Assembly (NCBI RefSeq): GCF_000235565.1
Contig: NC_017527.1
Span: 62,001 to 126,000 of the forward strand
From: Methanothrix harundinacea 6Ac
GTDB lineage: Archaea > Halobacteriota > Methanosarcinia > Methanotrichales > Methanotrichaceae
Reading direction: 5' to 3'
Length of the DNA stretch: 64,000 bases
The translations under genes and the position numbers were made by a program. Of this stretch, positions 1 to 64,000 are shown piece after piece; the first letter of the stretch is position 1, and the number at the start of each line of letters is the position of its first letter. Under the pieces are notes generated by a model. The model made no database searches. It saw nothing but the letters and a program-made list of their open reading frames with translations, and was not told where the DNA came from.

Positions 1-481
1 TGTCGTGTCGCCAACCTATGAGAACGATTTCCCGTTCCAAGTTGATTTTCCAGGAGGTATCAAGGCTGTTCTTGATATCGACTCTTACAAATCGGTTTGG
101 TTTGATCGAACAGATGATTTTCCCTCGGGAAAGAGTACTTACAAGGCAGCGGTAGATATGAACGCTTCGGGATCAATAGGGAGAGAGGTTGCCTTTTTTG
201 TTGACGAGAACCCGGAGCAAGGACCGATTGCTATACCATGGACTGATGAAGACATGGCTCTCTACAATAACTCTGCGATAAATACCACCTTGATCCCAGA
301 GTTGGATGGAGAAATGCACACGTTCAACGCCTCCGGGTACTATTATGCTTTTGTCCTGTTTGAGCATGGGGCGGTTGCTGTAACCGCCGAAGATAATCAA
401 ACGCTTGAAAGGATGATGGATCTTCTCTATTTTGAACAAAGAGACGACCCCCCATTCCATATTTTATTATATAACGTATAA
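1..481 (+). CDS. Hypothetical protein, 5' end outside the window
   Basis: The reading frame is open from the first base. The first start-like codon is a GTG at 5, so the gene probably begins upstream of the window. About 158 C-terminal residues are visible. They are acidic and rich in aromatics, with several N-x-S/T sequons, which suggests an extracytoplasmic domain. There is no membrane helix or recognisable motif in the visible part. Base composition looks lower in GC than the genes that follow. It is convergent with prs. I do not recognise the family. Confidence 0.55.
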   Translation, partial: VVSPTYENDFPFQVDFPGGIKAVLDIDSYKSVWFDRTDDFPSGKSTYKAAVDMNASGSIGREVAFFVDENPEQGPIAIPWTDEDMALYNNSAINTTLIPELDGEMHTFNASGYYYAFVLFEHGAVAVTAEDNQTLERMMDLLYFEQRDDPPFHILLYNV

Positions 482-587
482 TATGTATGGCTAGTTATGT
501 GGCTTTCAGATCGAAGCTTCCGTTTCTTGCAGATATCGGAACAACATGTTTTCCAGCGAGATTTACTGGTAAAAAGAAAAAACGTCC

Positions 588-1442
588 CTACCGCCGGATT
601 GCCTCGGCGACGAGCCCCGCGACCGTCACGGTGCTCACCGCCTTCTCCAGGGTGTCGGTCGCGATGATCGACTCGACCCCCGCCCGGCACAATTTCAGGA
701 CGGCACTCCCCGTCAGGACGGGATGGACCGAGCCGAGGTAGACCCTCTTCGCCCCCTTCGACTTGAGGATCGATATCGCCTGGGCCATCGTCCCGCCGGT
801 GGCGATCATGTCGTCGAGGATGACGACGTCCCTTCCGGCGGCGTCGATCTCCTTTGGAGCCATCGAGACCTCGGTCCCGCTGTGCCTCGTCTTCTCCAGG
901 TAGTCGTAGGGGACGCCGAGCCTCTCGGCGGCGGCCCTCGCCATCCGGACCGCCCCCTTGTCGGGGGATATGATCACCGGGTCGTCCAGCCCCATCTTTT
1001 TGATCTCGTCGGAAAGAAGAGGCGTTGCGTCGAGGTCCGTGGCCTCGTGTCGGAAGTTGTTGAGGACCGACCGGTCGTGGATGTTGATGGTGAAGATCCG
1101 GGAGCCCTCCGCGAGGAAGGAGTCGATGGCTCCGGCCATCGCCCTCGCGGATAGGGGCTCGCCGGGCTTGAACTGCTTGTCCTGGCGGGCGTAGCCGAAG
1201 TAGGGGATGACGAGGTCGATCTTCCTTCCCCGGCAGACGTCCAGAAGCTGGAGGAGCTGGATGATGTCCCGGTCCGAGGGGGTGCTCTGGACGACGACGA
1301 TCCGATCGTCGAGGTCGGAGCAGACCTGAGTATAAGCCTCGCCATCGGGAAAGCTGCTGTACTCGCACAAAGCCAGATCTTCTTTTAAAATTGCCGCTAT
1401 CCTACCCCCCAGAAGCTGGGAGGATGGTCCACCGATGATCAT
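588..1442 (-). CDS. prs: Ribose-phosphate pyrophosphokinase (PRPP synthase)
   Basis: Transfers pyrophosphate from ATP to ribose 5-phosphate to make PRPP for nucleotide, histidine and cofactor synthesis. The 284-residue length fits archaeal enzymes. Visible motifs are the flexible-loop/ATP region PYFGYARQDKQF (about residues 80-91) and the PRPP-binding loop DDMIATGGT (about 210-218). The start is taken as the ATG at 1442 rather than the TTG at 1457, because an A/T-rich TATA-like element at 1461-1472 lies about 25 bases upstream and the ATG reads MIIGGPSSQ, the usual N-terminus; the mRNA may be nearly leaderless. It is the last gene of the leftward run, 65 bp after the PmbA-like gene, apparently with its own promoter. 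Confidence 0.93.
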   Translation of the reverse strand: MIIGGPSSQLLGGRIAAILKEDLALCEYSSFPDGEAYTQVCSDLDDRIVVVQSTPSDRDIIQLLQLLDVCRGRKIDLVIPYFGYARQDKQFKPGEPLSARAMAGAIDSFLAEGSRIFTINIHDRSVLNNFRHEATDLDATPLLSDEIKKMGLDDPVIISPDKGAVRMARAAAERLGVPYDYLEKTRHSGTEVSMAPKEIDAAGRDVVILDDMIATGGTMAQAISILKSKGAKRVYLGSVHPVLTGSAVLKLCRAGVESIIATDTLEKAVSTVTVAGLVAEAIRR

Positions 1443-1458
1443 CAATAATCGCCCCAAT

Positions 1459-1473
1459 ATTTTAATTTAAACA
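1459..1473 (-). promoter_or_regulatory. TATA-like promoter element of prs
   Basis: An A/T-rich stretch reading TTTAAATTAAAATATT on the minus strand sits about 20-30 bases upstream of the prs ATG, inside otherwise GC-rich DNA. The spacing predicts a leaderless or nearly leaderless transcript. Confidence 0.5.
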
Positions 1474-1507
1474 ATATAGCTTGAGACCCCGTCTGCCCGA
1501 TCCATTC

Positions 1508-2842
1508 TCAGCTCCCGACGACCTTCATCTCCGCCCTGACGGTGGGGACCACAAACGACCCCACCATCCGAGGGTCGGTCCCGACCTTGACCGAGGAGAG
1601 GAGGTCGAAGACGTTCCCCGCCAGCATCAGGGACCGGATCGGTTTTTGGGCGGCGCCGTCTTCGACCACGAAGACGTTCCTCGCCTCCACCGAGAAGTCG
1701 CCGGAGACGGGGTTAGCGGTGTGCGCCCCGATGACGCCGGTGACGAGGTAGCCCCGCTCCGTCTCCGCCAGGACGTTCGAGGGATCGGCGGAGGAGATGA
1801 TGACGTTCGTCGTCCCGATCCGCGGGATCCCCGCGTACCCCGGCCGGTCGGCGTTCCCCGTGCTCAGAGTCGCCATCGGCGCCTTCCCCGCGGTGTAGGT
1901 GTCGTAGAGGTAGGCCCGGAGGATCCCCCCCTCCACCAGGGCCGTCCTCTGGGAGGGGACGCCCTCGCCGTCGAAGCTGGAGGTGGCCATCCCGCCGGGG
2001 AAGAGGCCGTCGTCGATTATCATCAAGCTCTCCTCGGCCACTTTCTCCCCGATCCTCCCCGCCAGGGACGACCTCCCCTTCTGGACGAGGTCTGCGAAGG
2101 TGGAGGGGAGGAAGGCGTTGTCGAGGATCTCGGCGAAGGCTATGGGCCCCAGGAGGACCTGGGCAACCCCGTCCTCCCCCCGGACCCCGCCCAGGGACCT
2201 CGCCGCGAGGTCGGAAGCGGACCTCCCCACCTCCGAGATATCTTGAGGGGCGGACCTGGAGTTGGCAAAATCGTAGCCTGTAGAGGCGGAGCCGTCGGCG
2301 TCCCTCGCCACCGTCTCGATGAAGGCGGTGAAGGTCGTACCCCTCTCCCAGAGTTCCAGGCCGTTGGTGTTGATAAGAAGCTCCGTCCCCGAGACGGCCG
2401 AGACTCCCCCGGAGACGGGCTCCGCCCCGGCGACCGTGGCCGCGCCCTGGATGAGGGTTGCTGCCAGCTCCAGGCACTCCTCAGGACCCAGATCGGCCGT
2501 CGCCGGATCGTAGACCCCCTCGGGATGGGCCGCCGCCCTCGGGACCGGCAATGACCGCCACTTTTCGTCGGAGCCCCGGGCCCGGGCCGCCCGAACTGCC
2601 CCCTCGGCCACCATATCGAGCTTCGATAGGTCGCTGGTGGACGAGAATCCTACCGCCCCCCTCAGGACGGCCCTGAGGCCGAGGCCCCGGGAGAGGCTCT
2701 CGCTCGCCATCTCCACCCGATCCCTCCGGAGGTCGACGTCTACGGATCTGACCATAAGGCCGAAGACCTCCGCCTCCTCCGCCCCCGCCTTCTCGGCCAA
2801 AAGTAGGAGTTGACGGGCTCCCTCGAAGAGATCCTCGATCAT
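1508..2842 (-). CDS. TldD/PmbA family metalloprotease-like protein
   Basis: A 444-residue member of the TldD/PmbA family, whose bacterial members form a TldD-TldE protease that trims peptides such as microcin B17 precursors and degrades unfolded helices. The N-terminal segment (GAEEAEVFGLMVRSVDVDL) and the C-terminal block (IRSLMLAGNVFDLLSSV) match the PmbA/TldE branch. I see no HExxxH motif, which the catalytic TldD subunit carries, so this is probably the non-catalytic partner type. The ATG at 2842 lies 7 bp after the stop of the PAC2 gene, so it is probably cotranscribed with it. Confidence 0.88.
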   Translation of the reverse strand: MIEDLFEGARQLLLLAEKAGAEEAEVFGLMVRSVDVDLRRDRVEMASESLSRGLGLRAVLRGAVGFSSTSDLSKLDMVAEGAVRAARARGSDEKWRSLPVPRAAAHPEGVYDPATADLGPEECLELAATLIQGAATVAGAEPVSGGVSAVSGTELLINTNGLELWERGTTFTAFIETVARDADGSASTGYDFANSRSAPQDISEVGRSASDLAARSLGGVRGEDGVAQVLLGPIAFAEILDNAFLPSTFADLVQKGRSSLAGRIGEKVAEESLMIIDDGLFPGGMATSSFDGEGVPSQRTALVEGGILRAYLYDTYTAGKAPMATLSTGNADRPGYAGIPRIGTTNVIISSADPSNVLAETERGYLVTGVIGAHTANPVSGDFSVEARNVFVVEDGAAQKPIRSLMLAGNVFDLLSSVKVGTDPRMVGSFVVPTVRAEMKVVGS

Positions 2843-2849
2843 GATGAGA

Positions 2850-3614
2850 TCAACCGATGTAGCGGAGGTCTTCCTCGCCGCTCGTCTCGAAGGGCATCTG
2901 GGCCTTCTCCATCTCCCGGAGCTTGCCTACTATCCGCTCCATCTCCCGCGCCCGCTCCTCCAGGGCCTGCATGTCCACCTCGATCTCCAGGGCCTTCGAC
3001 AGAACCCGGAGGACCTCCTGGGCGCTCTTGGGATCGACCAGGTAGCCGCTGGTGGTGCCCATCAGGCAGACGGCGTCGATGTCCCTGAGCCTTGATAGGC
3101 CCACCAGAAGGCCGCTGACCCCGACGATCCCCCCGCCCGGCTCGTTCTCCTGGAAGACGACGCCGTAGCTCTTCATCTCCTCGACGAGATCGTGGCTGTT
3201 AGCAGCCCCCAGGACCTGGGGCTTGTCGACGAACTGGCCGGTGCCGTACCCGCCCAGGGTGTAGATCCTCTTGACCCCGAACTCCTCACAGAGGTCTAGG
3301 AAGGCGCCCGCGAGCTCGTAGTGGCCTTCGTTGGTGGCGCTCTGGTAGTCGCCCACCAGCAGGAGCAGATCTCGATTCTCGCCGCGGTGGACGTAGATCT
3401 CGTTTCTGACCTGCTTCACCGTCCCGTCGTCCAGGACGATGACCTGGGGGGGGAGGTGGGGGGAGTAGACCTCGATCATCAGCTCCGCCTCCAGCTCCTC
3501 GATGAGGTGCTCTGCGACGAGCTTTCCGACGTGGCCGACGCCCGGAAGCCCCTCTATCAGGATGGGGTCCTTCAGCTCCAGGTCCATTAATCTGCGAACG
3601 GTGGTTTCTCTCAT
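2850..3614 (-). CDS. Proteasome assembly chaperone family protein (PAC2/PbaB-like)
   Basis: A 254-residue PAC2-superfamily protein (COG2047 type). Archaeal relatives bind or help assemble the 20S proteasome. The N-terminus has the family glycine-rich block LIEGLPGVGHVGKL (about residues 15-28), then an alternating beta/alpha domain, then a charged C-terminal helix. The tail ends in RYIG, close to but not a canonical C-terminal HbYX motif. The start is the ATG at 3614: it overlaps the TGA of nop10 as ATGA, and the open frame further upstream is only a shadow of nop10. It sits in the conserved archaeal L44e-S27e-aIF2a-Nop10-PAC2 order. Confidence 0.9.
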   Translation of the reverse strand: MRETTVRRLMDLELKDPILIEGLPGVGHVGKLVAEHLIEELEAELMIEVYSPHLPPQVIVLDDGTVKQVRNEIYVHRGENRDLLLLVGDYQSATNEGHYELAGAFLDLCEEFGVKRIYTLGGYGTGQFVDKPQVLGAANSHDLVEEMKSYGVVFQENEPGGGIVGVSGLLVGLSRLRDIDAVCLMGTTSGYLVDPKSAQEVLRVLSKALEIEVDMQALEERAREMERIVGKLREMEKAQMPFETSGEEDLRYIG

Positions 3615-3772
3615 TCGGCCTCCTGGCGCAGGGCCCGCCGGTACCGGCCGTACCGGTCCTCGGGGGAGAAACGGGCGGGCTTCGTCTGGCTGGTGGATGC
3701 GCCACAGATGGGGCAGATATCCTTCAGGGTGTACAGGCCACAGGTCCTGCACCTCTTGATCTTCGACCTCAT
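3611..3772 (-). CDS. nop10: Ribosome biogenesis protein Nop10 (H/ACA RNP subunit)
   Basis: A 53-residue protein that is the small zinc-ribbon subunit of archaeal H/ACA RNPs. It works with Cbf5, L7Ae and Gar1 in pseudouridylation and rRNA processing. The sequence begins MRSKIKRCRTCGLYTL, has two CxxC pairs (C8-C11 and C20-C23), and a basic C-terminal segment with PARFSPEDRYGRYRR that contacts Cbf5. The ATG overlaps the TGA of the aIF2-alpha gene (ATGA at 3772-3769), and its own TGA overlaps the PAC2 ATG. The gene is tightly translationally coupled on both sides. Confidence 0.95.
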   Translation of the reverse strand: MRSKIKRCRTCGLYTLKDICPICGASTSQTKPARFSPEDRYGRYRRALRQEAE

Positions 3773-4542
3773 GCCTGCCTGTGGAAGGCGCCTTCGCCGC
3801 CCTGCTTCTCTATGAACTTTATCGCCGCCTGAGCCGCCTTCCGCAGCTCCGCCTCGGCGAGCTTATAGTCGGGGGCGGTGACGTGGATCCTGTACCGGGG
3901 GGCTCCGACGTACCTCACCTCCAGGGTGACGTCCTCCTCCTTCGTCTTCGCCGCCTTCTTGAGGGCCTTCCTGATCTGCTCCACCCCGTCGGGGGCGGGG
4001 CTGGTGATGTCGACGTAGCCGGTGATCTCGACGTAGGGGATCTTGACGTTCTCCTGAGATATGGTGAGGACCTTTTCCGCGTCCTCGGGGCGGAGCCCCG
4101 CCTCAGCGAGGGCGTCGATGCCCCGGACGGCAGCGTCCTCCAGGGCGACGTAGAGGCTCTCGTACCCTTTGACGAGGGCTCCGGTCACCTCGCCGAGGTG
4201 CTCCTCGTCTCCCTCGTAGGCCATCTCCAGCCACTTCCAGGCCTTCTGATCCGCCTTCCACGCCTGGATCTTGTCCCGCCTCTGGTGCTCGTTGACGTCT
4301 TTGAGGGAGAGGTCGATGTGGTGCCGGGAGGGGTCGACGTTCAGGACCTTGCAGACGATCTTCTGGCCTTCGCGGACGTGGTCGCGGATGTACTTTATCC
4401 AGCCGCTGGCCACCTCCGATATGTGGATCAGACCTCTCTTGTTCGCGTACTCGTCCAGGATGACGAAGGCGCCGAAGTCCACCACCTGGTCGACGGTGCA
4501 GACCACAAGCTCCCCAGGTTCAGGCCAACCCTCACGCTGCAT
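3769..4542 (-). CDS. eif2a: Translation initiation factor 2 subunit alpha
   Basis: The 257-residue alpha subunit of archaeal aIF2, which with beta and gamma delivers Met-tRNAi to the small ribosomal subunit. The N-terminal S1/OB domain (about residues 9-85) includes VDFGAFVILDEY and RGLIHISEVASGWIKYIRDH. A helical domain and the C-terminal alpha/beta gamma-binding domain follow (RYRIHVTAPDYKLAEAEL). The start is the ATG at 4542, which gives MQREGWPEPGELVVC. The open frame further upstream overlaps S27e and is not coding. The gene begins 5 bp after the S27e stop. Confidence 0.95.
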   Translation of the reverse strand: MQREGWPEPGELVVCTVDQVVDFGAFVILDEYANKRGLIHISEVASGWIKYIRDHVREGQKIVCKVLNVDPSRHHIDLSLKDVNEHQRRDKIQAWKADQKAWKWLEMAYEGDEEHLGEVTGALVKGYESLYVALEDAAVRGIDALAEAGLRPEDAEKVLTISQENVKIPYVEITGYVDITSPAPDGVEQIRKALKKAAKTKEEDVTLEVRYVGAPRYRIHVTAPDYKLAEAELRKAAQAAIKFIEKQGGEGAFHRQA

Positions 4543-4547
4543 ATCGA

Positions 4548-4712
4548 TCACTCTAGCACTTCGAGGATCTGGGTCTTGATCTGGGCCTTGCCGCCCATCG
4601 GCTCCGCCAGGGTCCTGCCGCAGACGAGGCACTTGACGACGGTGGCGGCGTTGCCGAAGATGACCTGCTCGTTCTCGCAGTCGTTGCACTTGACCTTCAA
4701 AAATTTCGACAG
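4548..4712 (-). CDS. rps27e: 30S ribosomal protein S27e, apparent CTG start
   Basis: A zinc-ribbon ribosomal protein of about 54 residues. It matches S27e from [15 protein letters not shown] onward, with the four zinc cysteines in CxxC pairs (CNDC and CLVC). There is no ATG, GTG or TTG in frame between the L44e stop and the conserved SKFLK sequence. The only plausible initiator is a CTG at 4712, seven bases downstream of a good Shine-Dalgarno (GGAGG in GGAGGGTTAACT). That GGAGG lies within the last codons of L44e, whose stop is 2 bp before the CTG. Identity is secure; the start codon is inferred. Confidence 0.88.
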
Positions 4713-4714
4713 AG

Positions 4715-4996
4715 TTAACCCTCCACCAGATCGAACTTTGAGACTTTGAAGCCCTTGCGGTTGTGGGCCTTCTTGCACAGGCTGCACCGATATCTGAGGT
4801 TCACCCTCTTCGTCGGCTTGTCCCCGCCGGGGACCTTGGAGAACTTCCCAGAGTTTCCTATACCCTGGGCCCGCTGCTTCTGTCGGTCGATGTGGGCCAT
4901 CGAGGTGGCCCGTCCCTTTCGCACCCTCTCCACCACGTGGGAGGTGTGCTTCTTGCAGAAAGGACAATGAGCTTTAAACTCCTTTGGCATCTTCAT
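4715..4996 (-). CDS. rpl44e: 50S ribosomal protein L44e
   Basis: A 93-residue large-subunit protein located near the E site. It has two CxxC zinc pairs, CPFC near residue 11 and CSLC near residue 71, and the family sequences [14 protein letters not shown] and [17 protein letters not shown]. The ATG at 4996 lies 4 bp after the GINS stop. A second in-frame ATG two codons later (MPKEFKAHC) is an alternative start. Second gene of the ribosomal cluster, directly upstream of S27e. Confidence 0.95.
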
Positions 4997-5000
4997 GGGT

Positions 5001-5585
5001 TCACACCTGCTTGCATTCGCGAGCTAAATTTTTATTGCACAGGTTCTTGGCGTGCAGTGCCGGGAGCATCACCAGATCTCCCCGTTCTAGGGAGTAGCGC
5101 CTCCCATCGACGCCAACGAACGTCGGAACGCTCTCCATCATCATCACAAGGGCGTATTCCTGGTTCATACCCCTCTTGGGCGTTAAAGCCCTTTCGGTGG
5201 TCGGGCCCTCGGCCCGGTTCACCCGGGAGAGGATCGACTCCCGCCCCTCGGTTAGGGCGGCCAGGGTATCCCTGTAAATCCGCTCCTCCTCGGGGGTCAT
5301 CCCCTTGACGGCGACGTCCTTGGAGGCGGAGCCCGCCCGCTGGACCTTCTTTGAGATCTTCTTGATCCGGAGGTCGATGAGCCTTCCGATGGAGCCCCGG
5401 GCCGCCTTCAATTCGTCCTCCAGGATCTGGGCCTCGACGGAGTAGGGGTCCTTCACCTGGGAGCGATCTCGCTCCAGCTCGGCGAGGTACTCGCCCACCT
5501 TCTCGTAGAAGCCGGTCTCCAGGGGCAGAAGCTCTGCCGCCTTCCGTTCCTTTCGCAGGAGGTTCACCAGGTCCAGGTCGCTCAT
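5001..5585 (-). CDS. GINS complex subunit (GINS51/15-type)
   Basis: A 194-residue subunit of the archaeal GINS complex, which joins MCM helicase, GAN/RecJ and primase at the replication fork. The N-terminal helical A domain (residues 1 to about 110) is followed by a short beta-rich B domain at the C-terminus ([18 protein letters not shown]). That order, A then B, is typical of the Gins51 subgroup. The gene lies between priS and L44e. GINS genes next to primase or PCNA genes are common in methanogens, so the context supports the call. Confidence 0.88.
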
Positions 5586-5632
5586 CTTCGGCCGTCCTCA
5601 ACGCCCACGTCGGAGAGGGATATTAGCCCCTC

Positions 5633-6862
5633 TCATCGGTCTAAAGCTTTCCCCAGCTCCGCCACCTTCCGGGCCGCGAGGAAGACGGCCGCGTACTGGG
5701 GGAGGACCGTCGGCCCCTCCTCCAGGTCGAAGCTCTCGCCCTTCATCTCGATGGCGTAGGGCCCCCGGAGGCAGACCTCCACGGGCCGGTCGCCGAAGAC
5801 GACGGCGTCGCGGAGGGGGTCGAAGGACGCCAGGCCCGAGATGGTGAGGGGGGTCACCCGGAGCCCCGTCCCCCCGTGGAGGCTGAGGGGGAACCTTATC
5901 AACCTTTTGACGTCGGTGGTCACCGGCTCGTCGGTCTCGCCCTTCTCCTCTTGGCCCAGACTAAATCCGATCTGGACGCCCTCGCCAGAAAGATAGTCTT
6001 CTATCAGGGGATTCCAGAAGAATCCTTCGCTTCCCCTGAAAAAATCAATGCTTTCGCCCCCGCGAATCTTATCCAGTATATCATCCCTCAGCGCAGTTCT
6101 GTAGATATGCATAGCTATTGTCTTTCCGATCCCCTTTCGGGATGTGAGAAGATTAATGGCTTCGTCCTCGTCCATCTCCCGTAGGCGCTCAAAGGAGGAC
6201 AAAATTGACTTGTTGAATCTTTTTCCCCAGCCTGGAGCATTTTCGGGGGGGCACTTTAATATAACGGCTTTGTCGACTCCAAAATCACCGTCTACCGACA
6301 CTTTAGATATGAACTTCTTAATATCCAGTCCTCTTCCGGTCAGGTAGTCGACGATCTCGCGCCGCTCGCCGCTGCCTAGATCGGTGACCCGAGGGTCCCG
6401 GACGTGGATGTGGTAGCCCCTCCCGCCGGAGAAGACGACCTGGATCTCCTCGGCCCCAAAGCCGAAGTCGCCGGTGAGGAACTCCAGGAGCTTCGTGGTC
6501 TCGGCCTTGACGAAGTCGAGCATCTCGTGGTAGGACGAGGGAGCGTTCCGGAGGTGGTCGGCGTCGAGGTCGAAGATCAGGTCGGCGCCGAGCCACCCCT
6601 TCTCCCGCATGGTGGGGGCCCCCGGCCGCTCGTAGATCGCCGCGGAGTGGTAGACGTGGGCCGGGACCTGGGTTCGGATGTAGTCGACGAGCTCGGAGCG
6701 GGTCGAGAAGGCCTTGTGGCGGCGCATCACGAACTTCGGCATGTCGTCGAAGAGGATGAAGCCCCACTCCCGCCGCTCCATCGAGGGAGGCATCTCCAGG
6801 GACGCCTCCAGGTAGTACTCCCGGAACCTGGAGCGGAGGAACTTCACCGTCTCCGGCTTCAA
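5633..6862 (-). CDS. priS: DNA primase small (catalytic) subunit PriS
   Basis: Catalytic subunit of the archaeal-eukaryotic primase, which makes RNA/DNA primers with PriL. The catalytic acidic motif is FDLDADHL (the DxD aspartates are near residues 98 and 100), followed by the conserved SGGRGYHIHV block and the VDKAVILKCP region. I choose the TTG at 6862 as start because it follows a strong Shine-Dalgarno (GGAGGGG, 5-6 bases) and begins LKPETVKFLRSRF, typical of the family. An upstream TTG at 6916 would add 18 residues. PriL is not in the window. First replication gene of the leftward informational operon. Confidence 0.93.
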   Translation of the reverse strand: MKPETVKFLRSRFREYYLEASLEMPPSMERREWGFILFDDMPKFVMRRHKAFSTRSELVDYIRTQVPAHVYHSAAIYERPGAPTMREKGWLGADLIFDLDADHLRNAPSSYHEMLDFVKAETTKLLEFLTGDFGFGAEEIQVVFSGGRGYHIHVRDPRVTDLGSGERREIVDYLTGRGLDIKKFISKVSVDGDFGVDKAVILKCPPENAPGWGKRFNKSILSSFERLREMDEDEAINLLTSRKGIGKTIAMHIYRTALRDDILDKIRGGESIDFFRGSEGFFWNPLIEDYLSGEGVQIGFSLGQEEKGETDEPVTTDVKRLIRFPLSLHGGTGLRVTPLTISGLASFDPLRDAVVFGDRPVEVCLRGPYAIEMKGESFDLEEGPTVLPQYAAVFLAARKVAELGKALDR

Positions 6863-6934
6863 AGATGCCCCTCCATCGATCTCATATCTCCTGCCAGTCG
6901 GCCGATCATCCTCCAACCCTCCCAGGCCATCCCG

Positions 6935-7681
6935 TCATCCCTCAAAGGATCTGTAGATTTCGGGCCGCCGGTCCGCCAGGGCCGGGATCTCCCTCCGGGC
7001 ACTGTCCCTCTCGGCGAGGTCGATCTCGGCGAGGATCACCTCCTCGTCGGGACCCGCCTCCGCCAAGGCCCGGCCCCGGGGGTCGAGGATGACGGAGCCG
7101 CCGGAAAACTCGGGGCCCGCGCCGTTGCAGCCTATGTGGTGGATCTGGTTCTCGATTGCCCGAGCCCGGCAGAGGGTCTCCCAGACGCGCCCCCGGGAAG
7201 GCGGAAACTGGGCGATGGTGACGAGGAGGTCGGCGCCCGCGAGGGCGAGGCTCCTTGCCACCTCCGGGAACCGGAGGTCGTAGCAGATCGAGAGGCCGAT
7301 CCTCCCCCTGGAGGTCTTCACCGGCGATATCGATTCGCCGCCGTCGAAGTGCTCCTTCTCGGTCCCGAAGGGGTGGATCTTCTCCTGAAATCCGATCCCA
7401 GCCCCGTCGAGGCAGAAGCCCCGGTTCAGCCTTCCATCCACCAGAGACCCCACCACGAGGCAGCCGTGCTCCTCGGCGAAGGACCGGAGGGGGTCGAGGG
7501 AGGGGTAGGGCGGCCGGTCGGATAAATCCCGTCGGTAGCAGAAGCCGGTGAGGAAGAGCTCCGGAAAGACGAGGATCTCCGCGCCCCCGCCGACGGCCTT
7601 GTTCGCCAAAGACAGGGCGCGGCGGAGGTTCTCTTCTCTCTCGCAGAGCTGGATCTGAAGCTGGATGCAGGCCGCGATCAT
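6935..7681 (-). CDS. Carbon-nitrogen hydrolase (nitrilase superfamily, omega-amidase-like)
   Basis: A 248-residue nitrilase-superfamily amidase. The Glu-Lys-Cys triad is visible: Glu in VFPELFLTGF, Lys in FQEKIHPFGTEKEHF, Cys in SICYDLRFPE. The size and the EKIHPFGTEKEHF loop resemble omega-amidase/NIT2-like enzymes that hydrolyse alpha-ketoglutaramate; the substrate is not proven. The start is the ATG at 7681 (MIAACIQLQ). The longer upstream open frame is GC-rich shadow. It ends 72 bp before the preferred priS start, so it may be the first gene of that operon. Confidence 0.85.
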   Translation of the reverse strand: MIAACIQLQIQLCEREENLRRALSLANKAVGGGAEILVFPELFLTGFCYRRDLSDRPPYPSLDPLRSFAEEHGCLVVGSLVDGRLNRGFCLDGAGIGFQEKIHPFGTEKEHFDGGESISPVKTSRGRIGLSICYDLRFPEVARSLALAGADLLVTIAQFPPSRGRVWETLCRARAIENQIHHIGCNGAGPEFSGGSVILDPRGRALAEAGPDEEVILAEIDLAERDSARREIPALADRRPEIYRSFEG

Positions 7682-7804
7682 GATCTTAAAAAAGAGGGCG
7701 GAGTATATTAAGATGATTCGTCCTCTCGCCCGGCCCGGCCCCTCCTCCGCCCCGCCGAAAGAAGAGAGAAATACTTTGAGGCTCAACTTCACCGTGGTGG
7801 GATC

Positions 7805-7993
7805 TTGAGCGAGAAGGTAGAAGAGGAGATAAGGCGGGCCGAGGCGGGGGAGGAGTTTCGGGTCTGCGCCGCCTGCGGGTACGAGAGGGGGTTTCACGTC
7901 TCCTTCCTCCGCGACGGTGCCGACTACAAGATAGTCCTGATCTGCCCGAACTGCGGGGCGAGGTATGACGTAGGGTGGAGGGCGGAGGTTTAG
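7805..7993 (+). CDS. Small zinc-ribbon protein
   Basis: A 62-residue protein with two CxxC pairs (CAAC and CPNC) spaced about 30 residues apart, forming a single zinc ribbon. It begins with a TTG preceded by GGTGGGA. The acidic N-terminal helix (EKVEEEIRRAEAGEE) leads into the ribbon (FRVCAACGYERGFHVSF). Similar stand-alone ribbons are common in Methanosarcinales and have no assigned function. A TATA-like stretch lies upstream, between this gene and the divergent nitrilase. Confidence 0.7.
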   Translation: MSEKVEEEIRRAEAGEEFRVCAACGYERGFHVSFLRDGADYKIVLICPNCGARYDVGWRAEV

Positions 7994-8112
7994 TCATTCA
8001 GAAGTGTGATGATATTATCTGATATCTTGGACAAAGTTAAGATCTAATCATACTTTTAACCGTAAAATTCATATCCGATCAGCTCCACCATTATATCCAG
8101 AGGTGATAACTC
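7994..8112. other. AT-rich intergenic promoter region
   Basis: A 120-bp A/T-rich gap with several TTTTAA/TAATCAT runs before the PUA-domain gene. The element around 8050-8062 (ATACTTTTAACC) is a plausible TATA box. No gene is seen in it. Confidence 0.4.
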
Positions 8113-8304
8113 GTGCCAGAGAACGCAACTCCGAGAAGGAAGAAGATGGTGATATCCGACGCCGCCGTGCCCTTCGTCGCCCGGGGCGGCCGGGTCTTCG
8201 GCCGCCAGATCGTCTCCGCCGACCTGGACATATCCGACGGCGAGGAGGTCCTGGTGGTGGACAGAAACGACCGGATCATAACCACCGCCCGGGCCGTCCT
8301 CTGA
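8113..8304 (+). CDS. Stand-alone PUA domain protein
   Basis: A 63-residue protein that is little more than one PUA domain, the RNA-binding fold found in pseudouridine synthases and archaeosine transglycosylases. It has the family pattern VPFVARGGRVFGRQIVSAD, then the loop DGEEVLVVD and a final strand RIITTARAVL. The start is a GTG at 8113, placed 5 bases after a strong Shine-Dalgarno (GAGGTGAT). The basic N-terminus (PRRKKM) may help bind RNA. The target RNA is unknown. A T-rich terminator follows. Confidence 0.75.
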   Translation: MPENATPRRKKMVISDAAVPFVARGGRVFGRQIVSADLDISDGEEVLVVDRNDRIITTARAVL

Positions 8305-8324
8305 GGGCCTGCCGGGTCACCAAC

Positions 8325-8342
8325 CTTTTTTTCTCTTTTTTT
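8325..8342 (+). terminator. Poly-T transcription terminator after the PUA gene
   Basis: Two T-runs (seven and seven) separated by CTC lie 20 bp past the stop codon. Oligo-T tracts on the non-template strand terminate archaeal RNA polymerase. Confidence 0.65.
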
Positions 8343-8445
8343 CGGCGTGGGGTCGGAAAAGGATTTCTTCTGCCCCGCCAACGGCCCTCCTGAATCGGGC
8401 CGACCCCTCCCTTCGGCCCGAGATCGAGATTCCGGGGGCCTTCGA

Positions 8446-9177
8446 TTGAGATCAGATGAGAACCTCATCCTCCTCCGCCACGGCCAGTCCGTCTACAACC
8501 GCGAGAAAAGGTTCACCGGCTGGGCCGACGTCCCCCTCTCGCCCACGGGCGAGGCGGAGGCGCGGCGGGCCGGCCGGCTTCTCCGCTCGCAGGGGCTGGA
8601 GTACGAGATCGCCTTCACGTCGCTCCTCAAGAGGGCGATCAAGACCCTCTGGCTCGTCTCCGAGGAGATGGAGCTGGAGTGGGTTTCGGCCGTCAAGGCG
8701 GTGGAGCTGAACGAGCGCCACTACGGGGCGCTCCAGGGCCGGACCAGAGACGAGGTGGCGGCCCTGGCAGGAGAGGAGCAGGTCCGGCTCTGGCGGCGCG
8801 GCTTTTCGGAGAGGCCGCCGCCCCTGGATTACGACGATCCCCGCCACCCCCGCTTCGACCGGCGCTACCGCTTCTTGGCGGCTGATCGGCTTCCTTCCGC
8901 TGAGGCCCTGGCCGACGTCAGCGACCGGATCGTCCCCTTCTGGACCGATAGGATCGCGCCCGAGGTGAGGTCCGGCCGGAGGGTCCTCGTCGTCTCCCAC
9001 GGAAACGCCCTCCGCGCCCTGGTCAAATACCTGGAGGGGATCAGCGACGACGGGATCGCCGCCGTGGAGATCCCGACGGGAGTACCCCTCGTCTACCACC
9101 TCGGCCCGGATCTCCGCCCCCGGTCCCGCCGCCTCCTCTTCGAAGAGGAGGGAATCGCAGATGATCGCAGATACTGA
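8446..9177 (+). CDS. gpmA: 2,3-bisphosphoglycerate-dependent phosphoglycerate mutase family protein
   Basis: Histidine-phosphatase-superfamily enzyme with full dPGM signatures: LLRHGQSVYNREKRFTGWAD (phosphohistidine), the catalytic Glu in ELNERHYGALQG, and the second His in VSHGNALRALVKYLEG. It should interconvert 3- and 2-phosphoglycerate in glycolysis/gluconeogenesis. The start is the TTG at 8446. The longer open frame contains no homology. At about 243 residues it is near full length for GpmA. Many methanogens use the unrelated cofactor-independent enzyme, so this may be an addition rather than a replacement. Confidence 0.87.
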   Translation: MRSDENLILLRHGQSVYNREKRFTGWADVPLSPTGEAEARRAGRLLRSQGLEYEIAFTSLLKRAIKTLWLVSEEMELEWVSAVKAVELNERHYGALQGRTRDEVAALAGEEQVRLWRRGFSERPPPLDYDDPRHPRFDRRYRFLAADRLPSAEALADVSDRIVPFWTDRIAPEVRSGRRVLVVSHGNALRALVKYLEGISDDGIAAVEIPTGVPLVYHLGPDLRPRSRRLLFEEEGIADDRRY

Positions 9178-9225
9178 GCATCTTACTAGATCAGATCATA
9201 TCAGGGCGGATCAGATCAGAGGGGA

Positions 9226-9732
9226 TCAGAGGTTCTCGTTCTGGTAGGCCCCCTCGTACCCCTTCTCCGCGGTGGCGCTGAGCCGGTAGAAGGCGAGCTG
9301 GATCAGCCGGGCGTTCCTCTTCAGCCGGAGGCCTCCGGGGTTGAAGACGACGAGGAGGGACTGGCTCCGGCCCCGATAGCCGGGGTCCCAGAGGGCGGTC
9401 TCGACCGTCGCCCCGCTCCGCAGGAGGCTCGACCGGGGCCTTGCCAGGGCGGCGATATCCTTCGGTATGGAGACCGCCTCGTTGAAGGTGACGAGATAAG
9501 CTCCAGGGTCGAGGTGGACCCACCCGGATTCGTCGAAGGGGATCTCCTCGGTCTTGGAGACCTTTCTCTCCCGATTGTCGTAGTCGACCGCCCCCGGCGT
9601 CGCGAAGAGCTCGACGGACCGCAAGGTCAGGTCGACGCCGCAGACCTGGACCTGCACCTCGGGGTCGACCATATCGGTGACTGCGCCCCGGTCCAGGAGA
9701 TCCCTCAGCTCTATTCCCGCAATTATGGACAA
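9226..9732 (-). CDS. dUTPase/dCTP deaminase family protein
   Basis: A 168-residue trimeric-fold nucleotide hydrolase (COG0717). Conserved motifs are CGVDLTLRSVE, LARPRSSLLRSGATVETALWDPGYRG and the C-terminal RNARLIQLAFYRL. The RSSLLRSGATVETALWD form resembles the archaeal dUTP diphosphatase branch more than the classical dCTP deaminase. It would remove dUTP and supply dUMP for thymidylate synthesis. The start is a TTG at 9732, eight bases after GAGG. It is convergent with the phosphoglycerate mutase gene. Confidence 0.82.
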   Translation of the reverse strand: MSIIAGIELRDLLDRGAVTDMVDPEVQVQVCGVDLTLRSVELFATPGAVDYDNRERKVSKTEEIPFDESGWVHLDPGAYLVTFNEAVSIPKDIAALARPRSSLLRSGATVETALWDPGYRGRSQSLLVVFNPGGLRLKRNARLIQLAFYRLSATAEKGYEGAYQNENL

Positions 9733-9852
9733 ATCAATAACCTCCGTCCTTCAGCCCTCACCAAGAGAGATCCTCTTTTCGGTCCCGGCCGGCCCCTGTC
9801 ATCGGGAAGGTTATATTAACCGCCCCAACAGATCGGAGGGACGATAAGGCGG

Positions 9853-9877
9853 AGCAGATCTGCGGAACGGATCTGCT
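9853..9877. repeat. Perfect 8-bp inverted repeat upstream of the DUF1614 gene
   Basis: AGCAGATC (9853-9860) pairs with GATCTGCT (9870-9877) around a 9-base loop TGCGGAACG. The segment GATCTGCGGAAC recurs at 9884-9895. It lies 33 bp before the DUF1614 start, so it would be in the leader if transcription starts upstream. Confidence 0.4.
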
Positions 9878-9909
9878 AGAGCGGATCTGCGGAACAAATA
9901 GTCTGGCTG

Positions 9910-10728
9910 GTGCAGAAGTTGTTCGAATGGCTCCTCATCCCCATCTCCCTTGCGATCCTGCTGCTCATCCTCGCCGCCCCCCTCATAGTCGTATACCTCT
10001 TCTTCCGCCTCTCGGCCGAGGCCTTCTACCAGGTGGGTTTCCGCTACTGGCACGCCCTCCTGATGGTCTTTGGAAGCTTCCTCGGAAGCTCCGTCAATTT
10101 CCCCCTCCACTCGGGGACGATCACCGAGTACCCCCCCATATTCCTCGGGGCGGCGTCGATCCTATCGCCGGCCCTGGACCTCTCCTTCCCCGCCACCTTC
10201 CACCCGGTCGTCCTGGCGGTGAACCTGGGCGGGTGCCTCATCCCCATCCTCGTATCCCTGACTATCCTCGTCCGGTGCCAGGTCTCAGCGAGGAGGGCGA
10301 TCCTGGGGACGCTGATCGTGGCGGCTATAACGTACAGGATGGCGATGCCTGTCGCCGGCGAAGGGATCCTCCTCCCCGTCTACGTAGCCCCCACCCTCGC
10401 CGCCATCTCCGGCCTCGTTCTGGCGAGGAGGCTCCAGGCCGCCCCCGCCCTCGCCTACATCAGCGGGACGATGGGAACCCTCCTCGGAGCGGACATCTTC
10501 AACCTCCTCACCCCCGGGGTCCTGGCAGCCCTCGCCCCGCCGATGGTCGGCCCCGGCTCGATGGGCATCGCCCCAAGGCCCCTCGTCTTATCCATAGGCG
10601 GGGCGGGGGTCTTCGACGGCATCTTCCTCACCGGGATCATCGCCGTCCTCCTTGCGGCCTTCGTCGTCCACTTCTTCCATCGATCCGGAACGATCATATC
10701 GAAGAGCTGCACCGGCCAGGATCGATAG
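9910..10728 (+). CDS. DUF1614 family integral membrane protein
   Basis: A 272-residue polytopic membrane protein with roughly eight hydrophobic segments. The family blocks are visible: FGSFLGSSVNFPL near residue 57, VAVNLGGCLIPI near 103, and AYISGTMGTLLGADIFNL near 185. The last includes a GTLLGAD turn typical of DUF1614. Function is unknown; the family is common in archaea and some anaerobic bacteria. The start is a GTG at 9910. No operon partner is evident. Confidence 0.85.
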   Translation: MQKLFEWLLIPISLAILLLILAAPLIVVYLFFRLSAEAFYQVGFRYWHALLMVFGSFLGSSVNFPLHSGTITEYPPIFLGAASILSPALDLSFPATFHPVVLAVNLGGCLIPILVSLTILVRCQVSARRAILGTLIVAAITYRMAMPVAGEGILLPVYVAPTLAAISGLVLARRLQAAPALAYISGTMGTLLGADIFNLLTPGVLAALAPPMVGPGSMGIAPRPLVLSIGGAGVFDGIFLTGIIAVLLAAFVVHFFHRSGTIISKSCTGQDR

Positions 10729-10887
10729 ACCCGGAGGAGAGGAAGGGCCCCAAAAGGTGGAGGCCCGGGAAGGCCGGGCCCGCCTGAGAAGTGCAGGAGG
10801 AAGAGGAGGTGGAAGGGGGGCATGGAGACGGCCGGCGGGGCTCTCGGCCACCTCAGCTCCATCATTTTTCTCGAGGCTGGCTAGGAT

Positions 10888-11154
10888 TCAAAGGCCGAGG
10901 CCGAAGAAGTCCAGGATGATGACGGCGATCGCCCCCGGTGCCCCCAGGAGGGCGCAGACGAGAAGGACCGGCAGGCTGTAGGGGATGGCGAGGCCTCCGA
11001 CGGCGTTGGCAAGGAAGAGGATGAGGAGGCCGACGAGGGTGTGGACGGCCAGAAACTTTACGGACCTCATGATCAGGCTGAAAGAGGCGTATATCGCGAA
11101 TATGAGGAGCAATCCCAGGATCAGGATCTCGACTTGGACCATGAACGACCCCAT
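10888..11154 (-). CDS. BofA family membrane protein
   Basis: An 88-residue protein with three hydrophobic segments. It ends in the BofA-family glycine/proline-rich segment GLAIPYSLPVLLVCALLGAPG. The family is named for the Bacillus inhibitor of pro-sigmaK processing, but archaeal homologues have no known partner protease. It starts 13 bp after the stop of the large symporter gene on the same strand, so it is probably cotranscribed with it. Confidence 0.82.
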   Translation of the reverse strand: MGSFMVQVEILILGLLLIFAIYASFSLIMRSVKFLAVHTLVGLLILFLANAVGGLAIPYSLPVLLVCALLGAPGAIAVIILDFFGLGL

Positions 11155-11167
11155 GCCATAACCTTAT

Positions 11168-14100
11168 TCATCCCTTTTCCTCTCCGACCAGGAGGACCTC
11201 CATCTCGCTGACGAGCCTGTGCCTCTCCTTGAGGTCCAGGGCCAGGGGGTCGATGTGGATCATCAATATCCCCCTCTTCAGGGCGACCTCGTCCCTCTGG
11301 GACTGGACGAACCTCAGGACCGACTCGTAGTTGCTCTGGGTTATCAGGTAGCCGAGCCCTTCCAGCAGGATCAGGGGCTCATCGGCCCTGGAGAGGAAGT
11401 CGGAGATCATCCCGCTGAGCCTCGGGAAGTTGGTGGGGTCTACCTGCCGCACCTCCGGCCCAATCCCCGCCGACTGGGTCAGCCATATCACCCTCTCGGG
11501 GGGGAGGCCGTACCTCTCCATCAGCCTCTCGGGGTGGTACCTGCTGATGCAGAGCCCCTCCACCCCCCGGGCGACGAGGTCGGCGTAGATCCTCAGGCTC
11601 TGGACCGGCTTCTCCTCCTCGAGGACGTAGGTCGTCCCGGGGGCGAGGCGGAGCTCTATGGGGTGGAGGCCGTACTTGGCCATCAGGGGCCTTGCGGCCT
11701 GGAGGAGGTCGAAGGTCGGGTCCGCCGCCTCGATCGCCCTCCCAAGGCGCCTCAGGGCCGCAAAGAACTCCCAGCGGCTGAACCTCGACCTGGAATATAC
11801 CTTCAGAGAAGACCCCCGGGAGGAGAGATCGATCTCGCCCATCTCGGGGTCGCAGCCGACGTCCTCCCCCTCCCCCCGGATCCCGGCGAAGACCTTCTCC
11901 GTCTCCACCATCTCCCCGATGCTCCTCTGGACCGTACCCCTGGCCGGCTCGTCGAGCCTCTTGAGGAAGGAGTCGGCGAAGGCCTTGAAGAGGTAGGCGG
12001 AGAGGGGGCCCAAGAGGAAGATCAGCTGATGGGCCTCGTTGATCTCCGCAGATAGCCTTCTGTTGACGAACTCCTGCCTCGCCTGGATGATGAGCCTCGT
12101 CCTGCCCCTACTGGAGAGCTCCTCCAGGGCGTGGACGAAGTCGAGGACCTCCGCCTCGGGGACGGTGGAGGCGTTCTCCTCGATCAGCTCTTCGAGGCTG
12201 TCCAGGAGGATGATGTTGTTCTTGCTCTTCTCGACGAAGGACTTTATCGTTATGAAGATGAGGGGGAGGTTGTTGGGGGCTATGTACCTATCCCCCCGCC
12301 CCCGCTGGTGGCTGAGCCTGATGATGGGGGTCTCGGTGAAGTGCCACCTCGAGCGGATCTCCTCGGGGTCCGAGGAGGTTATGCAGAGCCCCTCGACCCC
12401 GTGGGTGATCTGGTCGGTGAAGACCTCGTAGGCCTTCTCCGGGATTATGTAGACCTTCCCCGGATCGAGGGTGTATACGGGGCTCGTCTCCTGGATCACC
12501 TCCACCACCGGCTTCACCCCCACCTCGTCCTCGACGATCATCCTCGTGGCCGTCGGCCCCAGGGAGCCGGTGAGGGTCTTCTCCAGCCTGTCCTTCAGCT
12601 CGAAGAGCTGCCTCGCATCGATCCCCTCCCGGGTCGTCTTGAGGTCGGCGAGGTTCAGCTCGACGACGTTCTTCGCCCTCTCGGCCCCGATGTACCGGGC
12701 CACCGTCCCCTCCAGCTCGTCGACCGTCCCGACCCTTATCACCACGCTCTCGCCGAAGGGGAGGAGGGGAGAGGGCTCGACCCGGGGAGGGGCCCTGTAG
12801 ACGTCGACGAAGCTCTCGGCGAGGGCCTTCTCCTCCCCGCTCGGCTCGTGGATGAGGGAGAAGAGGACGTAAAGGGTGAAGTTCGCCAGGATCGACCAGA
12901 AGAAGGCGTGGGACCAGATCTCCAGCTCCAGCCCCAGGAGGGCCGTCGGCCGGAGGAGGGCGATACCGAAGGGACCCGCGGCGATGAATTCCCTGGAGAT
13001 CCAGCCGGCTTCGGCGAGAGTGGGAAGAAGGGCGGAGTAAGCCCATACGAAGAAACCGGCTACAAGACCCGCTATCGCCCCCTGCCTGCAGCCGCGCTTC
13101 CAGTAGAGGCCGCCGAGGGCTGCGGGCGCGAGCTGGCAGGCGGCGAGGAAGGAGAGGGTTCCGATGTCGACGAGGGCAGGAAATCCCACCAGGAGGGAGT
13201 ATAGGTACCCGAGCCCCACCACCAGGAGGATGTTCAGCCGCTTCAAGGAGAGGATGAGGGAAGGGAGGTTCCGCCCCTTCCCGATCTTTCTGACGATGTA
13301 GGGCATCTCGAGGTCGTTTAAGATCATCGTCCCCACCGCCACCGCCTCGACGAGGACCATGGCGGTGGCGGCGGAGGTGCCGCCGATGAAGACCAGGAGG
13401 GCAAGGAGATCCTGCCCCTGGCTGATGGGGATGGAGACCATGAACATGTCCGCCTTCCCCGGCGCCCCCAGGAGGAGGCCGCCCCAGGCGACCGCCGGGA
13501 CGAAGAGGTTTATCAGCAGGAGGTAGAGGGGAAAGAGCCACATCGCCTTCTTCAGGTGCCCTTTGTCGGAGTTCTCCACCACCATGACGTGAAACTGCCT
13601 GGGGAGGAAGAGGATGGCAAAGGACGACATCGCCAAAAGGGTGATCCAGGAGACGTAATCCACCTCCAGGAGATGAGAATAATCGACGCTCTCGGCGATA
13701 CCGCCGACGATCTCGCCGTAGCCGCCGAGGAGGCCGTAGGTTATGTAGATCCCCGCGGCGAGGAAGGCAACGAGCTTGACCACCGACTCGAAGGCGACGG
13801 CGGCGATGAGACCCTCGTGCCGCTCCAGGGGGTCGAGGTGCCTCGTTCCGAAGATGATGGCGAAGACCGCAAGAAGGACCGCCACCATCAGCCTCCTCAT
13901 CCCCAGGGTCTCGTGATAGTCGCCGCTGATGATCGTCAGGGACTCGGATATGGCTATCAGCTGGAGGGCGACGTAGGGGGTTATGACGATCAGGATCGCT
14001 ACGGCGACGAGGGCTCCTATGACGTAGCTCTTGCCGTACCTGAAGCTTATGAAGTCGCTGATGGTGGCGAGGCGGTGCTCCTTCGAGACGACGATCATCT

Positions 14101-14377
14101 TCCTTATCACCGTCCAGCCGAGGAGCATCACCAGGGAGGGTCCCAGATATATCGGGAGGAAACCGAGCCCCTCGGTGGCGCACCTTCCTACGGAGCCGTA
14201 GAAGGTCCAGGCGGTGACGTAGACGGAGAAGGAGAGGGCGTAGACGTAGGGGTTGGAGACGATGCTCCGGCCCATTTCGCGCTTTCTGTCGGCGTAATGG
14301 GCTATCCCGAAGAGGAGGAGGAGGTATAGGACCATCGCCGCCAGGGCAAGAAGGGGGTTGATCAACTCGAGGTCCAC
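11168..14377 (-). CDS. SLC5-type Na+/solute symporter fused to a STAC-like segment and two DUF835 domains
   Basis: A 1,069-residue fusion. Residues 1 to about 510 are a PutP/CbrA-like sodium:solute symporter core with about 13 membrane helices (SVYVTAWTFYGSVGR, then FLPRQFHVMVVENSD). Residues about 545-575 (IRVGTVDELEGTVARYIGAERAKN) resemble the STAC linker found in bacterial symporter-histidine kinases. Two DUF835 domains follow, at about 640-765 (VEGLCITSS) and 913-1065 (VEGLCISRY). No kinase is present. This looks like a transporter-shaped receptor feeding an archaeal signalling module; the substrate is unknown. The GTG start overlaps the small upstream gene by 16 bp. Confidence 0.85.
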   Translation of the reverse strand: MDLELINPLLALAAMVLYLLLLFGIAHYADRKREMGRSIVSNPYVYALSFSVYVTAWTFYGSVGRCATEGLGFLPIYLGPSLVMLLGWTVIRKMIVVSKEHRLATISDFISFRYGKSYVIGALVAVAILIVITPYVALQLIAISESLTIISGDYHETLGMRRLMVAVLLAVFAIIFGTRHLDPLERHEGLIAAVAFESVVKLVAFLAAGIYITYGLLGGYGEIVGGIAESVDYSHLLEVDYVSWITLLAMSSFAILFLPRQFHVMVVENSDKGHLKKAMWLFPLYLLLINLFVPAVAWGGLLLGAPGKADMFMVSIPISQGQDLLALLVFIGGTSAATAMVLVEAVAVGTMILNDLEMPYIVRKIGKGRNLPSLILSLKRLNILLVVGLGYLYSLLVGFPALVDIGTLSFLAACQLAPAALGGLYWKRGCRQGAIAGLVAGFFVWAYSALLPTLAEAGWISREFIAAGPFGIALLRPTALLGLELEIWSHAFFWSILANFTLYVLFSLIHEPSGEEKALAESFVDVYRAPPRVEPSPLLPFGESVVIRVGTVDELEGTVARYIGAERAKNVVELNLADLKTTREGIDARQLFELKDRLEKTLTGSLGPTATRMIVEDEVGVKPVVEVIQETSPVYTLDPGKVYIIPEKAYEVFTDQITHGVEGLCITSSDPEEIRSRWHFTETPIIRLSHQRGRGDRYIAPNNLPLIFITIKSFVEKSKNNIILLDSLEELIEENASTVPEAEVLDFVHALEELSSRGRTRLIIQARQEFVNRRLSAEINEAHQLIFLLGPLSAYLFKAFADSFLKRLDEPARGTVQRSIGEMVETEKVFAGIRGEGEDVGCDPEMGEIDLSSRGSSLKVYSRSRFSRWEFFAALRRLGRAIEAADPTFDLLQAARPLMAKYGLHPIELRLAPGTTYVLEEEKPVQSLRIYADLVARGVEGLCISRYHPERLMERYGLPPERVIWLTQSAGIGPEVRQVDPTNFPRLSGMISDFLSRADEPLILLEGLGYLITQSNYESVLRFVQSQRDEVALKRGILMIHIDPLALDLKERHRLVSEMEVLLVGEEKG

Positions 14378-14574
14378 CTGTCGAAGAGATAAGCCGAGGA
14401 GATGATCAGAAGCCAGACCGAGATTATGTAGACTAGTATCGAAGGTCGGCCGGAGGCCTCCCCCCCGCCCGACAGGAGGGAGAGGATGGGCCAGTTGAGG
14501 AGGACGCCTCCGAGGAAGAAGAGCAGGATCCAGAACTCGTCCTGCTCCATCAGATCTTTCAACGATATCTTCAT
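14362..14574 (-). CDS. Small two-helix membrane protein coupled to the symporter fusion
   Basis: A 70-residue protein with two hydrophobic helices (about residues 14-34 and 46-64) and an acidic N-terminus (MKISLKDLMEQDEFW). Its stop lies inside the symporter gene: the 16-bp overlap means it is translated just before the symporter. Small two-helix proteins encoded just upstream of bacterial SLC5 receptor kinases (CbrX before CbrA) have the same arrangement, which suggests an accessory subunit. That role is inference. Confidence 0.7.
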   Translation of the reverse strand: MKISLKDLMEQDEFWILLFFLGGVLLNWPILSLLSGGGEASGRPSILVYIISVWLLIISSAYLFDRWTSS

Positions 14575-14871
14575 GGTGACAGCAGGCCTGGAGCCGCCTG
14601 GGCTCCCCTCTTAGATATATCTGCCGGATGCAAGATCGATTGGTAGGGCCCCACCATCCAACCCAGAGCCTCCTTTAAGGCCCCTGCTGATCCCCCTTCC
14701 CGGCCCGAACGGCGGCGCAGGCGGAGAGGAGATGGGCCCGAGGGGTCGGATTGCCATAATATTATGTTAATGAACGGCTTATCCTATTTGGCTCTGTTGG
14801 ACGGAGGCGGCCGATCCCCGCCCCTCTCGATCTGCGGACTGCTTTTATATCAGAACCCTATTCTCCCATCG
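14575..14871. other. Divergent promoter region between the symporter operon and aspS
   Basis: A 297-bp gap with no supported gene. A TATA box for aspS lies at 14843-14850. ATATATC near 14612-14620 is a possible leftward promoter for the small membrane protein. Confidence 0.45.
14843..14850 (+). promoter_or_regulatory. TATA box of aspS
   Basis: TTTTATAT in GC-rich DNA. It lies 22 bases before the GTG at 14872 and 31 before the TTG at 14881, consistent with a very short or absent leader. Confidence 0.55.
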
Positions 14872-16185
14872 GTGACGTTTTTGGTCCTCAGAACTCATTA
14901 TTCAGGGGATATACTCCCGGAGATGGACGGCTCCGAGGTGACCCTGGCGGGGTGGGCCCACGAGGTCCGGGACCTAGGCGGAATCTGCTTCCTCGTCCTC
15001 CGGGACCGGGAGGGGTTCGCTCAGGTGACCCTGGTCGCAAAGAAGGTGGATAAAGACCTCCTGGAGAGGGTGAGACGGCTCAGCCGGGAGAGCGTCCTCC
15101 TCGTCCGGGGGAGGGTGAAGGGGGAGCCGAAGGCGCCCCGGGGCTATGAGATCATCCCCTCGGAGATCGACCTCCTCAACGAGGCGGAGTCTCCCCTGCC
15201 GATGGACCCCACGGGCAAGGTGGGAGCAGACCTCGACACCAGGCTCGACTCGAGGTTCATCGACCTCCGGAGGCCTCCGGTGCTGGCGGTCTTCCGGATC
15301 GAGAGCGAGGTTCTCCGCTCCTTCCGGGAGTTCTTCTCCGAAAACGGCTTTATCGAGGTCTGCACCCCCAAGGTGGTGGCGACGGCTACGGAGGGGGGGA
15401 CCGCCCTCTTTCCCATCACCTACTTCGAGCGGGAGGCGTTCCTCAACCAGAGCCCCCAGCTCTACAAGCAGATGCTGATGTCGGCGGGCCTCGACCGGGT
15501 CTTCGAGATCGGCCCGATCTTCCGGGCCGAGGAGCACGATACGAGGCGCCACCTCAACGAGGCGATATCCATCGACGTTGAGGTCAGCTTCGCCGACGAG
15601 GAGGACGTGATGGCCCTCCTGGAGCGGGCGATGGCCAAGGCCTACACCGACGTCGCCGATAGGTGTCAGAAGGACCTCTCGGCCCTAGGGGTCGACCTCG
15701 CCGCCCCCAAGACCCCCTTCAAGAGGGTGACCTACACCGAGGCCCTAAAGATAGCAAATGAAGGCCGGGAGAACGAGATCGAGTGGGGCGACGACCTGGA
15801 CACCGAGGCGGAGAGGGCGATAGGCTCCGCCATCGGCGAGCACTACTTCATGACCGAGTGGCCGACGACGATAAAGCCCTACTACACCCAGCCCTATGAG
15901 GATAGGCCCGAGATCAGCCGGGGCTTCGACCTGATGCACCCCACGATGGAGCTTGCGAGCGGCGCCCAAAGGGTCCACGACCCCGCCCTCCTCGTCGAGA
16001 AGATCAGGCGGCAGGGGCTCGACCCCGAGGGGTTCGAGTTCTACCTGAGGGCCTTCCGGTTTGGGATGCCCCCCCACGCCGGCTGGGGCCTCGGCCTCGG
16101 GAGGGTTGTCCTCACGATGCTGGGCCTCGAGAACATCAGGGACGCGGTCCTCTTCCCCCGGGACCGGAGAAGGCTCGTCCCCTGA
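14872..16185 (+). CDS. aspS: Aspartyl-tRNA synthetase, probably non-discriminating
   Basis: Class II aminoacyl-tRNA synthetase of archaeal size (437 residues from the GTG at 14872; a TTG at 14881 is the alternative start). It has an N-terminal OB anticodon-binding domain, motif 2 ([14 protein letters not shown]) and motif 3 ([21 protein letters not shown]). The His in [11 protein letters not shown] and the Pro in KGEPKAPRG match the non-discriminating archaeal enzymes that also charge tRNA-Asn; discriminating enzymes have Trp and Lys there. If so, Asp-tRNA-Asn is amidated by GatCAB. The start is supported by the TATA box spacing. An intrinsic-type terminator follows. Confidence 0.92.
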
Positions 16186-16198
16186 GCCTCGGGCAGAT

Positions 16199-16231
16199 CT
16201 GGCGGATGAAGATCCGCCAGCCCATTTTTTT
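16199..16231 (+). terminator. Hairpin plus poly-T terminator after aspS
   Basis: A perfect 9-bp stem, CTGGCGGAT (16199-16207) with ATCCGCCAG (16212-16220), closes a GAAG tetraloop. CCCA and seven T follow. The layout is like a bacterial intrinsic terminator, 13 bp past the aspS stop. Confidence 0.75.
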
Positions 16232-16386
16232 GCCAACGTTGGGCCAATTCCGGAGGATCTGATCCGATGGGAGATGGCCTCGGATCGGCGTCTTCGACCG
16301 AGGGGGATGAGTCCAAAAACTATATCTATCAACTTATCCAATTGTCATTCCATGTTCTTCAGCCCCCACTCTGACGGAGGGATGGA

Positions 16387-17368
16387 ATGAATTTGTTTGA
16401 GAAGATGCTGCTCCTATCGACCCTTCTCTGCCTCGCAACCGCAGGATCTGGCGAGGAGGATGATCCCATCGGCTGGATCGGAGGGCCCGGAACCGAAGAT
16501 GGGGTCGAGATGGCGAACCCCGCCGCCACCTACTGTACCAATCAGGGATACCGGTACTCCGACGGAAGGTGCGTCTTCCCCGACGGCTCCTCCTGCGACG
16601 CCTGGGACTTATTATCGGGGAGACTGCAGCTACAACCCCGAGCCGTTGAAGCCGATAGGGATGCCAAACCCCGCCTCCGCCTACTGCAAGGCCCTGGGGT
16701 ACACCTCCGTCATCAGGACTGACCCGAGGACGGGGGGAGAGGTCGGGTACTGCGTCTTCCCGGACGGCTCCTCCTGCGAGGAGTGGGCCTTCTACCGGGG
16801 CTCTTGCCAGTACAGCCCAACGCCAAAACCAAAACCCCAACCGACGCCGGTCCCCCCCGTCCCCAAGCCCCAGGCCCCGACGGCGATCTACACCTGCACC
16901 CCGCCGCCGGCGGGAGGGGAGGAGACGATCCTGGACTTTGAGCCGAAGTCGTCGCCTCCGGCGGCGGTCTACAGCCAGGGGAGCTTCGTCCCCTGGAGGA
17001 GCTTCGAGGGGAGCTTCCCCGCCACAGACCCCACCCTCTGGGTCGTCACCTCTTCAGGATGGTCCTGGAACGGGATATCGCCCCTGGACGCCTGGATCAC
17101 CGAGGTCCTATACCTTCCCAGGAACGGGGCGGTGAACCTCTACCTGATGGACTTCAGCGGAGACGTCAGGAGGCTGGACCTGGGGTACTCCACCACGGGG
17201 TACCATCAGATCGTCCTCAAGGCCAGCACTCCGGGGCTGATGATGGCGATCTTCACCCTGGACGGGGTCCCGAGCAACGTCATCTTCGTCAGCGTCAAGG
17301 CCGACTGGACCCCCTGCGGCCTCCGCCCAGCGGGCGCCTCGACGACGGGGGTGGACCTGATCCCCTGA
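16387..17368 (+). pseudogene. Secreted protein with two DUF333 motifs, broken by a +1 frameshift
   Basis: The first frame (from the ATG at 16387) encodes a signal peptide (MNLFEKMLLLSTLLCLATAG) and a first DUF333 unit, NPAATYCTNQG then CVFPDGSSCDAW. The match then jumps at 16604-16606 to the next frame: TYYRGDCSYNP, a second DUF333 unit (NPASAYCKALG, then CVFPDGSSCEEWAFYRGSC), a proline-rich linker and a roughly 150-residue beta-rich C-terminal domain ending at 17368. Removing one G from the GGG at 16604-16606 gives W-T-Y-Y-R-G-D-C and restores a protein of about 327 residues. It may be a real lesion or a base-calling error. Function is unknown. Confidence 0.75.
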
Positions 17369-17426
17369 AGGCCGATCCATATCGGGATCGGCCTTCGCCG
17401 GATCTGATCGATGAGAAGGTGATGAA

Positions 17427-18077
17427 TTGAAGACGACGAGCATCTTGCTGCTGATGGCGGCCCTGGCGGCGGCCAGCCCCGCTGCGGCCAGCCTCGTGAC
17501 GATCGAGGCCGGCGACTACTCGATAGCGATAGACTCCGACCTGGTGAGAAACGACACCCAGGAGGCTGAGGCGGGAAGGATCACCTACCCCCTGGTGGTG
17601 AGGGGGTCGGCGTGGCCGGAGGCGGTGGCCTCGGCGATGAACTTCACCCGTCAGACCTTCACCATCGGGACGGCCTCGGAGGACCTGGCGGACGTGCCCC
17701 ACGACCTTCTGACCCTGGAGTCGAACGTCGGGATCCAGATCGAGACCTACAACGCGCCCCCGGAGGGGGGGCTTCCCACCACCCCCTTCGGCCTCGGCGG
17801 GGAGGTGGCGAACCTGACGATCTCCGCCGTCAAGGACGTCACCGTGGGGAGGATCAACCCGAAGGAGACGTCTCTATATAAAGCAGTCTGGGAGTACGGC
17901 GATGGCCTAGCCCTTCCGGCCGTCTACCTCGTCCTCTTCGCCGTCGACGACCGGACCGTCTGCAGGATCGAGTCGGTCTACGGCGTCTCCGGCGAGATGG
18001 CGCCAGAGGAGTTCGAGGAGTTCCTGGCGAGGGTGGACGTCATCCCTCAGGCCCCCCCCTCCTCGGACGAAAGGTAG
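17427..18077 (+). CDS. Secreted hypothetical protein
   Basis: A 216-residue protein with a clear signal peptide (about residues 1-22, ending in PAAAS) and no other membrane helix. The rest alternates short beta-strands and polar loops, with N-x-T sequons in the mature part. The start is a TTG at 17427, four bases after a GGTGATGA Shine-Dalgarno. It follows the broken DUF333 gene by 58 bp in the same direction and may share its transcript. I do not recognise the domain. Confidence 0.72.
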   Translation: MKTTSILLLMAALAAASPAAASLVTIEAGDYSIAIDSDLVRNDTQEAEAGRITYPLVVRGSAWPEAVASAMNFTRQTFTIGTASEDLADVPHDLLTLESNVGIQIETYNAPPEGGLPTTPFGLGGEVANLTISAVKDVTVGRINPKETSLYKAVWEYGDGLALPAVYLVLFAVDDRTVCRIESVYGVSGEMAPEEFEEFLARVDVIPQAPPSSDER

Positions 18078-18352
18078 AGGGCGGCCTTCTGAGGTGGCGG
18101 AGGGCCCTGCGGGCGGAGACAGCGCCCCACCTCGAAGGGCGGGCCCTTCCGCCTCATTTTTCGTCGAAGATGCTCCATCCATCTTTGCGGGCGGCAAGAA
18201 TTCCAGCGGTCGACGGCGGGCCAAAAGATATATAGCCTGGATGGGTTTAAAATACCGCATAAGTTTGGGCCGCCATCGAGGCCTGCCTCCGACGGCTTGC
18301 GAGCGCTTCAGCCAGCCAGAGACGAAAGGGGGAGTGGGGAACGTCCGAAAAG
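18078..18352. other. Intergenic region with a TATA-like element
   Basis: A 275-bp gap with no supported ORF. AAAAGATATATAGCC at 18221-18235 is a good TATA candidate for the following zinc-ribbon gene, with a long leader. Confidence 0.4.
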
Positions 18353-18559
18353 ATGGAGAAGAAGAGGGAGAGGATGGTGGAGGTCTGCCCGGTCTGCGGG
18401 AGCTCCGAGATGTACCTTGAGACCGGCGGCTACGTCGGGAAGGTCTACCACTGCAAAGACTGCAACTACATGGGGGCCCTGGTGGTGGAGGCGGACGACG
18501 AGATGGTGGAGGCGATAAAGGAGGGGTACGGCCGGGAGAAGAAGGGGTCAGAGGATTGA
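18353..18559 (+). CDS. Small zinc-ribbon protein
   Basis: A 68-residue protein with one zinc ribbon: CPVCG near residue 13 and CKDCNYMG near residue 34. It has a basic N-terminus and a charged C-terminal tail. Ribbons like this resemble the N-terminal part of archaeal transcription-factor or small-RNP proteins, but the sequence is too short to assign a partner. The ATG at 18353 is the first start in frame with the motif. No Shine-Dalgarno of quality is seen. Confidence 0.65.
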   Translation: MEKKRERMVEVCPVCGSSEMYLETGGYVGKVYHCKDCNYMGALVVEADDEMVEAIKEGYGREKKGSED

Positions 18560-18583
18560 TGGCTTGAGAGATTATTTAAATAG

Positions 18584-18967
18584 CGCAATATAGAATATAT
18601 TATACCGAATATTGGCATCAATGCCCGCGTTCTGGTTCGTGACGGCTTTACATGTCGTTATTGTAGCGCCCGATTTTATCTTGCTCAGACGGGCAAAGTG
18701 GTTGCCATCCACCGGCTGGGTAGCGTTTATAGGGATCCTCACGAGCGAAATGAGCTCCTGAAGAGGAGCGGGGCGACCGTCGACCACATCATCCCAGAAG
18801 ATTGGGGAGGATACGATACCTTTGAGAACCTGGTCGTATGCTGCGTTGTCTGCATTCGAGCAAAGGTAGGGGAGAGGGAAGCCTATTGCCCCAGTCTTCA
18901 GATGGATCTTGGGATGGAGGAAGTAGCATATTTCTCGCCCTTGCTCCGAGTTACAGAGATCAACTGA
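18584..18967 (+). pseudogene. HNH endonuclease-like protein lacking a normal start codon
   Basis: The frame from 18584 encodes an HNH nuclease: VLVRDGFTCRYCSA with the first CxxC, then GATVDHIIPEDWGGYDTFEN and a final CCVVC motif. The segments are colinear with stand-alone HNH proteins (NARVLVRDG, DHIIP, NLV, C..C). The stop at 18581 closes the frame upstream, and no ATG, GTG or TTG occurs before the first CxxC. The only standard start, a GTG at 18698, would delete that CxxC. The gene is 5'-truncated, or uses ATT/ATA at 18599-18602 downstream of the TTTAAATA element at 18575-18582. Confidence 0.6.
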
Positions 18968-19166
18968 GCAGAGAGGACGAAAAATGGAAGAGGGCGTTGG
19001 AACAAGAGGGGATGAGGCCGGATTTTGAGGCGATACAGGAGGGAATAAATATTATATTAATTTTTATTTCCTCCGACGATGACGCCAGCGTCTAGCCAGT
19101 TGCCGGGTGGTCTCTTACGTTCTATCCCAAAGTCGCCAGTTTTATGATGAGGAAAAAAGATAGCCT
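18968..19166. other. Intergenic region
   Basis: About 200 bp between the HNH gene and the substrate-binding protein. Beyond AT-rich promoter-like DNA at 19045-19070 (AAATATTATATTAATTTTTA) nothing is seen. Confidence 0.35.
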
Positions 19167-19172
19167 TTGGCC

Positions 19173-20405
19173 ATGAGGCTCACCTCCATTCTGTTAGTCT
19201 TAACGGTGATGGCAACCGGCCATCTTTCTCCGGCCAGCGGGATCTGCGACCAAGAAAACCTGACTATCGGTGCACTGCTACCCATGAGCGGCGATTGGGC
19301 CAGCACAGGAATATCGGCTCAGATCGCCCTGGAGCATGCCGAGGCCGATATCAACAATTTCCTTACAGATATGAATAAATCGACCAGAATACAAATCATC
19401 GTAAAGGATACCAGGACCGACCCAGAGGCCACATTCGAGGCCTTGAAGGAGCTGGAGGCCCAAGGGTTGAGGATCATCATTGGCCCCGAGGATAGCGCGT
19501 CCCTCTCAAGGGTGAGGGAGTACGCCAACGAAAGTGGCATAATTCTCATAAGCGGTGGCAGCACCGCCCCGAGCTTGGCCATCTCTGGCGATACGACCTT
19601 CCGGCTGGCCTCCGATGATACCAACCTGGCAAATGCGATGGCCGATCTGATGACGAGGAACGGAGCAAAAGCCGTGGTGGCACTTGCCAGAAATGACGTC
19701 TGGGGCAACGACCTCATAAACGCTACGGCTGAAAGCCTGAGCCAGATGGGTGGGGTGAAGATGACCCCCCTGAGATACAACCCCAATTCAGATGACTTCT
19801 CTCAGATCCTTGGAGATCTGAGGGCTCTTCTGGAAGACGCCCGCGATGAATACGGCGATGGCGCCGTTGCAGTCTATCTTATTGCCTTCGACGAGTCGAT
19901 GGAGATTCTGGTCCAGGCATCGAGGGATCCGGCGTTGGCATCGGCCAGATGGTATGGCACCGATCCGTCAGGGGTCTTGATCAGGGAGGATGAGAGGGCG
20001 GCCCAGTTCGCCATAAAAGTTGGCTTCATATATCCGACATTCAGCCAGGGAAATTCGTCCGTTGTCAGGAGGATCGCCGAGGATATCAGAGAGAGGCAGA
20101 AGATCGATATGGTCTCCTATGCCATGAACGACTACGATGCCGCCTGGCTGATCACTTATACATATCTTTTGACCGGATCCAGCGACCCTGCCGACTTCAT
20201 GAGGGCTCTCCCCGTCTTTGCCAGGACCTATAGAGGATATTCAGGCGATGCCGTCCTGAACGATGCTGGAGATAGGGCTTTCGCTTTCTACACCTTCTGG
20301 TCCTTGAGAGACTCGGATGGCATACCCCAGAATGTACCTCTGAGCAGATACATATTCAATCCCTACGAGGGGGTATTTTGGATCCCTGGGGATGAGCCCT
20401 CCTGA
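19173..20405 (+). CDS. ABC-type substrate-binding protein, LivK/Peripla_BP_6 type
   Basis: A secreted solute-binding protein of about 410 residues with a signal peptide (MRLTSILLVLTVMATGHL). The type I periplasmic-binding fold is clear: LTIGALLPMSGDWASTG, then LRIIIGPEDSAS and GIILISGGSTAPSLA (Ser/Thr ligand contacts) and FRLASDDTN. Relatives bind branched-chain amino acids or amides. No permease or ATPase gene lies nearby, so the protein is an orphan here and could serve a sensor or a distant transporter. The ATG at 19173 is preferred over a TTG two codons earlier. Confidence 0.85.
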   Translation: MRLTSILLVLTVMATGHLSPASGICDQENLTIGALLPMSGDWASTGISAQIALEHAEADINNFLTDMNKSTRIQIIVKDTRTDPEATFEALKELEAQGLRIIIGPEDSASLSRVREYANESGIILISGGSTAPSLAISGDTTFRLASDDTNLANAMADLMTRNGAKAVVALARNDVWGNDLINATAESLSQMGGVKMTPLRYNPNSDDFSQILGDLRALLEDARDEYGDGAVAVYLIAFDESMEILVQASRDPALASARWYGTDPSGVLIREDERAAQFAIKVGFIYPTFSQGNSSVVRRIAEDIRERQKIDMVSYAMNDYDAAWLITYTYLLTGSSDPADFMRALPVFARTYRGYSGDAVLNDAGDRAFAFYTFWSLRDSDGIPQNVPLSRYIFNPYEGVFWIPGDEPS

Positions 20406-20501
20406 TCCGGAGAGCTCCCCCAGGTCAAAGGAAGAGATCCAACGGGCTGCAAAGGGATGTATTTGGAGGTGGAGAGAGAGGGGCGAGCCATGCCGGAGCG
20501 C

Positions 20502-21884
20502 TCACTCCCCCCGCCTCACCTTCCCCCTCGCCAGGGACGCGAAGATCCCGAGGACGCAGAGGACGAAGAAGACCGATAGGACGGCGGTCACCGCCTCCAG
20601 AAACTGCGGATAGACCTCCGGGGTCACCTGGACCCGCCCCATGAATATCGAGAGAAAGGTCATGGCGATGGCCATGGAGGCCATCATCCCGATCGACCTC
20701 ATCGTCCCCACCATCCCCGAGGCGACGCCGTAGTCCCTCTTCTCTACAGAGCTCATGATGGCGTTGGTGTTCGGCGACGAGAAGAAGGCGAAGCCGAGGC
20801 CGAGGAGGGCGAGGACGGCGACGATGAAGCCCAATCCCGTCTCGCCGTCGAGGCCGAGGGCGAGGAGGAGGAGCCCCGCGGCGACGAACCCCATCCCGGC
20901 GGAGGCGACGACCTGGGCCTCGATCCGGTCGGAGAGCCTCCCCGCCCAGGGCGATAGGACCGCCTGGACGGCGGGCTGGGAGGCGAGGACGAACCCGGCC
21001 GCGAGGGGCGATAGCCCCTTCACCGTCTGGAGGTAGAGGGTGAGGACGAAGGCGACGGCGAAGGTCGCCCCGTAGTTTATCAGGGCGGCGAGGTTCGATA
21101 GGGCGAAGACCCGGTTATCCCGGAAGAGCCGGACGTTGAGGACGGGGCTTCTGCTCCTCAGCTCCACCAGGCCGAAGGCGAGGAGGCCGAGGAGGCCGAG
21201 GGCGAGGAAGCCTGCCCCTGCGGCTGAGGGGAGGCTGGTGAGGCCGTAGACCGTCGAGATGAGGGCGAGGGCGTATATCGAGGAGCCGAGCCAGTCGAAC
21301 CTCTCCCCGGCCGCCTCCACCCACTCCCCCTCTAGCCTCCGGAGAGTGAGGAGGACGACCCACGCGCCCAGAGGGACGTTCACCAGGAATATGCTCCGCC
21401 ACCCCAGGTAAGATGTGAGGATCCCCCCCAGGAAGGGGCCGAGGGAGAGGCCGAGGTAGACGGCGGTGACGTTGATCCCCAGGGCCCTCCCCCTCTCCCC
21501 CGGCGGGAATACGCTGGTGAGGAGGGCGACGGCCGTCCCGAAGATCATGGCGCTCGCCATCCCCTGGAAGAGCCGGAAGAATATGAGGGCGGAGCCGGAG
21601 CTGGGAAAAGCGCAGAAGAGGGAGGATGCGGCGAAGATCCCCATCCCCAGGGTGAAGAACCTCTTCCTCCCCCAGATGTCGGCGGCCCTCCCCAGGGGGA
21701 CCATGAAGACCGCCATCGCCAGGAGGTGGGAGGTGACCACCCACCCCAGGAGGACGGCGTCCATCCCGAACTCGACGCCTATCGGAGGAAGGGCGACGTT
21801 GATCGCCGAGTTCGCGAAGGCCGGGAGGAAGGCGGCGACGGTGGCGATGAAGAGGACGCTACTTTTGCTCTCGGCTTCGCACAT
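20502..21884 (-). CDS. MFS multidrug efflux transporter (DHA2 type)
   Basis: A 460-residue major facilitator with about 14 hydrophobic segments. Motif A between TM2 and TM3 is seen as PLGRAADIWGRKRFF, and motif C in TM5 as GLSLGPFLGGILTSYLGWR. The EmrB/QacA-like loop FLVNVPLGAW follows. It probably exports hydrophobic drugs or metabolites by proton antiport. The start is the ATG at 21884 (MCEAESKSSVLF). The 100 codons open upstream are shadow. It is divergent from the flavoprotein pair, with the TATA-like region at 21955-21985 between them. Confidence 0.87.
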   Translation of the reverse strand: MCEAESKSSVLFIATVAAFLPAFANSAINVALPPIGVEFGMDAVLLGWVVTSHLLAMAVFMVPLGRAADIWGRKRFFTLGMGIFAASSLFCAFPSSGSALIFFRLFQGMASAMIFGTAVALLTSVFPPGERGRALGINVTAVYLGLSLGPFLGGILTSYLGWRSIFLVNVPLGAWVVLLTLRRLEGEWVEAAGERFDWLGSSIYALALISTVYGLTSLPSAAGAGFLALGLLGLLAFGLVELRSRSPVLNVRLFRDNRVFALSNLAALINYGATFAVAFVLTLYLQTVKGLSPLAAGFVLASQPAVQAVLSPWAGRLSDRIEAQVVASAGMGFVAAGLLLLALGLDGETGLGFIVAVLALLGLGFAFFSSPNTNAIMSSVEKRDYGVASGMVGTMRSIGMMASMAIAMTFLSIFMGRVQVTPEVYPQFLEAVTAVLSVFFVLCVLGIFASLARGKVRRGE

Positions 21885-21993
21885 CCCTTGGGGATTTGGA
21901 GAGGAGATATATACCTCCTCCCCTCGGTCGGAGCTGGGCCGGGCGGGGGGGGATGGACAAATATAAATCGCATACGAAATTAATATATCGACC

Positions 21994-22578
21994 ATGAAGA
22001 TCGTGGGAATATGCGGCAGCCCCCGGGAGAAGGCGACGGACCACATCCTCAAAGAGGCCCTCAGGATGCTGGAGGAGAGGGGCTTTGCCACCACCTCCTT
22101 CACCGTCCGGGGAAAGAGGATCAGCCCCTGCCTCCACTGCGACTTCTGCCTCACCAACAAGGAGTGCAGGATAAGAGACGACATGTACCAGCTCTACCCC
22201 CTCCTCCAGGAGGCCGACGGGATCGTCTTTGCGACCCCGGTCTACAACGGCGGGGTCAGCGCCCAGACGAAGGCGGTGATGGACCGGTGCCGGGCCCTCG
22301 TGGCCGCCGACTTCGACTTCTTCAGGGGGAAGGCCGGGATGGCCGTCGCCGTCGGCGGCGATCGGATGGGGGGCCAGGAGCTGGCCATCACTCAGATCAT
22401 CGCCTTCTACGTCTTGAACGGCGTCATACCCGTTGGCGGCGGCTCCTTCGGGGCGAACCTCGGCGCCACCTTCTGGTCGAAGGACACCCTGGAGGGGGCG
22501 ATGGAGGACGCCGAGGGGTGGCGGTCCCTCCGGAAGACAATCCGGAGGTTCTCCGACCTCTTGGGCAAGGAAAAATAA
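21994..22578 (+). CDS. isf: Iron-sulfur flavoprotein (Isf-type, NADPH-dependent FMN reductase family)
   Basis: A 194-residue flavodoxin-fold protein. The N-terminal phosphate loop is GICGSPREKATDHIL. The compact cluster CLHCDFCLTNKEC (C-x2-C-x2-C-x5-C, near residues 47-59) is the signature [4Fe-4S] motif of methanogen Isf, which takes electrons from ferredoxin for one-electron chemistry, including O2/H2O2 detoxification. FATPVYNGGVSAQTK is the flavin pocket. A TATA-like stretch lies about 15-25 bp upstream. It is followed 29 bp later by afpA, the same pairing as in Archaeoglobus. Confidence 0.88.
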   Translation: MKIVGICGSPREKATDHILKEALRMLEERGFATTSFTVRGKRISPCLHCDFCLTNKECRIRDDMYQLYPLLQEADGIVFATPVYNGGVSAQTKAVMDRCRALVAADFDFFRGKAGMAVAVGGDRMGGQELAITQIIAFYVLNGVIPVGGGSFGANLGATFWSKDTLEGAMEDAEGWRSLRKTIRRFSDLLGKEK

Positions 22579-22607
22579 ATCAAGGGGTGGATGGATAAGG
22601 ATAGAAG

Positions 22608-23180
22608 ATGACTGAGAAGAGGCCCAAGAAGAAGAGGGTCGTCTGGGGGATCACGGGGTCGGGCGACCGGATCCGGGAGACAGCCGCCGTGATGAAGGAG
22701 ATGAGGCGAAAGTACGACGATGAGGTCGAGATCCGGGTCTACATCTCTAAGGCCGGAGACCAGGTGGTGAAGTACTACAAGCTCTTCCCGGAGCTGGAGG
22801 AGGAGTTCGACAAGATCTGGGTGGAGGCGAACGCCAACGCCCCCTTCCTGGCGGGGCAGGTCCAGATGGGGAGGTTCGAGTTAATCCTCATAGCCCCCGC
22901 CACCTCCAACACCGTCGCCAAGATCTCCTTGAGGATCGCGGACACCATGCTCACCAACGCCGCCATCATGAGCCAGAAGGTGATGCTCCCGCTGTACATC
23001 ATGCCCTCCGACTTCCAGGAGGGGGAGGTGGTGACGACCCTCCCCGACGGGAGGGACCTGACCCTCGTCATCCGAAAGGAGGACGTGGAGCACGTGAAGA
23101 GGCTGGCGGCGATGGAGGGGGTGACGATGCTGGAGAGGCCCGAGGATATCCCGAAGATCTTCGAGAGGCACTTCGGTTGA
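22608..23180 (+). CDS. afpA: Archaeoflavoprotein AfpA
   Basis: A 190-residue flavoprotein of the dihydromethanopterin-reductase/AfpA family. It has the glycine-rich start VVWGITGSGDRI, the flavin-binding core ELILIAPATSNTVAKISLRIADT, and MLPLYIMPSDFQEG. AfpA from Archaeoglobus accepts electrons from ferredoxin and pairs with Isf. The ATG at 22608 lies 29 bp after isf, so the two genes are one operon. No DmrX-type ferredoxin domain is fused. Confidence 0.88.
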   Translation: MTEKRPKKKRVVWGITGSGDRIRETAAVMKEMRRKYDDEVEIRVYISKAGDQVVKYYKLFPELEEEFDKIWVEANANAPFLAGQVQMGRFELILIAPATSNTVAKISLRIADTMLTNAAIMSQKVMLPLYIMPSDFQEGEVVTTLPDGRDLTLVIRKEDVEHVKRLAAMEGVTMLERPEDIPKIFERHFG

Positions 23181-23352
23181 CCGGCCGCTCCGAAGGAGGG
23201 TTGGGCGGAGGAAAAATGGATCGCCGAGGGACGGACGGATGAGGATAGATGGATGGCAGAGGGACGGATCGAGGCTCCTCTCTGAAGGTGGCGAACCCCC
23301 CATCTCCGCCACCGACCACCAGAATCTCAGAATAGAATAGGCATTCCGCCGA
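23181..23352. other. Intergenic region between convergent genes
   Basis: About 170 bp between afpA and the convergent regulator. It holds two copies of a GGAYGGAYGRAKRGG-like run (23217-23271), probably low-complexity sequence. No gene is seen. Confidence 0.3.
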
Positions 23353-23742
23353 TCAGGAGGACTTCAGCTCCTTCAGCCTGCTGATCTTGGTCATCACCTG
23401 GTCGGTCTCGGTCTTCTTGTTCGTCTCCAGGTAATCGATGATGTCGTAGAGCCCCTTCTTCAGCTTGTATATCCGATAGGGCCTCCCCTTCCCCGGGTTC
23501 TTCTCGTCCCTCTCGGAGATCCAGTCGAGCTTCCGGAGCTCCCTCATGGCTATGCTGACCTCGGGCTGCCGGAGGTCCGACCCCATCTCTATCTCCCGGC
23601 TGGTGGCTTCGTCGACGCAGGCGAGGTAGGTCAAGACCTTAGCCACATTCCTTTTGAGGCCTATCTTCATCAGGATCGATGCGAACTCTTCGCGTTCAAC
23701 GGTCTGAGTGGGTAGCGAAACATTCCTCAATCCGGTCACCAT
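23353..23742 (-). CDS. Winged-helix transcriptional regulator
   Basis: A 129-residue winged helix-turn-helix protein. Helices in FASILMKIGLKRNVAKVLTYL and the recognition region LRQPEVSIAMRELRKLDWI are followed by a beta-wing with a basic GKGRPYRIYKLK segment and a C-terminal helix for dimerisation. It resembles the small ArsR/TrmB-like regulators of Methanosarcinales. There is no metal site. It is divergent from alaX across an AT-rich region, so alaX and its own promoter are the simplest targets. The regulated genes are inference. Confidence 0.75.
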   Translation of the reverse strand: MVTGLRNVSLPTQTVEREEFASILMKIGLKRNVAKVLTYLACVDEATSREIEMGSDLRQPEVSIAMRELRKLDWISERDEKNPGKGRPYRIYKLKKGLYDIIDYLETNKKTETDQVMTKISRLKELKSS

Positions 23743-23754
23743 TGTACTGGTAGT

Positions 23755-23815
23755 TATAGATCCATATATAAGTTTCGTTCAAAATAATTATCATCTAATC
23801 CGGACCGGGCGCGCC
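23755..23815. promoter_or_regulatory. Divergent promoter region of the regulator and alaX
   Basis: AT-rich DNA with CCATATATAAG at 23762-23772 and AAAATAATTATCATC at 23780-23795, inside GC-rich surroundings. This is the likely promoter of the leftward regulator and a good candidate site for autoregulation. Confidence 0.45.
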
Positions 23816-23909
23816 GTTCCTCTGAACGGGACCCCCGGGATCGAAAGGGATTTTACCCGCCCCGGCCGAGATACAATCCGAGATATTATCTGGATTGAGA
23901 GGCGATCTC

Positions 23910-24617
23910 GTGATCAGGCTATATTCCACTGACAGCTATCTTAAGAGCTTCGAGGGGAGGGTGGTGGAGGTCTTGGATGATGAGGTCATCCTGGATAAGA
24001 CCGCCTTCTACCCCGACTCCGGAGGCCAGCCCCACGACACCGGAACCCTGGCGATGGGCGGCGAGTCGTTTCCGGTCGTCTACGTCCGACCCGCCGACGG
24101 CAAGATCGCCCACCGGGTGGGGCGGCCGGGCCTGGTGGCCGGAGAGCTGGTGAGGGGGGAGATCGACTGGGAGAGGAGGCACCTCATCATGCGGAGCCAC
24201 ACCGCCTGCCACCTCCTCTCCGCCGTCATCTTCCAGAGGACGGGGGCTATGATCACAGGAAACCAGATCGGCATCGACAGATCCAGGGTCGACTTCAGCC
24301 TCCAGGATTTCGATCGGTCGGACCTCGCCGATTACGTCGAGACGGTCAACGAGATCATCCGGCAGGACCGGGCCGTCTCGATCCGCCTCATCCCGAGGGA
24401 GGAGGCGATGGAGATCCCGTCCCTGGTGAGGCTCGCCAAAGAGGTCCCCGACCGGGAGGTGGTGAGGGGCGTGGAGGTGGAGGGGATCGACCTTCAGGCC
24501 TGCGGCGGAACCCACGTCCAGAGGACCGGCGAGATCGGCAGGATAAAGATGCTGAAGGCGGAGAACAAGGGGAAGGCGAACCGCCGGGTCTACTTCGAAG
24601 TCCAGAGGGGTGATTGA
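23910..24617 (+). CDS. alaX: Alanyl-tRNA editing protein AlaX
   Basis: A free-standing trans-editing hydrolase that deacylates Ser/Gly-tRNA-Ala. The two zinc-binding motifs are present: HTACH (near residue 91) and CGGTH (near residue 199), with the family start TAFYPDSGGQPHDTG. The start is taken as the GTG at 23910, seven bases after a GAGG Shine-Dalgarno. A TTG at 23895 would add five residues. It overlaps the next gene's first possible TTG by four bases, so the two are translationally linked. Confidence 0.9.
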   Translation: MIRLYSTDSYLKSFEGRVVEVLDDEVILDKTAFYPDSGGQPHDTGTLAMGGESFPVVYVRPADGKIAHRVGRPGLVAGELVRGEIDWERRHLIMRSHTACHLLSAVIFQRTGAMITGNQIGIDRSRVDFSLQDFDRSDLADYVETVNEIIRQDRAVSIRLIPREEAMEIPSLVRLAKEVPDREVVRGVEVEGIDLQACGGTHVQRTGEIGRIKMLKAENKGKANRRVYFEVQRGD

Positions 24618-24619
24618 GC

Positions 24620-25462
24620 TTGGACGAGATGGAGCTTTTGGGAAGGACGCGGGTCGTGGTCAAGGACGGCCGGGTCGTCGAGACCGGCGAGCCCCTCCTC
24701 CGGTGGTGCCCCCTCTTCGACAAGGTCCGGGGTATAAAGGAGATCACCTCCGAGGCGGCGGCCGCCAACATGGAGTTCCGGATGAGAGAGCACGGGATGT
24801 TCACCCCGGCTCGGAAGCTGGAGATGGACGTCTTCGTCGGCTTCGGCGCCTCAGAGGTGATGATGACGGCGACGCGGCGGGGGCTCATCGAGGCGGCCGT
24901 CACCGTCTGCGACGGCGCGGGGACGGTGGTCACCGCAAACCCCAGCCTCATCCAGGGGATGGGGGGGTGGATATCGGGGCTCGTCACCACCGATCCGATC
25001 CCCGAGGTCCTCGCCGGGATCGAGGCCCGGGGCGGGGTCGTCCTGGACCCCGCGACCGCCAGGATAGACCAGGTGGCGGGGGCAAAGATCGCGGCCGAGC
25101 GATACAAAAGCTTTGCGGTTACCGTCGCCGATGCCGAGACCGCCGAGAGGCTCCGGGCCCTGGAGAAGGAGAGGGACGTCCGGATCCTGGTCGTGGGGGT
25201 CCACCTGACGGGGATCGGGGAGGAGGGGGCGGAGAGGCTCCTCGCCGCCGCCGACATCGTCACGAGCTGCGCCTCCAAGCCCCTCCGGGAGAAGGTCCGG
25301 CCCCTCGTCCAGGTGGGGACGGCGGTGCCCCTCTTCGGCCTGACGGCTTGGGGTAAGGAGGTCCTGGTGGAGCGGGCGAAGGAGGTGGATCGGCCTATCC
25401 TGATAAATACGATGCCTTTGCCGGTCCTCCCGGAGAATAAGCAGCCCCGCCCCCTGGTCTAG
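24620..25462 (+). CDS. Methanogenesis marker 8 protein (DUF2099)
   Basis: An approximately 280-residue protein of the DUF2099/methanogenesis-marker-8 family, found almost only in methanogens and of unknown biochemical role. Family blocks include GRTRVVVKDGRVVETGEP, LRWCPLFDKVRGIKEIT (with a conserved Cys) and the glycine-rich GFGASEVMMTA. No membrane helix is present. I prefer the TTG at 24620, six bases after AGGGGTGA. A TTG at 24614 and an ATG at 24629 are alternatives. It abuts alaX on the same strand and ends 38 bp before a convergent secreted-protein gene. Confidence 0.88.
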   Translation: MDEMELLGRTRVVVKDGRVVETGEPLLRWCPLFDKVRGIKEITSEAAAANMEFRMREHGMFTPARKLEMDVFVGFGASEVMMTATRRGLIEAAVTVCDGAGTVVTANPSLIQGMGGWISGLVTTDPIPEVLAGIEARGGVVLDPATARIDQVAGAKIAAERYKSFAVTVADAETAERLRALEKERDVRILVVGVHLTGIGEEGAERLLAAADIVTSCASKPLREKVRPLVQVGTAVPLFGLTAWGKEVLVERAKEVDRPILINTMPLPVLPENKQPRPLV

Positions 25463-25499
25463 GGGAGGGGCCGGAAAAGGGAGTTGGTCTGGCCCCGGC

Positions 25500-26111
25500 T
25501 CAGGGGCAGGGTAGGTAGAGCTCGCTCCCCGATCCGATCTCCTGCCGGATGTTGAACTCTCCGATGTAGGTCCCGCCGTAGGTCATGATGGCGGTGCCCC
25601 GGCAGGGGCCATCCTGCACCCGGGCCCCGAGGCGGGCGGTCCCCCTCCCATGGGAGGCGACCTGGTAGATGGAGGCGTTGTCGCTCTGGAAGATGGTGGT
25701 GTCCTTTATCAGGTAGTCCAGGTTGGTGTAGCTCTCGGATATGACCGTTCCGAGCCTGTAGTTCTTGGCACAGAGGGCGTTTCGAAGGTCGCTCTCGCCG
25801 GTCCCGTCCTGGACGGACCGGTGGTCGAAGGTCCCCCACTCGTTGAAGTACATCTCGTCGTCGTAGACGTAGGCGGTCTGCCTCCTGTCGATCATGCCGG
25901 ATCCCCTCGTCCCGACGACGAGCTTCTGCCCGTGGAAACCCCTATCGGTCTGGTAGACCTTCATCTCGTCGATGTAGCCGCTCAGGTGGACGTAAGAATG
26001 CTCTGTGACGTCCTTGGAGATGCGCCAGTCAGAGCTCCATGCAGCAAAGGTGGCAGGCATCGAGAGGATCATGGCGAGGACGACCAGCGGCAGCAAAACT
26101 CTGACCTTCAT
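25500..26111 (-). CDS. Secreted protein, paralogue A of a tandem pair
   Basis: A 203-residue secreted protein. The signal peptide is residues 1-23 (MKVRVLLPLVVLAMILSMP). The mature part begins with WRISKDVTEHSYVHLSGYIDEMKVYQTDRG, closely matched in the paralogue at 26229-26780. It is beta-rich and has four cysteines or fewer. I choose the ATG at 26111; an adjacent ATG at 26114 is equivalent. A copied promoter (TTATAAATCTGATGGG) lies about 40 bp upstream. The family appears restricted to these methanogens; I do not know its function. Confidence 0.72.
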   Translation of the reverse strand: MKVRVLLPLVVLAMILSMPATFAAWSSDWRISKDVTEHSYVHLSGYIDEMKVYQTDRGFHGQKLVVGTRGSGMIDRRQTAYVYDDEMYFNEWGTFDHRSVQDGTGESDLRNALCAKNYRLGTVISESYTNLDYLIKDTTIFQSDNASIYQVASHGRGTARLGARVQDGPCRGTAIMTYGGTYIGEFNIRQEIGSGSELYLPCP

Positions 26112-26149
26112 CATATACCCCTTTCCTATTCCCATATTCTGGCACATCC

Positions 26150-26168
26150 ATTATAAATCTGATGGGTC
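26150..26168 (-). promoter_or_regulatory. TATA/BRE promoter of paralogue A, duplicated element
   Basis: Reads CCCATCAGATTTATAA on the minus strand. The same 16 bases lie upstream of paralogue B (26824-26839). Both are about 40 bp from the start codons, so the promoter was copied along with the gene. Confidence 0.6.
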
Positions 26169-26228
26169 CCGAACCCCCCGAGATCCCGATAGGCTCCAGC
26201 GATCGAAGATGCCACGATGCCGCCTCCA

Positions 26229-26780
26229 TCACCAGGAACCCAGGCGGAGGACCTCCAGGGCCGGCCTTTGCTGGGGGGCGGCCTCTTCCGCCAGGAGGTA
26301 ATCGACCCCGGGGCTCCTCTCGGCGATCTCCGTTCCGACGACCCGGTTCTTGGCCCGGAGGGCAGATCTGAGGTGGCCCTCAGCCTCGCGGCCGTAGGTG
26401 GTGGTCTCTGGGACGAAGGTGTAAGGATGGTAGTTGTACTCGGCCTGGATGTTGAGGTATATCCCGCTCCCGCCCCCATCGCCGCCGCAGCTGCCACCAC
26501 AGCTCCCGCCCTCGTCGACGTAGACCGTCATCGTCTTCGAGGCGGTTCCGCTACCGCTGACGCTGTAGGCGAGCTTGCTTCCAGCCGCACCCCTCTCCGT
26601 CTGGTATACTCCCATCTCGTTCATGTAGCCGATCAGGAATATCGACGACTGGTGGGTGACGTTTTTGGCGATCTTCCAGTCCGCATCCTTGCATTTCTGA
26701 TCATCGCAGCCTCCAAGAGCCGTCGGAGGGGCGAGCAGAAATAGCACCACGCCGAGGAGCACCGCCAGTCCTGCCTTCAT
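26229..26780 (-). CDS. Secreted protein, paralogue B of a tandem pair, C-terminally short
   Basis: A 183-residue secreted protein with a signal peptide (MKAGLAVLLGVVLFLLAPP). Its mature part starts WKIAKNVTHQSSIFLIGYMNEMGVYQTERG, parallel to paralogue A. It adds a Gly/Cys-rich insert, GGSCGGSCGGDGGGSG, not present in A, and lacks the last 40 or so residues of A, ending in ALEVLRLGSW. It may be a shortened copy. It is transcribed leftward just after nop5, from the duplicated promoter, which overlaps the nop5 stop codon. Confidence 0.7.
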   Translation of the reverse strand: MKAGLAVLLGVVLFLLAPPTALGGCDDQKCKDADWKIAKNVTHQSSIFLIGYMNEMGVYQTERGAAGSKLAYSVSGSGTASKTMTVYVDEGGSCGGSCGGDGGGSGIYLNIQAEYNYHPYTFVPETTTYGREAEGHLRSALRAKNRVVGTEIAERSPGVDYLLAEEAAPQQRPALEVLRLGSW

Positions 26781-26823
26781 CATCGACCTCTCTTCCCTCT
26801 GGGGAGATATGAATGCCCGTCCG

Positions 26824-26839
26824 TTATAAATCTGATGGG
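26824..26839 (-). promoter_or_regulatory. TATA/BRE promoter of paralogue B, overlapping the nop5 stop codon
   Basis: CCCATCAGATTTATAA on the minus strand; the same bases lie at 26151-26166. The nop5 stop codon (26824-26826) is part of the TATA box itself. Confidence 0.6.
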
Positions 26840-27765
26840 CTCTCGCCCCTACCCCTCCTCCCCCTGGAGGGCATCCCTGGCCTCCCCTTTCCCGCAGGGC
26901 TCGCCCTGATCTCATCGATCCGGCGGTCGAGGGCAGGCTTCAGCCGATCGTTCACCTCGCCGGAGAACCGGTCGATCCTGGCAGCGATGGCGAGCTTCGC
27001 CGCGAGAGCCCGAGCCGCCCTCCCCCGTAGCCTCCGGGGGGTCCCCATGACCGCCGGATGCCGGTAGATCATGCCATGCTTCGGCGAAGGCGCCTTCCCC
27101 CGGAGGTGCTTGAAGAGGGACTTCTCGGCGCCCATAACCTGGATCGCCGAGGCGGGCATCTCCGAGAGGCGGGCGAGCCCCCCGGCCCGGGAGATGATCC
27201 TCGCGGCCAAAAGCGGCCCCGCGAGGCTGGATAGGTTCGGGGAGGCCTGGACCGTCGCCGTCTCCAGGCTCCTCTGGACCGACCGGCGGGCGTCGGCGAG
27301 GTCGAGGACGGACCGGGCGACGACCCCTATCGCCTCCTCCTCCTCGGCGAGGGCCTCCGCCAGGGCTCTTCCCCGGAGGCGGCGGTCGTCGTGGAGGCGG
27401 GACCACTCGTAGAGCCGCTCCTCAAGGCGGTTTATCACCTCGTTCAGGTCGTCGAGGGCCTCGATCGTCTGGAGGAGCTCCGCCTCGGCCCCAGTCGAGG
27501 CCCGGAGCCTCCTCCTCACCAGCTCCATCGCCACCTCTCGGAGGGCGGCGTTGTACTCGGCGTCGTCGGGGAAGAGCCCCGCCTCCAGGGCGGCCTTCCG
27601 GATGTCGGGCTGAACCGCCGGCCTCCCGGCGGAGCCCTCCCACCCCGAGGAGGCCTCCTCCTCCAAAACCCCCATCAGCCCTTCGACGATCTCCGCCGCC
27701 CCTCCGGGGAGGCGGGAAGCCCCGAATTCGTCGTCGATATGCCCAAACCAGGTCCTCATCTTCAT
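26824..27765 (-). CDS. nop5: C/D box RNP protein Nop5 (Nop56/58 family)
   Basis: A 313-residue core protein of archaeal box C/D RNPs, which guide 2'-O-methylation with fibrillarin and L7Ae. The N-terminal part is short and acidic. A coiled coil spans about residues 100-165, followed by the Nop RNA-binding domain: PNLSSLAGPLLAARIISRAGG, then LARLSEMPASAIQVMGAEKSLF and a basic tail. The gene usually sits beside flpA (fibrillarin). It is not beside it here, which is notable. The ATG at 27765 is preceded by GGGATCTTGAGATG. Confidence 0.9.
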   Translation of the reverse strand: MKMRTWFGHIDDEFGASRLPGGAAEIVEGLMGVLEEEASSGWEGSAGRPAVQPDIRKAALEAGLFPDDAEYNAALREVAMELVRRRLRASTGAEAELLQTIEALDDLNEVINRLEERLYEWSRLHDDRRLRGRALAEALAEEEEAIGVVARSVLDLADARRSVQRSLETATVQASPNLSSLAGPLLAARIISRAGGLARLSEMPASAIQVMGAEKSLFKHLRGKAPSPKHGMIYRHPAVMGTPRRLRGRAARALAAKLAIAARIDRFSGEVNDRLKPALDRRIDEIRASPAGKGRPGMPSRGRRGRGESPSDL

Positions 27766-27884
27766 CTCAAGATCCCTTCTCCCGGCAGGGCCAATATTAC
27801 TTTCGCCCCGCCAGAAGCAACTTTATCTACCTTGAGAGCCTCTGGGATATTGCCTCTCTATTAAAAACTGGAGGTCAAAAGAAT

Positions 27885-29444
27885 ATGAATGCAGCTGTAG
27901 AGCAGATTCTGGCTCGGCTGCGGAACCAGAAGGTGGAGGTTCCTGCATCCGAGGTGGAGAGCCGTCTGGCCCTCCTGGTGGAGAAGTTCGGGGTCCCTGA
28001 GGGGGAGGCGGTCCGATCCGTCGTCAACTATTTTCTCAAAGAGCACGGCATCTCGCCGACGACCTTCGCCCCGAAGAAGGCCGAGATCCTCAAGGTCGGC
28101 GAGATCGACGGTCCAGGCCGGTGGATAGACCTGGAGGCGAAGGTGGTGGAGCTCTGGGAGCCGACGAGCAGCGCCATATCCCAGACCGGCCTCCTCGGGG
28201 ACGAGACGGGGACGATCAAGTTCGTCAAGTGGACCAAGGCCGACCTTCCGGAGCTGGAGGCGGGGAAGAGCTACCTCTTCAAGAACGCCGTCACCGATGA
28301 GTTTCAGGGGAAGTTCAGCGTCAAGCTGAACAGGACGAGCGGGGTCGAGGAGCTGACGAAGGTGGTGGCCGCCGCCGAGCCTTCGGCGTCGAGCCAGGTC
28401 CAGGAGATGAAGGTATCCGAGATCAAAGAGGAGGGGCGGTGGATAGACCTCCGGGCGAAGGTGGTCCAGCTCTGGGAGCCGACGAGCGAGACGATATCCC
28501 AGACCGGCCTCATCGGCGACGAGACCGGCACCATCAAGTTCGTCAAGTGGGCGAAGTCGGGGATCCCGGACCTCGCCGAGGGGAAGAGCTACCTCTTCAA
28601 GAACCTCGTCACCGACGAGTTTCAGGGGAGGTTCAGCGTCAAGCTGAACAGGACGAGCGGGGTCGAGCCCCTGGAGGCGGAGGTGGAGGCCTCCGATGCC
28701 CCGGGCGGCCAGGTCCAGGAGATGAAGATCTCTCAGATCGGAGAGGAGGGGCGGTGGATAGACCTCCGGGCGAAGGTGGTCCAGCTCTGGGACCCGACGA
28801 GCGAGACGATATCCCAGACCGGCCTCATCGGCGACGAGACGGGGGTGATCAAGTTCGTCAAGTGGGCGAAGTCGGAGATCCCGGACCTCGCCGAGGGGAA
28901 GAGCTACCTCTTCAAGAACGTCGTCACCGACGAGTTCGAGGGGAGGTTCAGCGTCAAGCTGAACAGGACCAGCGAGATTCTGCCCCTCGAAGAGGAGGTC
29001 GAGGTGAGCCCCCAGGAGGCGAATTTCACCGGGGCGATCGTCGACGTCCAGAAGGGGTCGGGGCTGATCAAGCGCTGCCCCATCTGCAGGCGGATGCTGA
29101 ACAAGGGGGTCTGCGGCGAGCACGGAAAGCAGGAGGGGACCTACGACCTCCGGATCAAGGCGGTCCTGGACGACGGGGTGAAGGTCCAGGAGGTGCTGAT
29201 CAACCGGGAGCGGACGGAGAGCCTCATGGGGATCAGCATGGAGGAGGCGAAGACGATGGCGATGGAGGCCCTCGACCACGAGGTGGTGAAGGGGATGATC
29301 GAGGAGAGGCTCCTGGGGAGGTACTATACCGTCTCGGGGCCGACCGTCGACCGCTACATCCTCGTCGAGATGATCTCCCCGGCCCGCCCGGCGACGGCCG
29401 AGGAGGCCGAAGACCTGGCGGCCCGGGCAGGGGAGGTGATCTGA
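27885..29444 (+). CDS. rpa: Replication protein A with three OB folds and a zinc finger
   Basis: A 519-residue single-stranded DNA-binding protein. Three nearly identical OB folds lie at about residues 66-155, 171-258 and 277-365. Each begins with GRWIDL, carries QTGL(I/L)GDETG and ends with FSVKLNRTS. A zinc motif follows at residues 398-413 (CPIC then CGEH), with a probable fourth OB fold around it. The first 60 residues form a helical domain. It protects ssDNA during replication and repair. The ATG at 27885 is nine bases after GGAGGT. It is followed 1 bp later by its partner gene. Confidence 0.92.
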   Translation: MNAAVEQILARLRNQKVEVPASEVESRLALLVEKFGVPEGEAVRSVVNYFLKEHGISPTTFAPKKAEILKVGEIDGPGRWIDLEAKVVELWEPTSSAISQTGLLGDETGTIKFVKWTKADLPELEAGKSYLFKNAVTDEFQGKFSVKLNRTSGVEELTKVVAAAEPSASSQVQEMKVSEIKEEGRWIDLRAKVVQLWEPTSETISQTGLIGDETGTIKFVKWAKSGIPDLAEGKSYLFKNLVTDEFQGRFSVKLNRTSGVEPLEAEVEASDAPGGQVQEMKISQIGEEGRWIDLRAKVVQLWDPTSETISQTGLIGDETGVIKFVKWAKSEIPDLAEGKSYLFKNVVTDEFEGRFSVKLNRTSEILPLEEEVEVSPQEANFTGAIVDVQKGSGLIKRCPICRRMLNKGVCGEHGKQEGTYDLRIKAVLDDGVKVQEVLINRERTESLMGISMEEAKTMAMEALDHEVVKGMIEERLLGRYYTVSGPTVDRYILVEMISPARPATAEEAEDLAARAGEVI

Positions 29445-29445
29445 G

Positions 29446-30309
29446 ATGGCAGGCTTCGCCCGAGAGGTGGCGAGGAGGGTCTACGCCGCGGAGCTGCGGG
29501 ACTCCGACCTCACCTTCAGGGAGAACGAGGACCAGTATGCTCCCCTCTACCTGATCACCCCGACGGGGGCCCGATGCAACCGGGTCCTCCTGGTGGGGAC
29601 CCTCACCGAGAGGGACAACCTGGGTGAAGAGGTCGAGTACTGGCGGGGGAGGGTCGTCGACCCCACCGGGAGCATCTTCGTCTACGCCGGCCAGTACCAG
29701 CTCGACGCGGCCCAGGTCCTGGCGGCGACGGAGCCTCCGGCCTTCGTCGCCGTCGTCGGCAAGCCGAGCGTCTACGAGACCGAGGACGGCAAAAGGCTGA
29801 TATCCGTCAGGGCCGAGGCGGTCCAGCGGGTCGACGCCGAGACGAGGGACCGGTGGGTCCTGGAGACGGCGGCGAGGACCCTCGATCGGATCGAGGCCTT
29901 CAGGGAGTTCCTGGGGTCGCCGGGGGCCGGAGGCTTCTCCAGCGGCGATCAGCTGATGAAGAGGCCCCAGCCGTCCGCGGAGGCCGTCGACATCGGAAAG
30001 GCCCACCACCACTACGGGACCGACCTGGAGAAGTACCGGCGGATGGTCGCGAGGGCCCTCGCCTCCCAGAAGGCGGAGGCGACGGCCGCAGTTCGGGAGA
30101 CGAAAGCCGCGCCCGGCAGGAGCGCCCCTCCGACCCCGGCCCCATCCTGGGATGAGGAGGGGGACGGCGGCGGACGAGGGGAGGTGGTGGATTTCCGGAT
30201 GCCCAAAGATCTGGAGGAAGATCTGGTGGACGCCGAAAGGATAGAGGAGGAGGAGGTCTTCTTCGGCGGACCGGGGAAGGCCCCCGCCAGGAAGAGGAAG
30301 GAGAGATGA
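29446..30309 (+). CDS. RPA-associated protein (RPAP/COG3390)
   Basis: A 287-residue protein containing one OB-like domain (about residues 30-135, e.g. RVLLVGTLTERDNLG and GRVVDPTGSIFVYAG) and a low-complexity acidic C-terminus. Homologues are encoded directly downstream of RPA in many euryarchaea and form the RPA3-type complex, stabilising ssDNA binding. The stop of rpa and this ATG are separated by one base (TGAGATG), so the two are translationally coupled. The C-terminal half is probably disordered. Confidence 0.85.
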   Translation: MAGFAREVARRVYAAELRDSDLTFRENEDQYAPLYLITPTGARCNRVLLVGTLTERDNLGEEVEYWRGRVVDPTGSIFVYAGQYQLDAAQVLAATEPPAFVAVVGKPSVYETEDGKRLISVRAEAVQRVDAETRDRWVLETAARTLDRIEAFREFLGSPGAGGFSSGDQLMKRPQPSAEAVDIGKAHHHYGTDLEKYRRMVARALASQKAEATAAVRETKAAPGRSAPPTPAPSWDEEGDGGGRGEVVDFRMPKDLEEDLVDAERIEEEEVFFGGPGKAPARKRKER

Positions 30310-30331
30310 TTCGGGGGATGGCGTTGAAAAG

Positions 30332-30340
30332 TTTATATAA
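30332..30340 (+). promoter_or_regulatory. TATA box of the Lrp-like gene
   Basis: TTTATATAA, about 34-42 bases upstream of the ATG at 30374, with GGTGGTGAT as a Shine-Dalgarno in the short leader. Confidence 0.6.
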
Positions 30341-30373
30341 TGCTGCCGGGTTTATATTAGGTGGTGATATGAG

Positions 30374-30604
30374 ATGGTGATAGGAGTTACGATGGTCAAG
30401 GTGGTTCCAGGGCAGGAGAGGAGCGTCTACAACGCCCTGAGGGAGATCGATGGGATAAAGGACGTCTATCACGTCTTCGGCGAGTACGACTTCGTCGTCG
30501 TCCTGGAGGTGGAGGGGCTCTCCGTCCTCAACCGCCTGGTGGATACCATCCGGGAGATCCACAACGTGACCGCGACCCAGACGGTGGTGGGGGCCGAGCT
30601 CTAG
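30374..30604 (+). CDS. Stand-alone Lrp/AsnC ligand-binding (RAM) domain protein
   Basis: A 76-residue protein consisting only of the RAM/ACT-like ligand-binding domain of Lrp/AsnC regulators: [20 protein letters not shown], then [20 protein letters not shown]. There is no helix-turn-helix, so it cannot bind DNA alone. It may modulate a full-length Lrp protein or bind an amino acid as a small sensor. It has its own TATA box and ends 20 bp before top6B; cotranscription with top6BA is likely. Confidence 0.83.
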
Positions 30605-30624
30605 GCTCCCGCCTCTCTTCTGAC

Positions 30625-32460
30625 ATGGAGATAGCAGAGGAGCTGGCCAAGCACCAGAAGGCCATCTCCGTTGCCGAATTTTTCGAGAAGAACCGCCAGA
30701 TCCTGGGGTTCGACTCGGCGCCGAGGGCTCTTATAACCACCGTCAAGGAGGCGGTGGACAACTCCCTGGACGCCTGCGAGGAGGCGGATATCCTCCCCGA
30801 CATCTTCGTCCAGATCCTGAGGAGGGGGGAGGGGTTCCGGGTCGTCGTCGAGGACAACGGCCCCGGTATCGTCGGTGGCGAGGTCCCCCGGGTCTTCGCC
30901 AAGCTCCTCTACGGCTCGAGGTTTCACGCCCTGAAGCAGAGCCGGGGGCAGCAGGGCATAGGGATATCGGCGGGCGTCCTCTACTCCCAGCTGACGACGG
31001 GAAGGCCCACGGCGGTCACCACCAAGATCGGCCCGACCCACCGGGCGGGGAGGTGGGAGCTGATGATCAACACCGCCACCAACGAGCCGGAGGTCCTGAA
31101 GACGGAGGAGACGGAGTGGGACCGCCCCCACGGCACCCGGGTGGAGCTGGAGATGGAGGGCTCCTACGTCCGGAGCCGGAGGCAGTCGATCTACGGCTAT
31201 CTGAAGAACGTGGCGATAGTCAACCCCCACGCCCGGATCACCCTGGTGGAGCCCGACGGGAACGTGGAGGTCTTCGAGAGGGCGACGGATAAGATGCCGA
31301 GCCCCTCCTACGAGATCAAGCCCCACCCTCTCGGGATGGAGCTCGGCGGCCTCATCAAGATGCTCCGGTACACCGATAAGAAGAAGCTGAAGAGCTTCCT
31401 TGCGGGCTCCTTCTCCAGCGTCGGGGCGATCATATCCCAGGAGATCTGCGACCGGGCGGAGCTCGACCCCGAGATGGCGCCCCAGGACCTGACCCACTCC
31501 GAGGCGACCCGGCTTTTAGCCGCCTTCAAGGAGATGCGGCTCAAGTCTCCCCCCACCGACTGTTTATCCCCCATCGGCGAGGAGCTGATCCGGGCGGGGC
31601 TCGAGAAGGAGTACCGGGTAGACTTCATAGCCACCACCAAGAGGCCGGTCTCGGTCTACGCCGGAAACCCCTTCCAGGTGGAGGTGGGCCTCGCCTACGG
31701 CGGCGAGCTGAAGGGGGACGGGAAAGTCGAGGTCCTGAGGTTTGCAAACCGGGTGCCGCTCCTGTACCAGCAGGGGGGGTGCGCCATAACCCACGCCATC
31801 GAGAACGTATCCTGGAAGATCTACTCCCTCAGCCAGCCCGGGGGCGGGGTCCCCGTCGGCCCCGCCGCCCTCCTCGTCCACATCGCCTCGACGAACATCC
31901 CCTTCACCTCCGAGTCGAAGGACGCCGTCGCCGACGTCCCCGAGATAGTGGCGGAGGTGGAGCTGGGGCTCAAAGAGGTGGGTCGGAAGCTCCGGAGGTA
32001 CATATCGAAGAAGTCCGCCCTCTCGGAGCGGAAGGAGAAGGAGGAGATCATAAGAAAGATCCTCCCGCGGATATCAAAGAAGCTTTCGGAGCTCCTCGCC
32101 CGGGAGGAGCCGGACATCAACCCCGTCGTCGCCAAGATCATGGGCAACCTCCTGGTCAAGAGGTCCGTCGCCTCCGAGAACGGCCTTGCCCTGGTGACCC
32201 TGGAGGTCGCGAACTACGGCGACGCCTCCAAGGCCTTCAAGCTCCACGAGACGGTCTCGGTGGAGGCGGAGGCCGTCGAGCCGCCGGCGAGGGTGATCGC
32301 CCTGGGGGACGGCTACGACCACCTCTGGAAGATCTCCCTCCGGCCGGGGGAGAGGCAACAGATCAGGTACACCGTCCCCTCGGAGGGGGTCCGGTTCTCC
32401 GAGCCGGTGGTGGAGGGGGTCGCTTCGGAGCTGGTCAGCGGCGCGAGGGTGGTGGGCTAG
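30625..32460 (+). CDS. top6B: DNA topoisomerase VI subunit B
   Basis: The 611-residue ATPase subunit of the heterotetrameric type IIB topoisomerase. The GHKL motifs are present: [20 protein letters not shown] (N box), VVEDNGPGI (G1) and [19 protein letters not shown] (G2). The transducer lysine lies in the helix near [11 protein letters not shown]. The A subunit follows with no intergenic base. The ATG at 30625 is the conserved start ([11 protein letters not shown]). It relaxes supercoils and decatenates DNA during replication. Confidence 0.96.
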
Positions 32461-33543
32461 TTGAAGGACGCCGAAGCGACGAAGGGGAGGCTTTTGGGCC
32501 TCGCGGAGACGCTCTACGACCAGTTCCAGAGGGGGACGGTCCCCCACCTCGCTCTTCCGAGCAGGACGAAGAATAACCTCGAGTACGACCAGGAGGGGGA
32601 GATCTGGGTCTACGGCGACCAGGAGAGCGTCCGGTCCGTCAAGACCGTCCGGGGGGCGAAGAGCCTCCTCAAGACCACCTACCTCATCGAGCTTCTGATC
32701 AACGAGCACCTCCGGCAGAACCGGGGCTCGACCCTGAGAGAGATATACTACATCTCCGAGAACTGGGACGTCGCCAAGTTCGGGGAGCAGGCTGAGAGCG
32801 ACAGGCTCGTCGAGGACCTGGAGATCCTCACCGCCCTCCTGCGAGAGGACTTTCACGTCCGGCCCGAGGAGGATGGGGCGACGGTCTTCGGCCCCCTCAC
32901 CATCAGCGAGAAGACCCGGCGGGGGGAGAGGACGATCCACTGCCAGGAGGACGTCGGGGAGGCGGGCTACCAGATCCCCTTCAACGTCGACAACGTGGAG
33001 TTCAAGGAGCACGACGCGAAGTTCGTCATCGCCATCGAGACCGGCGGGATGCACGCCCGATTGATCGAGAACGGCTTCGACCAGGAGCACGACGCGATCC
33101 TCGTCCACCTGAAGGGGCAGCCCGCCCGGTCGACCCGCCGGCTGATAAAGCGGCTGAACGAGGAGCTCAGCCTACCGGTCGTCATCTTCACCGACGGTGA
33201 CCCCTGGTCCTACCGGATCTACGCCAGCGTCGCCTACGGCGCCATCAAGAGCGCCTACCTCTCCGACTATCTGGTGACGCCGGCCGCCCAGTTCGTGGGG
33301 GTCCAGCCGACGGACATCGTCAACTACGACCTCTCGACGGATAAGCTGACGGATCAGGACCTCCAGGCCCTCCGGTCCGAGCTCGCCGACCCCAGGTTCG
33401 CCACAGACTACTGGAAGGAGCAGATCCAGCTCCAGATCAAGCTCTCGAAGAAGGCTGAGCAGCAGGCCTTCGCCGGCAAGGGGCTCGACTTCGTGACGAA
33501 GACCTACCTCCCCGAGAGGCTCTCGGAGATGGGGCTGATCTAG
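32461..33543 (+). CDS. top6A: DNA topoisomerase VI subunit A
   Basis: The 360-residue Spo11-like cleaving subunit. The catalytic tyrosine lies in [14 protein letters not shown] (Tyr near residue 100) within the 5Y-CAP domain. The TOPRIM domain has the metal-binding glutamate in [11 protein letters not shown] and the acidic pair in [11 protein letters not shown]. The start is a TTG at 32461, immediately after the top6B stop; translation is presumably coupled. No other topoisomerase gene is in the window. Confidence 0.95.
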
Positions 33544-33591
33544 GGGCCCGGCAGGGCCAAATTTTATATATTTCAGAGGGGTCCATCGTTC

Positions 33592-34392
33592 GTGGTCATC
33601 GACTTTCACGCTCACATCTACACCGACGATATGGCGCCAAAAGCCATCGCCTCCGTCAAGAGGAGGATGGGGGTGAGGGTCCCGGGCCTGGGCACCGTCG
33701 CCGACCTCCGGGGCTCCATGGCGAAGGCAGGGGTAGAAAGATCGATCATCCTCCCCCTTGCGCCCCTCCCCAAACACGTCCGGCCGACGAACGACTTCTT
33801 CCTCGCGGCCGCCGACGGCGACGGCCTCGTCCCCTTCGGGGCGATCCACCCCTTCCAAGAGGACCTCGAGGAGGAGCTCGACCGGCTCCAGGCGGCCGGC
33901 GTCCGGGGGGTGAAGGCCGTACCCTTCCTCCAGAGTTTCTACCCTGACGATCCGCGGTGCGACCGGCTCTACCAGGCGGTGGCGGATCGGGGGATGGTCC
34001 TCCTCCTCCACGCCGGCAAAGTCCCCGAGGACCTGCCGGAGTTCTTCGGGACCCCCGACCGCTTCGCCCGGATGGCAGAGCGGCATCCAGACCTCGTCGT
34101 CGTTCTGGCCCATCTGGGCGGCTGGGAGATGTGGTCCGGCGTCCGCGAGTACCTCATCCCGGCGGCGGAGAACGTCTACTTCGACACCGCCTACATCTCG
34201 CCGAGTTTGACCTCAGCAGAGGCCTGTGACCTGATCGTTGAGATCGGCGCTGATCGGGTCTTATTCGGCACAGACTACCCCTGGACCGACCAGGCGGAGG
34301 AGATCTGTTTCGTCGAGGGGATGGACCTCTCGGGCCGGGAGAAGAGGATGATCCTCTCGGAGAACGCTGAAAGGCTCCTATTCCCCAGATAG
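33592..34392 (+). CDS. Amidohydrolase family protein (COG2159)
   Basis: A 266-residue TIM-barrel amidohydrolase. The metal ligands are visible: HAH in VIDFHAHIY, LLLHAGK, VLAHLGGWE and the aspartate in FGTDYPW. Relatives decarboxylate or hydrolyse small aromatic and aliphatic acids; substrate unknown. The start is a GTG at 33592 behind a TTTATATAT box (33562-33570) 22 bp upstream. A T7 run follows about 45 bp after the stop. Confidence 0.8.
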   Translation: MVIDFHAHIYTDDMAPKAIASVKRRMGVRVPGLGTVADLRGSMAKAGVERSIILPLAPLPKHVRPTNDFFLAAADGDGLVPFGAIHPFQEDLEEELDRLQAAGVRGVKAVPFLQSFYPDDPRCDRLYQAVADRGMVLLLHAGKVPEDLPEFFGTPDRFARMAERHPDLVVVLAHLGGWEMWSGVREYLIPAAENVYFDTAYISPSLTSAEACDLIVEIGADRVLFGTDYPWTDQAEEICFVEGMDLSGREKRMILSENAERLLFPR

Positions 34393-34435
34393 ATCGACCG
34401 TGGGCAGGGATATGGGAGCCTCGGTCGAGACCAAC

Positions 34436-34442
34436 TTTTTTA
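34436..34442 (+). terminator. T7 tract after the amidohydrolase gene
   Basis: AACTTTTTTTAAC lies 44 bp after the amidohydrolase stop and 25 bp before the next start. It may end transcription of the upstream gene or form part of the Trm112-like promoter. Confidence 0.4.
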
Positions 34443-34466
34443 ACGGATCGTCGCTGTATTGAGGGC

Positions 34467-34661
34467 ATGAAGCGCGATCTGATGGAGATTCTGGCCTGCC
34501 CCCTCTGCAAGGGGGATCTGGAACTCGAAGCATTCGAGGAGAAGGACGGCGAGATCCTGGACGGGAGGCTCCGCTGTAAGGGCTGCGGCGAGGTCTACCC
34601 CATCGAGGACGGGATACCGAACATGCTCCCGCCGGATCTGCGGGAGGAGATGGGCCGCTAG
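34467..34661 (+). CDS. Trm112-like methyltransferase activator
   Basis: A 64-residue zinc-binding protein of the Trm112/UPF0434 family: MEILACPLCKGDLEL, then LRCKGCGEVYPIEDGIPNML. Its two CxxC pairs bind zinc. Trm112 stabilises several tRNA, rRNA and protein methyltransferases, and archaeal homologues bind a wide set of them. The ATG at 34467 gives a protein of typical length. It is monocistronic: its promoter lies in the T-rich region after the amidohydrolase. Confidence 0.87.
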   Translation: MKRDLMEILACPLCKGDLELEAFEEKDGEILDGRLRCKGCGEVYPIEDGIPNMLPPDLREEMGR

Positions 34662-34812
34662 CCTCGCGCCGCTGGCGCCCCCGCCAGCCCCGTCACCATC
34701 GGCCCCGAGCCCTTCAGGGCCAGCCTCAAGATCCCGCCTCAGGGCCTCCTTTTAAATTCTCTTTTATTCTGATCGTCACTCTTATCTAGGGACGAAAGCC
34801 CTTCCCGGATAC

Positions 34813-36432
34813 GTGATAAGCGCAAGATACATCGTCGTAACGGGCGGGGTGATGAGCGGCCTGGGCAAGGGGATCACCGCCGCCTCCATCGGTCGGATGT
34901 TGATGGAGCGGGGCTACAAGGTCACCGCCATCAAGATCGACCCCTACATAAACATCGATGCGGGGCTGATGAGCCCCTTCCAGCACGGCGAGGTCTTCAT
35001 CCTCAAGGACGGGGGGGAGGTGGACCTGGACCTCGGTAACTACGAGCGGTTCTTGGACGTGGAGCTGACCCGCGACCACAACATCACCACCGGGAAGGTC
35101 TACAAGACCGTCATCGAGAAGGAGCGCCGGGGCGAGTATCTGGGAAAAACGGTCCAGATCATCCCCCACATAACCAACGAGATCAAGGAGCGGATCCGGA
35201 CGGTGGCGAAAGAGAGCGGCTGCGACGTCTGCGTCATCGAGGTGGGGGGGACCGTCGGCGACATCGAGGGGATGCCCTTCCTCGAGGCGATGAGGCAGCT
35301 GAGAAACGAAGAGATGGGAAACATCGCCTTCGTCCACGTAACCCTCGCCCCCACCACCACCGACGGCGAGCAGAAGACGAAGCCGACCCAGCACAGCGTC
35401 AAGGAGATGAGGGCTCTGGGCCTCCAGCCCGACATCGTCTCTGTCAGGTGCACAAAGCCCCTGCGGGAGGAGACGAAGTCGAAGATCTCCCTATTCTGCG
35501 ACGTCCCGGTGGAGGGGGTGGTTTCCAACCACGACGTCGACGACGTATACCAGGTCCCCCTCCTCCTGGAGGAGCAGAGGACCCCCCTCTACCTGATGAA
35601 GATGCTCCGGCTATACCCTCTGGAGCACCGGACCGACTGGGTGGAGCTGATCGAGAAGATGGTCGCAATCCGGGATTCGGTGAAGATGGCCATCGTCGGC
35701 AAGTACACCACCGGGTCGCAAGGGACGACCCACATGGAGGATACCTACCTCTCGATCCGCGAAGCCCTCAAACACGCCGGGATCGAGGCGGGGGCCTGGC
35801 CGAAGATCTCCTGGATCGACGCCGAGGAGCTGGAGCGCTCCCCCGCCGCCGACCTCCTCGCCGACTTCGACGGGATCCTCGTCCCCGGGGGCTTCGGCGC
35901 CCGGGGGACCTGTGGCAAGATGGCGGCGATCAGGTACGCCCGCGAGAACGGCATCCCCTATTTGGGGATATGCTTCGGGATGCAGCTCGCCGTCGTCGAG
36001 TTCTGCTGCCACGTCCTCGGCCTGGACGGCGCGAGCTCCGGGGAGTTCGGGGAGACGCCGCACCCCGTCATCACCATCCTCCCCGAGCAGGAGGGGGTGG
36101 AGGATATGGGGGCGACGATGCGCCTCGGGGACTACGAGGCGATCCTCCGGGAGGGGTCCCTCGCCGAGGAGATCTACGGCTCCCTTCGAATCGTCGAGCG
36201 GCACCGCCACCGCTACGAGGTGAACCCCGAGTACATCCCCAGGATCGAGGAGAAGGGGATGATCTTTTCGGGGAAGAACCGGAACCGGATGGAGATCGCC
36301 GAGATCCCCGGCCACCCGTTCTTCTTCTCGACCCAGTTCCACCCCGAGATGAAGTCGAGGCCCGGCCGCCCCTCACCCCCGTTCCTGGCATTCGTAAGGG
36401 CGATGAGGGAGCGGGCGGGGAAGCGGGGGTAA
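34813..36432 (+). CDS. pyrG: CTP synthase
   Basis: The 539-residue glutamine-dependent enzyme that converts UTP to CTP. The synthetase domain has [20 protein letters not shown] (the ATP/UTP loop) and [21 protein letters not shown]. The C-terminal class I glutaminase domain has the nucleophile in [13 protein letters not shown] and the His-Glu pair in [14 protein letters not shown]. The start is a GTG at 34813, matching the conserved first residues ([10 protein letters not shown]). It ends the conserved GC-rich block. The first AT-rich island starts about 40 bp later. Confidence 0.96.
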
Positions 36433-36479
36433 GGGGGCGAAAAGTGCGCATGGAGATTTAGTAATGCGCATATTATTTT

Positions 36480-36498
36480 TTATTTATAAAAATATACA
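36480..36498 (+). promoter_or_regulatory. TATA region of the membrane-sensor/Panacea operon
   Basis: TTTATTTATAAAAATATAC, about 50-60 bp upstream of the GTG at 36544. GGAGG at 36530-36534 serves as Shine-Dalgarno. The composition drops sharply from GC-rich to AT-rich here. Confidence 0.5.
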
Positions 36499-36543
36499 AT
36501 ATGGAAGATACATTAGTAGACAGAAGCTGGAGGTTAGATTGAA

Positions 36544-36852
36544 GTGTCGTCAACAAATAACGCAATAGATGAAAGTGTGAGTGCTAATTCAATTTTATCC
36601 TCAATCGAGTCATATTTATTTAACACAAACTTAATTGAAATATTGTCGTCGTTTTTATCGATCATTTTGGGAGTAATATATTGGAAGACAGGAGATAATA
36701 ATTCAACTACCAAAGAGATTATTATAGTAGTAAGTATAGTTGGAATGTTACTTTTATTGTGCTACCTGCAATATAGGAAAGGAGGGCTATTGAAGAAGTT
36801 GATTAGAAGGTATGTGTTTAGCTCCATCCTCAATTCATGCGAATTGACCTAG
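36544..36852 (+). pseudogene. 5' part of a two-TM coiled-coil sensor gene, cut by IS66
   Basis: Encodes 86 native residues: a polar N-terminus and two hydrophobic helices (about 29-45 and 59-76), ending KGGLLKKL. The IS66 element begins at 36810, inside codon 89, so the ORF runs into the element and stops at 36852. If bases 36810-38243 (element plus one copy of the 8-bp repeat) are removed, the frame continues without a break into the ORF at 38236-38874. The joined protein has 298 residues: two TM helices, a coiled coil and a GAF-like domain. The start is a GTG ten bases after GGAGG. The gene is AT-rich, unlike the backbone. Confidence 0.72.
36802..36809 (+). repeat. Left 8-bp target-site duplication of the IS66 element
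   Basis: ATTAGAAG, identical to 38236-38243. Eight bases is the usual IS66-family duplication. Confidence 0.9.
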
Positions 36853-38235
36853 AATCCACCTCGACCAGAAAAATTATATAATTCTTTCGCTATACCTGCT
36901 AGTTGGGAGTATGCACGAAGAAGAGATAATCAAGCAACTTAAAGCTGAGAATGAACGATTAAAGCGTGAGAATGAGTTTCAAAGAGAACAGATAGCGAAG
37001 CTTGAAGCTCGACTAGCTAAATATGAGAATGCCCATACTCCGCCGAGCTTGAGACGAGGTCGCAAACGGAAAAAAGGGTATGACGAAGGGTTTAATGGGA
37101 AACCAGGCCAAAAAGAGGGTCATAAAGGGGTATCAAGACCTCGTGCCAATCCTGATAGACAAGTCGAAGTCGCCATAGATCTTTGCCCAGATTGCGGAGC
37201 CAAGCTTGGCGATCCTATCAGAAAAGAGTCAAAGATCATCGAGGAAATCCCTGAACCCCAGCCGATAATCGTCACCGAATACAAGATTGCTCATTACAGA
37301 TGTCCATCTTGTCAAAAGGAAGTTGTAGCCAGCGATCATGATCTTCCTGCAGAAGGCAGATTCGGAAACAATGTAATTGCGCAGACAACGTTACTGAAAT
37401 ACGAGGATAGGCTACCCCACAGGAAGATCCAAAATGCACTGAAGCGATTGCATGGACTGACCATATGCGCAGCTACGGTCCTCGATCTGACTCGCAGAGC
37501 TGCTGATGCGGTTCAGTCTCAATATGATGCAATTTTAAACAGCGTTCGGAATGCACCAATCCTGTATGTGGATGAAACGTCGATAAAGGTCCAAGGAGAG
37601 CGTCACTGGATCTGGGTATTTACCACACCATCTGAGACGTTTGTTGTGATACGAAAGAGTCGTGGGATGAAGGTCCTGATGGAAGTTCTGACAAGAAGAT
37701 TCGATGGCATCATAGTGTGCGATGGTTGGAAGCCTTATGCCAAATTCACAAAACGGTTACAGCGATGTTGGGCACATCTACTCCGAGAATCAAAGGACCT
37801 TGCTGATAAGATTGAGGAGGCGGTTCCTTTACATGGGGATCTCAAGGATCTATATGAAGAACTTACTGATGCTCTAGAAAACGATCCACCACCCGAAGTC
37901 AGGATGGGATTGTTGGAAATGGCACGATCAAAGCTCCACCAATGGATTATGAAAGAATACATGAGTGAGAAAGTCAAAAAGCTAATCGGCAAAATTAGTA
38001 ACGGCTTCGAGTACTGGTTCACGTTTATCATCCAGCCCGCCGTAGAGCCGACCAATAATAGAGCAGAGAGGGCTCTCCGGGAGCATGTCGTTCTGAGAAA
38101 GATCATTGGTACACTGCGAAATGAAAAAGGGACTTCGATTCATGAACGAATTATGACCGTGCTGGCGACATGGGAGCAAAATGGACTCGATGGCCTAAAG
38201 ATGCTAAGATCGAGCCTGGTCAGCTAAACACGTAC
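36810..38235 (+). mobile_element. Complete IS66-family insertion sequence, 1,426 bp
   Basis: The left end GTATGTGTTTAGCT (36810-36823) and the right end, read inverted, GTACGTGTTTAGCT (38222-38235) match at 13 of 14 bases. The element is flanked by perfect 8-bp repeats ATTAGAAG. It carries a single intact transposase and lacks the tnpA/tnpB accessory genes, as in the ISBst12-type subgroup. The exact duplication and the uninterrupted transposase indicate a recent insertion. It sits inside the sensor gene and splits it. Confidence 0.92.
36911..38227 (+). CDS. tnp: IS66-family transposase (TnpC-like)
   Basis: A 438-residue transposase. The N-terminal leucine-rich coiled coil (KAENERLKRENEFQREQI) is followed by a zinc-ribbon region (CPDCGAKLG, CPSCQKEV) and a DDE core: the first Asp in PILYVDETSIKV, the second in IIVCDGWKPYAKF, and the Glu in PTNNRAERALREHVVLRK. 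The protein looks intact. The TAA stop lies inside the right terminal repeat. Codon usage is AT-richer than the backbone genes. Confidence 0.93.
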   Translation: MHEEEIIKQLKAENERLKRENEFQREQIAKLEARLAKYENAHTPPSLRRGRKRKKGYDEGFNGKPGQKEGHKGVSRPRANPDRQVEVAIDLCPDCGAKLGDPIRKESKIIEEIPEPQPIIVTEYKIAHYRCPSCQKEVVASDHDLPAEGRFGNNVIAQTTLLKYEDRLPHRKIQNALKRLHGLTICAATVLDLTRRAADAVQSQYDAILNSVRNAPILYVDETSIKVQGERHWIWVFTTPSETFVVIRKSRGMKVLMEVLTRRFDGIIVCDGWKPYAKFTKRLQRCWAHLLRESKDLADKIEEAVPLHGDLKDLYEELTDALENDPPPEVRMGLLEMARSKLHQWIMKEYMSEKVKKLIGKISNGFEYWFTFIIQPAVEPTNNRAERALREHVVLRKIIGTLRNEKGTSIHERIMTVLATWEQNGLDGLKMLRSSLVS

Positions 38236-38874
38236 ATTAGAAGTAATTCAACTATCATAGAAGAAAACACCCAACTTAAAGTTGAGAATGAACAACTTAA
38301 GGAAGACACATCTCAACTTTCAGAAGATGTCAATTCTCTATGTGAAAGTTATTTATATAAACTCGCAAAAGGTCCGATGAAATTTGGCTCAGTTGATGGC
38401 TGCTATGAAAGAATGACCCTTTATGCACATAGTTCGAATGGTTCATTTATTCCTCTCGGGAGGGTGTCCTATAATCCTGAATATGATAAGAAAGGCCGTA
38501 TAAATTACCCAGACGACCAAGGATGTATTGCTAAAGCTTGGCGTAACAATTGGCATTTTTCAAATGATTATCCCGATCCAGAAACTGCAACAAAGAGATA
38601 CTACCAACGTTGCGAAAAAGATGGCGTTCCCGAAGATATAATGAAAAATGTTAAAATGAAATCAAGATTATATTGTGGTTTTAGGATATGGGATAATTCT
38701 GGAACAGAACCATTAGCCGTATTAATTGCAGAAGCCACTGATCCTCATCGCTATCAGGAGGAGGAATTAAGATCAATATTCCAAGAAGAGCAAAAATGGT
38801 TTATGGGGGAACTGATAAAGCGTGTGAAGCAAAGGATACCCGACTTTAAAGAGGCGAAACTGAAGGGGTTCTAG
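38170..38874 (+). pseudogene. 3' part of the IS66-split sensor gene: coiled coil and GAF-like domain
   Basis: The native sequence starts at 38236, where the frame joins the 5' part (36544-36801 plus the repeat). It gives 212 residues: a coiled coil (EENTQLKVENEQLKED and on) and a GAF-like domain beginning GSVDGCYERMTLYAHSSNG, with LGRVSYNPEYD and YPDDQGCIAKAWRNNW, which match GAF-type ligand domains. The first 22 codons from the ATG at 38170 are IS66 sequence in another frame. If translated, the cytosolic part would lack its membrane anchor. The Panacea gene starts 2 bp after the stop. Confidence 0.75.
38236..38243 (+). repeat. Right 8-bp target-site duplication of the IS66 element
   Basis: ATTAGAAG, identical to 36802-36809. 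It marks the right flank of the element. Confidence 0.9.
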
Positions 38875-38876
38875 AT

Positions 38877-39338
38877 ATGGCTGAGCTAAGAGATATAATT
38901 GCCCATATATTGAAGACGTACCCCACTAGGTATGATATGTCCAATGCCCGTTTAACTAAATTAGTATATTTATCAGATTGGAGACATTGCTTAAGAACAA
39001 ATTCTCAAATTTCAAATATTAAATGGTTTTTTAATAATTTCGGACCTTTTGTTTGGGATATCAAAGATACTGCAAAAGAGAATCCACATATTTTTGAGTT
39101 GGAAACGACAACTAACATGTATGGGGATCAAAAAACGATTTTTATATTAAACTCAAAAGACTATAGTCCAAGGTTATCGGAAGAAGAAATGAAATCTATC
39201 GATCATGTTATAAATGAAACAAAGAACCTTAATTGGGACCAATTCATACGCCTTGTTTACTCGACATTTCCTATTGCTAGCGCTGAAAGATACACATATA
39301 TTGATCTAATAGAAAAGGCAAAAGAATATATGAGTTGA
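38877..39338 (+). CDS. Panacea/SocA-like (DUF4065) antitoxin-type protein
   Basis: A 153-residue all-helical protein. The N-terminal part ELRDIIAHILKTY, then ARLTKLVYLSDWRHC and WFFNNFGPFVWDI, carries the Panacea/DUF4065 pattern known from GepA and SocA and from PanA antitoxins. PanA-type antitoxins neutralise many unrelated toxins, including membrane-acting ones, encoded beside them. Here the neighbour, 2 bp upstream, is the membrane sensor gene broken by IS66. The pairing suggests a TA or abortive-infection module. The gene is intact and AT-rich. Confidence is good for the family, moderate for the role. Confidence 0.72.
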   Translation: MAELRDIIAHILKTYPTRYDMSNARLTKLVYLSDWRHCLRTNSQISNIKWFFNNFGPFVWDIKDTAKENPHIFELETTTNMYGDQKTIFILNSKDYSPRLSEEEMKSIDHVINETKNLNWDQFIRLVYSTFPIASAERYTYIDLIEKAKEYMS

Positions 39339-39496
39339 TAAGGTAATATATTCTTTCAATAAATATTGTTTTATTAAAAATACTAATGATGGATTCGTAC
39401 GTAATTTTGTCTCCAAGTTACCTAACCATAAGATGAAATTATCCCGAAACTTATTTGTCCCAATATCCCACAAAATCATCTCTCGGAGTCCCTCCC
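39339..39496. other. AT-rich intergenic region
   Basis: About 160 bp between the Panacea gene and the AAA ATPase. It has A/T runs (ATATTCTTTCAATAAATATTG) that could hold a promoter, and marks the end of the AT-rich island. No gene is seen. Confidence 0.35.
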
Positions 39497-40768
39497 ATGA
39501 CCGACCTGAAAAGCCCTCGCCATTCCGTCCCCCGGATCGAATCGATCAGAATCAAGAACTACCGGGCGCTCCGCGACCTGGAGCTGAAGCCCCTCGCCCC
39601 CCTCACCGCCCTCCTGGGCCCCAACGGCAGCGGCAAGTCCACGGTCTTCGACGTCTTCGCCTTTCTCTCTGAGTGCTTCTCGGTTGGTTTGAGGCGGGCC
39701 TGGGACAAGAGGGGGAGGTTCAAGGAGCTTCACACCCGGGGGACCACCGGCCCCATCGAGATCGAGCTGAAGTACCGCGAAAGGGGAAATCTACCGCTCA
39801 TCACCTACCATTTATCCATCGCCGAGGGGCTCGCGGGGCCGGTCGTCGCCGAGGAGTGGCTCCAGTGGAGGCGAAAGTCCCAGGGCAAGCCCTTCCGATT
39901 CCTCGACTTCAAGAACGGCGAGGGTCGCGTCGTCAGCGGGGAGATGCCCGACGAAACGGAAGGGCGGGTTGAGGAGAAGCTCGACTCCCCCGAGATGCTG
40001 GCGGTGAACACCCTCGGCCAGTTCGCAAAGCATCCGCGGGTCAGCGCCCTCCGGAGATTCATCACCGGCTGGCACGTCTCCTACCTCACCGCCGACAGCG
40101 TCCGGGGCGTCGCCGAGGCGGGACCCCAGGAGAGGCTCTCCACCACCGGAGACAACCTCCCCAACGTCATCCAGTACCTGAAAGAGCAGCACCCCGAAAG
40201 GCTGGCGGAGATCCTGGGAGCGCTATCTCGCCGGGTGCCCCGCCTTGAGAGGGTCGACTCCGAGTTCATGCCCGACGGCCGCCTCCTTCTGGAGATCAAG
40301 GACGCCCCCTTCGAGAAGCCGATCCTGGCCAAGTTCGCCTCCGACGGGACCCTCAAGATGCTCTCCTACCTCACCGTCCTATACGACCCCGACCCGCCCC
40401 AGCTCCTGGGGATCGAGGAGCCGGAGAACCACTTGCATCCCCGGATACTCCCGGAGCTGGCCGAGGAGTGCCGGAACGCCTCCGGCAGGACCCAGCTATT
40501 GGTCACCACTCACTCCCCCTTCTTCGTCAACGGCCTCCTCCCCGAAGAGGTCTGGGTCCTCAGCCGGGATGTGAGGGGCTACACCCAGGCGAAGCGGGCC
40601 GCCGACATGAGGGGGATCAAGGAGTTCATGGACGAGGGAGCGAAGCTCGGCCACCTCTGGGTGGAGGGGTTCTTCGAGATCGGCGATCCTATCCTTGAGT
40701 CCTCACCATCATCCCGAAGTTCCGCCAGTTCCGACAGCACCGAGACGGAAGAGAAAGCCGCCGAGTGA
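39497..40768 (+). CDS. AAA15-family ATPase of a two-gene DUF4276 system
   Basis: A 423-residue ABC/SMC-like ATPase (AAA_21/AAA15 type). Walker A is GPNGSGKST (residues 41-49), the Q-loop/hinge region carries coiled insertions, and Walker B is [12 protein letters not shown] with a catalytic glutamate. [11 protein letters not shown] follows as the switch histidine. The start is the ATG at 39497. The upstream TTG is likely spurious. The partner gene begins 6 bp later. AAA15 ATPases paired with TOPRIM-like or nuclease partners are common in defence systems such as PARIS and Gabija. Which reaction they drive here is unknown. Confidence 0.82.
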
Positions 40769-40774
40769 TCCGCC

Positions 40775-41398
40775 ATGCACATCGAGTTTCTGGTCGAAGA
40801 GCCCTCGGCAGAGGCGGCTTTGAGAAATCTGGTGCCCAAGATTCTGGGGTCGGGTGTCGAGTTTCGCGTCATCCGTTTCCAGGGCAAGCAGGACCTCCTC
40901 TCCCGGCTTCCAGGACTTTTGAAGGGCTACAGGAGATGGATCACCGCCGACTGGAGGATTGTGGTGCTGGTAGACGAAGACCGGCAGGACTGCCGTGAGC
41001 TGAAAGCCGAGCTGGAGAAGGCAGCAGGCGATGCGGAGCTGTCCACCAGATCAGTGACCAGAGGCGGCTCAGCTTTTCAAGTTCTCAACCGCATCTCCAT
41101 CGAGGAGCTGGAGGCCTGGTTCTTCGGCGATGTGGAGGCTCTTCACCTCGCTTATCCCAGGATCCCACCAAGCCTGGCAACGAGTTCGAAGTATCGGGAC
41201 CCAGACGCCATCCAGGGAGGAACCTGGGAGGCGCTGGAGAGGGAGCTTCAGGGAAAAGGATATTTCAGGGGCGGCCTGGCGAAGATCGAGGCGGCAAAGG
41301 CCATATCCGCCCACATGGACCCGGATCAGAACAGGTCGAAGAGCTTTCAGGTCTTCAGGGACGGCCTGCGAGATATGGTAAATTATCCCCGAAGCTGA
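40775..41398 (+). CDS. DUF4276 (TOPRIM-like) protein, partner of the AAA15 ATPase
   Basis: A 207-residue DUF4276 protein. The N-terminus IEFLVEEPSAEAAL carries the conserved glutamates near residues 8-9, and RIVVLVDEDRQD carries the DxD near residues 67-69. This layout matches a TOPRIM-type metal site. ISIEELEAWFFGD is another conserved family block. DUF4276 proteins are typically encoded beside AAA15 ATPases, as here, with 6 bp spacing. Nuclease activity is suggested but not shown. A short gap precedes the next leftward gene. Confidence 0.78.
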   Translation: MHIEFLVEEPSAEAALRNLVPKILGSGVEFRVIRFQGKQDLLSRLPGLLKGYRRWITADWRIVVLVDEDRQDCRELKAELEKAAGDAELSTRSVTRGGSAFQVLNRISIEELEAWFFGDVEALHLAYPRIPPSLATSSKYRDPDAIQGGTWEALERELQGKGYFRGGLAKIEAAKAISAHMDPDQNRSKSFQVFRDGLRDMVNYPRS

Positions 41399-41507
41399 TC
41401 TGCTCCCGTTTATGAGCCCATAATCCCTCAGACGAACTTATCCGCCTCCCTCGGCGAGAGCGGCAGCTGCTAGCCCCTCGCCTTCCGGCGCCGCCCGAGC
41501 CCTTCCC

Positions 41508-41711
41508 TCACCCCCGCCCCCGCCACCTACCGGAGGCTGATATGAAGACGAGGTTTGCGACGACGCATATCCCGCCGGCGAGAAGGGCGGTCAGCACCGG
41601 CGACAGCTCCATCATCTCGCCGATGGCGCTTGCGAGGATGACGGCGATGGCGATGGTCAAGGCGAACCTGATGATGCGAAGGGACCCGGTCTCTTCCATG
41701 GGCAGGGCCAT
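41508..41711 (-). CDS. Small two-helix membrane protein
   Basis: A 67-residue protein with two hydrophobic segments (about residues 12-33 and 38-57) and a basic C-terminus (GRWRGRG). The ATG at 41711 is preceded by an A-rich gap. It has no recognisable family and no operon partner. It is divergent from the PhzF gene, with the 96-bp intergenic region containing both promoters. Confidence 0.45.
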   Translation of the reverse strand: MALPMEETGSLRIIRFALTIAIAVILASAIGEMMELSPVLTALLAGGICVVANLVFISASGRWRGRG

Positions 41712-41807
41712 CTCTTCTCATCTGTAAAAAAGGCTTCTGCGATCTATCCGGCCGGGCCGACGGACCGGGGAAAGGTATAAGGGCGACGATATAAAAATAA
41801 TAAGTCC

Positions 41808-42611
41808 ATGGCCATCAAGATCCTCCAGGTGGACGCCTTCACCTCCGAGCCCTTCTCCGGAAACCCCGCCGCCGTCTGCCTCCTCGAAGAGCCTCGGGAT
41901 GACGGGTGGATGCAGAAGGTCGCAGCCGAGATGAACCTCTCGGAGACTGCCTTTATGACCCCCGAGGGGGACGGCTTCCGCCTCCGATGGTTTGCGCCGA
42001 AGGCCGAGGTCGAACTCTGCGGCCACGCCACCCTGGCCAGCGCCCACCTCCTCTGGGAGGAGGGGGTCCTAGCCGAGGACGAGATCGCCCGGTTTGCGAC
42101 GAAGAGCGGCCCCCTCTTCGCTGAGAGGAGGGGCGGCTTCATCGAGATGGACTTTCCCGCAGAGCCGGAGAGACCAATCAAATGCTCGCCTCCGATGCTG
42201 GAGGCAGCCCTGGGGGCGCCGTTCTCTTACGTCGGCGACAACAGGTTCGACCTCCTGGTGGAGCTCGACGGTGAAGAGACCCTCCGGGAGCTGCGGCCGA
42301 ACTTCGACCTCCTCAAGAAGATCCCGGTCCGGGGGGTGATGGTGACGGCGGAGAGCGACTCCCCCGAGTACGACTTCGTCTCCCGGTTCTTCGCCCCGAC
42401 CCTAGGGGTCGACGAGGACCCGGTCACCGGCTCTGCCCACTGCTGCCTTGGGCCGTACTGGGCGAGGAGGCTCGGCAAATTCGAACTCGTCGGATACCAG
42501 GCCTCGGAGCGGGGCGGCGTCGTCCGGGTCCGGGGCGGCGAGGACGGCGATAGGGTCAAGATCGGGGGGGAGGCGGTCACCGTCCTCAAAGGTGAGCTGA
42601 TAGAGGGATAG
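41808..42611 (+). CDS. PhzF family isomerase/epimerase
   Basis: A 267-residue two-domain PhzF-like protein. The catalytic glutamate lies in LSETAFMTP (near residue 46), and the fold pattern continues with CGHATLASAHLL and EDPVTGSAHCCLGPYW. Relatives isomerise dihydrohydroxyanthranilate or epimerise other diaminopimelate-like substrates. The substrate here is not known. There is no phenazine cluster. The ATG at 41808 begins MAIKILQVDAFTSEPFSGNP, the conserved family start. A TATA-like AGGTATAAG lies at 41773-41781. Confidence 0.85.
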   Translation: MAIKILQVDAFTSEPFSGNPAAVCLLEEPRDDGWMQKVAAEMNLSETAFMTPEGDGFRLRWFAPKAEVELCGHATLASAHLLWEEGVLAEDEIARFATKSGPLFAERRGGFIEMDFPAEPERPIKCSPPMLEAALGAPFSYVGDNRFDLLVELDGEETLRELRPNFDLLKKIPVRGVMVTAESDSPEYDFVSRFFAPTLGVDEDPVTGSAHCCLGPYWARRLGKFELVGYQASERGGVVRVRGGEDGDRVKIGGEAVTVLKGELIEG

Positions 42612-42624
42612 GTCGAAGCAAAGC

Positions 42625-43146
42625 TCAAGGGTCTCTGCCGCCTTCCTCCATCAGGCACTTCTCCATCCTCGTCTCGGGGGCCCCCGTCTCCTCGTTGACC
42701 CCTTCGCCCGCCGCCGTCCAACCCCTCGCCTGATAGAACCTCATCGCCCGGAGGTTCTCGCTGAAGCAGGAGAGCCTCCCCGTCCGGTTTCCTGCCGCCC
42801 TCATCTCCTCCTCGAGGCGGCCGAGGAGGGCGGTGCCGATCCCCCTCCCGTGGTGGCGAGGATGGATCCATAGGAGGTCGACGGCGTCTCCGGAGGCGGC
42901 CGCCACCCCCACCACCCCTCCGACGCCCTCCCTTCCGACGATGCCGGCCGCGCTATCGGCGACGGCCACCATCATCCTCGGCCACTGGACCTCGACGAGC
43001 CCCTCGACGGCGTCGCCCTCCACCCAGGGGCGCAAGGTCTCGGCAGGTATGATGGAGCCGTAGACCTCCGGGATCGTCTCGATGCAGAGGCGGACGATGG
43101 CGGGGACGTCCTCTTTCGCCGCCCTCCTGAGGACAAATTCAGACAT
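42625..43146 (-). CDS. GNAT family N-acetyltransferase
   Basis: A 173-residue GNAT acetyltransferase. The acetyl-CoA loop is DLLWIHPRHHGRGIGTALLG (motif A, R/Q-x-x-G-x-G/A type), with preceding VVGVAAASGDAVDL and a C-terminal EKCLMEEGGRDP. The substrate could be a protein N-terminus, an amino group on a small molecule or an antibiotic. It is convergent with the PhzF gene and divergent from the racemase pseudogene. Confidence 0.8.
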   Translation of the reverse strand: MSEFVLRRAAKEDVPAIVRLCIETIPEVYGSIIPAETLRPWVEGDAVEGLVEVQWPRMMVAVADSAAGIVGREGVGGVVGVAAASGDAVDLLWIHPRHHGRGIGTALLGRLEEEMRAAGNRTGRLSCFSENLRAMRFYQARGWTAAGEGVNEETGAPETRMEKCLMEEGGRDP

Positions 43147-43244
43147 ATCGATTCCTGATCTGCAGTCCGACCGTTAATATATTCTGGCTTCGCCTGGAAT
43201 ATGATAGAGAGAACTAGGGAGTTTGCGAGATTGAGGTTGAAGAT

Positions 43245-43975
43245 ATGATATACAGAGCTCGATGGGCCAACGAGCTACGGCGAGGCGATGGGCATACCCC
43301 TTCTGGACTGCTTTGCCGCCTTCGTCCCCGGAGACGTCGCCAACGCCGCGACCTACGACTTTCCCGTCCGGTTCAAGAAGGTCCCGGACCTGACGACGAA
43401 GAGGGTCCTGGGAAAAGACCCCACAGCCTTTGAGCCGCTCCGGGAGGCGGCGGAGGAGCTGGCGGGGCAGGGGGTGAGGGCCGTCACTGGGGATTGTGGA
43501 TTTCTCGCCCTCCACCAGAGGCGCCTTGCCGCTCGATTGGAGATCCCCGTATTCCTATCCAGCCTCCTCCAGATCCCCTTCATATCGTCCATCATCGGCC
43601 CCAGCTAGAGGGTGGGGATCATCGCTGCCGACTCGAGGGGGATCGACGAGACTTTGCTTTTAGCCGCAGGGGTGGAGATGACGGAGAAGCTGGTGATTGG
43701 AGGGATGGAGGACCAGAGAGCCTTCTCCGAGGCGGTGATCGAGGAGAGGGGGGTCCTCGACTCCGAAGAGATCGAAGAGGCGACGGTATCCGTCGCCCGA
43801 GAGATGGTCGAAGAGGACCCGGCGGTCGGCGCCCTCCTGCGGGAGTGCAAGCTGCCTTCCCCCCTACGGGAGGTCGGTCCAGGAGGCCGTCGGCCTCCCG
43901 GTCTTCGACTACGTCACCATGATAAACTGCGTCCACTCGGCCCACGTCCAGAGGAGGTTTGAGGGGGTGATGTGA
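43245..43975 (+). pseudogene. Aspartate/glutamate racemase-like gene, inactivated
   Basis: Homology can be followed over three frames. MIYRAR starts at 43245. A single-base insertion near 43262-43266 moves the reading to SYGEAMGIPLLDCFAAFVPG. The same frame has the active Cys in VTGDCGFLALHQ, then an in-frame TAG at 43606 (where a lysine or similar is expected), then RVGIIAADSRGIDE. One more inserted C in the C6 run at 43859-43864 moves the end to FDYVTMINCVHSAHV. The gene is therefore dead, with three lesions. An amber readthrough by pyrrolysine is unlikely because of the other two. Confidence 0.8.
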
Positions 43976-43983
43976 ATCGGGTT

Positions 43984-46149
43984 TCAGTCCATCTTCAAAA
44001 GCTTCGCATTCACGGCGACGATGACGGTGCTCATGCTCATCAAAACCGCCCCCAACGCTGGGCTCAAGAGGATCCCGTAGCTGTAGAGGACGCCTGCCGC
44101 CAGAGGTATGGCGAAGGCGTTGTACCCCGTGGCCCAGAGGAGGTTTCCGAACATCTTGGAGTAGGTCTTCTTGGAGAGCCTGATGATGGTGACGACGTCC
44201 CGGGGGTCGTTTCGAACCAGGATTATGTCTGCGGTCTCGACGGCGACGTCGGTCCCCGCGCCGATGGCTATCCCCACGTCGGCTTGGGCGAGGGCAGGAG
44301 CATCGTTGACGCCGTCGCCCACCATGGCTACAGTGTACCTCTCCTGGACCTCTCGGATCTTCTCCGCCTTCTGGTGGGGGAGGACCTCGGCGAAGAACTC
44401 GTCTAGGCCCAGATCTCTGCTCACCTCCTCTGCCACGTACCTGTTGTCGCCGGTGAGCATCATGCACTTCAACCCCATCGACTTCAGCCTCTCCACCGCC
44501 TCCTTCGACTCGGGCCTCACCGAGTCGCCTAGGGCGAGGGCGCCCAAGGGCGTCTCATCCTCCAGGAGGAAGACGACGGTCTTCCCCCCTTCTTCTGCGG
44601 CCCTGACCCTCTCATCATCGAGCTCGATCCCCGCCCCCTCCAGGTAGCCGGGGCTCACGACCTTCAGCCTTCTCCCGTCGACGACGCCCAAAACGCCCTT
44701 TCCCGGCATCGACTGAAACTCGTCTGCCGGGGCGGTGGAGATTCCTCGATCCTCGGCGCCCTTCACCACGCCCCGGGCGATGGAATGCTCGGAGCTCGCC
44801 TCCAGGGAGGCGGCGAGCCTCAAAACCTCCATCTCCGCTTCCCCCTCCTTCCCCACCTCGCCGACCCCGACGAGGGGGATGACTTCGGTGACCCCAAACT
44901 CTCCCCGGGTGAGGGTGCCGGTCTTGTCGAAGACGACCGCCTCGATCTCTCTTGCCCTCTCGAAGGACTGCCTCTCCCTGATGAGGAGGCCGGATTTGGC
45001 GGCGAGGGAGGTGGAGACCGCCACCACCAGGGGGATGGCGAGGCCCAGGGCGTGGGGGCAGGTTATCACCATCACTGTTACGCCCCTCTCGATGGCGAAG
45101 ACGACGTCCCTTCCGTAATATATCCACGCGGCGAAGGTGATCGCCCCCACCGAGAGGGCGATCACCGTCAGGAAGAAGGCGGCCCTGTTGGCCAGATCCT
45201 GGGTCTTCGACCTGCTCTCCTGGGCAGAGGTGACCAGGGCGATCACTGTGCTCAGGTAGGTCTCCTTTCCGGTCTTTCCAACCTCCACCACGAGGGACCC
45301 TTCCCCGTTCATCGATCCGCCGATCACCCTCGAGCCCTCCATCTTTCCGACGGGCTTCGACTCGCCGGTGAGGAGGGACTCATTGACGCTGCTTTTACCC
45401 TCCAGGACGGTCCCGTCCACGGGGACCTTCTCTCCGGGCCTGACCATCACCCTGTCTCCCTTCTTCAGGGAGGCGATCTCCACCTCCTCCACCTGGCCGT
45501 CCCTGATCAGGTGGGCCTCGGAGGGCATCACCTTCGCCAGCTCCTCCAGGGCCCGGGAGGCTCCCATCACCGAGCGCATCTCAACCCAGTGGCCGAGGAG
45601 CATGATGTCGACCAGGGTCACCAGCTCCCAGAAGAAGAACTTGCCCGCCAGGCCGAAGACGACCGCTGAGCTGTAGAAGTAGGCGACGGATATGGCCACC
45701 CCGATGAGGGTCATCATCCCCGGCTCCCTCTCGGAGAGCTCCCTCTTCAGGCCCGTCAGGAAGGGCCAGCCGCCGTAGAAGTAGACCAGGGAGGAGAGGG
45801 CGAAGAGGAGGTAAAAGGAGCCCGGAAAGACCAGGTCGAAGCCGAAGAAGGTCTGGATCATGGGGGATAGGGCCAGGACCGGGACTGTGATCAGAAGGGA
45901 GACGAAGAGCCTCCTCTTGAAGTCCTGGAGCATGGCAGCGTGGTGGTCCCCCTTTCCGTGGCCGCCTCTGCCTCCCTTCTCGGGAGTTCCGTGGCCTCCG
46001 CCACCGTGATCACTGTGGCCTTCCTCTTTGTGAGGTTTATGATCTCCGCCTCCATGGGCCAGGTGGCCTTCCTTTGGGCCCCCATGGCCCGATGGCATCT
46101 CCTCTCCGAAGGTGCCGCCCATCTCTTGAGATTCATCTTCGCTCGCCAT
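43984..46149 (-). CDS. copB: Copper/silver P1B-type ATPase (CopB-like)
   Basis: A 721-residue heavy-metal pump. The N-terminal 70 residues are rich in His and Gly ([17 protein letters not shown]) and probably bind metal. The TM metal site is [10 protein letters not shown] (residues 364-366), the CPH signature of the P1B-3 CopB class. The actuator TGES (261-264), the phosphorylation site DKTGT (Asp408) and [13 protein letters not shown] are all present. It should export Cu2+ or Ag+. It ends 9 bp after the racemase pseudogene on the opposite strand. Confidence 0.93.
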
Positions 46150-46910
46150 TACCGATCCCCATATCTAATTGATTATTATGACTGATATATTGATCGCTTA
46201 ATCCCTGGTTTGGGGACGTAAAGCCGGAAAAAAATGTATAATGCAATTCAGATCGAGAAAAGTATTTGTCGGCGAAGAAACGAGCGACCGATGCCACGTC
46301 TTGTGCCACCTCTGTTATGCTCCGGGAATCGGATCTCGTTTCAGATTCGAGGCCCAGGTCGTCGCCTCCACCACGACCAAGATCGCGATCTCCTCCGCCG
46401 AGAGGCTGCGTTGCTCGTGGAGCGAGGCCGCCTATCCGCCGGTCTGCCATCGATCCGGCCGCTGGGCCTTCTTGCGCCGCCCGGTTGCCTCGGCCATCCA
46501 ACCGGTCAGAGCGAGCATATCCTCTGCGGGGCTATCGTCGAAGGAGGCGGGAGATTCTCGCCGTGGACAGAATAGATATATTGGATTATTTAAATAGATT
46601 ACTAAATATAATCTCGGCGGCGGAAGACCGCCTGCCCGGCCGCGCCCCACCCCGGGCGCCCCACCCCGCCGATCCGTGCCCTTCCGCCGGTCAGCCAGGG
46701 ATCGGCCCTCCCATCCTCCTCCTTCAATTAACGATCCCGGAGAACGACCGCCCGGCGCGGAAGCGCCGGGCGGCGCCTTCACCTCGCAGCCTCCTCGACG
46801 ATCTCGATCTCCACCTCCGAGGGGCATTAACGCTCGGAGATAGGGTGGCATCGATCCGCTGATCCGACATCACCTTTTTACGCAATTCTACCTGCTAGGG
46901 ATCGGCTCAT
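46150..46910. other. Intergenic region with decayed restriction-modification tails
   Basis: About 760 bp without an intact gene. On the minus strand, two fragments resemble the C-terminus seen at 48705-48890: LSAEEIAILV near 46381-46410 and VEIEIVEEAAR near 46790-46826. A perfect 11-bp GC-rich hairpin lies at 46748-46773. AT-rich DNA with TTATTTAAATAG at 46587-46598 resembles the region near 48920-48955. The segment looks like debris from an older copy of the neighbouring module. Confidence 0.4.
46748..46773. repeat. Perfect 11-bp inverted repeat with GGAA loop
   Basis: CCGCCCGGCGC (46748-46758) pairs with GCGCCGGGCGG (46763-46773) around GGAA. It lies in the decayed intergenic region and may be a terminator-like hairpin. 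No T-run follows. Confidence 0.55.
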
Positions 46911-48596
46911 TTAGAGCCGCCATAGCTCACTTAATATCTCTATTAAATGTTCTTGCCTTTTTTCAATAACTTCGGGAGTCCACTCTTGTTCTTGCATAAC
47001 CTGTGTGGTTAAAACAAAAGGTGAGATCCCTTTATCTGTGGCGAAGTATTGTCGTTTTTTCTTATCGAAATCATAGTTTCGTGCTTGGCTGTTTTTCTTG
47101 CGAGATAATAATACCAAATTGCCCAGTTTATGAACGAACATTTCTCGATCTTCTTTATCGGGAAAATGTTTAGTCCAATAGCTTCCCTCGCTGGGGTTTT
47201 GCGGCATTACATGCTCAATAGTTATAAATGGATATTCGTAAGATGCTTTACCGTCAGATAGCGCGGCATCTAGTCTAAGAAGGACGTACCGAGGTACATT
47301 CTTGGATAAATAAATATTTCCATTCAATGCATTTAATATCTCACTTCTCTCCTGAGGTGTAAGTTGCAGAGGAGAGCTTGATTTATTAAGATCATCTTCA
47401 GCATCGATAAAAGTCAACAGCTTACCATACCGATCAAGCCGTTGGTTGATATTTGCACGTAGAATCATTAAACTTGCTGCAAGACGTTCTAATTCTGTAA
47501 AGAAATCAAATAACATATTTGGTTTATCTTTATTCTTTGAGAAATATAGAACCGCCGGAGGTATCCAATCAACGTTGTCTATTCGATTCAACCAAGATAA
47601 TAGAGCGTTTACTTCCTCTGCATGTTTATAGCTCTGGTATGATGAGTTTTTGATAACGTCGAAAGCATTGGCATACGGAATCAATACATTATCTATAAAA
47701 CTCTTAGAATCTTTGGTCGGTTTAACAACATACTGGCGAAACTCTTCAAGTATCGTATCTTTTTGTTTAGTTTTTCGATGAATCATTCTGATATGGGCAA
47801 ATAGATCACGAAAAGTGTCTCTTCCCAAAGCTACTTCTAAATCTTCCCATTTATCAGTATATGAATCCTGTTCGCTTAAAGGTATTATAGTACCTATGAC
47901 ATCCGCTTTAATAATATCTGTAATAGAGAGATCTAAACCACGATCATTGAGTATTGAGAAAATACGCCAGGCAGAGTTGAAATCGGGAGTGGACACTCCA
48001 ACAATTATGCAATGATTTATTATGAATTGAGTGAGGCTCAACAACTCTTTCTCAGAATAGTCTTTAAGTTTATCTAGGAAGTAAAGTGCATTTTCCGCTA
48101 TGTTACGCTGACTATCAGAAAGTCTACCTGCACCCAAATTTCTTAATTTCTCTAAACCATTTTCATCTTGAATATACTCCTTGAAGAACTCCGCATCTTT
48201 CTCCTTAAGTGTTAAACGATAACGGTTGGGCGTACCCTTTATCTCGCTTCCTTTTTCATATATAAAAGGAGTTATATCACTTGCATACGTTGGCGTTAAA
48301 TGCCGAAGGGTCGATAGCAGAATTGTAAGGGTAGCCAATCGCTGCTGGCCGTCAACCACTTGAGCATCGGGAGCGTAATCTTTAATCAGAACTATGCTTC
48401 CTAGGAAGTAAGGACTGACGCTACCTCCGTCTTCATTATTATCCTCTCTGAAAGTGATTATATCATCTAATAACTCACCTGCATGTTCAGTCGTCCAAGC
48501 ATAAGGACGTTGATAAAGAGGTATGGTGAATACAAATTCGTCACTGAATATCTTGCTGATAGGATATGATTCACCATGAATAGTTATTTTACTCAT
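46911..48596 (-). CDS. DUF262/DUF1524 protein (GmrSD/SspE-like restriction factor)
   Basis: A 561-residue type IV-like restriction protein. The DUF262 domain has IPLYQRPYAW (25-34) and DGQQR (82-86), the nucleotide-hydrolysing motif of GmrS and SspE. The C-terminal DUF1524 domain has the HNH-like nuclease core TIEHVMPQNP (about 459-468) and KLGNLVLLSRKKNSQARNYDF. Relatives cut modified phage DNA. The ATG at 48596 follows an AGGAG Shine-Dalgarno. The gene is AT-rich compared with its surroundings, consistent with transfer. The upstream 32-codon ORF is 13 bp away. Confidence 0.87.
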   Translation of the reverse strand: MSKITIHGESYPISKIFSDEFVFTIPLYQRPYAWTTEHAGELLDDIITFREDNNEDGGSVSPYFLGSIVLIKDYAPDAQVVDGQQRLATLTILLSTLRHLTPTYASDITPFIYEKGSEIKGTPNRYRLTLKEKDAEFFKEYIQDENGLEKLRNLGAGRLSDSQRNIAENALYFLDKLKDYSEKELLSLTQFIINHCIIVGVSTPDFNSAWRIFSILNDRGLDLSITDIIKADVIGTIIPLSEQDSYTDKWEDLEVALGRDTFRDLFAHIRMIHRKTKQKDTILEEFRQYVVKPTKDSKSFIDNVLIPYANAFDVIKNSSYQSYKHAEEVNALLSWLNRIDNVDWIPPAVLYFSKNKDKPNMLFDFFTELERLAASLMILRANINQRLDRYGKLLTFIDAEDDLNKSSSPLQLTPQERSEILNALNGNIYLSKNVPRYVLLRLDAALSDGKASYEYPFITIEHVMPQNPSEGSYWTKHFPDKEDREMFVHKLGNLVLLSRKKNSQARNYDFDKKKRQYFATDKGISPFVLTTQVMQEQEWTPEVIEKRQEHLIEILSELWRL

Positions 48597-48609
48597 TATT
48601 ATGCTCTCC

Positions 48610-48708
48610 TTAGTTGGCGATTAGTTCATCTATATCTTTAAGCTTTCGATCCTCGTACAAATCTGTCATTTCAAGAAGTATAGAGAGCATCCGAGATTCG
48701 GGGTTCAC
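48610..48708 (-). CDS. 32-codon ORF coupled to the restriction-tail remnant
   Basis: A short frame from a GTG at 48708 that overlaps the TGA at 48707-48705 of the preceding remnant, ending with MTDLYEDRKLKDIDELIAN and a TAA at 48610. Translation could be coupled by the GTGA overlap. It may be a separate micro-protein or, more likely, the tail of the same decayed gene in another frame. It ends 13 bp before the DUF262 start. Confidence 0.35.
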   Translation of the reverse strand: MNPESRMLSILLEMTDLYEDRKLKDIDELIAN

Positions 48709-48890
48709 GCCGTCGTCTCCTTGACGATCTCGATCTCCTCCGCCGTCAGCCCGTAAAGCTCGCGGACGAGGCCATCGATCTGCTCATCGGTTGCCTCGAT
48801 CTGGCGCGAGAGGAGGGTCTTCTCATGGCCGGACCTCGTCTCCGCCAGCCGCCTGCCGGAAGGCAGCATATAATCGGTGAGGATCACCAT
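48705..48890 (-). pseudogene. C-terminal remnant of a restriction-modification protein
   Basis: The last 40 residues, SRQIEATDEQIDGLVRELYGLTAEEIEIVKE (shown in part), are the characteristic tail of Eco57I/type IIG methylase-nucleases. Only about 61 codons from the ATG at 48890 remain. The rest of the protein is missing. The remnant faces leftward and precedes DUF262, so the island may once have held a full R-M plus DUF262 module. Coding status is doubtful. Confidence 0.5.
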
Positions 48891-49014
48891 CGAAGGGTGG
48901 CGGGAGAGACCGTTGAAGGTGTATAGAGCTAATAAAAATATATTTAAAAATATACTCCTCGCGGCGGAAGACCGGACCGCCCAAAGGTCTATCGACGAGA
49001 GAGGGCTAAATTGA

Positions 49015-49097
49015 TGCGGGGAACGGGATTCGAACCCGCGAACTCCTGCGAGACGGGATCTTAAGTCCCGCGCCTTTGGCCACTTGGCAACCCCCGC
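49015..49097 (-). tRNA. tRNA-Leu (anticodon UAA)
   Basis: An 83-base tRNA. The acceptor stem GCGGGGG pairs with TCCCCGC (one G-U). The anticodon stem-loop is GGGA-CTTAAGA-TCCC, giving anticodon TAA. A long variable arm and the T-arm CGGG-TTCGAAT-CCCG follow. The discriminator is A, as expected for leucine. CCA is not encoded. The DUF262 island begins right after its 3' end, a typical integration target, although I found no matching att repeat at the other side. Confidence 0.92.
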
Positions 49098-49230
49098 CCG
49101 AACATCGGTGCAAAACCGCTGAAGAGAGCTCCCTTTCGAGGCGGACCCCACCGATGGGGCGGAGTTTAAGCGCGGAAGATAAATAGTTTCCCGCAAGTGA
49201 AATACCCTCGATAAAGGCCGAGGTGAGGCG

Positions 49231-49665
49231 ATGCCCCGACGCGATGCCCCAGATCTCCCGTCGTCCGCCCGCAAGTCCGGGAAGAAGGGGGAGGGAAAGG
49301 ACGGAGACGAGGACGGTGATCGAGGATATCAGGGCGAGAATGGCGAAGATGAAAATTTTGAAGCCGAAGAGTACGACTTTTTGACCTTCATCAAGGCGGC
49401 CGGCTTCGAGGAGGAGGAGGTCCTCGCGGTGATCGGAGAGCTTGAAGCCTACAGGTCCATCCCCGGCACCACCCTACGAAGGTACGTCCACCGGGTCCAG
49501 GCCTCCGTCGAGACCGACGGCAGGACCGCCTTCCTCAAGGGCGTGATCGTCGGGACGGCGATCAGCGAGCACCTGGTGGTCGATCGCGGCTCCGCCGAGG
49601 GGAGGATCGAGGCGGAGGTGAGGAGGAGGGTCTCAGAGATCCTCGCGGAGCTGGAGAGGGGCTGA
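49231..49665 (+). CDS. Hypothetical acidic protein
   Basis: A 144-residue protein with a low-complexity acidic N-terminal third (GDEDGDRGYQGENGEDENFE) and a helical C-terminal domain with a possible basic surface (TTLRRYVHRVQASV). No family is recognised. The ATG at 49231 is the first in frame. It follows tRNA-Leu by 130 bp and precedes the DUF123 gene by 72 bp, in the same direction. Confidence 0.6.
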   Translation: MPRRDAPDLPSSARKSGKKGEGKDGDEDGDRGYQGENGEDENFEAEEYDFLTFIKAAGFEEEEVLAVIGELEAYRSIPGTTLRRYVHRVQASVETDGRTAFLKGVIVGTAISEHLVVDRGSAEGRIEAEVRRRVSEILAELERG

Positions 49666-49737
49666 GGTCGGCCGTCCCCGCGAGCTTCACCCCCGACGGC
49701 CAAACCTGTTATAGGCCAAGGTACGATCCTCCCCCCC

Positions 49738-50337
49738 ATGGAGAAGGGGATCTACACCCTCGTCCTCCGCCTCCCGGCCGAAAGGCTGGTGGAGGTCGGA
49801 GCCCTCGGGACCGTCCGCTTCGAAGCCGGCTACTACGCCTACACCGGCTCCGCCCGGGGCCCCGGCGGCCTCGCCCGGGTTCGAAGACACCTCTCGGTCC
49901 TGGCGGGGGATAACCCCGCCCGCCGGTGGCACATCGACCACCTCCTCCCCCATACGGCGATGGTGGCGGTGGTGGCGACGAGGACCGAGGAAGACCTGGA
50001 GTGCGCCATCGCCCGGGCCGTCGGCGAGGCCCTTACCCCCGTCGAAAGGTTCGGATGCACCGACTGCCGCTGCTCCAGCCACCTCCACTACTCCCCGGAT
50101 CGGGAGGAGATCCTGGCAGCGGTAACGTCGGCCCACCGTGGAGCTCGATCCTGGTCAGAGGAGGAATCGCCACCTTATGACCGTCGCCGCGAAGACCAGG
50201 AGGCCGAAGCCGGTGAGGGGCAGGGTGTAGCCGAGGAGGGTCTCTTTGAGATCCGAACCCGTCGTATCCTTCAAGAGCCAGAAGTAGGGGTCGCTGAGGC
50301 TGGAGAGGACGAAGGCCCCCGCCGAGATCGAGAATAG
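49738..50337 (+). CDS. DUF123 (GIY-YIG-like) protein with an antisense tail
   Basis: The first 139 residues are a DUF123 domain, a GIY-YIG-like fold sometimes fused to Nth endonuclease III: MEKGIYTLVLRLP, YYAYTGSARGPGGLARVRRH, HIDHLLPH and the Cys-rich GCTDCRCSSHLHY. The frame then runs 183 bp past the end of the convergent permease gene, giving a charged low-complexity tail (YDRRREDQEAEAG and on) that is probably not real protein or arose from loss of a stop. It could be a nuclease of DNA repair; the activity is unproven. Confidence 0.72.
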   Translation: MEKGIYTLVLRLPAERLVEVGALGTVRFEAGYYAYTGSARGPGGLARVRRHLSVLAGDNPARRWHIDHLLPHTAMVAVVATRTEEDLECAIARAVGEALTPVERFGCTDCRCSSHLHYSPDREEILAAVTSAHRGARSWSEEESPPYDRRREDQEAEAGEGQGVAEEGLFEIRTRRILQEPEVGVAEAGEDEGPRRDRE

Positions 50338-51390
50338 GATGGTCAAAGGATCGAGGGGGAGATCCCTCATCATCTCGGAGGCGATCACCACCGTCACCAC
50401 CCTCGAGCCCTGGGCGAGCTGGATCAGGGATGCCGTCAGGAAGGGGAGGAGGAGGAGGGGGAATGCCTCCCCCAGGGCGGCGTAGAGCTCGGGGCCGAGC
50501 CCCCCCTGGGCGATGACGGCGGCGAAGGCCCCCGCCCCGCAGAGGTCGAAGATTATCACCCCCGCCCTCCTGGTGGCAGCCTTGATCATCTCGCCTGCCC
50601 CCTCCCTCGCCAGGCCGGCCGAGAAGAGGGCGCCGGCGAGGAGGGCGACCTCCGGCGACCCCACCAGCCAGGCCCGGGGGGTGAGGAGCCCCGCCCCGAT
50701 GAGGGCCAGGGGGAGGGCGAGGGGCGCCCACGATCTGAGCCGGGGTGGGAGGGGCCCCCCTTCGGGGATGGCGCCCTCATCGCCGGCGGGAAGCCTCCTC
50801 ATGTAGAGGAGCCCCGGGACGAAGAGGAGGAGGGAGAGGGGGAGGCCGAACCTCAGCGCCTCGGCGGGAGCCACCCCCAGGGACCCCGTCAGGGCCACCA
50901 TCACCGGGGACGGGTAGACGAGGTTGAAGCTGAGAACCGAGAACGCCCCCGCGGTGAAGAGGAGACGCCTCTCCGACCCCCCCGCCTCCCGCCCCATCCC
51001 CCTCACCACCGGCTCCAGGACGAGGTAAGAGGTGATGGAGCACATCGTCGGGAGGGCCAGAAGGTACCCCGAGAGCCCCGAGGCTAAAAGCCCCCTCCCC
51101 CGGCCGAGGAGGCCCAGGAGGTCGGCGACGACCCTCTCCACCCCCCGGGACCGGCGGAGCTGCTCCGCGATCACCGCCCCCGAGAATACTATGATTGCGA
51201 GGGCGGAGAAGATCCGGGCCAGCCCCCCGGAGACGGAGCCGATCAGCTCGGGGCCCATCCCCGTCAGGACCCCGTAGGCGAGGGCCGAGACGACGAGGCT
51301 GAGGAAGGGGGAGAGGCCGAACTTCGCCGTCAGGAGGGCCACCAGAATTATCGCCACCAGGAAGGCCATAAGCGGGTCCATAGCCCCCAT
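50155..51390 (-). CDS. GntP-type permease (gluconate/organic-acid family)
   Basis: A 411-residue polytopic membrane protein with about 12 helices. It resembles the GntP/DUF401 type: FGLSPFLSLVVSALAYGVLTGMG, a Gly-rich SGAVIAEQLRRSRGVERVVADLLG, and VFSGA motifs. A methanogen would not normally take up gluconate, so the likely substrate is another carboxylate or the activity has diverged. No neighbouring enzyme genes hint at the substrate. It is convergent with the DUF123 gene. Confidence 0.78.
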   Translation of the reverse strand: MGAMDPLMAFLVAIILVALLTAKFGLSPFLSLVVSALAYGVLTGMGPELIGSVSGGLARIFSALAIIVFSGAVIAEQLRRSRGVERVVADLLGLLGRGRGLLASGLSGYLLALPTMCSITSYLVLEPVVRGMGREAGGSERRLLFTAGAFSVLSFNLVYPSPVMVALTGSLGVAPAEALRFGLPLSLLLFVPGLLYMRRLPAGDEGAIPEGGPLPPRLRSWAPLALPLALIGAGLLTPRAWLVGSPEVALLAGALFSAGLAREGAGEMIKAATRRAGVIIFDLCGAGAFAAVIAQGGLGPELYAALGEAFPLLLLPFLTASLIQLAQGSRVVTVVIASEMMRDLPLDPLTILFSISAGAFVLSSLSDPYFWLLKDTTGSDLKETLLGYTLPLTGFGLLVFAATVIRWRFLL

Positions 51391-51560
51391 ATACCCCGGC
51401 GAGACTATAAAAAGATCCCCGCGGAGCTTTTCGCCTAGTTAAATAATATGAAAAAAGACTTATACTCAGGTAGTGATTCTTAAGTATGGCCGTACCGCCT
51501 AATTGTTCCGAAATTCCTTTATAGAAGGAAAACAATAAAACGTTTGCATAGGGGGAGCTT

Positions 51561-54500
51561 ATGAAGGGTGGCTCTTGGACGGATTCCCCCAAAAGGGATG
51601 GAGCAGCGCATTTGTTCTGGGTAGCTGGTCTCTTATTCCTTGTATTATCCATGCCCTCCGCCTCTGCCTGGTCCTTCCCCTTCTCCCTACCCTTTATATC
51701 CGCCCCCGATGGGGGCTGTCAGATCTCCCTGGACCTGGAAGAGACCGAGGTGGAGTACCTAAGCCCCCTCAACTACACCATCAGGATAAAAAATTCTGGC
51801 CGGGAGCCCCTCTACGGGATATCGATATCCGACAACTTCGGCCAGGTGGGGTTCATCGCCCGCCTCCCGGAGGGGGCGGCCCTCGACCTCGCCAGAACCA
51901 CCCCGGCTTTGACCACCAGCGCCGAGATCCGGGTCGTCGCCTCCTCTGACGGCGAGGAGCTGGGGAGGGCCGCGGCCCCCGTTGAGGTCGCCCCGCCCCC
52001 GGGGGAGGCCGCCGCCGGAGAGGCGCGGTCTCGACGGACGGCGAAGGACGACGGGGTGACCCTCAGGACGATGTCCTCCTCGCCGGCGATGGAGCTGGTC
52101 GTCGGCGCCTACCCCCCCTCCGTCCGGCCGGGGGAGAGGGCGACGGTGAGGATGACCGTCACCAACCGCGGCCCACACCCCCTGAGGGGCGTCGAGATCT
52201 CGGGGCCGGGCTGGACCGTCGAGGTGGGAGACCTCAACCCCGGTGAGTCGAAGGCCTTCACCCGGGAGGTGGCCGTCGCCGAGGAGGCGTCGATGGAGAT
52301 CGTCGCCACCGGGACGAACGACGGAGGTGAGGCCGCCTCCGCCCGCCAGAGCCTCAAAGTATCCACCGTCAGCCCCGCGCTCACCGTCACCGTCGTCCCC
52401 ATCCCGGACTCCTCCGGCGGGGCGGGGAGGACCGAGTACCGATTGAAGAACGGGGGCGAAGAGCTCCTGACCCGGATCACCCTGAAGGACGCCAGGGGCG
52501 CCACCCTGGGAATCCTCCCCAGGCTGGCCCCGGGGGAGACGAAGAACCTGACCCAGCCGGGGAGCAGGTCCGGCGAGGGGCCAGTCCCCATCGAGGTGTC
52601 GGCCGTCTCCCCGGAGGGGAAGACGGTCATCGGAGAGGTGCACGTCCAGTCCGCCGCCGTCCCGACGCCGACGGCAGCCGCGGGCTCCTCGAGGAGCGGC
52701 TCGAAGCCGACCGGGAGGATGGAGTTTGGCACCCTGCCGGAACTCGGGACGGGCTTAGATCCGACGGGCGATCTCTCCGTCTTCGGCGGCCCGGCGGGGG
52801 GGGCCCCCAGCATCGGCTCAGGGTTTGGAGACTTCAACATCAACTTCGGGATCTTCGACGGCTCCGTCCCTGCCCCCGCCGACGGAGGAGCCCGGCTCGA
52901 TCCCCGGGGGAAGGAGGAGGCGGTGGCGGCGGATGAAAAGGGCGCCGAAGCCGCCCCCGATATCGCGGTGACCCTCCAGGCGAACAAGACCCTCGTCCAC
53001 CGAGGCGAGAGGATCGCCTTCAGGTGTGCCGCCGTCAACCGGGGGCAGGTCCCCCTCACCGACGTGGAGCTCCGATGCGGCGGCGAGGTCGCCTCCGCCG
53101 AGCTCCTCGCCCCGGGAGACGGCCTCCCCCTGGAGGGATCGATGATCGCTGAGGGGCCCCTCAACCTGACGGCCGCCGCCGCCGCCATCGCCCCCGATGG
53201 ATCGAGGGCCTCCGGGGAGGCTACGCTGGCGATAGGGGCCGTATCTCCGGCCCTCCGCGTCGAGGTGAGCCAGGAACCCGGGAGGATATCCCGGGGGGAG
53301 AGGGTCTCCATCGCCGTCCGGCTCGAGAACGGCGGGGACGACCTCCTTACGGAGATCTCCGCCTATGACGACCTCGGGGAGATCGGACGGGTCCCGACCC
53401 TCAGGCCGGGGGAGGTCGTCACCCTCATGAGGAACTCGACGGTCGAGGAGGGGCTCGAGGACGAGGTGAGGGTCGTGGCCATCGACTCTACGGGGAGGGA
53501 GGTGCGGTGGTCGCAGGTCCTGAGCCTGAAGCTCTCCGAGCCCGGCCTCAGCCTCGAGGTCGAGCCGAAAGACGCCGCCGCATACCCCGGCGAGGCGGTG
53601 GAGGTGGTCTGGACGATCAGGAACACCGGGGAGGTCGACCTGGTGGACGTGACGATGGTGATCGATGGCAATAGCAGCTTCCGGCTTCCTGCCATCGCCG
53701 CCGGGGGGTCCACCCAGGTATCCTCATCCCACCAGCCCGCCGGGAGCCGGGGGGTCCTGGCCCGGGCTGAGGGAAGGACCGCCGGCGGCGAGACGATCTC
53801 CTCCGAGGCGGCTTTCCAGATCAGGGTGGTATCGCCGGGGTTGAGCCTCAACGTCAAGCCCTCCGAGGTGGAGGCATCTCAGAAGAAGCCCTTCAACCTG
53901 ACGTTCCTGGTGACCAACACCGGCGACGACCCCCTCCGGGACGTGACGATCTCCGAGAGGAGCCTGGGGACCCTGGAGAGGATCGGACGGCTGGAGCCCG
54001 GGGACTTCAGGGTGGCTTCTCACGACTTCTTCACCGATACCAACACCACCTTCAGGCTGGAGGCGACGGGGATCGACTCCCGGGGGAACGGCGTCAATGA
54101 CAGTCGAGAGGTGGCGGTGAAGCTCGTCAGCGCCAATATCGAGCTATCCATCCGGCCGGAGCCGGCGGAGGCCGCCCCGGGGGGCTCCGTCCACGTCACC
54201 TTCTCCGTCGAGAACCGGGGCGAGGTCCCCATCTTCAGCACCTTCATCATGGGGAGGAACCTGGGGCACCTGGGGACCATCGACTACATCTCCCCGGGGT
54301 CGTTGCGGAGCCTGGAGAGGGATCTCGAGGTCTCCGGGGAGATGGAGGAGGAGATCACCGCCGAGGGGTTCACCCGGGACGGCTCCTCGGTGAGGGACAG
54401 CGAGCTCCTCTCGGTGGGTCTGAAGGTGGAGACCCCGATCAAAGAGGCCACCCCCGAGGCCTCCGGCCCGGGGCCCGGGAGGGGGACGACGGCCAGGATC

Positions 54501-54797
54501 CGAGAGGCAGCCCCCGGGAAGGAGGTCTTGCCCGCTGATGGGAACTACACCTTCCCTCCGGCCCCCGCCGGGGAGGAGGAAGGCGCCGGGATAGCCGGCC
54601 TCCTGGAGAGGCTGAAGGGGATCCTGGAGAAGATCAGGCTGATGAAGGACGACCCCGTGGGGACGGAGGGCTACGATCCCGGGGCCCTCCCCGCCGGATC
54701 GGGGGAGGGGGCCTCCTCAGCTGCCCCCCCCTCCGGGAGCCCACCGGGAGCCCCCCACCACCTGGTCTGGATACGGAACCCACCAGGTGGGAGCTGA
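51561..54797 (+). pseudogene. Giant surface protein with CARDB-like repeats, N-terminal part (frameshift split)
   Basis: 1,078 residues: an N-terminal signal/anchor (VAGLLFLVLSMPSASAWS), followed by at least eight CARDB/DUF11-like beta-sandwich repeats, each starting near LRVEVSQEPGRISRGERVSI, VEVVWTIRNTGEVDL or MTVTNRGPHPLRGVEI. Such repeats build archaeal surface and adhesion proteins. The frame ends at 54797 in a proline-rich region. The next ORF starts 10 bp earlier in the +1 frame with no signal peptide, suggesting one gene split by an inserted base. A promoter precedes the ATG at 51561 (ATAATATGAAAAAAG near 51443). Confidence 0.7.
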
Positions 54798-56271
54798 CCC
54801 GGAGCCACAGACCGCCCGCCCAGGGGGGGCGGGATACGCCTACTCCGGCCTGGGAGGGGCGGCGGGGGACCTCTCGCGGCTGGGGCCCAGGCCCGAGACC
54901 TCAGGATATGCCTCCTCGGCGGAGGGGCCGGCCTCGAAGTACCTGACGGGCCCGGGGACCGCCCCGGAGGCGACGGTGGGGACGTACTCGGCGAGCGGCC
55001 CCGCCACATCGTACCTCTCCTCGCCCTGGACGTCGGCCGGGGATCCAGGATACACCCCCTCAAAGAGCGGCCCCCTCTCGCCCATCACCGCCGCCGGGGG
55101 CTCGCCGACGATCGCGGGCTCCGGGGCCCCCATCCGATATGAGAGCTCCGACCTCAGGTCCGCCTCCGAGGCCTCCCCGGCGGTCGGCGACTCGAGGGGC
55201 TCCGCCTACGATTCGAGCCGCCTCGTCCGGTCCGAGCCCACCCCCGGCTACGCCGGGGCATCGGCTCCGAAGGAACGCCTCAGCCAAGAGACCCCCATCC
55301 AGTCGAAGGCCCCTTCCAGGGACATCAAGCTGGTGATCGGCGACACCTCCAGCCTCCAGGTCGACCGCCCGCCGAGGATCATCGACGTGGGGGCGTTCCC
55401 GCCGGAGCCGGCGGCCTGGACCCCCGTGGTCCTGGCGGTCCACGCCTCCGACGACATCGGGATCCAGTCCGTGAACCTCCTCTGGGCCACCCCCACCACC
55501 GCCATCACCAGGCTGGATATGGTGGACGCGACCAAGATCAACACCCAGAGGATGGCCCTCGAGGAGGGGGACCTCAAAGAGGGGTACTGGAGCTACGAGA
55601 TCCCCGGCCAGGCCGCCGGGACCTACATGGCAGCCTTCGTCAGGGTCAGCGATGGGGAGCGGTGGGCGGAGGACGGCCCCTACATCATCTTCTGGTCCGA
55701 GGCCCCCCCCAAGACCGAGGCGGCGCCCCAGCCCGCCGCCGAGCCGGAGGTTGCCAAGGGCGAGGCGGCCGTCGGGACGAAGAAGGAGGGGATGCTCTTC
55801 GTCGAGTCGACGACGGTGGTGGGGAGGGGAGACGTCTCGATCAAGAACGAGTTCCGGGAGGACAGTGCCCGTTACCGCGAAGAGCTGGACGGGAGAGGAT
55901 CGATCGAGATGCAGTCGGAGAAGATGATAAACAAAGGAAACCCCGTCGTCAACATCACCGATTCGAGACTTCTCGTCTTCGACCAGGGGTACCTTAAGGG
56001 GTACAAGGTGATGCAGTCTCCGGGCTTCCACGGCGGCATGGGGGCCAGCGTCACCGAGCGGTTCAACGCCACCACCCTAGAGAAGAGCGAAACGGGGACG
56101 ATATCCTCCCTCAACAGGTCTCAACACGCCCTCCTCTTCAACAGCCAGCAGGCCTTCGAGGGGATATGGGGAACCCGAACGGAGTACTCGAACTTCAACA
56201 AGAAGATAAAGGCGGACCAGACCCTCCGCGGAACCTTCGAGACCCAGAAGAGGATCACCTTCAAGGACTGA
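54787..56271 (+). pseudogene. Giant surface protein, C-terminal part (frameshift split)
   Basis: 494 residues with no signal peptide or TM segment at its start. It has Gly/Ser/Pro-rich linkers (GYAYSGLGGAAGDLSRL) and a C-terminal Ig-like and beta-helix-like domain (PPRIIDVGAFPPEPAAWTPV). Removing one C from the C6 run at 54751-54756 makes TTWSGYGTHQVGA continue smoothly from the upstream gene, giving a protein of about 1,570 residues. Alternatively the GTG at 54787, overlapping the upstream TGA, could restart translation. The missing signal peptide favours a split gene. Confidence 0.65.
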
Positions 56272-56362
56272 ACGGCCCCCAGGAAAAGAGAGGGTCCCAT
56301 GACCCCGCCATCTCCAGAGGACCCGCGATCTGAAATAATGAGGTTCTCGTCCCGGAGATCTT

Positions 56363-56731
56363 TTAGGGCTGGGGCCTTCCGGCCCTGACCGCCCCCTTCC
56401 AGATCTCGTCGGCCCTGTCCACCACGGCGACGATCTGGTCGTGGATTTCGAGCCGGTGCTTGATCTCCCCCGCCTTGAGGGCAGAGTCCACCGAGAGCCT
56501 CATCATCTCCCGGCTCTCGCCCCGGAGATCCTCCGACTCCTGCCACATCTCCTCGGCAGCCTCCGGGTCTGCCGACCGGAGGTCCACCGACCGGCTTCGG
56601 AGCTCGTCAGACCGCCTCAGAAGCTCTGCAGCCTCCTTCTTCAGCCGTTCCGACTCCGTCTGGTGGGACAACATATCCTCCTCCATCTCCTCGAAGCTCT
56701 TCTCTACAAAGACCTCATCGACGCCGAACAT
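56363..56731 (-). CDS. Small coiled-coil protein
   Basis: A 122-residue, highly charged protein predicted to be a long coiled coil (EEMEEDMLSHQTESERLKKEA and on). No family is recognised. It starts 4 bp downstream of the pdxT stop (56736), so it is cotranscribed with pdxST. The ATG at 56731 is preceded by GAGGAGGTATAG, a Shine-Dalgarno in the pdxT end. It may be a structural or regulatory accessory. Confidence 0.6.
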   Translation of the reverse strand: MFGVDEVFVEKSFEEMEEDMLSHQTESERLKKEAAELLRRSDELRSRSVDLRSADPEAAEEMWQESEDLRGESREMMRLSVDSALKAGEIKHRLEIHDQIVAVVDRADEIWKGAVRAGRPQP

Positions 56732-56735
56732 GGAT

Positions 56736-57368
56736 CTATACCTCCTCGATCATCCTCAGAAAGAGCTGGTGGAACCTATCGTCCTCCGTCAGCTCGGGGT
56801 GGAAGGCGAGGCCCAGGAGGTTCTCCTCCCTCGCCGCCACCGCCACCTCCTCAATCCTGGCGAGGGGCTCGACCCCTTCGCCCCAGCCGACGATCGCCGG
56901 GGCCCGGATGAAGACGGCGCGGTAGGGGGAGTCGAAGCCCGCCACCTCGAGGTCCGCCTCGAAGGACTCCCTCTGGGACCCGAAGGCGTTCCTTGCCACC
57001 CTCACGTCCAGGAGCCCCAGGGGAAGAAACCTAGTCTCCTCGACGATCTCCGTCGATACGACTATCAGCCCCGCGCAGGTGGCCATGATGGGGACGCCGG
57101 ACCGGGAGGCTGCGGCGACCTCGTCTCCGACCCCCGTCCGCGCGAGGTGCCGGGCGATGGTGGTGCTCTCCCCTCCAGGGAGGACGATCCCGTCGCAGCC
57201 GGGGACTATGCCCCCCTTGCGGACCTCCACCACCGAACCCCTGGCCCCCAGGGCCCTCTCCATGGCACCGACGTGCTCGGAGACGTCCCCCTGGAAGGCG
57301 ACGACGCCGATCCTCGATCTACCAACCCCTGGTCTGGAGGATCTCCCCCTCAGAGAGGGTGCCGGCAT
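56736..57368 (-). CDS. pdxT: Pyridoxal 5'-phosphate synthase glutaminase subunit PdxT
   Basis: The amidotransferase that feeds ammonia from glutamine to PdxS. The catalytic Cys is in [11 protein letters not shown] and the His/Glu are in [26 protein letters not shown] is the conserved loop. The start is uncertain. The conserved sequence begins at [14 protein letters not shown], but no ATG, GTG or TTG lies in frame just before it. The ATG at 57368 adds about 18 residues and overlaps pdxS by 50 bp. It may be real, or the true initiator is a non-standard codon. Confidence 0.88.
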
Positions 57369-58212
57369 CTATCCCCTTCATAGGGTCGCCGAGGCCCGTC
57401 GAGATCTCGACGAGCTTTTCGGGGTTGTCGTAGTTGTTCACCGCCTCGACGATCGCCGAGGCCATCAGTTCGGGGTTCTGGGACTTGAATATCCCGGAGC
57501 CGACGAAGACCCCGTCCGCCCCCATCTGCATCATCAGGGAGGCGTCGGCGGGGGTGGCGATCCCCCCGGCGGCGAAGTTGACCACCGGAAGCCGCTGCAT
57601 ATCCCTGCACTCGAGGACCAGCCCCAGCTCCGCCTCGATCTCCCTCGCGAGCTTCGCTAGCTCCTCGTCGGCCATCCCCTTGAGGCTCCTGATCGAGCCC
57701 CCGATCAGCCTCATGTGCCGGACCGCCTCCCGGACGTCCCCGGTCCCGGCCTCCCCCTTGGTCCGGATCATGGCGGCCCCCTCCTTGATCCTCCTCAGGG
57801 CCTCCCCCAGGTTCCTCGCTCCGCAGACGAAGGGGACGGTGAACCTGGACTTATCGACGTGGAACTCGTCGGCGGGGGTCAAAACCTCCGACTCGTCGAT
57901 CATGTCGACCCCGATCGCCTCCAGGATCTGAGCCTCGGCGAAGTGGCCGATCCTCACCTTGGCCATCACCGGTATCGTCACCTCTTCGATGATCTCCATG
58001 ATGATCTTGGGGTCCGCCATCCTGGCTACCCCCCCCATCTTCCTTATGTCGGCGGGGACCGCCTGGAGGGCCATCACCGCTACAGCCCCCGCCTCCTCCG
58101 CGATCACGGCCTGCTCGGGGGTGGTGACGTCCATGATGACCCCCCCCTTCTGCATCTTTGCAAATCCGCGCTTGAGCAGCTCCGTGCCGAAACGTAGTTC
58201 TTCCAGTTGCAT
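57319..58212 (-). CDS. pdxS: Pyridoxal 5'-phosphate synthase PdxS subunit
   Basis: A 297-residue TIM-barrel enzyme of the deoxyxylulose-independent vitamin B6 pathway. It combines ribose 5-phosphate, glyceraldehyde 3-phosphate and ammonia into PLP. It carries [41 protein letters not shown] and [15 protein letters not shown], and the catalytic lysine near DVTTPEQ. The ATG at 58212 ([13 protein letters not shown]) is conserved. A TATA-like AATAAATAAAC lies at 58261-58272, about 50-60 bp upstream. Confidence 0.95.
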
Positions 58213-58370
58213 GATAGTCAGATGCCCCGATCTTTTTTAAGCCGCTTACAAGTGAGGGCCGAATAAATAAACTTTGCTCCCAGACCTTCTGCCGCCTTCG
58301 ACAAAACGGTATCGGATGGCCGATGGAGGGGCCGCCGCCGCGGCGGAAGGGCGGTGCCCCCATCTCCGGC

Positions 58371-61300
58371 CTATTCGCGGTAGATCTCGTACATGTAGAT
58401 GTCCTTGTCCCCCTTCCGGTCGTCGACCCAGACTATCCTGTCACTCCCGGTCCGGGGATCGGTCTGGTTCCCGGGACCGGTGAAGATCTCCATCTCCCTC
58501 CCGGTGGCCAAGTCCAGGGCCCGGATATCCCAGTCGCCGTTCCGATCGTCCTGCCAGACTAAAACCCCGTCCCGGAGGTGGGGCCTCGTCTGGTTAGACG
58601 GGTCGGAGGTGAGCTGCTCGACCTTGCCGGTGGCCAGATCGTGAGAGTAGAGGTCCCAGTTCCCGTTCCGGTTGTCCTGCCAGACCACCAGGGACCCGTC
58701 GGTGGTGGGATGGGTCTGGTCCCCGGGACCGGTGTAGACCGGCTTTCGGGTCGTCCCGGACCAGACGTAGATGTCCCAGTTCCCGTTCTGGTTGTCCTGG
58801 TAGACCACCAGGCTCCCGCCGACGGAGGGGTTCTCTCCCCTGGGCGGGATCGCCTCCATCGCCTCGGTGGTGTAGAGGGGCTTCTTCTGGATCCGCCATC
58901 CGAAGGCCGCTATGGGGAGGTCACCCCAGGCCAGGATCTCCTCGCTGATGGAGGGCCTCGAGGGGACGGTGATGCCCCTCTGGAGCTGGGTCCTGTTGAC
59001 GGTGGGTATGTCCAGGGCCCTGATCGCCCAGGAGTTGAACTGCTCCTCGAGGTACATCCAGACGACGACGTCGTTAATTATGTCGGGGTACATGTCGAAC
59101 TCCTTCCCCGCCGCCAGGGGCCACTCGACGTTCTCGACGAGGTTGTAGAGGTAGATGTCGGGGTTCTGAGTTCTGTTGTCCATCCATACGACCCAGTCGC
59201 CGCTGACGGCGGGGCTCGTCTGGTCCCCCGAGGCCTGACAGATGATGCTCGTCTGGTCGGAGCCGAGGTTTCTGTACCCGAACCTTCCGCTCGGCGAGAT
59301 GAGCCAGGCGAGGCGCTGATCGAGGTCGAACTCCACCTCCCCGGGGCTCCGGGCCACCTCCTTGTCCTTCCAGGTGTTGGGGTCGAAGCTGTGGATCGAC
59401 CAGCCTCCTTCGACGGGCTCCTGGTAGACGATCCTCTTTTCGTAGACCTTGGGGCTCGTCTGAACTCCGGGCCTGGAGTAGGCGCGCCCCCACTTCCTAT
59501 CCCATAGGTAGTAGCTGATGTCCCCGGTCGTCGAGTCCTCCCAGACGATGATGTTTCCGCTGACGTGGGGGTTGATCTGGTCCCCCTCGCCGGTGAGCTT
59601 CGTCTCCTCGCCGGTGGCTAGGTCGCAGACGTAGACGTCCCACTCGCCGTTCCGGTCATCCTGCCAGACGAGGAGGTCGCCACTGATCGAGGGGTTGATC
59701 TGATCTTTAGGCCTCGAAGCGGGGGGCTTTATGGCCGCCCCGGCCAGGTCCTTCGCCGAGACGTCCCAGCTCCCGGTGGAGTTGTCCATCCAGGCGATCC
59801 TCCTCCCGCTGACGGAGGGGCTGACCTGGGCGCCCCGGCCGTCGGCGACGACGATCTCCTCCCCCGAGGTGAGGTTCAGGGCGAGGATATCCCAGTCGCC
59901 GTTCCGATCGTCCTGCCAGACGAGGAGGTCGCCGGAGGCGGCGGGGCTCCTCTGGTGGCCGGGTGCCCGGACCAGGGGCCGCTCGAACCGGGAGTAGAAG
60001 TCGAAGCCGAAGAGGTCCCAGTCCCCGCCCCGGTTGTCGGCCCAGACGATGAGGCTGCCGTTGGTGGCGATATCCGCCTTCCCCAGAAGGAGGATCGGGT
60101 CATCGGCCACCGATCTCGTCATGATCTGGGGCGTCCCCCGGCTGTAGTCCATCCATACCAGCCGGTCTTCGCTCAAAAACTGAGAGGCTCCAGCGAGGTT
60201 CACCAAGAAGGGAAAGCCCACCCCGTCGTTAGGCCTCTGGTGCAACGGCCCCGTGACGACGGGGATCTCCTTCATCAGATCGAGGTCGTAGAGGTATATG
60301 TCGTAGTCCCCGTTCCGGTCGTCCAGCCAGGAGATGAGCCTATCAAAGATGACGGGCTGGACCTGATTGTTGATGTCGGTGGTGATCACCATCTCCTCGT
60401 CGGTGAGGAGGTTCTTCCCCCGGATGTCCCAGTTCTCATTCCTGTCGTCCATCCAGACGATCAGATCCCCATGGAGCCAGGGAGCCTGCTGCTTTCCGGG
60501 GTCGGTCGTCACCTGAACCTCCGACCTGGTGGAGAGGTTGTAGACGAAGATGTCCCAGTTCCCCGCCCGGTTGTCCATCCAGGCCACCCGATCTCCGTGG
60601 ATCATCGGCTGGGCCTTCTTCGAGGCGCCGGTCGTTATCTGGATCTCGGATCCGTCGGAGAGGTCGTGGACCCGGATCTGGTCGTCGCCGGTCCGGTCGT
60701 CGATCCAGACTACCCGGCCATCGGCGACCATCCCATACCACTGATCTGATGGGTCGTCGGTCACCCTCGTCTCCTCCCCCGTCCGGAGGTCGTAGACGAA
60801 GAGGTCGAGGTTCCCCGATCGGTTGTCGGTGTAGAGGATTATGTCGCCGCTGATGGAGGGGCTGCTCTTCTCGTCCTCCGAGTCGGTGATCTGAATCTCC
60901 TGGGATGTGGATAGGTCGATCATGTAGACGTTGAACTTCCCAGTCCGATCGTCGGTCCAGACCACCCGGTCCCCGTCGATCCAGGGGTTTGAGCTGTTGT
61001 GAGGGCCGGAGGCTATCACTTCGTCGGCCGTCAGGGTGAAGTCGAATATGTAAACGTCCGAGTCGGGGGCCCGGTGGTCGGACCAGACCACCCCCCTCTC
61101 CCCCAGGGCGGGATTCATCTTGACGGACCCGGGGCTGACGAGGGCCTCCTCGCCGGTATCCACATTGTAGAGGTAAACCTGAGGAACTCCGGCCCTGTGG
61201 TCCTGCCACGCCACGAGGTTCCCCTTCACCGAGGGGGCGGTCTGGAGCCCCGGCCTCTCGATCACCGTCTCCTGGCCGGTGGGGAGGTCGAGGATGACTA

Positions 61301-61979
61301 TATCGTAGTCTCCGGTCCTGTTGTCGGACCAGACCACCAGATCGCCGTCGATGTCCGGGAATACCTGCTCCCCCGGACCCGTGGAGAGGGGGCTCTCCCG
61401 CCCGGCCTCGAGATCGTAGATGTAGATGTCGGAGTTCCCGTTCCGGTCGTCGGTCCAGACGATCAGGTCGCCGCTGATCTTCGGCTGGATCTGGTCTTTG
61501 GGATCGGTGGTGATCCTCCGCTCTTCGCCGGTCGCGAGATCGTGCATGTAGACGTTCCAGTTGCCGTCCCGGTCGTCCATCCAGACCACCCGATCCCCGT
61601 CGATGTCCGGGAGGAACTGGTTCCCGGGGGCTGTGGTGATCGGGGTCTCCGCCCGGGTGACGTAATCGTACATGTATATGTCCGCCTCCCCGGCCCTCAT
61701 GTCCTGCCAGACGATCCGATGGCCTGAGACCGAGGGATGGTCCTGGTGGCCGGGATAGAAGCAGACGCCCCTCTCGGTCCCCGTCTCCAGATCGTACATG
61801 AATATATCGAAGTTGCCGCTTCTGTTGTCCGCCCAGGCGACGATATGGCCGTCTATGGCGGGCTGCTCCTGCAGGCCGCCCCACGTGCTGATGGGACGCT
61901 CTCTTCCCCCACTCAATCCGGACGCGACGCCTGCCATAAGCAACGCCGCCAACAATAAAATGATGATCCGCCTCGACAT
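58371..61979 (-). CDS. Giant TolB-like beta-propeller surface protein
   Basis: A protein of about 1,202 residues with a signal peptide (MSRRIIILLLAALLMAGVAS). It is almost entirely built from about 25 repeats of 44-48 residues with the core W-x-D-(D/N)-R-x-G-x-x-D-I-Y, VWQDDRNGNWD and GDQVVWMDD forms, typical of TolB/WD40-like beta propellers. Such proteins occur on methanogen cell surfaces, possibly as adhesins or scaffolds. No C-terminal sorting signal is seen. I use the ATG at 61979 (an upstream ATG at 61991 adds four residues). Internal repeats are highly similar. Confidence 0.82.
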   Translation of the reverse strand: MSRRIIILLLAALLMAGVASGLSGGRERPISTWGGLQEQPAIDGHIVAWADNRSGNFDIFMYDLETGTERGVCFYPGHQDHPSVSGHRIVWQDMRAGEADIYMYDYVTRAETPITTAPGNQFLPDIDGDRVVWMDDRDGNWNVYMHDLATGEERRITTDPKDQIQPKISGDLIVWTDDRNGNSDIYIYDLEAGRESPLSTGPGEQVFPDIDGDLVVWSDNRTGDYDIVILDLPTGQETVIERPGLQTAPSVKGNLVAWQDHRAGVPQVYLYNVDTGEEALVSPGSVKMNPALGERGVVWSDHRAPDSDVYIFDFTLTADEVIASGPHNSSNPWIDGDRVVWTDDRTGKFNVYMIDLSTSQEIQITDSEDEKSSPSISGDIILYTDNRSGNLDLFVYDLRTGEETRVTDDPSDQWYGMVADGRVVWIDDRTGDDQIRVHDLSDGSEIQITTGASKKAQPMIHGDRVAWMDNRAGNWDIFVYNLSTRSEVQVTTDPGKQQAPWLHGDLIVWMDDRNENWDIRGKNLLTDEEMVITTDINNQVQPVIFDRLISWLDDRNGDYDIYLYDLDLMKEIPVVTGPLHQRPNDGVGFPFLVNLAGASQFLSEDRLVWMDYSRGTPQIMTRSVADDPILLLGKADIATNGSLIVWADNRGGDWDLFGFDFYSRFERPLVRAPGHQRSPAASGDLLVWQDDRNGDWDILALNLTSGEEIVVADGRGAQVSPSVSGRRIAWMDNSTGSWDVSAKDLAGAAIKPPASRPKDQINPSISGDLLVWQDDRNGEWDVYVCDLATGEETKLTGEGDQINPHVSGNIIVWEDSTTGDISYYLWDRKWGRAYSRPGVQTSPKVYEKRIVYQEPVEGGWSIHSFDPNTWKDKEVARSPGEVEFDLDQRLAWLISPSGRFGYRNLGSDQTSIICQASGDQTSPAVSGDWVVWMDNRTQNPDIYLYNLVENVEWPLAAGKEFDMYPDIINDVVVWMYLEEQFNSWAIRALDIPTVNRTQLQRGITVPSRPSISEEILAWGDLPIAAFGWRIQKKPLYTTEAMEAIPPRGENPSVGGSLVVYQDNQNGNWDIYVWSGTTRKPVYTGPGDQTHPTTDGSLVVWQDNRNGNWDLYSHDLATGKVEQLTSDPSNQTRPHLRDGVLVWQDDRNGDWDIRALDLATGREMEIFTGPGNQTDPRTGSDRIVWVDDRKGDKDIYMYEIYRE

Positions 61980-62161
61980 CTTAGCACTCATCCTGTCGAA
62001 GTTCAGCTGACTATCTCAACTCCGGGATGGTGGGGAGGGCGGATATATAAGGACTTACCTCTCCGCCGGGATTGCTGTCCTCTTTAGGAATATAAACCTC
62101 AATTTCATGGACAATGAGGGTAAATGCGGCGGGATCGGCACCCCACGGGGTGGCGGGGGGG
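61980..62161. other. Intergenic region between propeller gene and GTPase gene
   Basis: About 180 bp. GGATATATAAGG at 62040-62051 is a good TATA candidate for the leftward propeller gene, about 60-70 bp upstream of its ATG. No gene is seen. Confidence 0.45.
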
Positions 62162-63265
62162 CTACTTCCCCCGGACGACTATGGTGAGGACGTCCTCGTC
62201 GGTGAGGACGTGGTCGAGGCCCACCGACTGGCCCGGGAACTTGGCGCTCCTCCCCCAGACCTTGGCGTACCGGAAGAGGCGGACGAAATCCCGGTGGAGG
62301 TGCTCGCAGACGGTCCTCACCGTCGACCCGTCCAGGATCACCAGCGGATCCTTCATGTCCGCCTTTCCCCGCTGGGGCTTCAGGTATATCCTGATGAACC
62401 CGAGGGTATCGTATATCAGCTCCTTCAGCTCCTCTACCCCGACCCCCTTCTCGACGGAGAGGGGTATGAACTCTCTGGCTATCGTACTCTTGATATCCTC
62501 CCGGACGTCGTCGTACTCGAGGTCGATCTTGTTGATGACGGCGAGCTGAGGGACGTATATCCTGTTTCCGGCAAGGAAGTCGACGAGGGTCTCGGTATCC
62601 ACGTCCTCCCGGATGGTGATGATCCCGTTGACGATCCCATAGGCCCGGAGGATCTCGGCGATCTCGACCTCGGTCATCTGGGTGAGGGGGATGGTGTTTC
62701 GGACGATGATCCCCCCCTTATCTGAGGGGCTGAGGGTGATGTCGGGGGGGACCTTATCGAGCCTGATCCCCGCCTCGTAGAGCTCCCGCTCCAGGACGTC
62801 GAGGCGATAGTTGTAGACGTCCCCCATCAGGAGGATTATGTCCGCTGCCCTCGCCGCGGTGATCACCTCCCGGCCCCTCCCCTTCCCCTTGGAGGCACCC
62901 TTTATGATCCCCGGCATATCCAGGATCTGGATCTTGGCGCCCTTGTACTCCATCACCCCGGGGATCACCTCCAGGGTCGTGAAATGGTATGCGCCCACCT
63001 CGGCGTAAGACCCCGTCAGAAGGTTGAGGAGGCTCGACTTGCCGACGGAGGGGTAGCCGACGAGGGCGACGGTGGCGTCCCCCGACTTCTTGACGTAGTA
63101 GCCCTTACCGCCGCCGGCACCTTTGATCCTCTGGAGCTCCTGCTGCGCCTTCAGCTTCGCTATCTTGGCCTTCAGCTTTCCGATGTGGTGCTCTGTGGCC
63201 TTGTTCTTCTGGGTGCTGAAGATCTCCTCTTCTATCGCCTGGATCTGCTCGTCGATCGTAGCCAT
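62162..63265 (-). CDS. DRG-family GTP-binding protein
   Basis: A 367-residue archaeal DRG/OBG-like GTPase. The G1 loop is ALVGYPSVGKSSLLNLLTG, G3 is LDMPGIIKGA, G4 is INKIDLEYDDV and the TGS domain follows at the C-terminus (MKDPLVILDGSTVRTVCEH). DRG proteins bind ribosomes and rescue or regulate translation. The start is the ATG at 63265 (MATIDEQIQAIEEEIF); a 36-codon upstream extension has no homology. It faces away from S8e. The region between them carries both promoters. Confidence 0.94.
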   Translation of the reverse strand: MATIDEQIQAIEEEIFSTQKNKATEHHIGKLKAKIAKLKAQQELQRIKGAGGGKGYYVKKSGDATVALVGYPSVGKSSLLNLLTGSYAEVGAYHFTTLEVIPGVMEYKGAKIQILDMPGIIKGASKGKGRGREVITAARAADIILLMGDVYNYRLDVLERELYEAGIRLDKVPPDITLSPSDKGGIIVRNTIPLTQMTEVEIAEILRAYGIVNGIITIREDVDTETLVDFLAGNRIYVPQLAVINKIDLEYDDVREDIKSTIAREFIPLSVEKGVGVEELKELIYDTLGFIRIYLKPQRGKADMKDPLVILDGSTVRTVCEHLHRDFVRLFRYAKVWGRSAKFPGQSVGLDHVLTDEDVLTIVVRGK

Positions 63266-63573
63266 CGGTAACCTGCCTATAAAGGGCCCCGGACCGCCTT
63301 TTCCGCCATTCGCCGCCGGGATGACGCATCTCTCAGCCCCCTGGAGCCCCTCAGATATTAATGGTTTGGTCACCCCACAGGGGTTCGGCGGCAGAAGGAT
63401 GGGAGCCCCTCGCCCGGGCTATGGGACCGGGGCTGGGACGCCGGGCAGGAGGCGACCTCATATCGGCGGTGGCCGCCGAGGGCCGCCCGTCGGGGTCGGG
63501 CGGACCCCGCGGGAGGAGGAGCCAAAGGTATAAATATCGCCCCCCCATGACTATCCCCGATCCGGGGTATAGT
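63266..63573. other. Divergent region between DRG and S8e genes
   Basis: 308 bp, GC-rich. The S8e TATA box is at 63529-63536 with an AAAGG BRE. A leftward promoter for the GTPase is not obvious. No gene is seen. Confidence 0.5.
63524..63537 (+). promoter_or_regulatory. BRE/TATA promoter of S8e
   Basis: AAAGGTATAAATAT: a BRE-like AAAGG directly followed by TATAAATA. The ATG at 63574 is about 37 bases from the box, and the ATG at 63547 is too near, so 63574 is the start. Confidence 0.65.
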
Positions 63574-63954
63574 ATGAAGTGGCAAGGAAGTTCAAAGAGG
63601 AAGTTCACCGGCGGAAGGCTGATCTCAAACCGGGGAAAGCAGAAGCATGAGCTGGGGAGAGAGGCTGGAGAGCCGAACGTCGACACCACCAGAAAGAAGC
63701 AGATCAGGACCCGAGGCGGCAATATCAAGATGAGGCTCCTCCGATGCGACGTGGCCAGCGTCGCCGATCCCGTCACCGGGAAGTCGAAGATCGCGAAGAT
63801 CGAACGGGTCAAGGACAACAGCGCGAACCTCAACTACATAAGAAGGAACATAATCTCCAAGGGCGCCATCATCAAGACCGATCTCGGAGACGCAAGAGTC
63901 ACCAGCAGGCCCGGCCAGGATGGGGTGGTCAACGCCATCCTAGTCGCCAAGTGA
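63574..63954 (+). CDS. rps8e: 30S ribosomal protein S8e
   Basis: A 126-residue small-subunit protein. It has the family start MKWQGSSKRKFTGGRL, a basic N-terminal extension, and then GNIKMRLLRCDVASVADPVTGKSK, with the C-terminal GDARVTSRPGQDGVVNAILVAK. It binds 16S rRNA early in assembly. The start is set by TATA spacing and homology. The upstream ATG at 63547 would add nine residues. A monocistronic gene as far as visible; the window ends 46 bp later. Confidence 0.95.
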   Translation: MKWQGSSKRKFTGGRLISNRGKQKHELGREAGEPNVDTTRKKQIRTRGGNIKMRLLRCDVASVADPVTGKSKIAKIERVKDNSANLNYIRRNIISKGAIIKTDLGDARVTSRPGQDGVVNAILVAK

Positions 63955-64000
63955 TGCCAATAACGAAGCAATTTTGATGTACCTGATCTTCAGGTGTTCC

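Follow-up and report, generated by a model that had tools for sequence, protein, structure and literature searches.

An archaeal SLC5-STAC protein with tandem DUF835 domains in the position of a histidine kinase, and a KaiC-like ATPase gene beside it in many Methanotrichales

What stands in the place of the histidine kinase when a CbrA-type receptor is found in an archaeon? The question is raised by Methanothrix harundinacea 6Ac, a source genome of 2,571,034 bases in two contigs, from which a stretch of 64,000 nucleotides (the window, within which all positions below are counted) was analysed. A minus-strand gene of this window, at 11168..14365 when read from its likely TTG start, encodes an SLC5 transporter, a STAC domain and two DUF835 domains. 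An earlier note, made from the letters of the DNA, had described an SLC5 symporter, a STAC-like linker and two DUF835 domains in a receptor-like fusion, and all of these parts were found on the minus strand. In 2017, STAC-containing signalling proteins were stated to be absent from Archaea (PMC5715377). SSS domains have been noted in some archaeal putative kinases (PMC7918813), so that archaeal transporter-sensors are not new as such. A literature search returned no report of an SLC5-STAC protein with DUF835 or KaiC, although a mention in the paper on KaiC hubs or in the original STAC paper is possible.

The transporter domain is of the CbrA type and spans residues 5-510 (12848..14365, minus strand). 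Residues 16-617 of the protein align with the SLC5-STAC chain of the cryo-EM structure of CbrA (10ed_A; E 5e-83), and the SLC5 core is homologous along its length, with a core identity to bacterial SLC5-STAC members of up to 52%. Alignment with CbrA indicates that the residues of the pocket are conserved together with the lysine of the Na2 site, since Lys201 (13775..13777, minus strand) is the equivalent of CbrA K196, a residue with a role in the Na2 site and a predicted part in proton coupling (PMC13022988). The retention of both pocket and lysine makes it plausible that the archaeal protein binds or transports a solute and is coupled to protons. The STAC domain follows the SLC5 domain directly (residues 546-618; 12524..12742, minus strand) and contains the motif LGPTA, LGPx(x)A being the motif described for STAC (PMC4834066). 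The stretch that had been picked out by eye as STAC-like, VDELEGTVARYIGAERAKN, sits at the start of this domain, and the relationship that the earlier note suspected for residues 540-640 proved sound. A profile of archaeal residues 543-626 alone gave a match of 99.0% to a profile of bacterial STAC (E 4.1e-18, profile-profile comparison), and the top PDB match of the archaeal STAC-only profile was to residues 520-591 of CbrA, its own STAC domain (E 1.5e-5); a chance visual match is ruled out by these two results. The full-length AlphaFold model was uninformative (pLDDT 41), and the low-confidence STAC region within it consists of four helices, interrupted midway by a gap of nine residues, as described for Af1502.

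Upstream on the same strand lies a gene of 70 codons for a two-helix membrane protein (14362..14574, with an ATG start and a TGA stop), here called CbrX-like. How the two genes meet depends on the start codon of the larger one. Its reading frame can be extended to 1069 residues from a GTG at 14377 (11168-14377, minus strand), and an overlap of 16 bp results from taking this GTG as the start. A start codon is found at the GTG position in 13 of 37 distinct archaeal loci, and in 8 of the 37 an in-frame stop falls within the first four codons of the longer reading. The codon four triplets downstream of the GTG (+12) reads TTG, ATG or GTG in 34 of these loci and CTG in 3, and it is followed by A in 36/37, the resulting NTGA being shared with the stop codon of the small gene. 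Judged from these alignments, translation of the large gene most likely begins with the TTG of 14363-14365, and the two genes would then share the 4 nt TTGA (14362..14365, minus strand). The overlap reported in the earlier note stands; its length of 16 bp is better read as 4 nt. Recoding of the in-frame TGA or TAG of several relatives was also considered and was rejected, because the inspected cases are a stop just upstream of the likely start. The corresponding overlap in P. putida, between cbrX and cbrA, measures 17 nt, and the two genes are coupled in translation (PMC6591292).

All 37 archaeal loci for which upstream DNA was available keep the small gene. With a false match (L089) set aside, it is also found at 30 of 37 bacterial SLC5-STAC loci, which bears out the suggestion that a small upstream partner is present as in bacteria. 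Two positions of the protein, P29 and W54, are invariant, and N27, P44, Y49 and I58 are nearly so. The dN/dS values of P0002 against nine relatives (0.17-0.67), coupled with conservation in 37/37 loci, indicate that the small open reading frame is a real gene. No Pfam or NCBIfam family scored above cut-off for the small protein, and a PDB search with its profile gave no match to CbrX. When compared with this profile, CbrX matched weakly on its own (27.5%) and at 98.8% with intermediates, being reached through an Amphritea orthologue, and homology to CbrX is on this basis probable. On the other side of the large gene, just downstream and on the same strand, is a gene for a small membrane protein of the BofA family (10888..11154, minus strand). 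It is retained in most, not all, genera, and its membership of the system is uncertain.

The output end of the large protein is formed by DUF835-1 (12080..12439, minus strand; E 2.7e-13), the more divergent copy, and DUF835-2 (11201..11608, minus strand; E 2.9e-33), the most conserved portion of the tail. Both copies match PF05763 (115.4 and 50.7 bits against a cut-off of 33.1; E 2.1e-46 for the whole protein), and they are the only Pfam matches above cut-off in the large protein. HisKA, HATPase, GGDEF and SpoIIE gave no match in it, and the DHp and catalytic ATPase domains are absent; a hidden kinase output was ruled out on the lack of any kinase-domain match. DUF835 has been described as an inactivated KaiC that acts as an output domain of archaeal response regulators (PMC5847659). 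A REC-PAS-PAS-DUF835 protein was confirmed in a relative, and its DUF835 matches DUF835-2 at 99.8%. When modelled alone, DUF835-2 reached a pLDDT of 83 and a pTM of 0.83, with two of five models poor. Foldseek searches with this model placed KaiC CI (E 2.6e-4) and then FlaH (E 2.8e-4) on top, and the RecA-superfamily ATPase PH0284 had the highest TM value in the list (0.68, E about 1e-3). The model thus predicts a KaiC/RecA-like fold for DUF835-2. The large protein (P0001) has no Walker A (P-loop) motif, and the Walker A pattern is matched in one of 29 orthologues (L020). Direct comparison by hhalign of DUF835 with the KaiC-like protein that neighbours it in relatives was not significant (1.3%, E 0.04), so that the link between DUF835 and KaiC rests on fold and literature.

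DUF835 is also met outside these fusions. Stand-alone DUF835 proteins of about 220-250 residues with a Cys-rich insert (CESIGCxxC...CxCKxC) are encoded by several further genera of the family (L091-L101); none is present in the M. harundinacea genome itself. In Methanosarcinaceae, a REC-PAS-PAS-DUF835 gene is followed by a gene for a 379-residue protein that matches no Pfam family above cut-off (L130:315-3120, minus strand), and the same pair is found at L135. Viral contigs searched for further DUF835 sequences contained none.

Among 17 bacterial SLC5-STAC proteins checked, the output is a histidine kinase in 15 (some with an added receiver), GAF-SpoIIE in one and GGDEF-EAL in one, and DUF835 is found in none of them. 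The proposal that DUF835 occupies the kinase position of a CbrA-type receptor in an archaeon is upheld by these comparisons: the STAC assignment holds, the small partner is kept, and the bacterial relatives carry a kinase, SpoIIE or GGDEF-EAL at the same place. The GAF-SpoIIE phosphatase output belongs to the protein at L058:154-3387 (minus strand) and the GGDEF-EAL output to that at L088:3947-7138 (plus strand). A full SLC5-STAC-PAS-kinase-receiver gene is carried by the P. aeruginosa plasmid pPALO11 (L085:3944-7423, plus strand).

If the kinase is gone, a candidate for the next component is provided by the relatives of M. harundinacea, in many of which the small gene is directly preceded by one for a single-domain KaiC-like ATPase (PF06745). 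With a threshold of E below 1e-46, 29 of 50 Methanotrichales genomes, from 9 of 11 genera, have an orthologue of this ATPase. Wherever both genes lie on one contig (28 genomes), 202-220 nt separate the KaiC-like gene from the SLC5 match, which is the space taken up by the small gene, and Walker A of the KaiC-like protein is intact at all 21 readable loci. The KaiC-like gene, the small gene and the SLC5-STAC-DUF835 gene form a gene cluster. The genus of M. harundinacea has lost the neighbouring KaiC-like gene, which is absent from the window and from all nine genomes of the genus (0/9), and for this reason it could not be seen by the author of the earlier note. The gene is also missing in g6 and in 11 of 26 g8 genomes, some g8 genomes being incomplete (g6 and g8 are our labels). 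Relaxed selection on DUF835 was not seen where the neighbour is missing, the domains being no less conserved there, and the KaiC-like gene is therefore not indispensable. In g8, the Walker B Asp of the KaiC-like protein encoded upstream of the small gene reads Glu (IEN, MEN or LEN) at L023, L027, L030, L031, L036, L038 and L043; taken with the g8 genomes that lack the gene, this looks as if the partner were decaying. L037 and L038, near-identical SLC5-STAC-DUF835 loci from sister genomes, differ in the presence of the upstream KaiC-like gene. The M. harundinacea genome does have another KaiC-like ATPase elsewhere, at G000:C2:2141439-2142122 and 31% identical, which is a possible partner in trans. 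Its gene (L140:2841-3647, plus strand) lies between those for a GNAT protein and for glycogen synthase/glycosyltransferase.

The SLC5-STAC-DUF835 gene is present in 50/50 Methanotrichales genomes, in some as fragments on contig ends. A phylum-wide draw recovered it from 14 of 393 genomes, all Methanotrichaceae, and from none of the 379 other Halobacteriota genomes sampled. SLC5-STAC proteins that are up to 49% identical occur in 36 of 198 genomes from the phylum of the bacterial relative L008. The archaeal SLC5-STAC halves form one clade with a support of 100 in a tree of 75 rows, built by a quick method with a midpoint root and with CbrA as a long branch. This pattern fits one transfer, with bacteria as the presumed donors, followed by vertical descent.

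The explanation that we favour, and consider just probable, is that the protein is a CbrA-type transceptor that was acquired horizontally and in which KaiC-type signalling has replaced a histidine kinase as the output. The anatomy of such a transceptor is well supported, and its mechanism is what we infer from it. A small solute would be bound or carried by the SLC5 core, probably together with protons that pass by way of Lys201. The resulting movement would be handed on by STAC, a domain that in CbrA is docked beneath the transporter at its cytoplasmic mouth (PMC13022988). STAC would then reposition the two membrane-tethered DUF835 domains, and this pair, which is without an ATP-binding loop, would offer a docking surface to a KaiC-like ATPase that relays the signal onward. 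In M. harundinacea the DUF835 domains may dock the KaiC-like ATPase whose gene lies elsewhere in the genome, or a different partner. The SLC5 part would be stabilised or dimerised by the small protein, a role also proposed for CbrX, which binds TM3/TM8 of the CbrA SLC5 domain (PMC13022988). The broader claim, that a single-copy nutrient transceptor across the whole order signals by docking of a KaiC-family ATPase on inactive KaiC-like domains and not by phosphotransfer, is tentative and in our estimate falls somewhat short of probable. Acetate is a plausible ligand, attractive because these archaea live on acetate and because CrbS regulates acetate use in bacteria (PMC5715377). An attempt to read the substrate from the pocket residues was abandoned, as the archaeal pocket is of the type most often seen in bacteria and does not tell substrates apart.

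The tail could instead regulate transport. The protein would then be mainly a solute symporter, possibly for acetate, with STAC and the DUF835 pair gating it from inside in response to the state of the cell or to a KaiC-like protein. A complete SLC5 core with a conserved pocket would suit this role, as would the position of STAC at the cytoplasmic mouth of CbrA, itself a histidine transporter (PMC13022988, PMC7096432), and the single-copy state of the SLC5-STAC-DUF835 gene in the genome of an obligate acetate user. However, the bacterial counterparts of the chassis bear signalling output domains and DUF835 is a response-regulator output domain, and we think a regulatory tail unlikely; an acetate symporter has the added difficulty that the M. 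harundinacea genome paper already names another acetate transporter candidate, Ady2/Mhar_0433 (PMC3349665). It is also conceivable that the DUF835 pair acts alone or with partners other than KaiC, perhaps as a module that binds a ligand or serves as a scaffold, and that the KaiC-like neighbour is accessory or unrelated. DUF835 is found in many proteins for which no KaiC neighbour is shown, and in the genus of M. harundinacea it persists without visible decay although the KaiC-like gene is gone. Such independence from KaiC is nonetheless distinctly unlikely, given the constant spacing of the KaiC-like gene in every checkable genome, its spread over most of the genera and the KaiC-like fold predicted for DUF835 itself.

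A further doubt attaches to the small open reading frame, which might be a mere translational coupler, a leader whose peptide has no function. P. putida CbrX with an altered sequence still permits translation of CbrA (PMC6591292), and growth on histidine does not need CbrX (PMC13022988). Against this stand the sequence of the small protein, kept across archaea and bacteria with its invariant P29 and W54, its dN/dS values, and the behaviour of CbrX, which co-purifies with CbrA (PMC13022988). Several bacterial small genes also stop well before the start codon of the large gene, so that coupling cannot be the role of those copies, and a functionless leader appears very improbable.

If the CbrA-type transceptor with a KaiC-type output is the correct explanation, it would represent a signalling pathway from transporter to KaiC for which no bacterial counterpart is known. 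To our knowledge, few KaiC-like hub proteins have an identified input. A role as major signalling hubs of archaea has been suggested for KaiC-like ATPases and for their inactive relatives (Makarova et al., 2017, as cited in PMC5847659). Here, a well-understood input module, with a bacterial relative of high-resolution structure, is fused to inactive domains and in most genera adjoins an intact KaiC-like ATPase, so that three genes suffice for a direct test of the hub idea. STAC signalling proteins now extend to a whole archaeal order, and a small-subunit family is defined that has no Pfam or NCBIfam model. As the hosts are obligate acetate-using methanogens, their nutrient sensing bears on methane formation.

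Two archaeal systems share single features with the one described here. The SSS-domain putative kinases of Nitrosocaldus (PMC7918813) have a transporter-type input, but a kinase is predicted there, and the stand-alone Af1502 proteins (PMC4834066) are archaeal STAC proteins but have no fused output; the accessible portions of these two reports mention no link to DUF835 or KaiC. CrbS/MxtR, RpuS and other bacterial SLC5-STAC sensors have a common chassis with swappable signalling outputs, whereas the 17 that were checked are without DUF835 and none is archaeal. The locus resembles CbrX-CbrA of Pseudomonas (SLC5-STAC-PAS-histidine kinase; PDB 10ed) in its SLC5 core, STAC domain, pocket residues and Na2-site lysine, as well as in the small two-TM gene that lies upstream and overlaps. 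Unlike CbrX-CbrA, it has no response-regulator gene alongside within the window, and two DUF835 domains are found where CbrA has PAS-DHp-CA; the SLC5 cores are 35% identical and the pockets differ at CbrA A56 and F248. The REC-PAS-PAS-DUF835 response regulators of Methanosarcinaceae have an output domain close to DUF835-2, but in the protein described here the input is a transporter and not a receiver domain, and DUF835 is duplicated.
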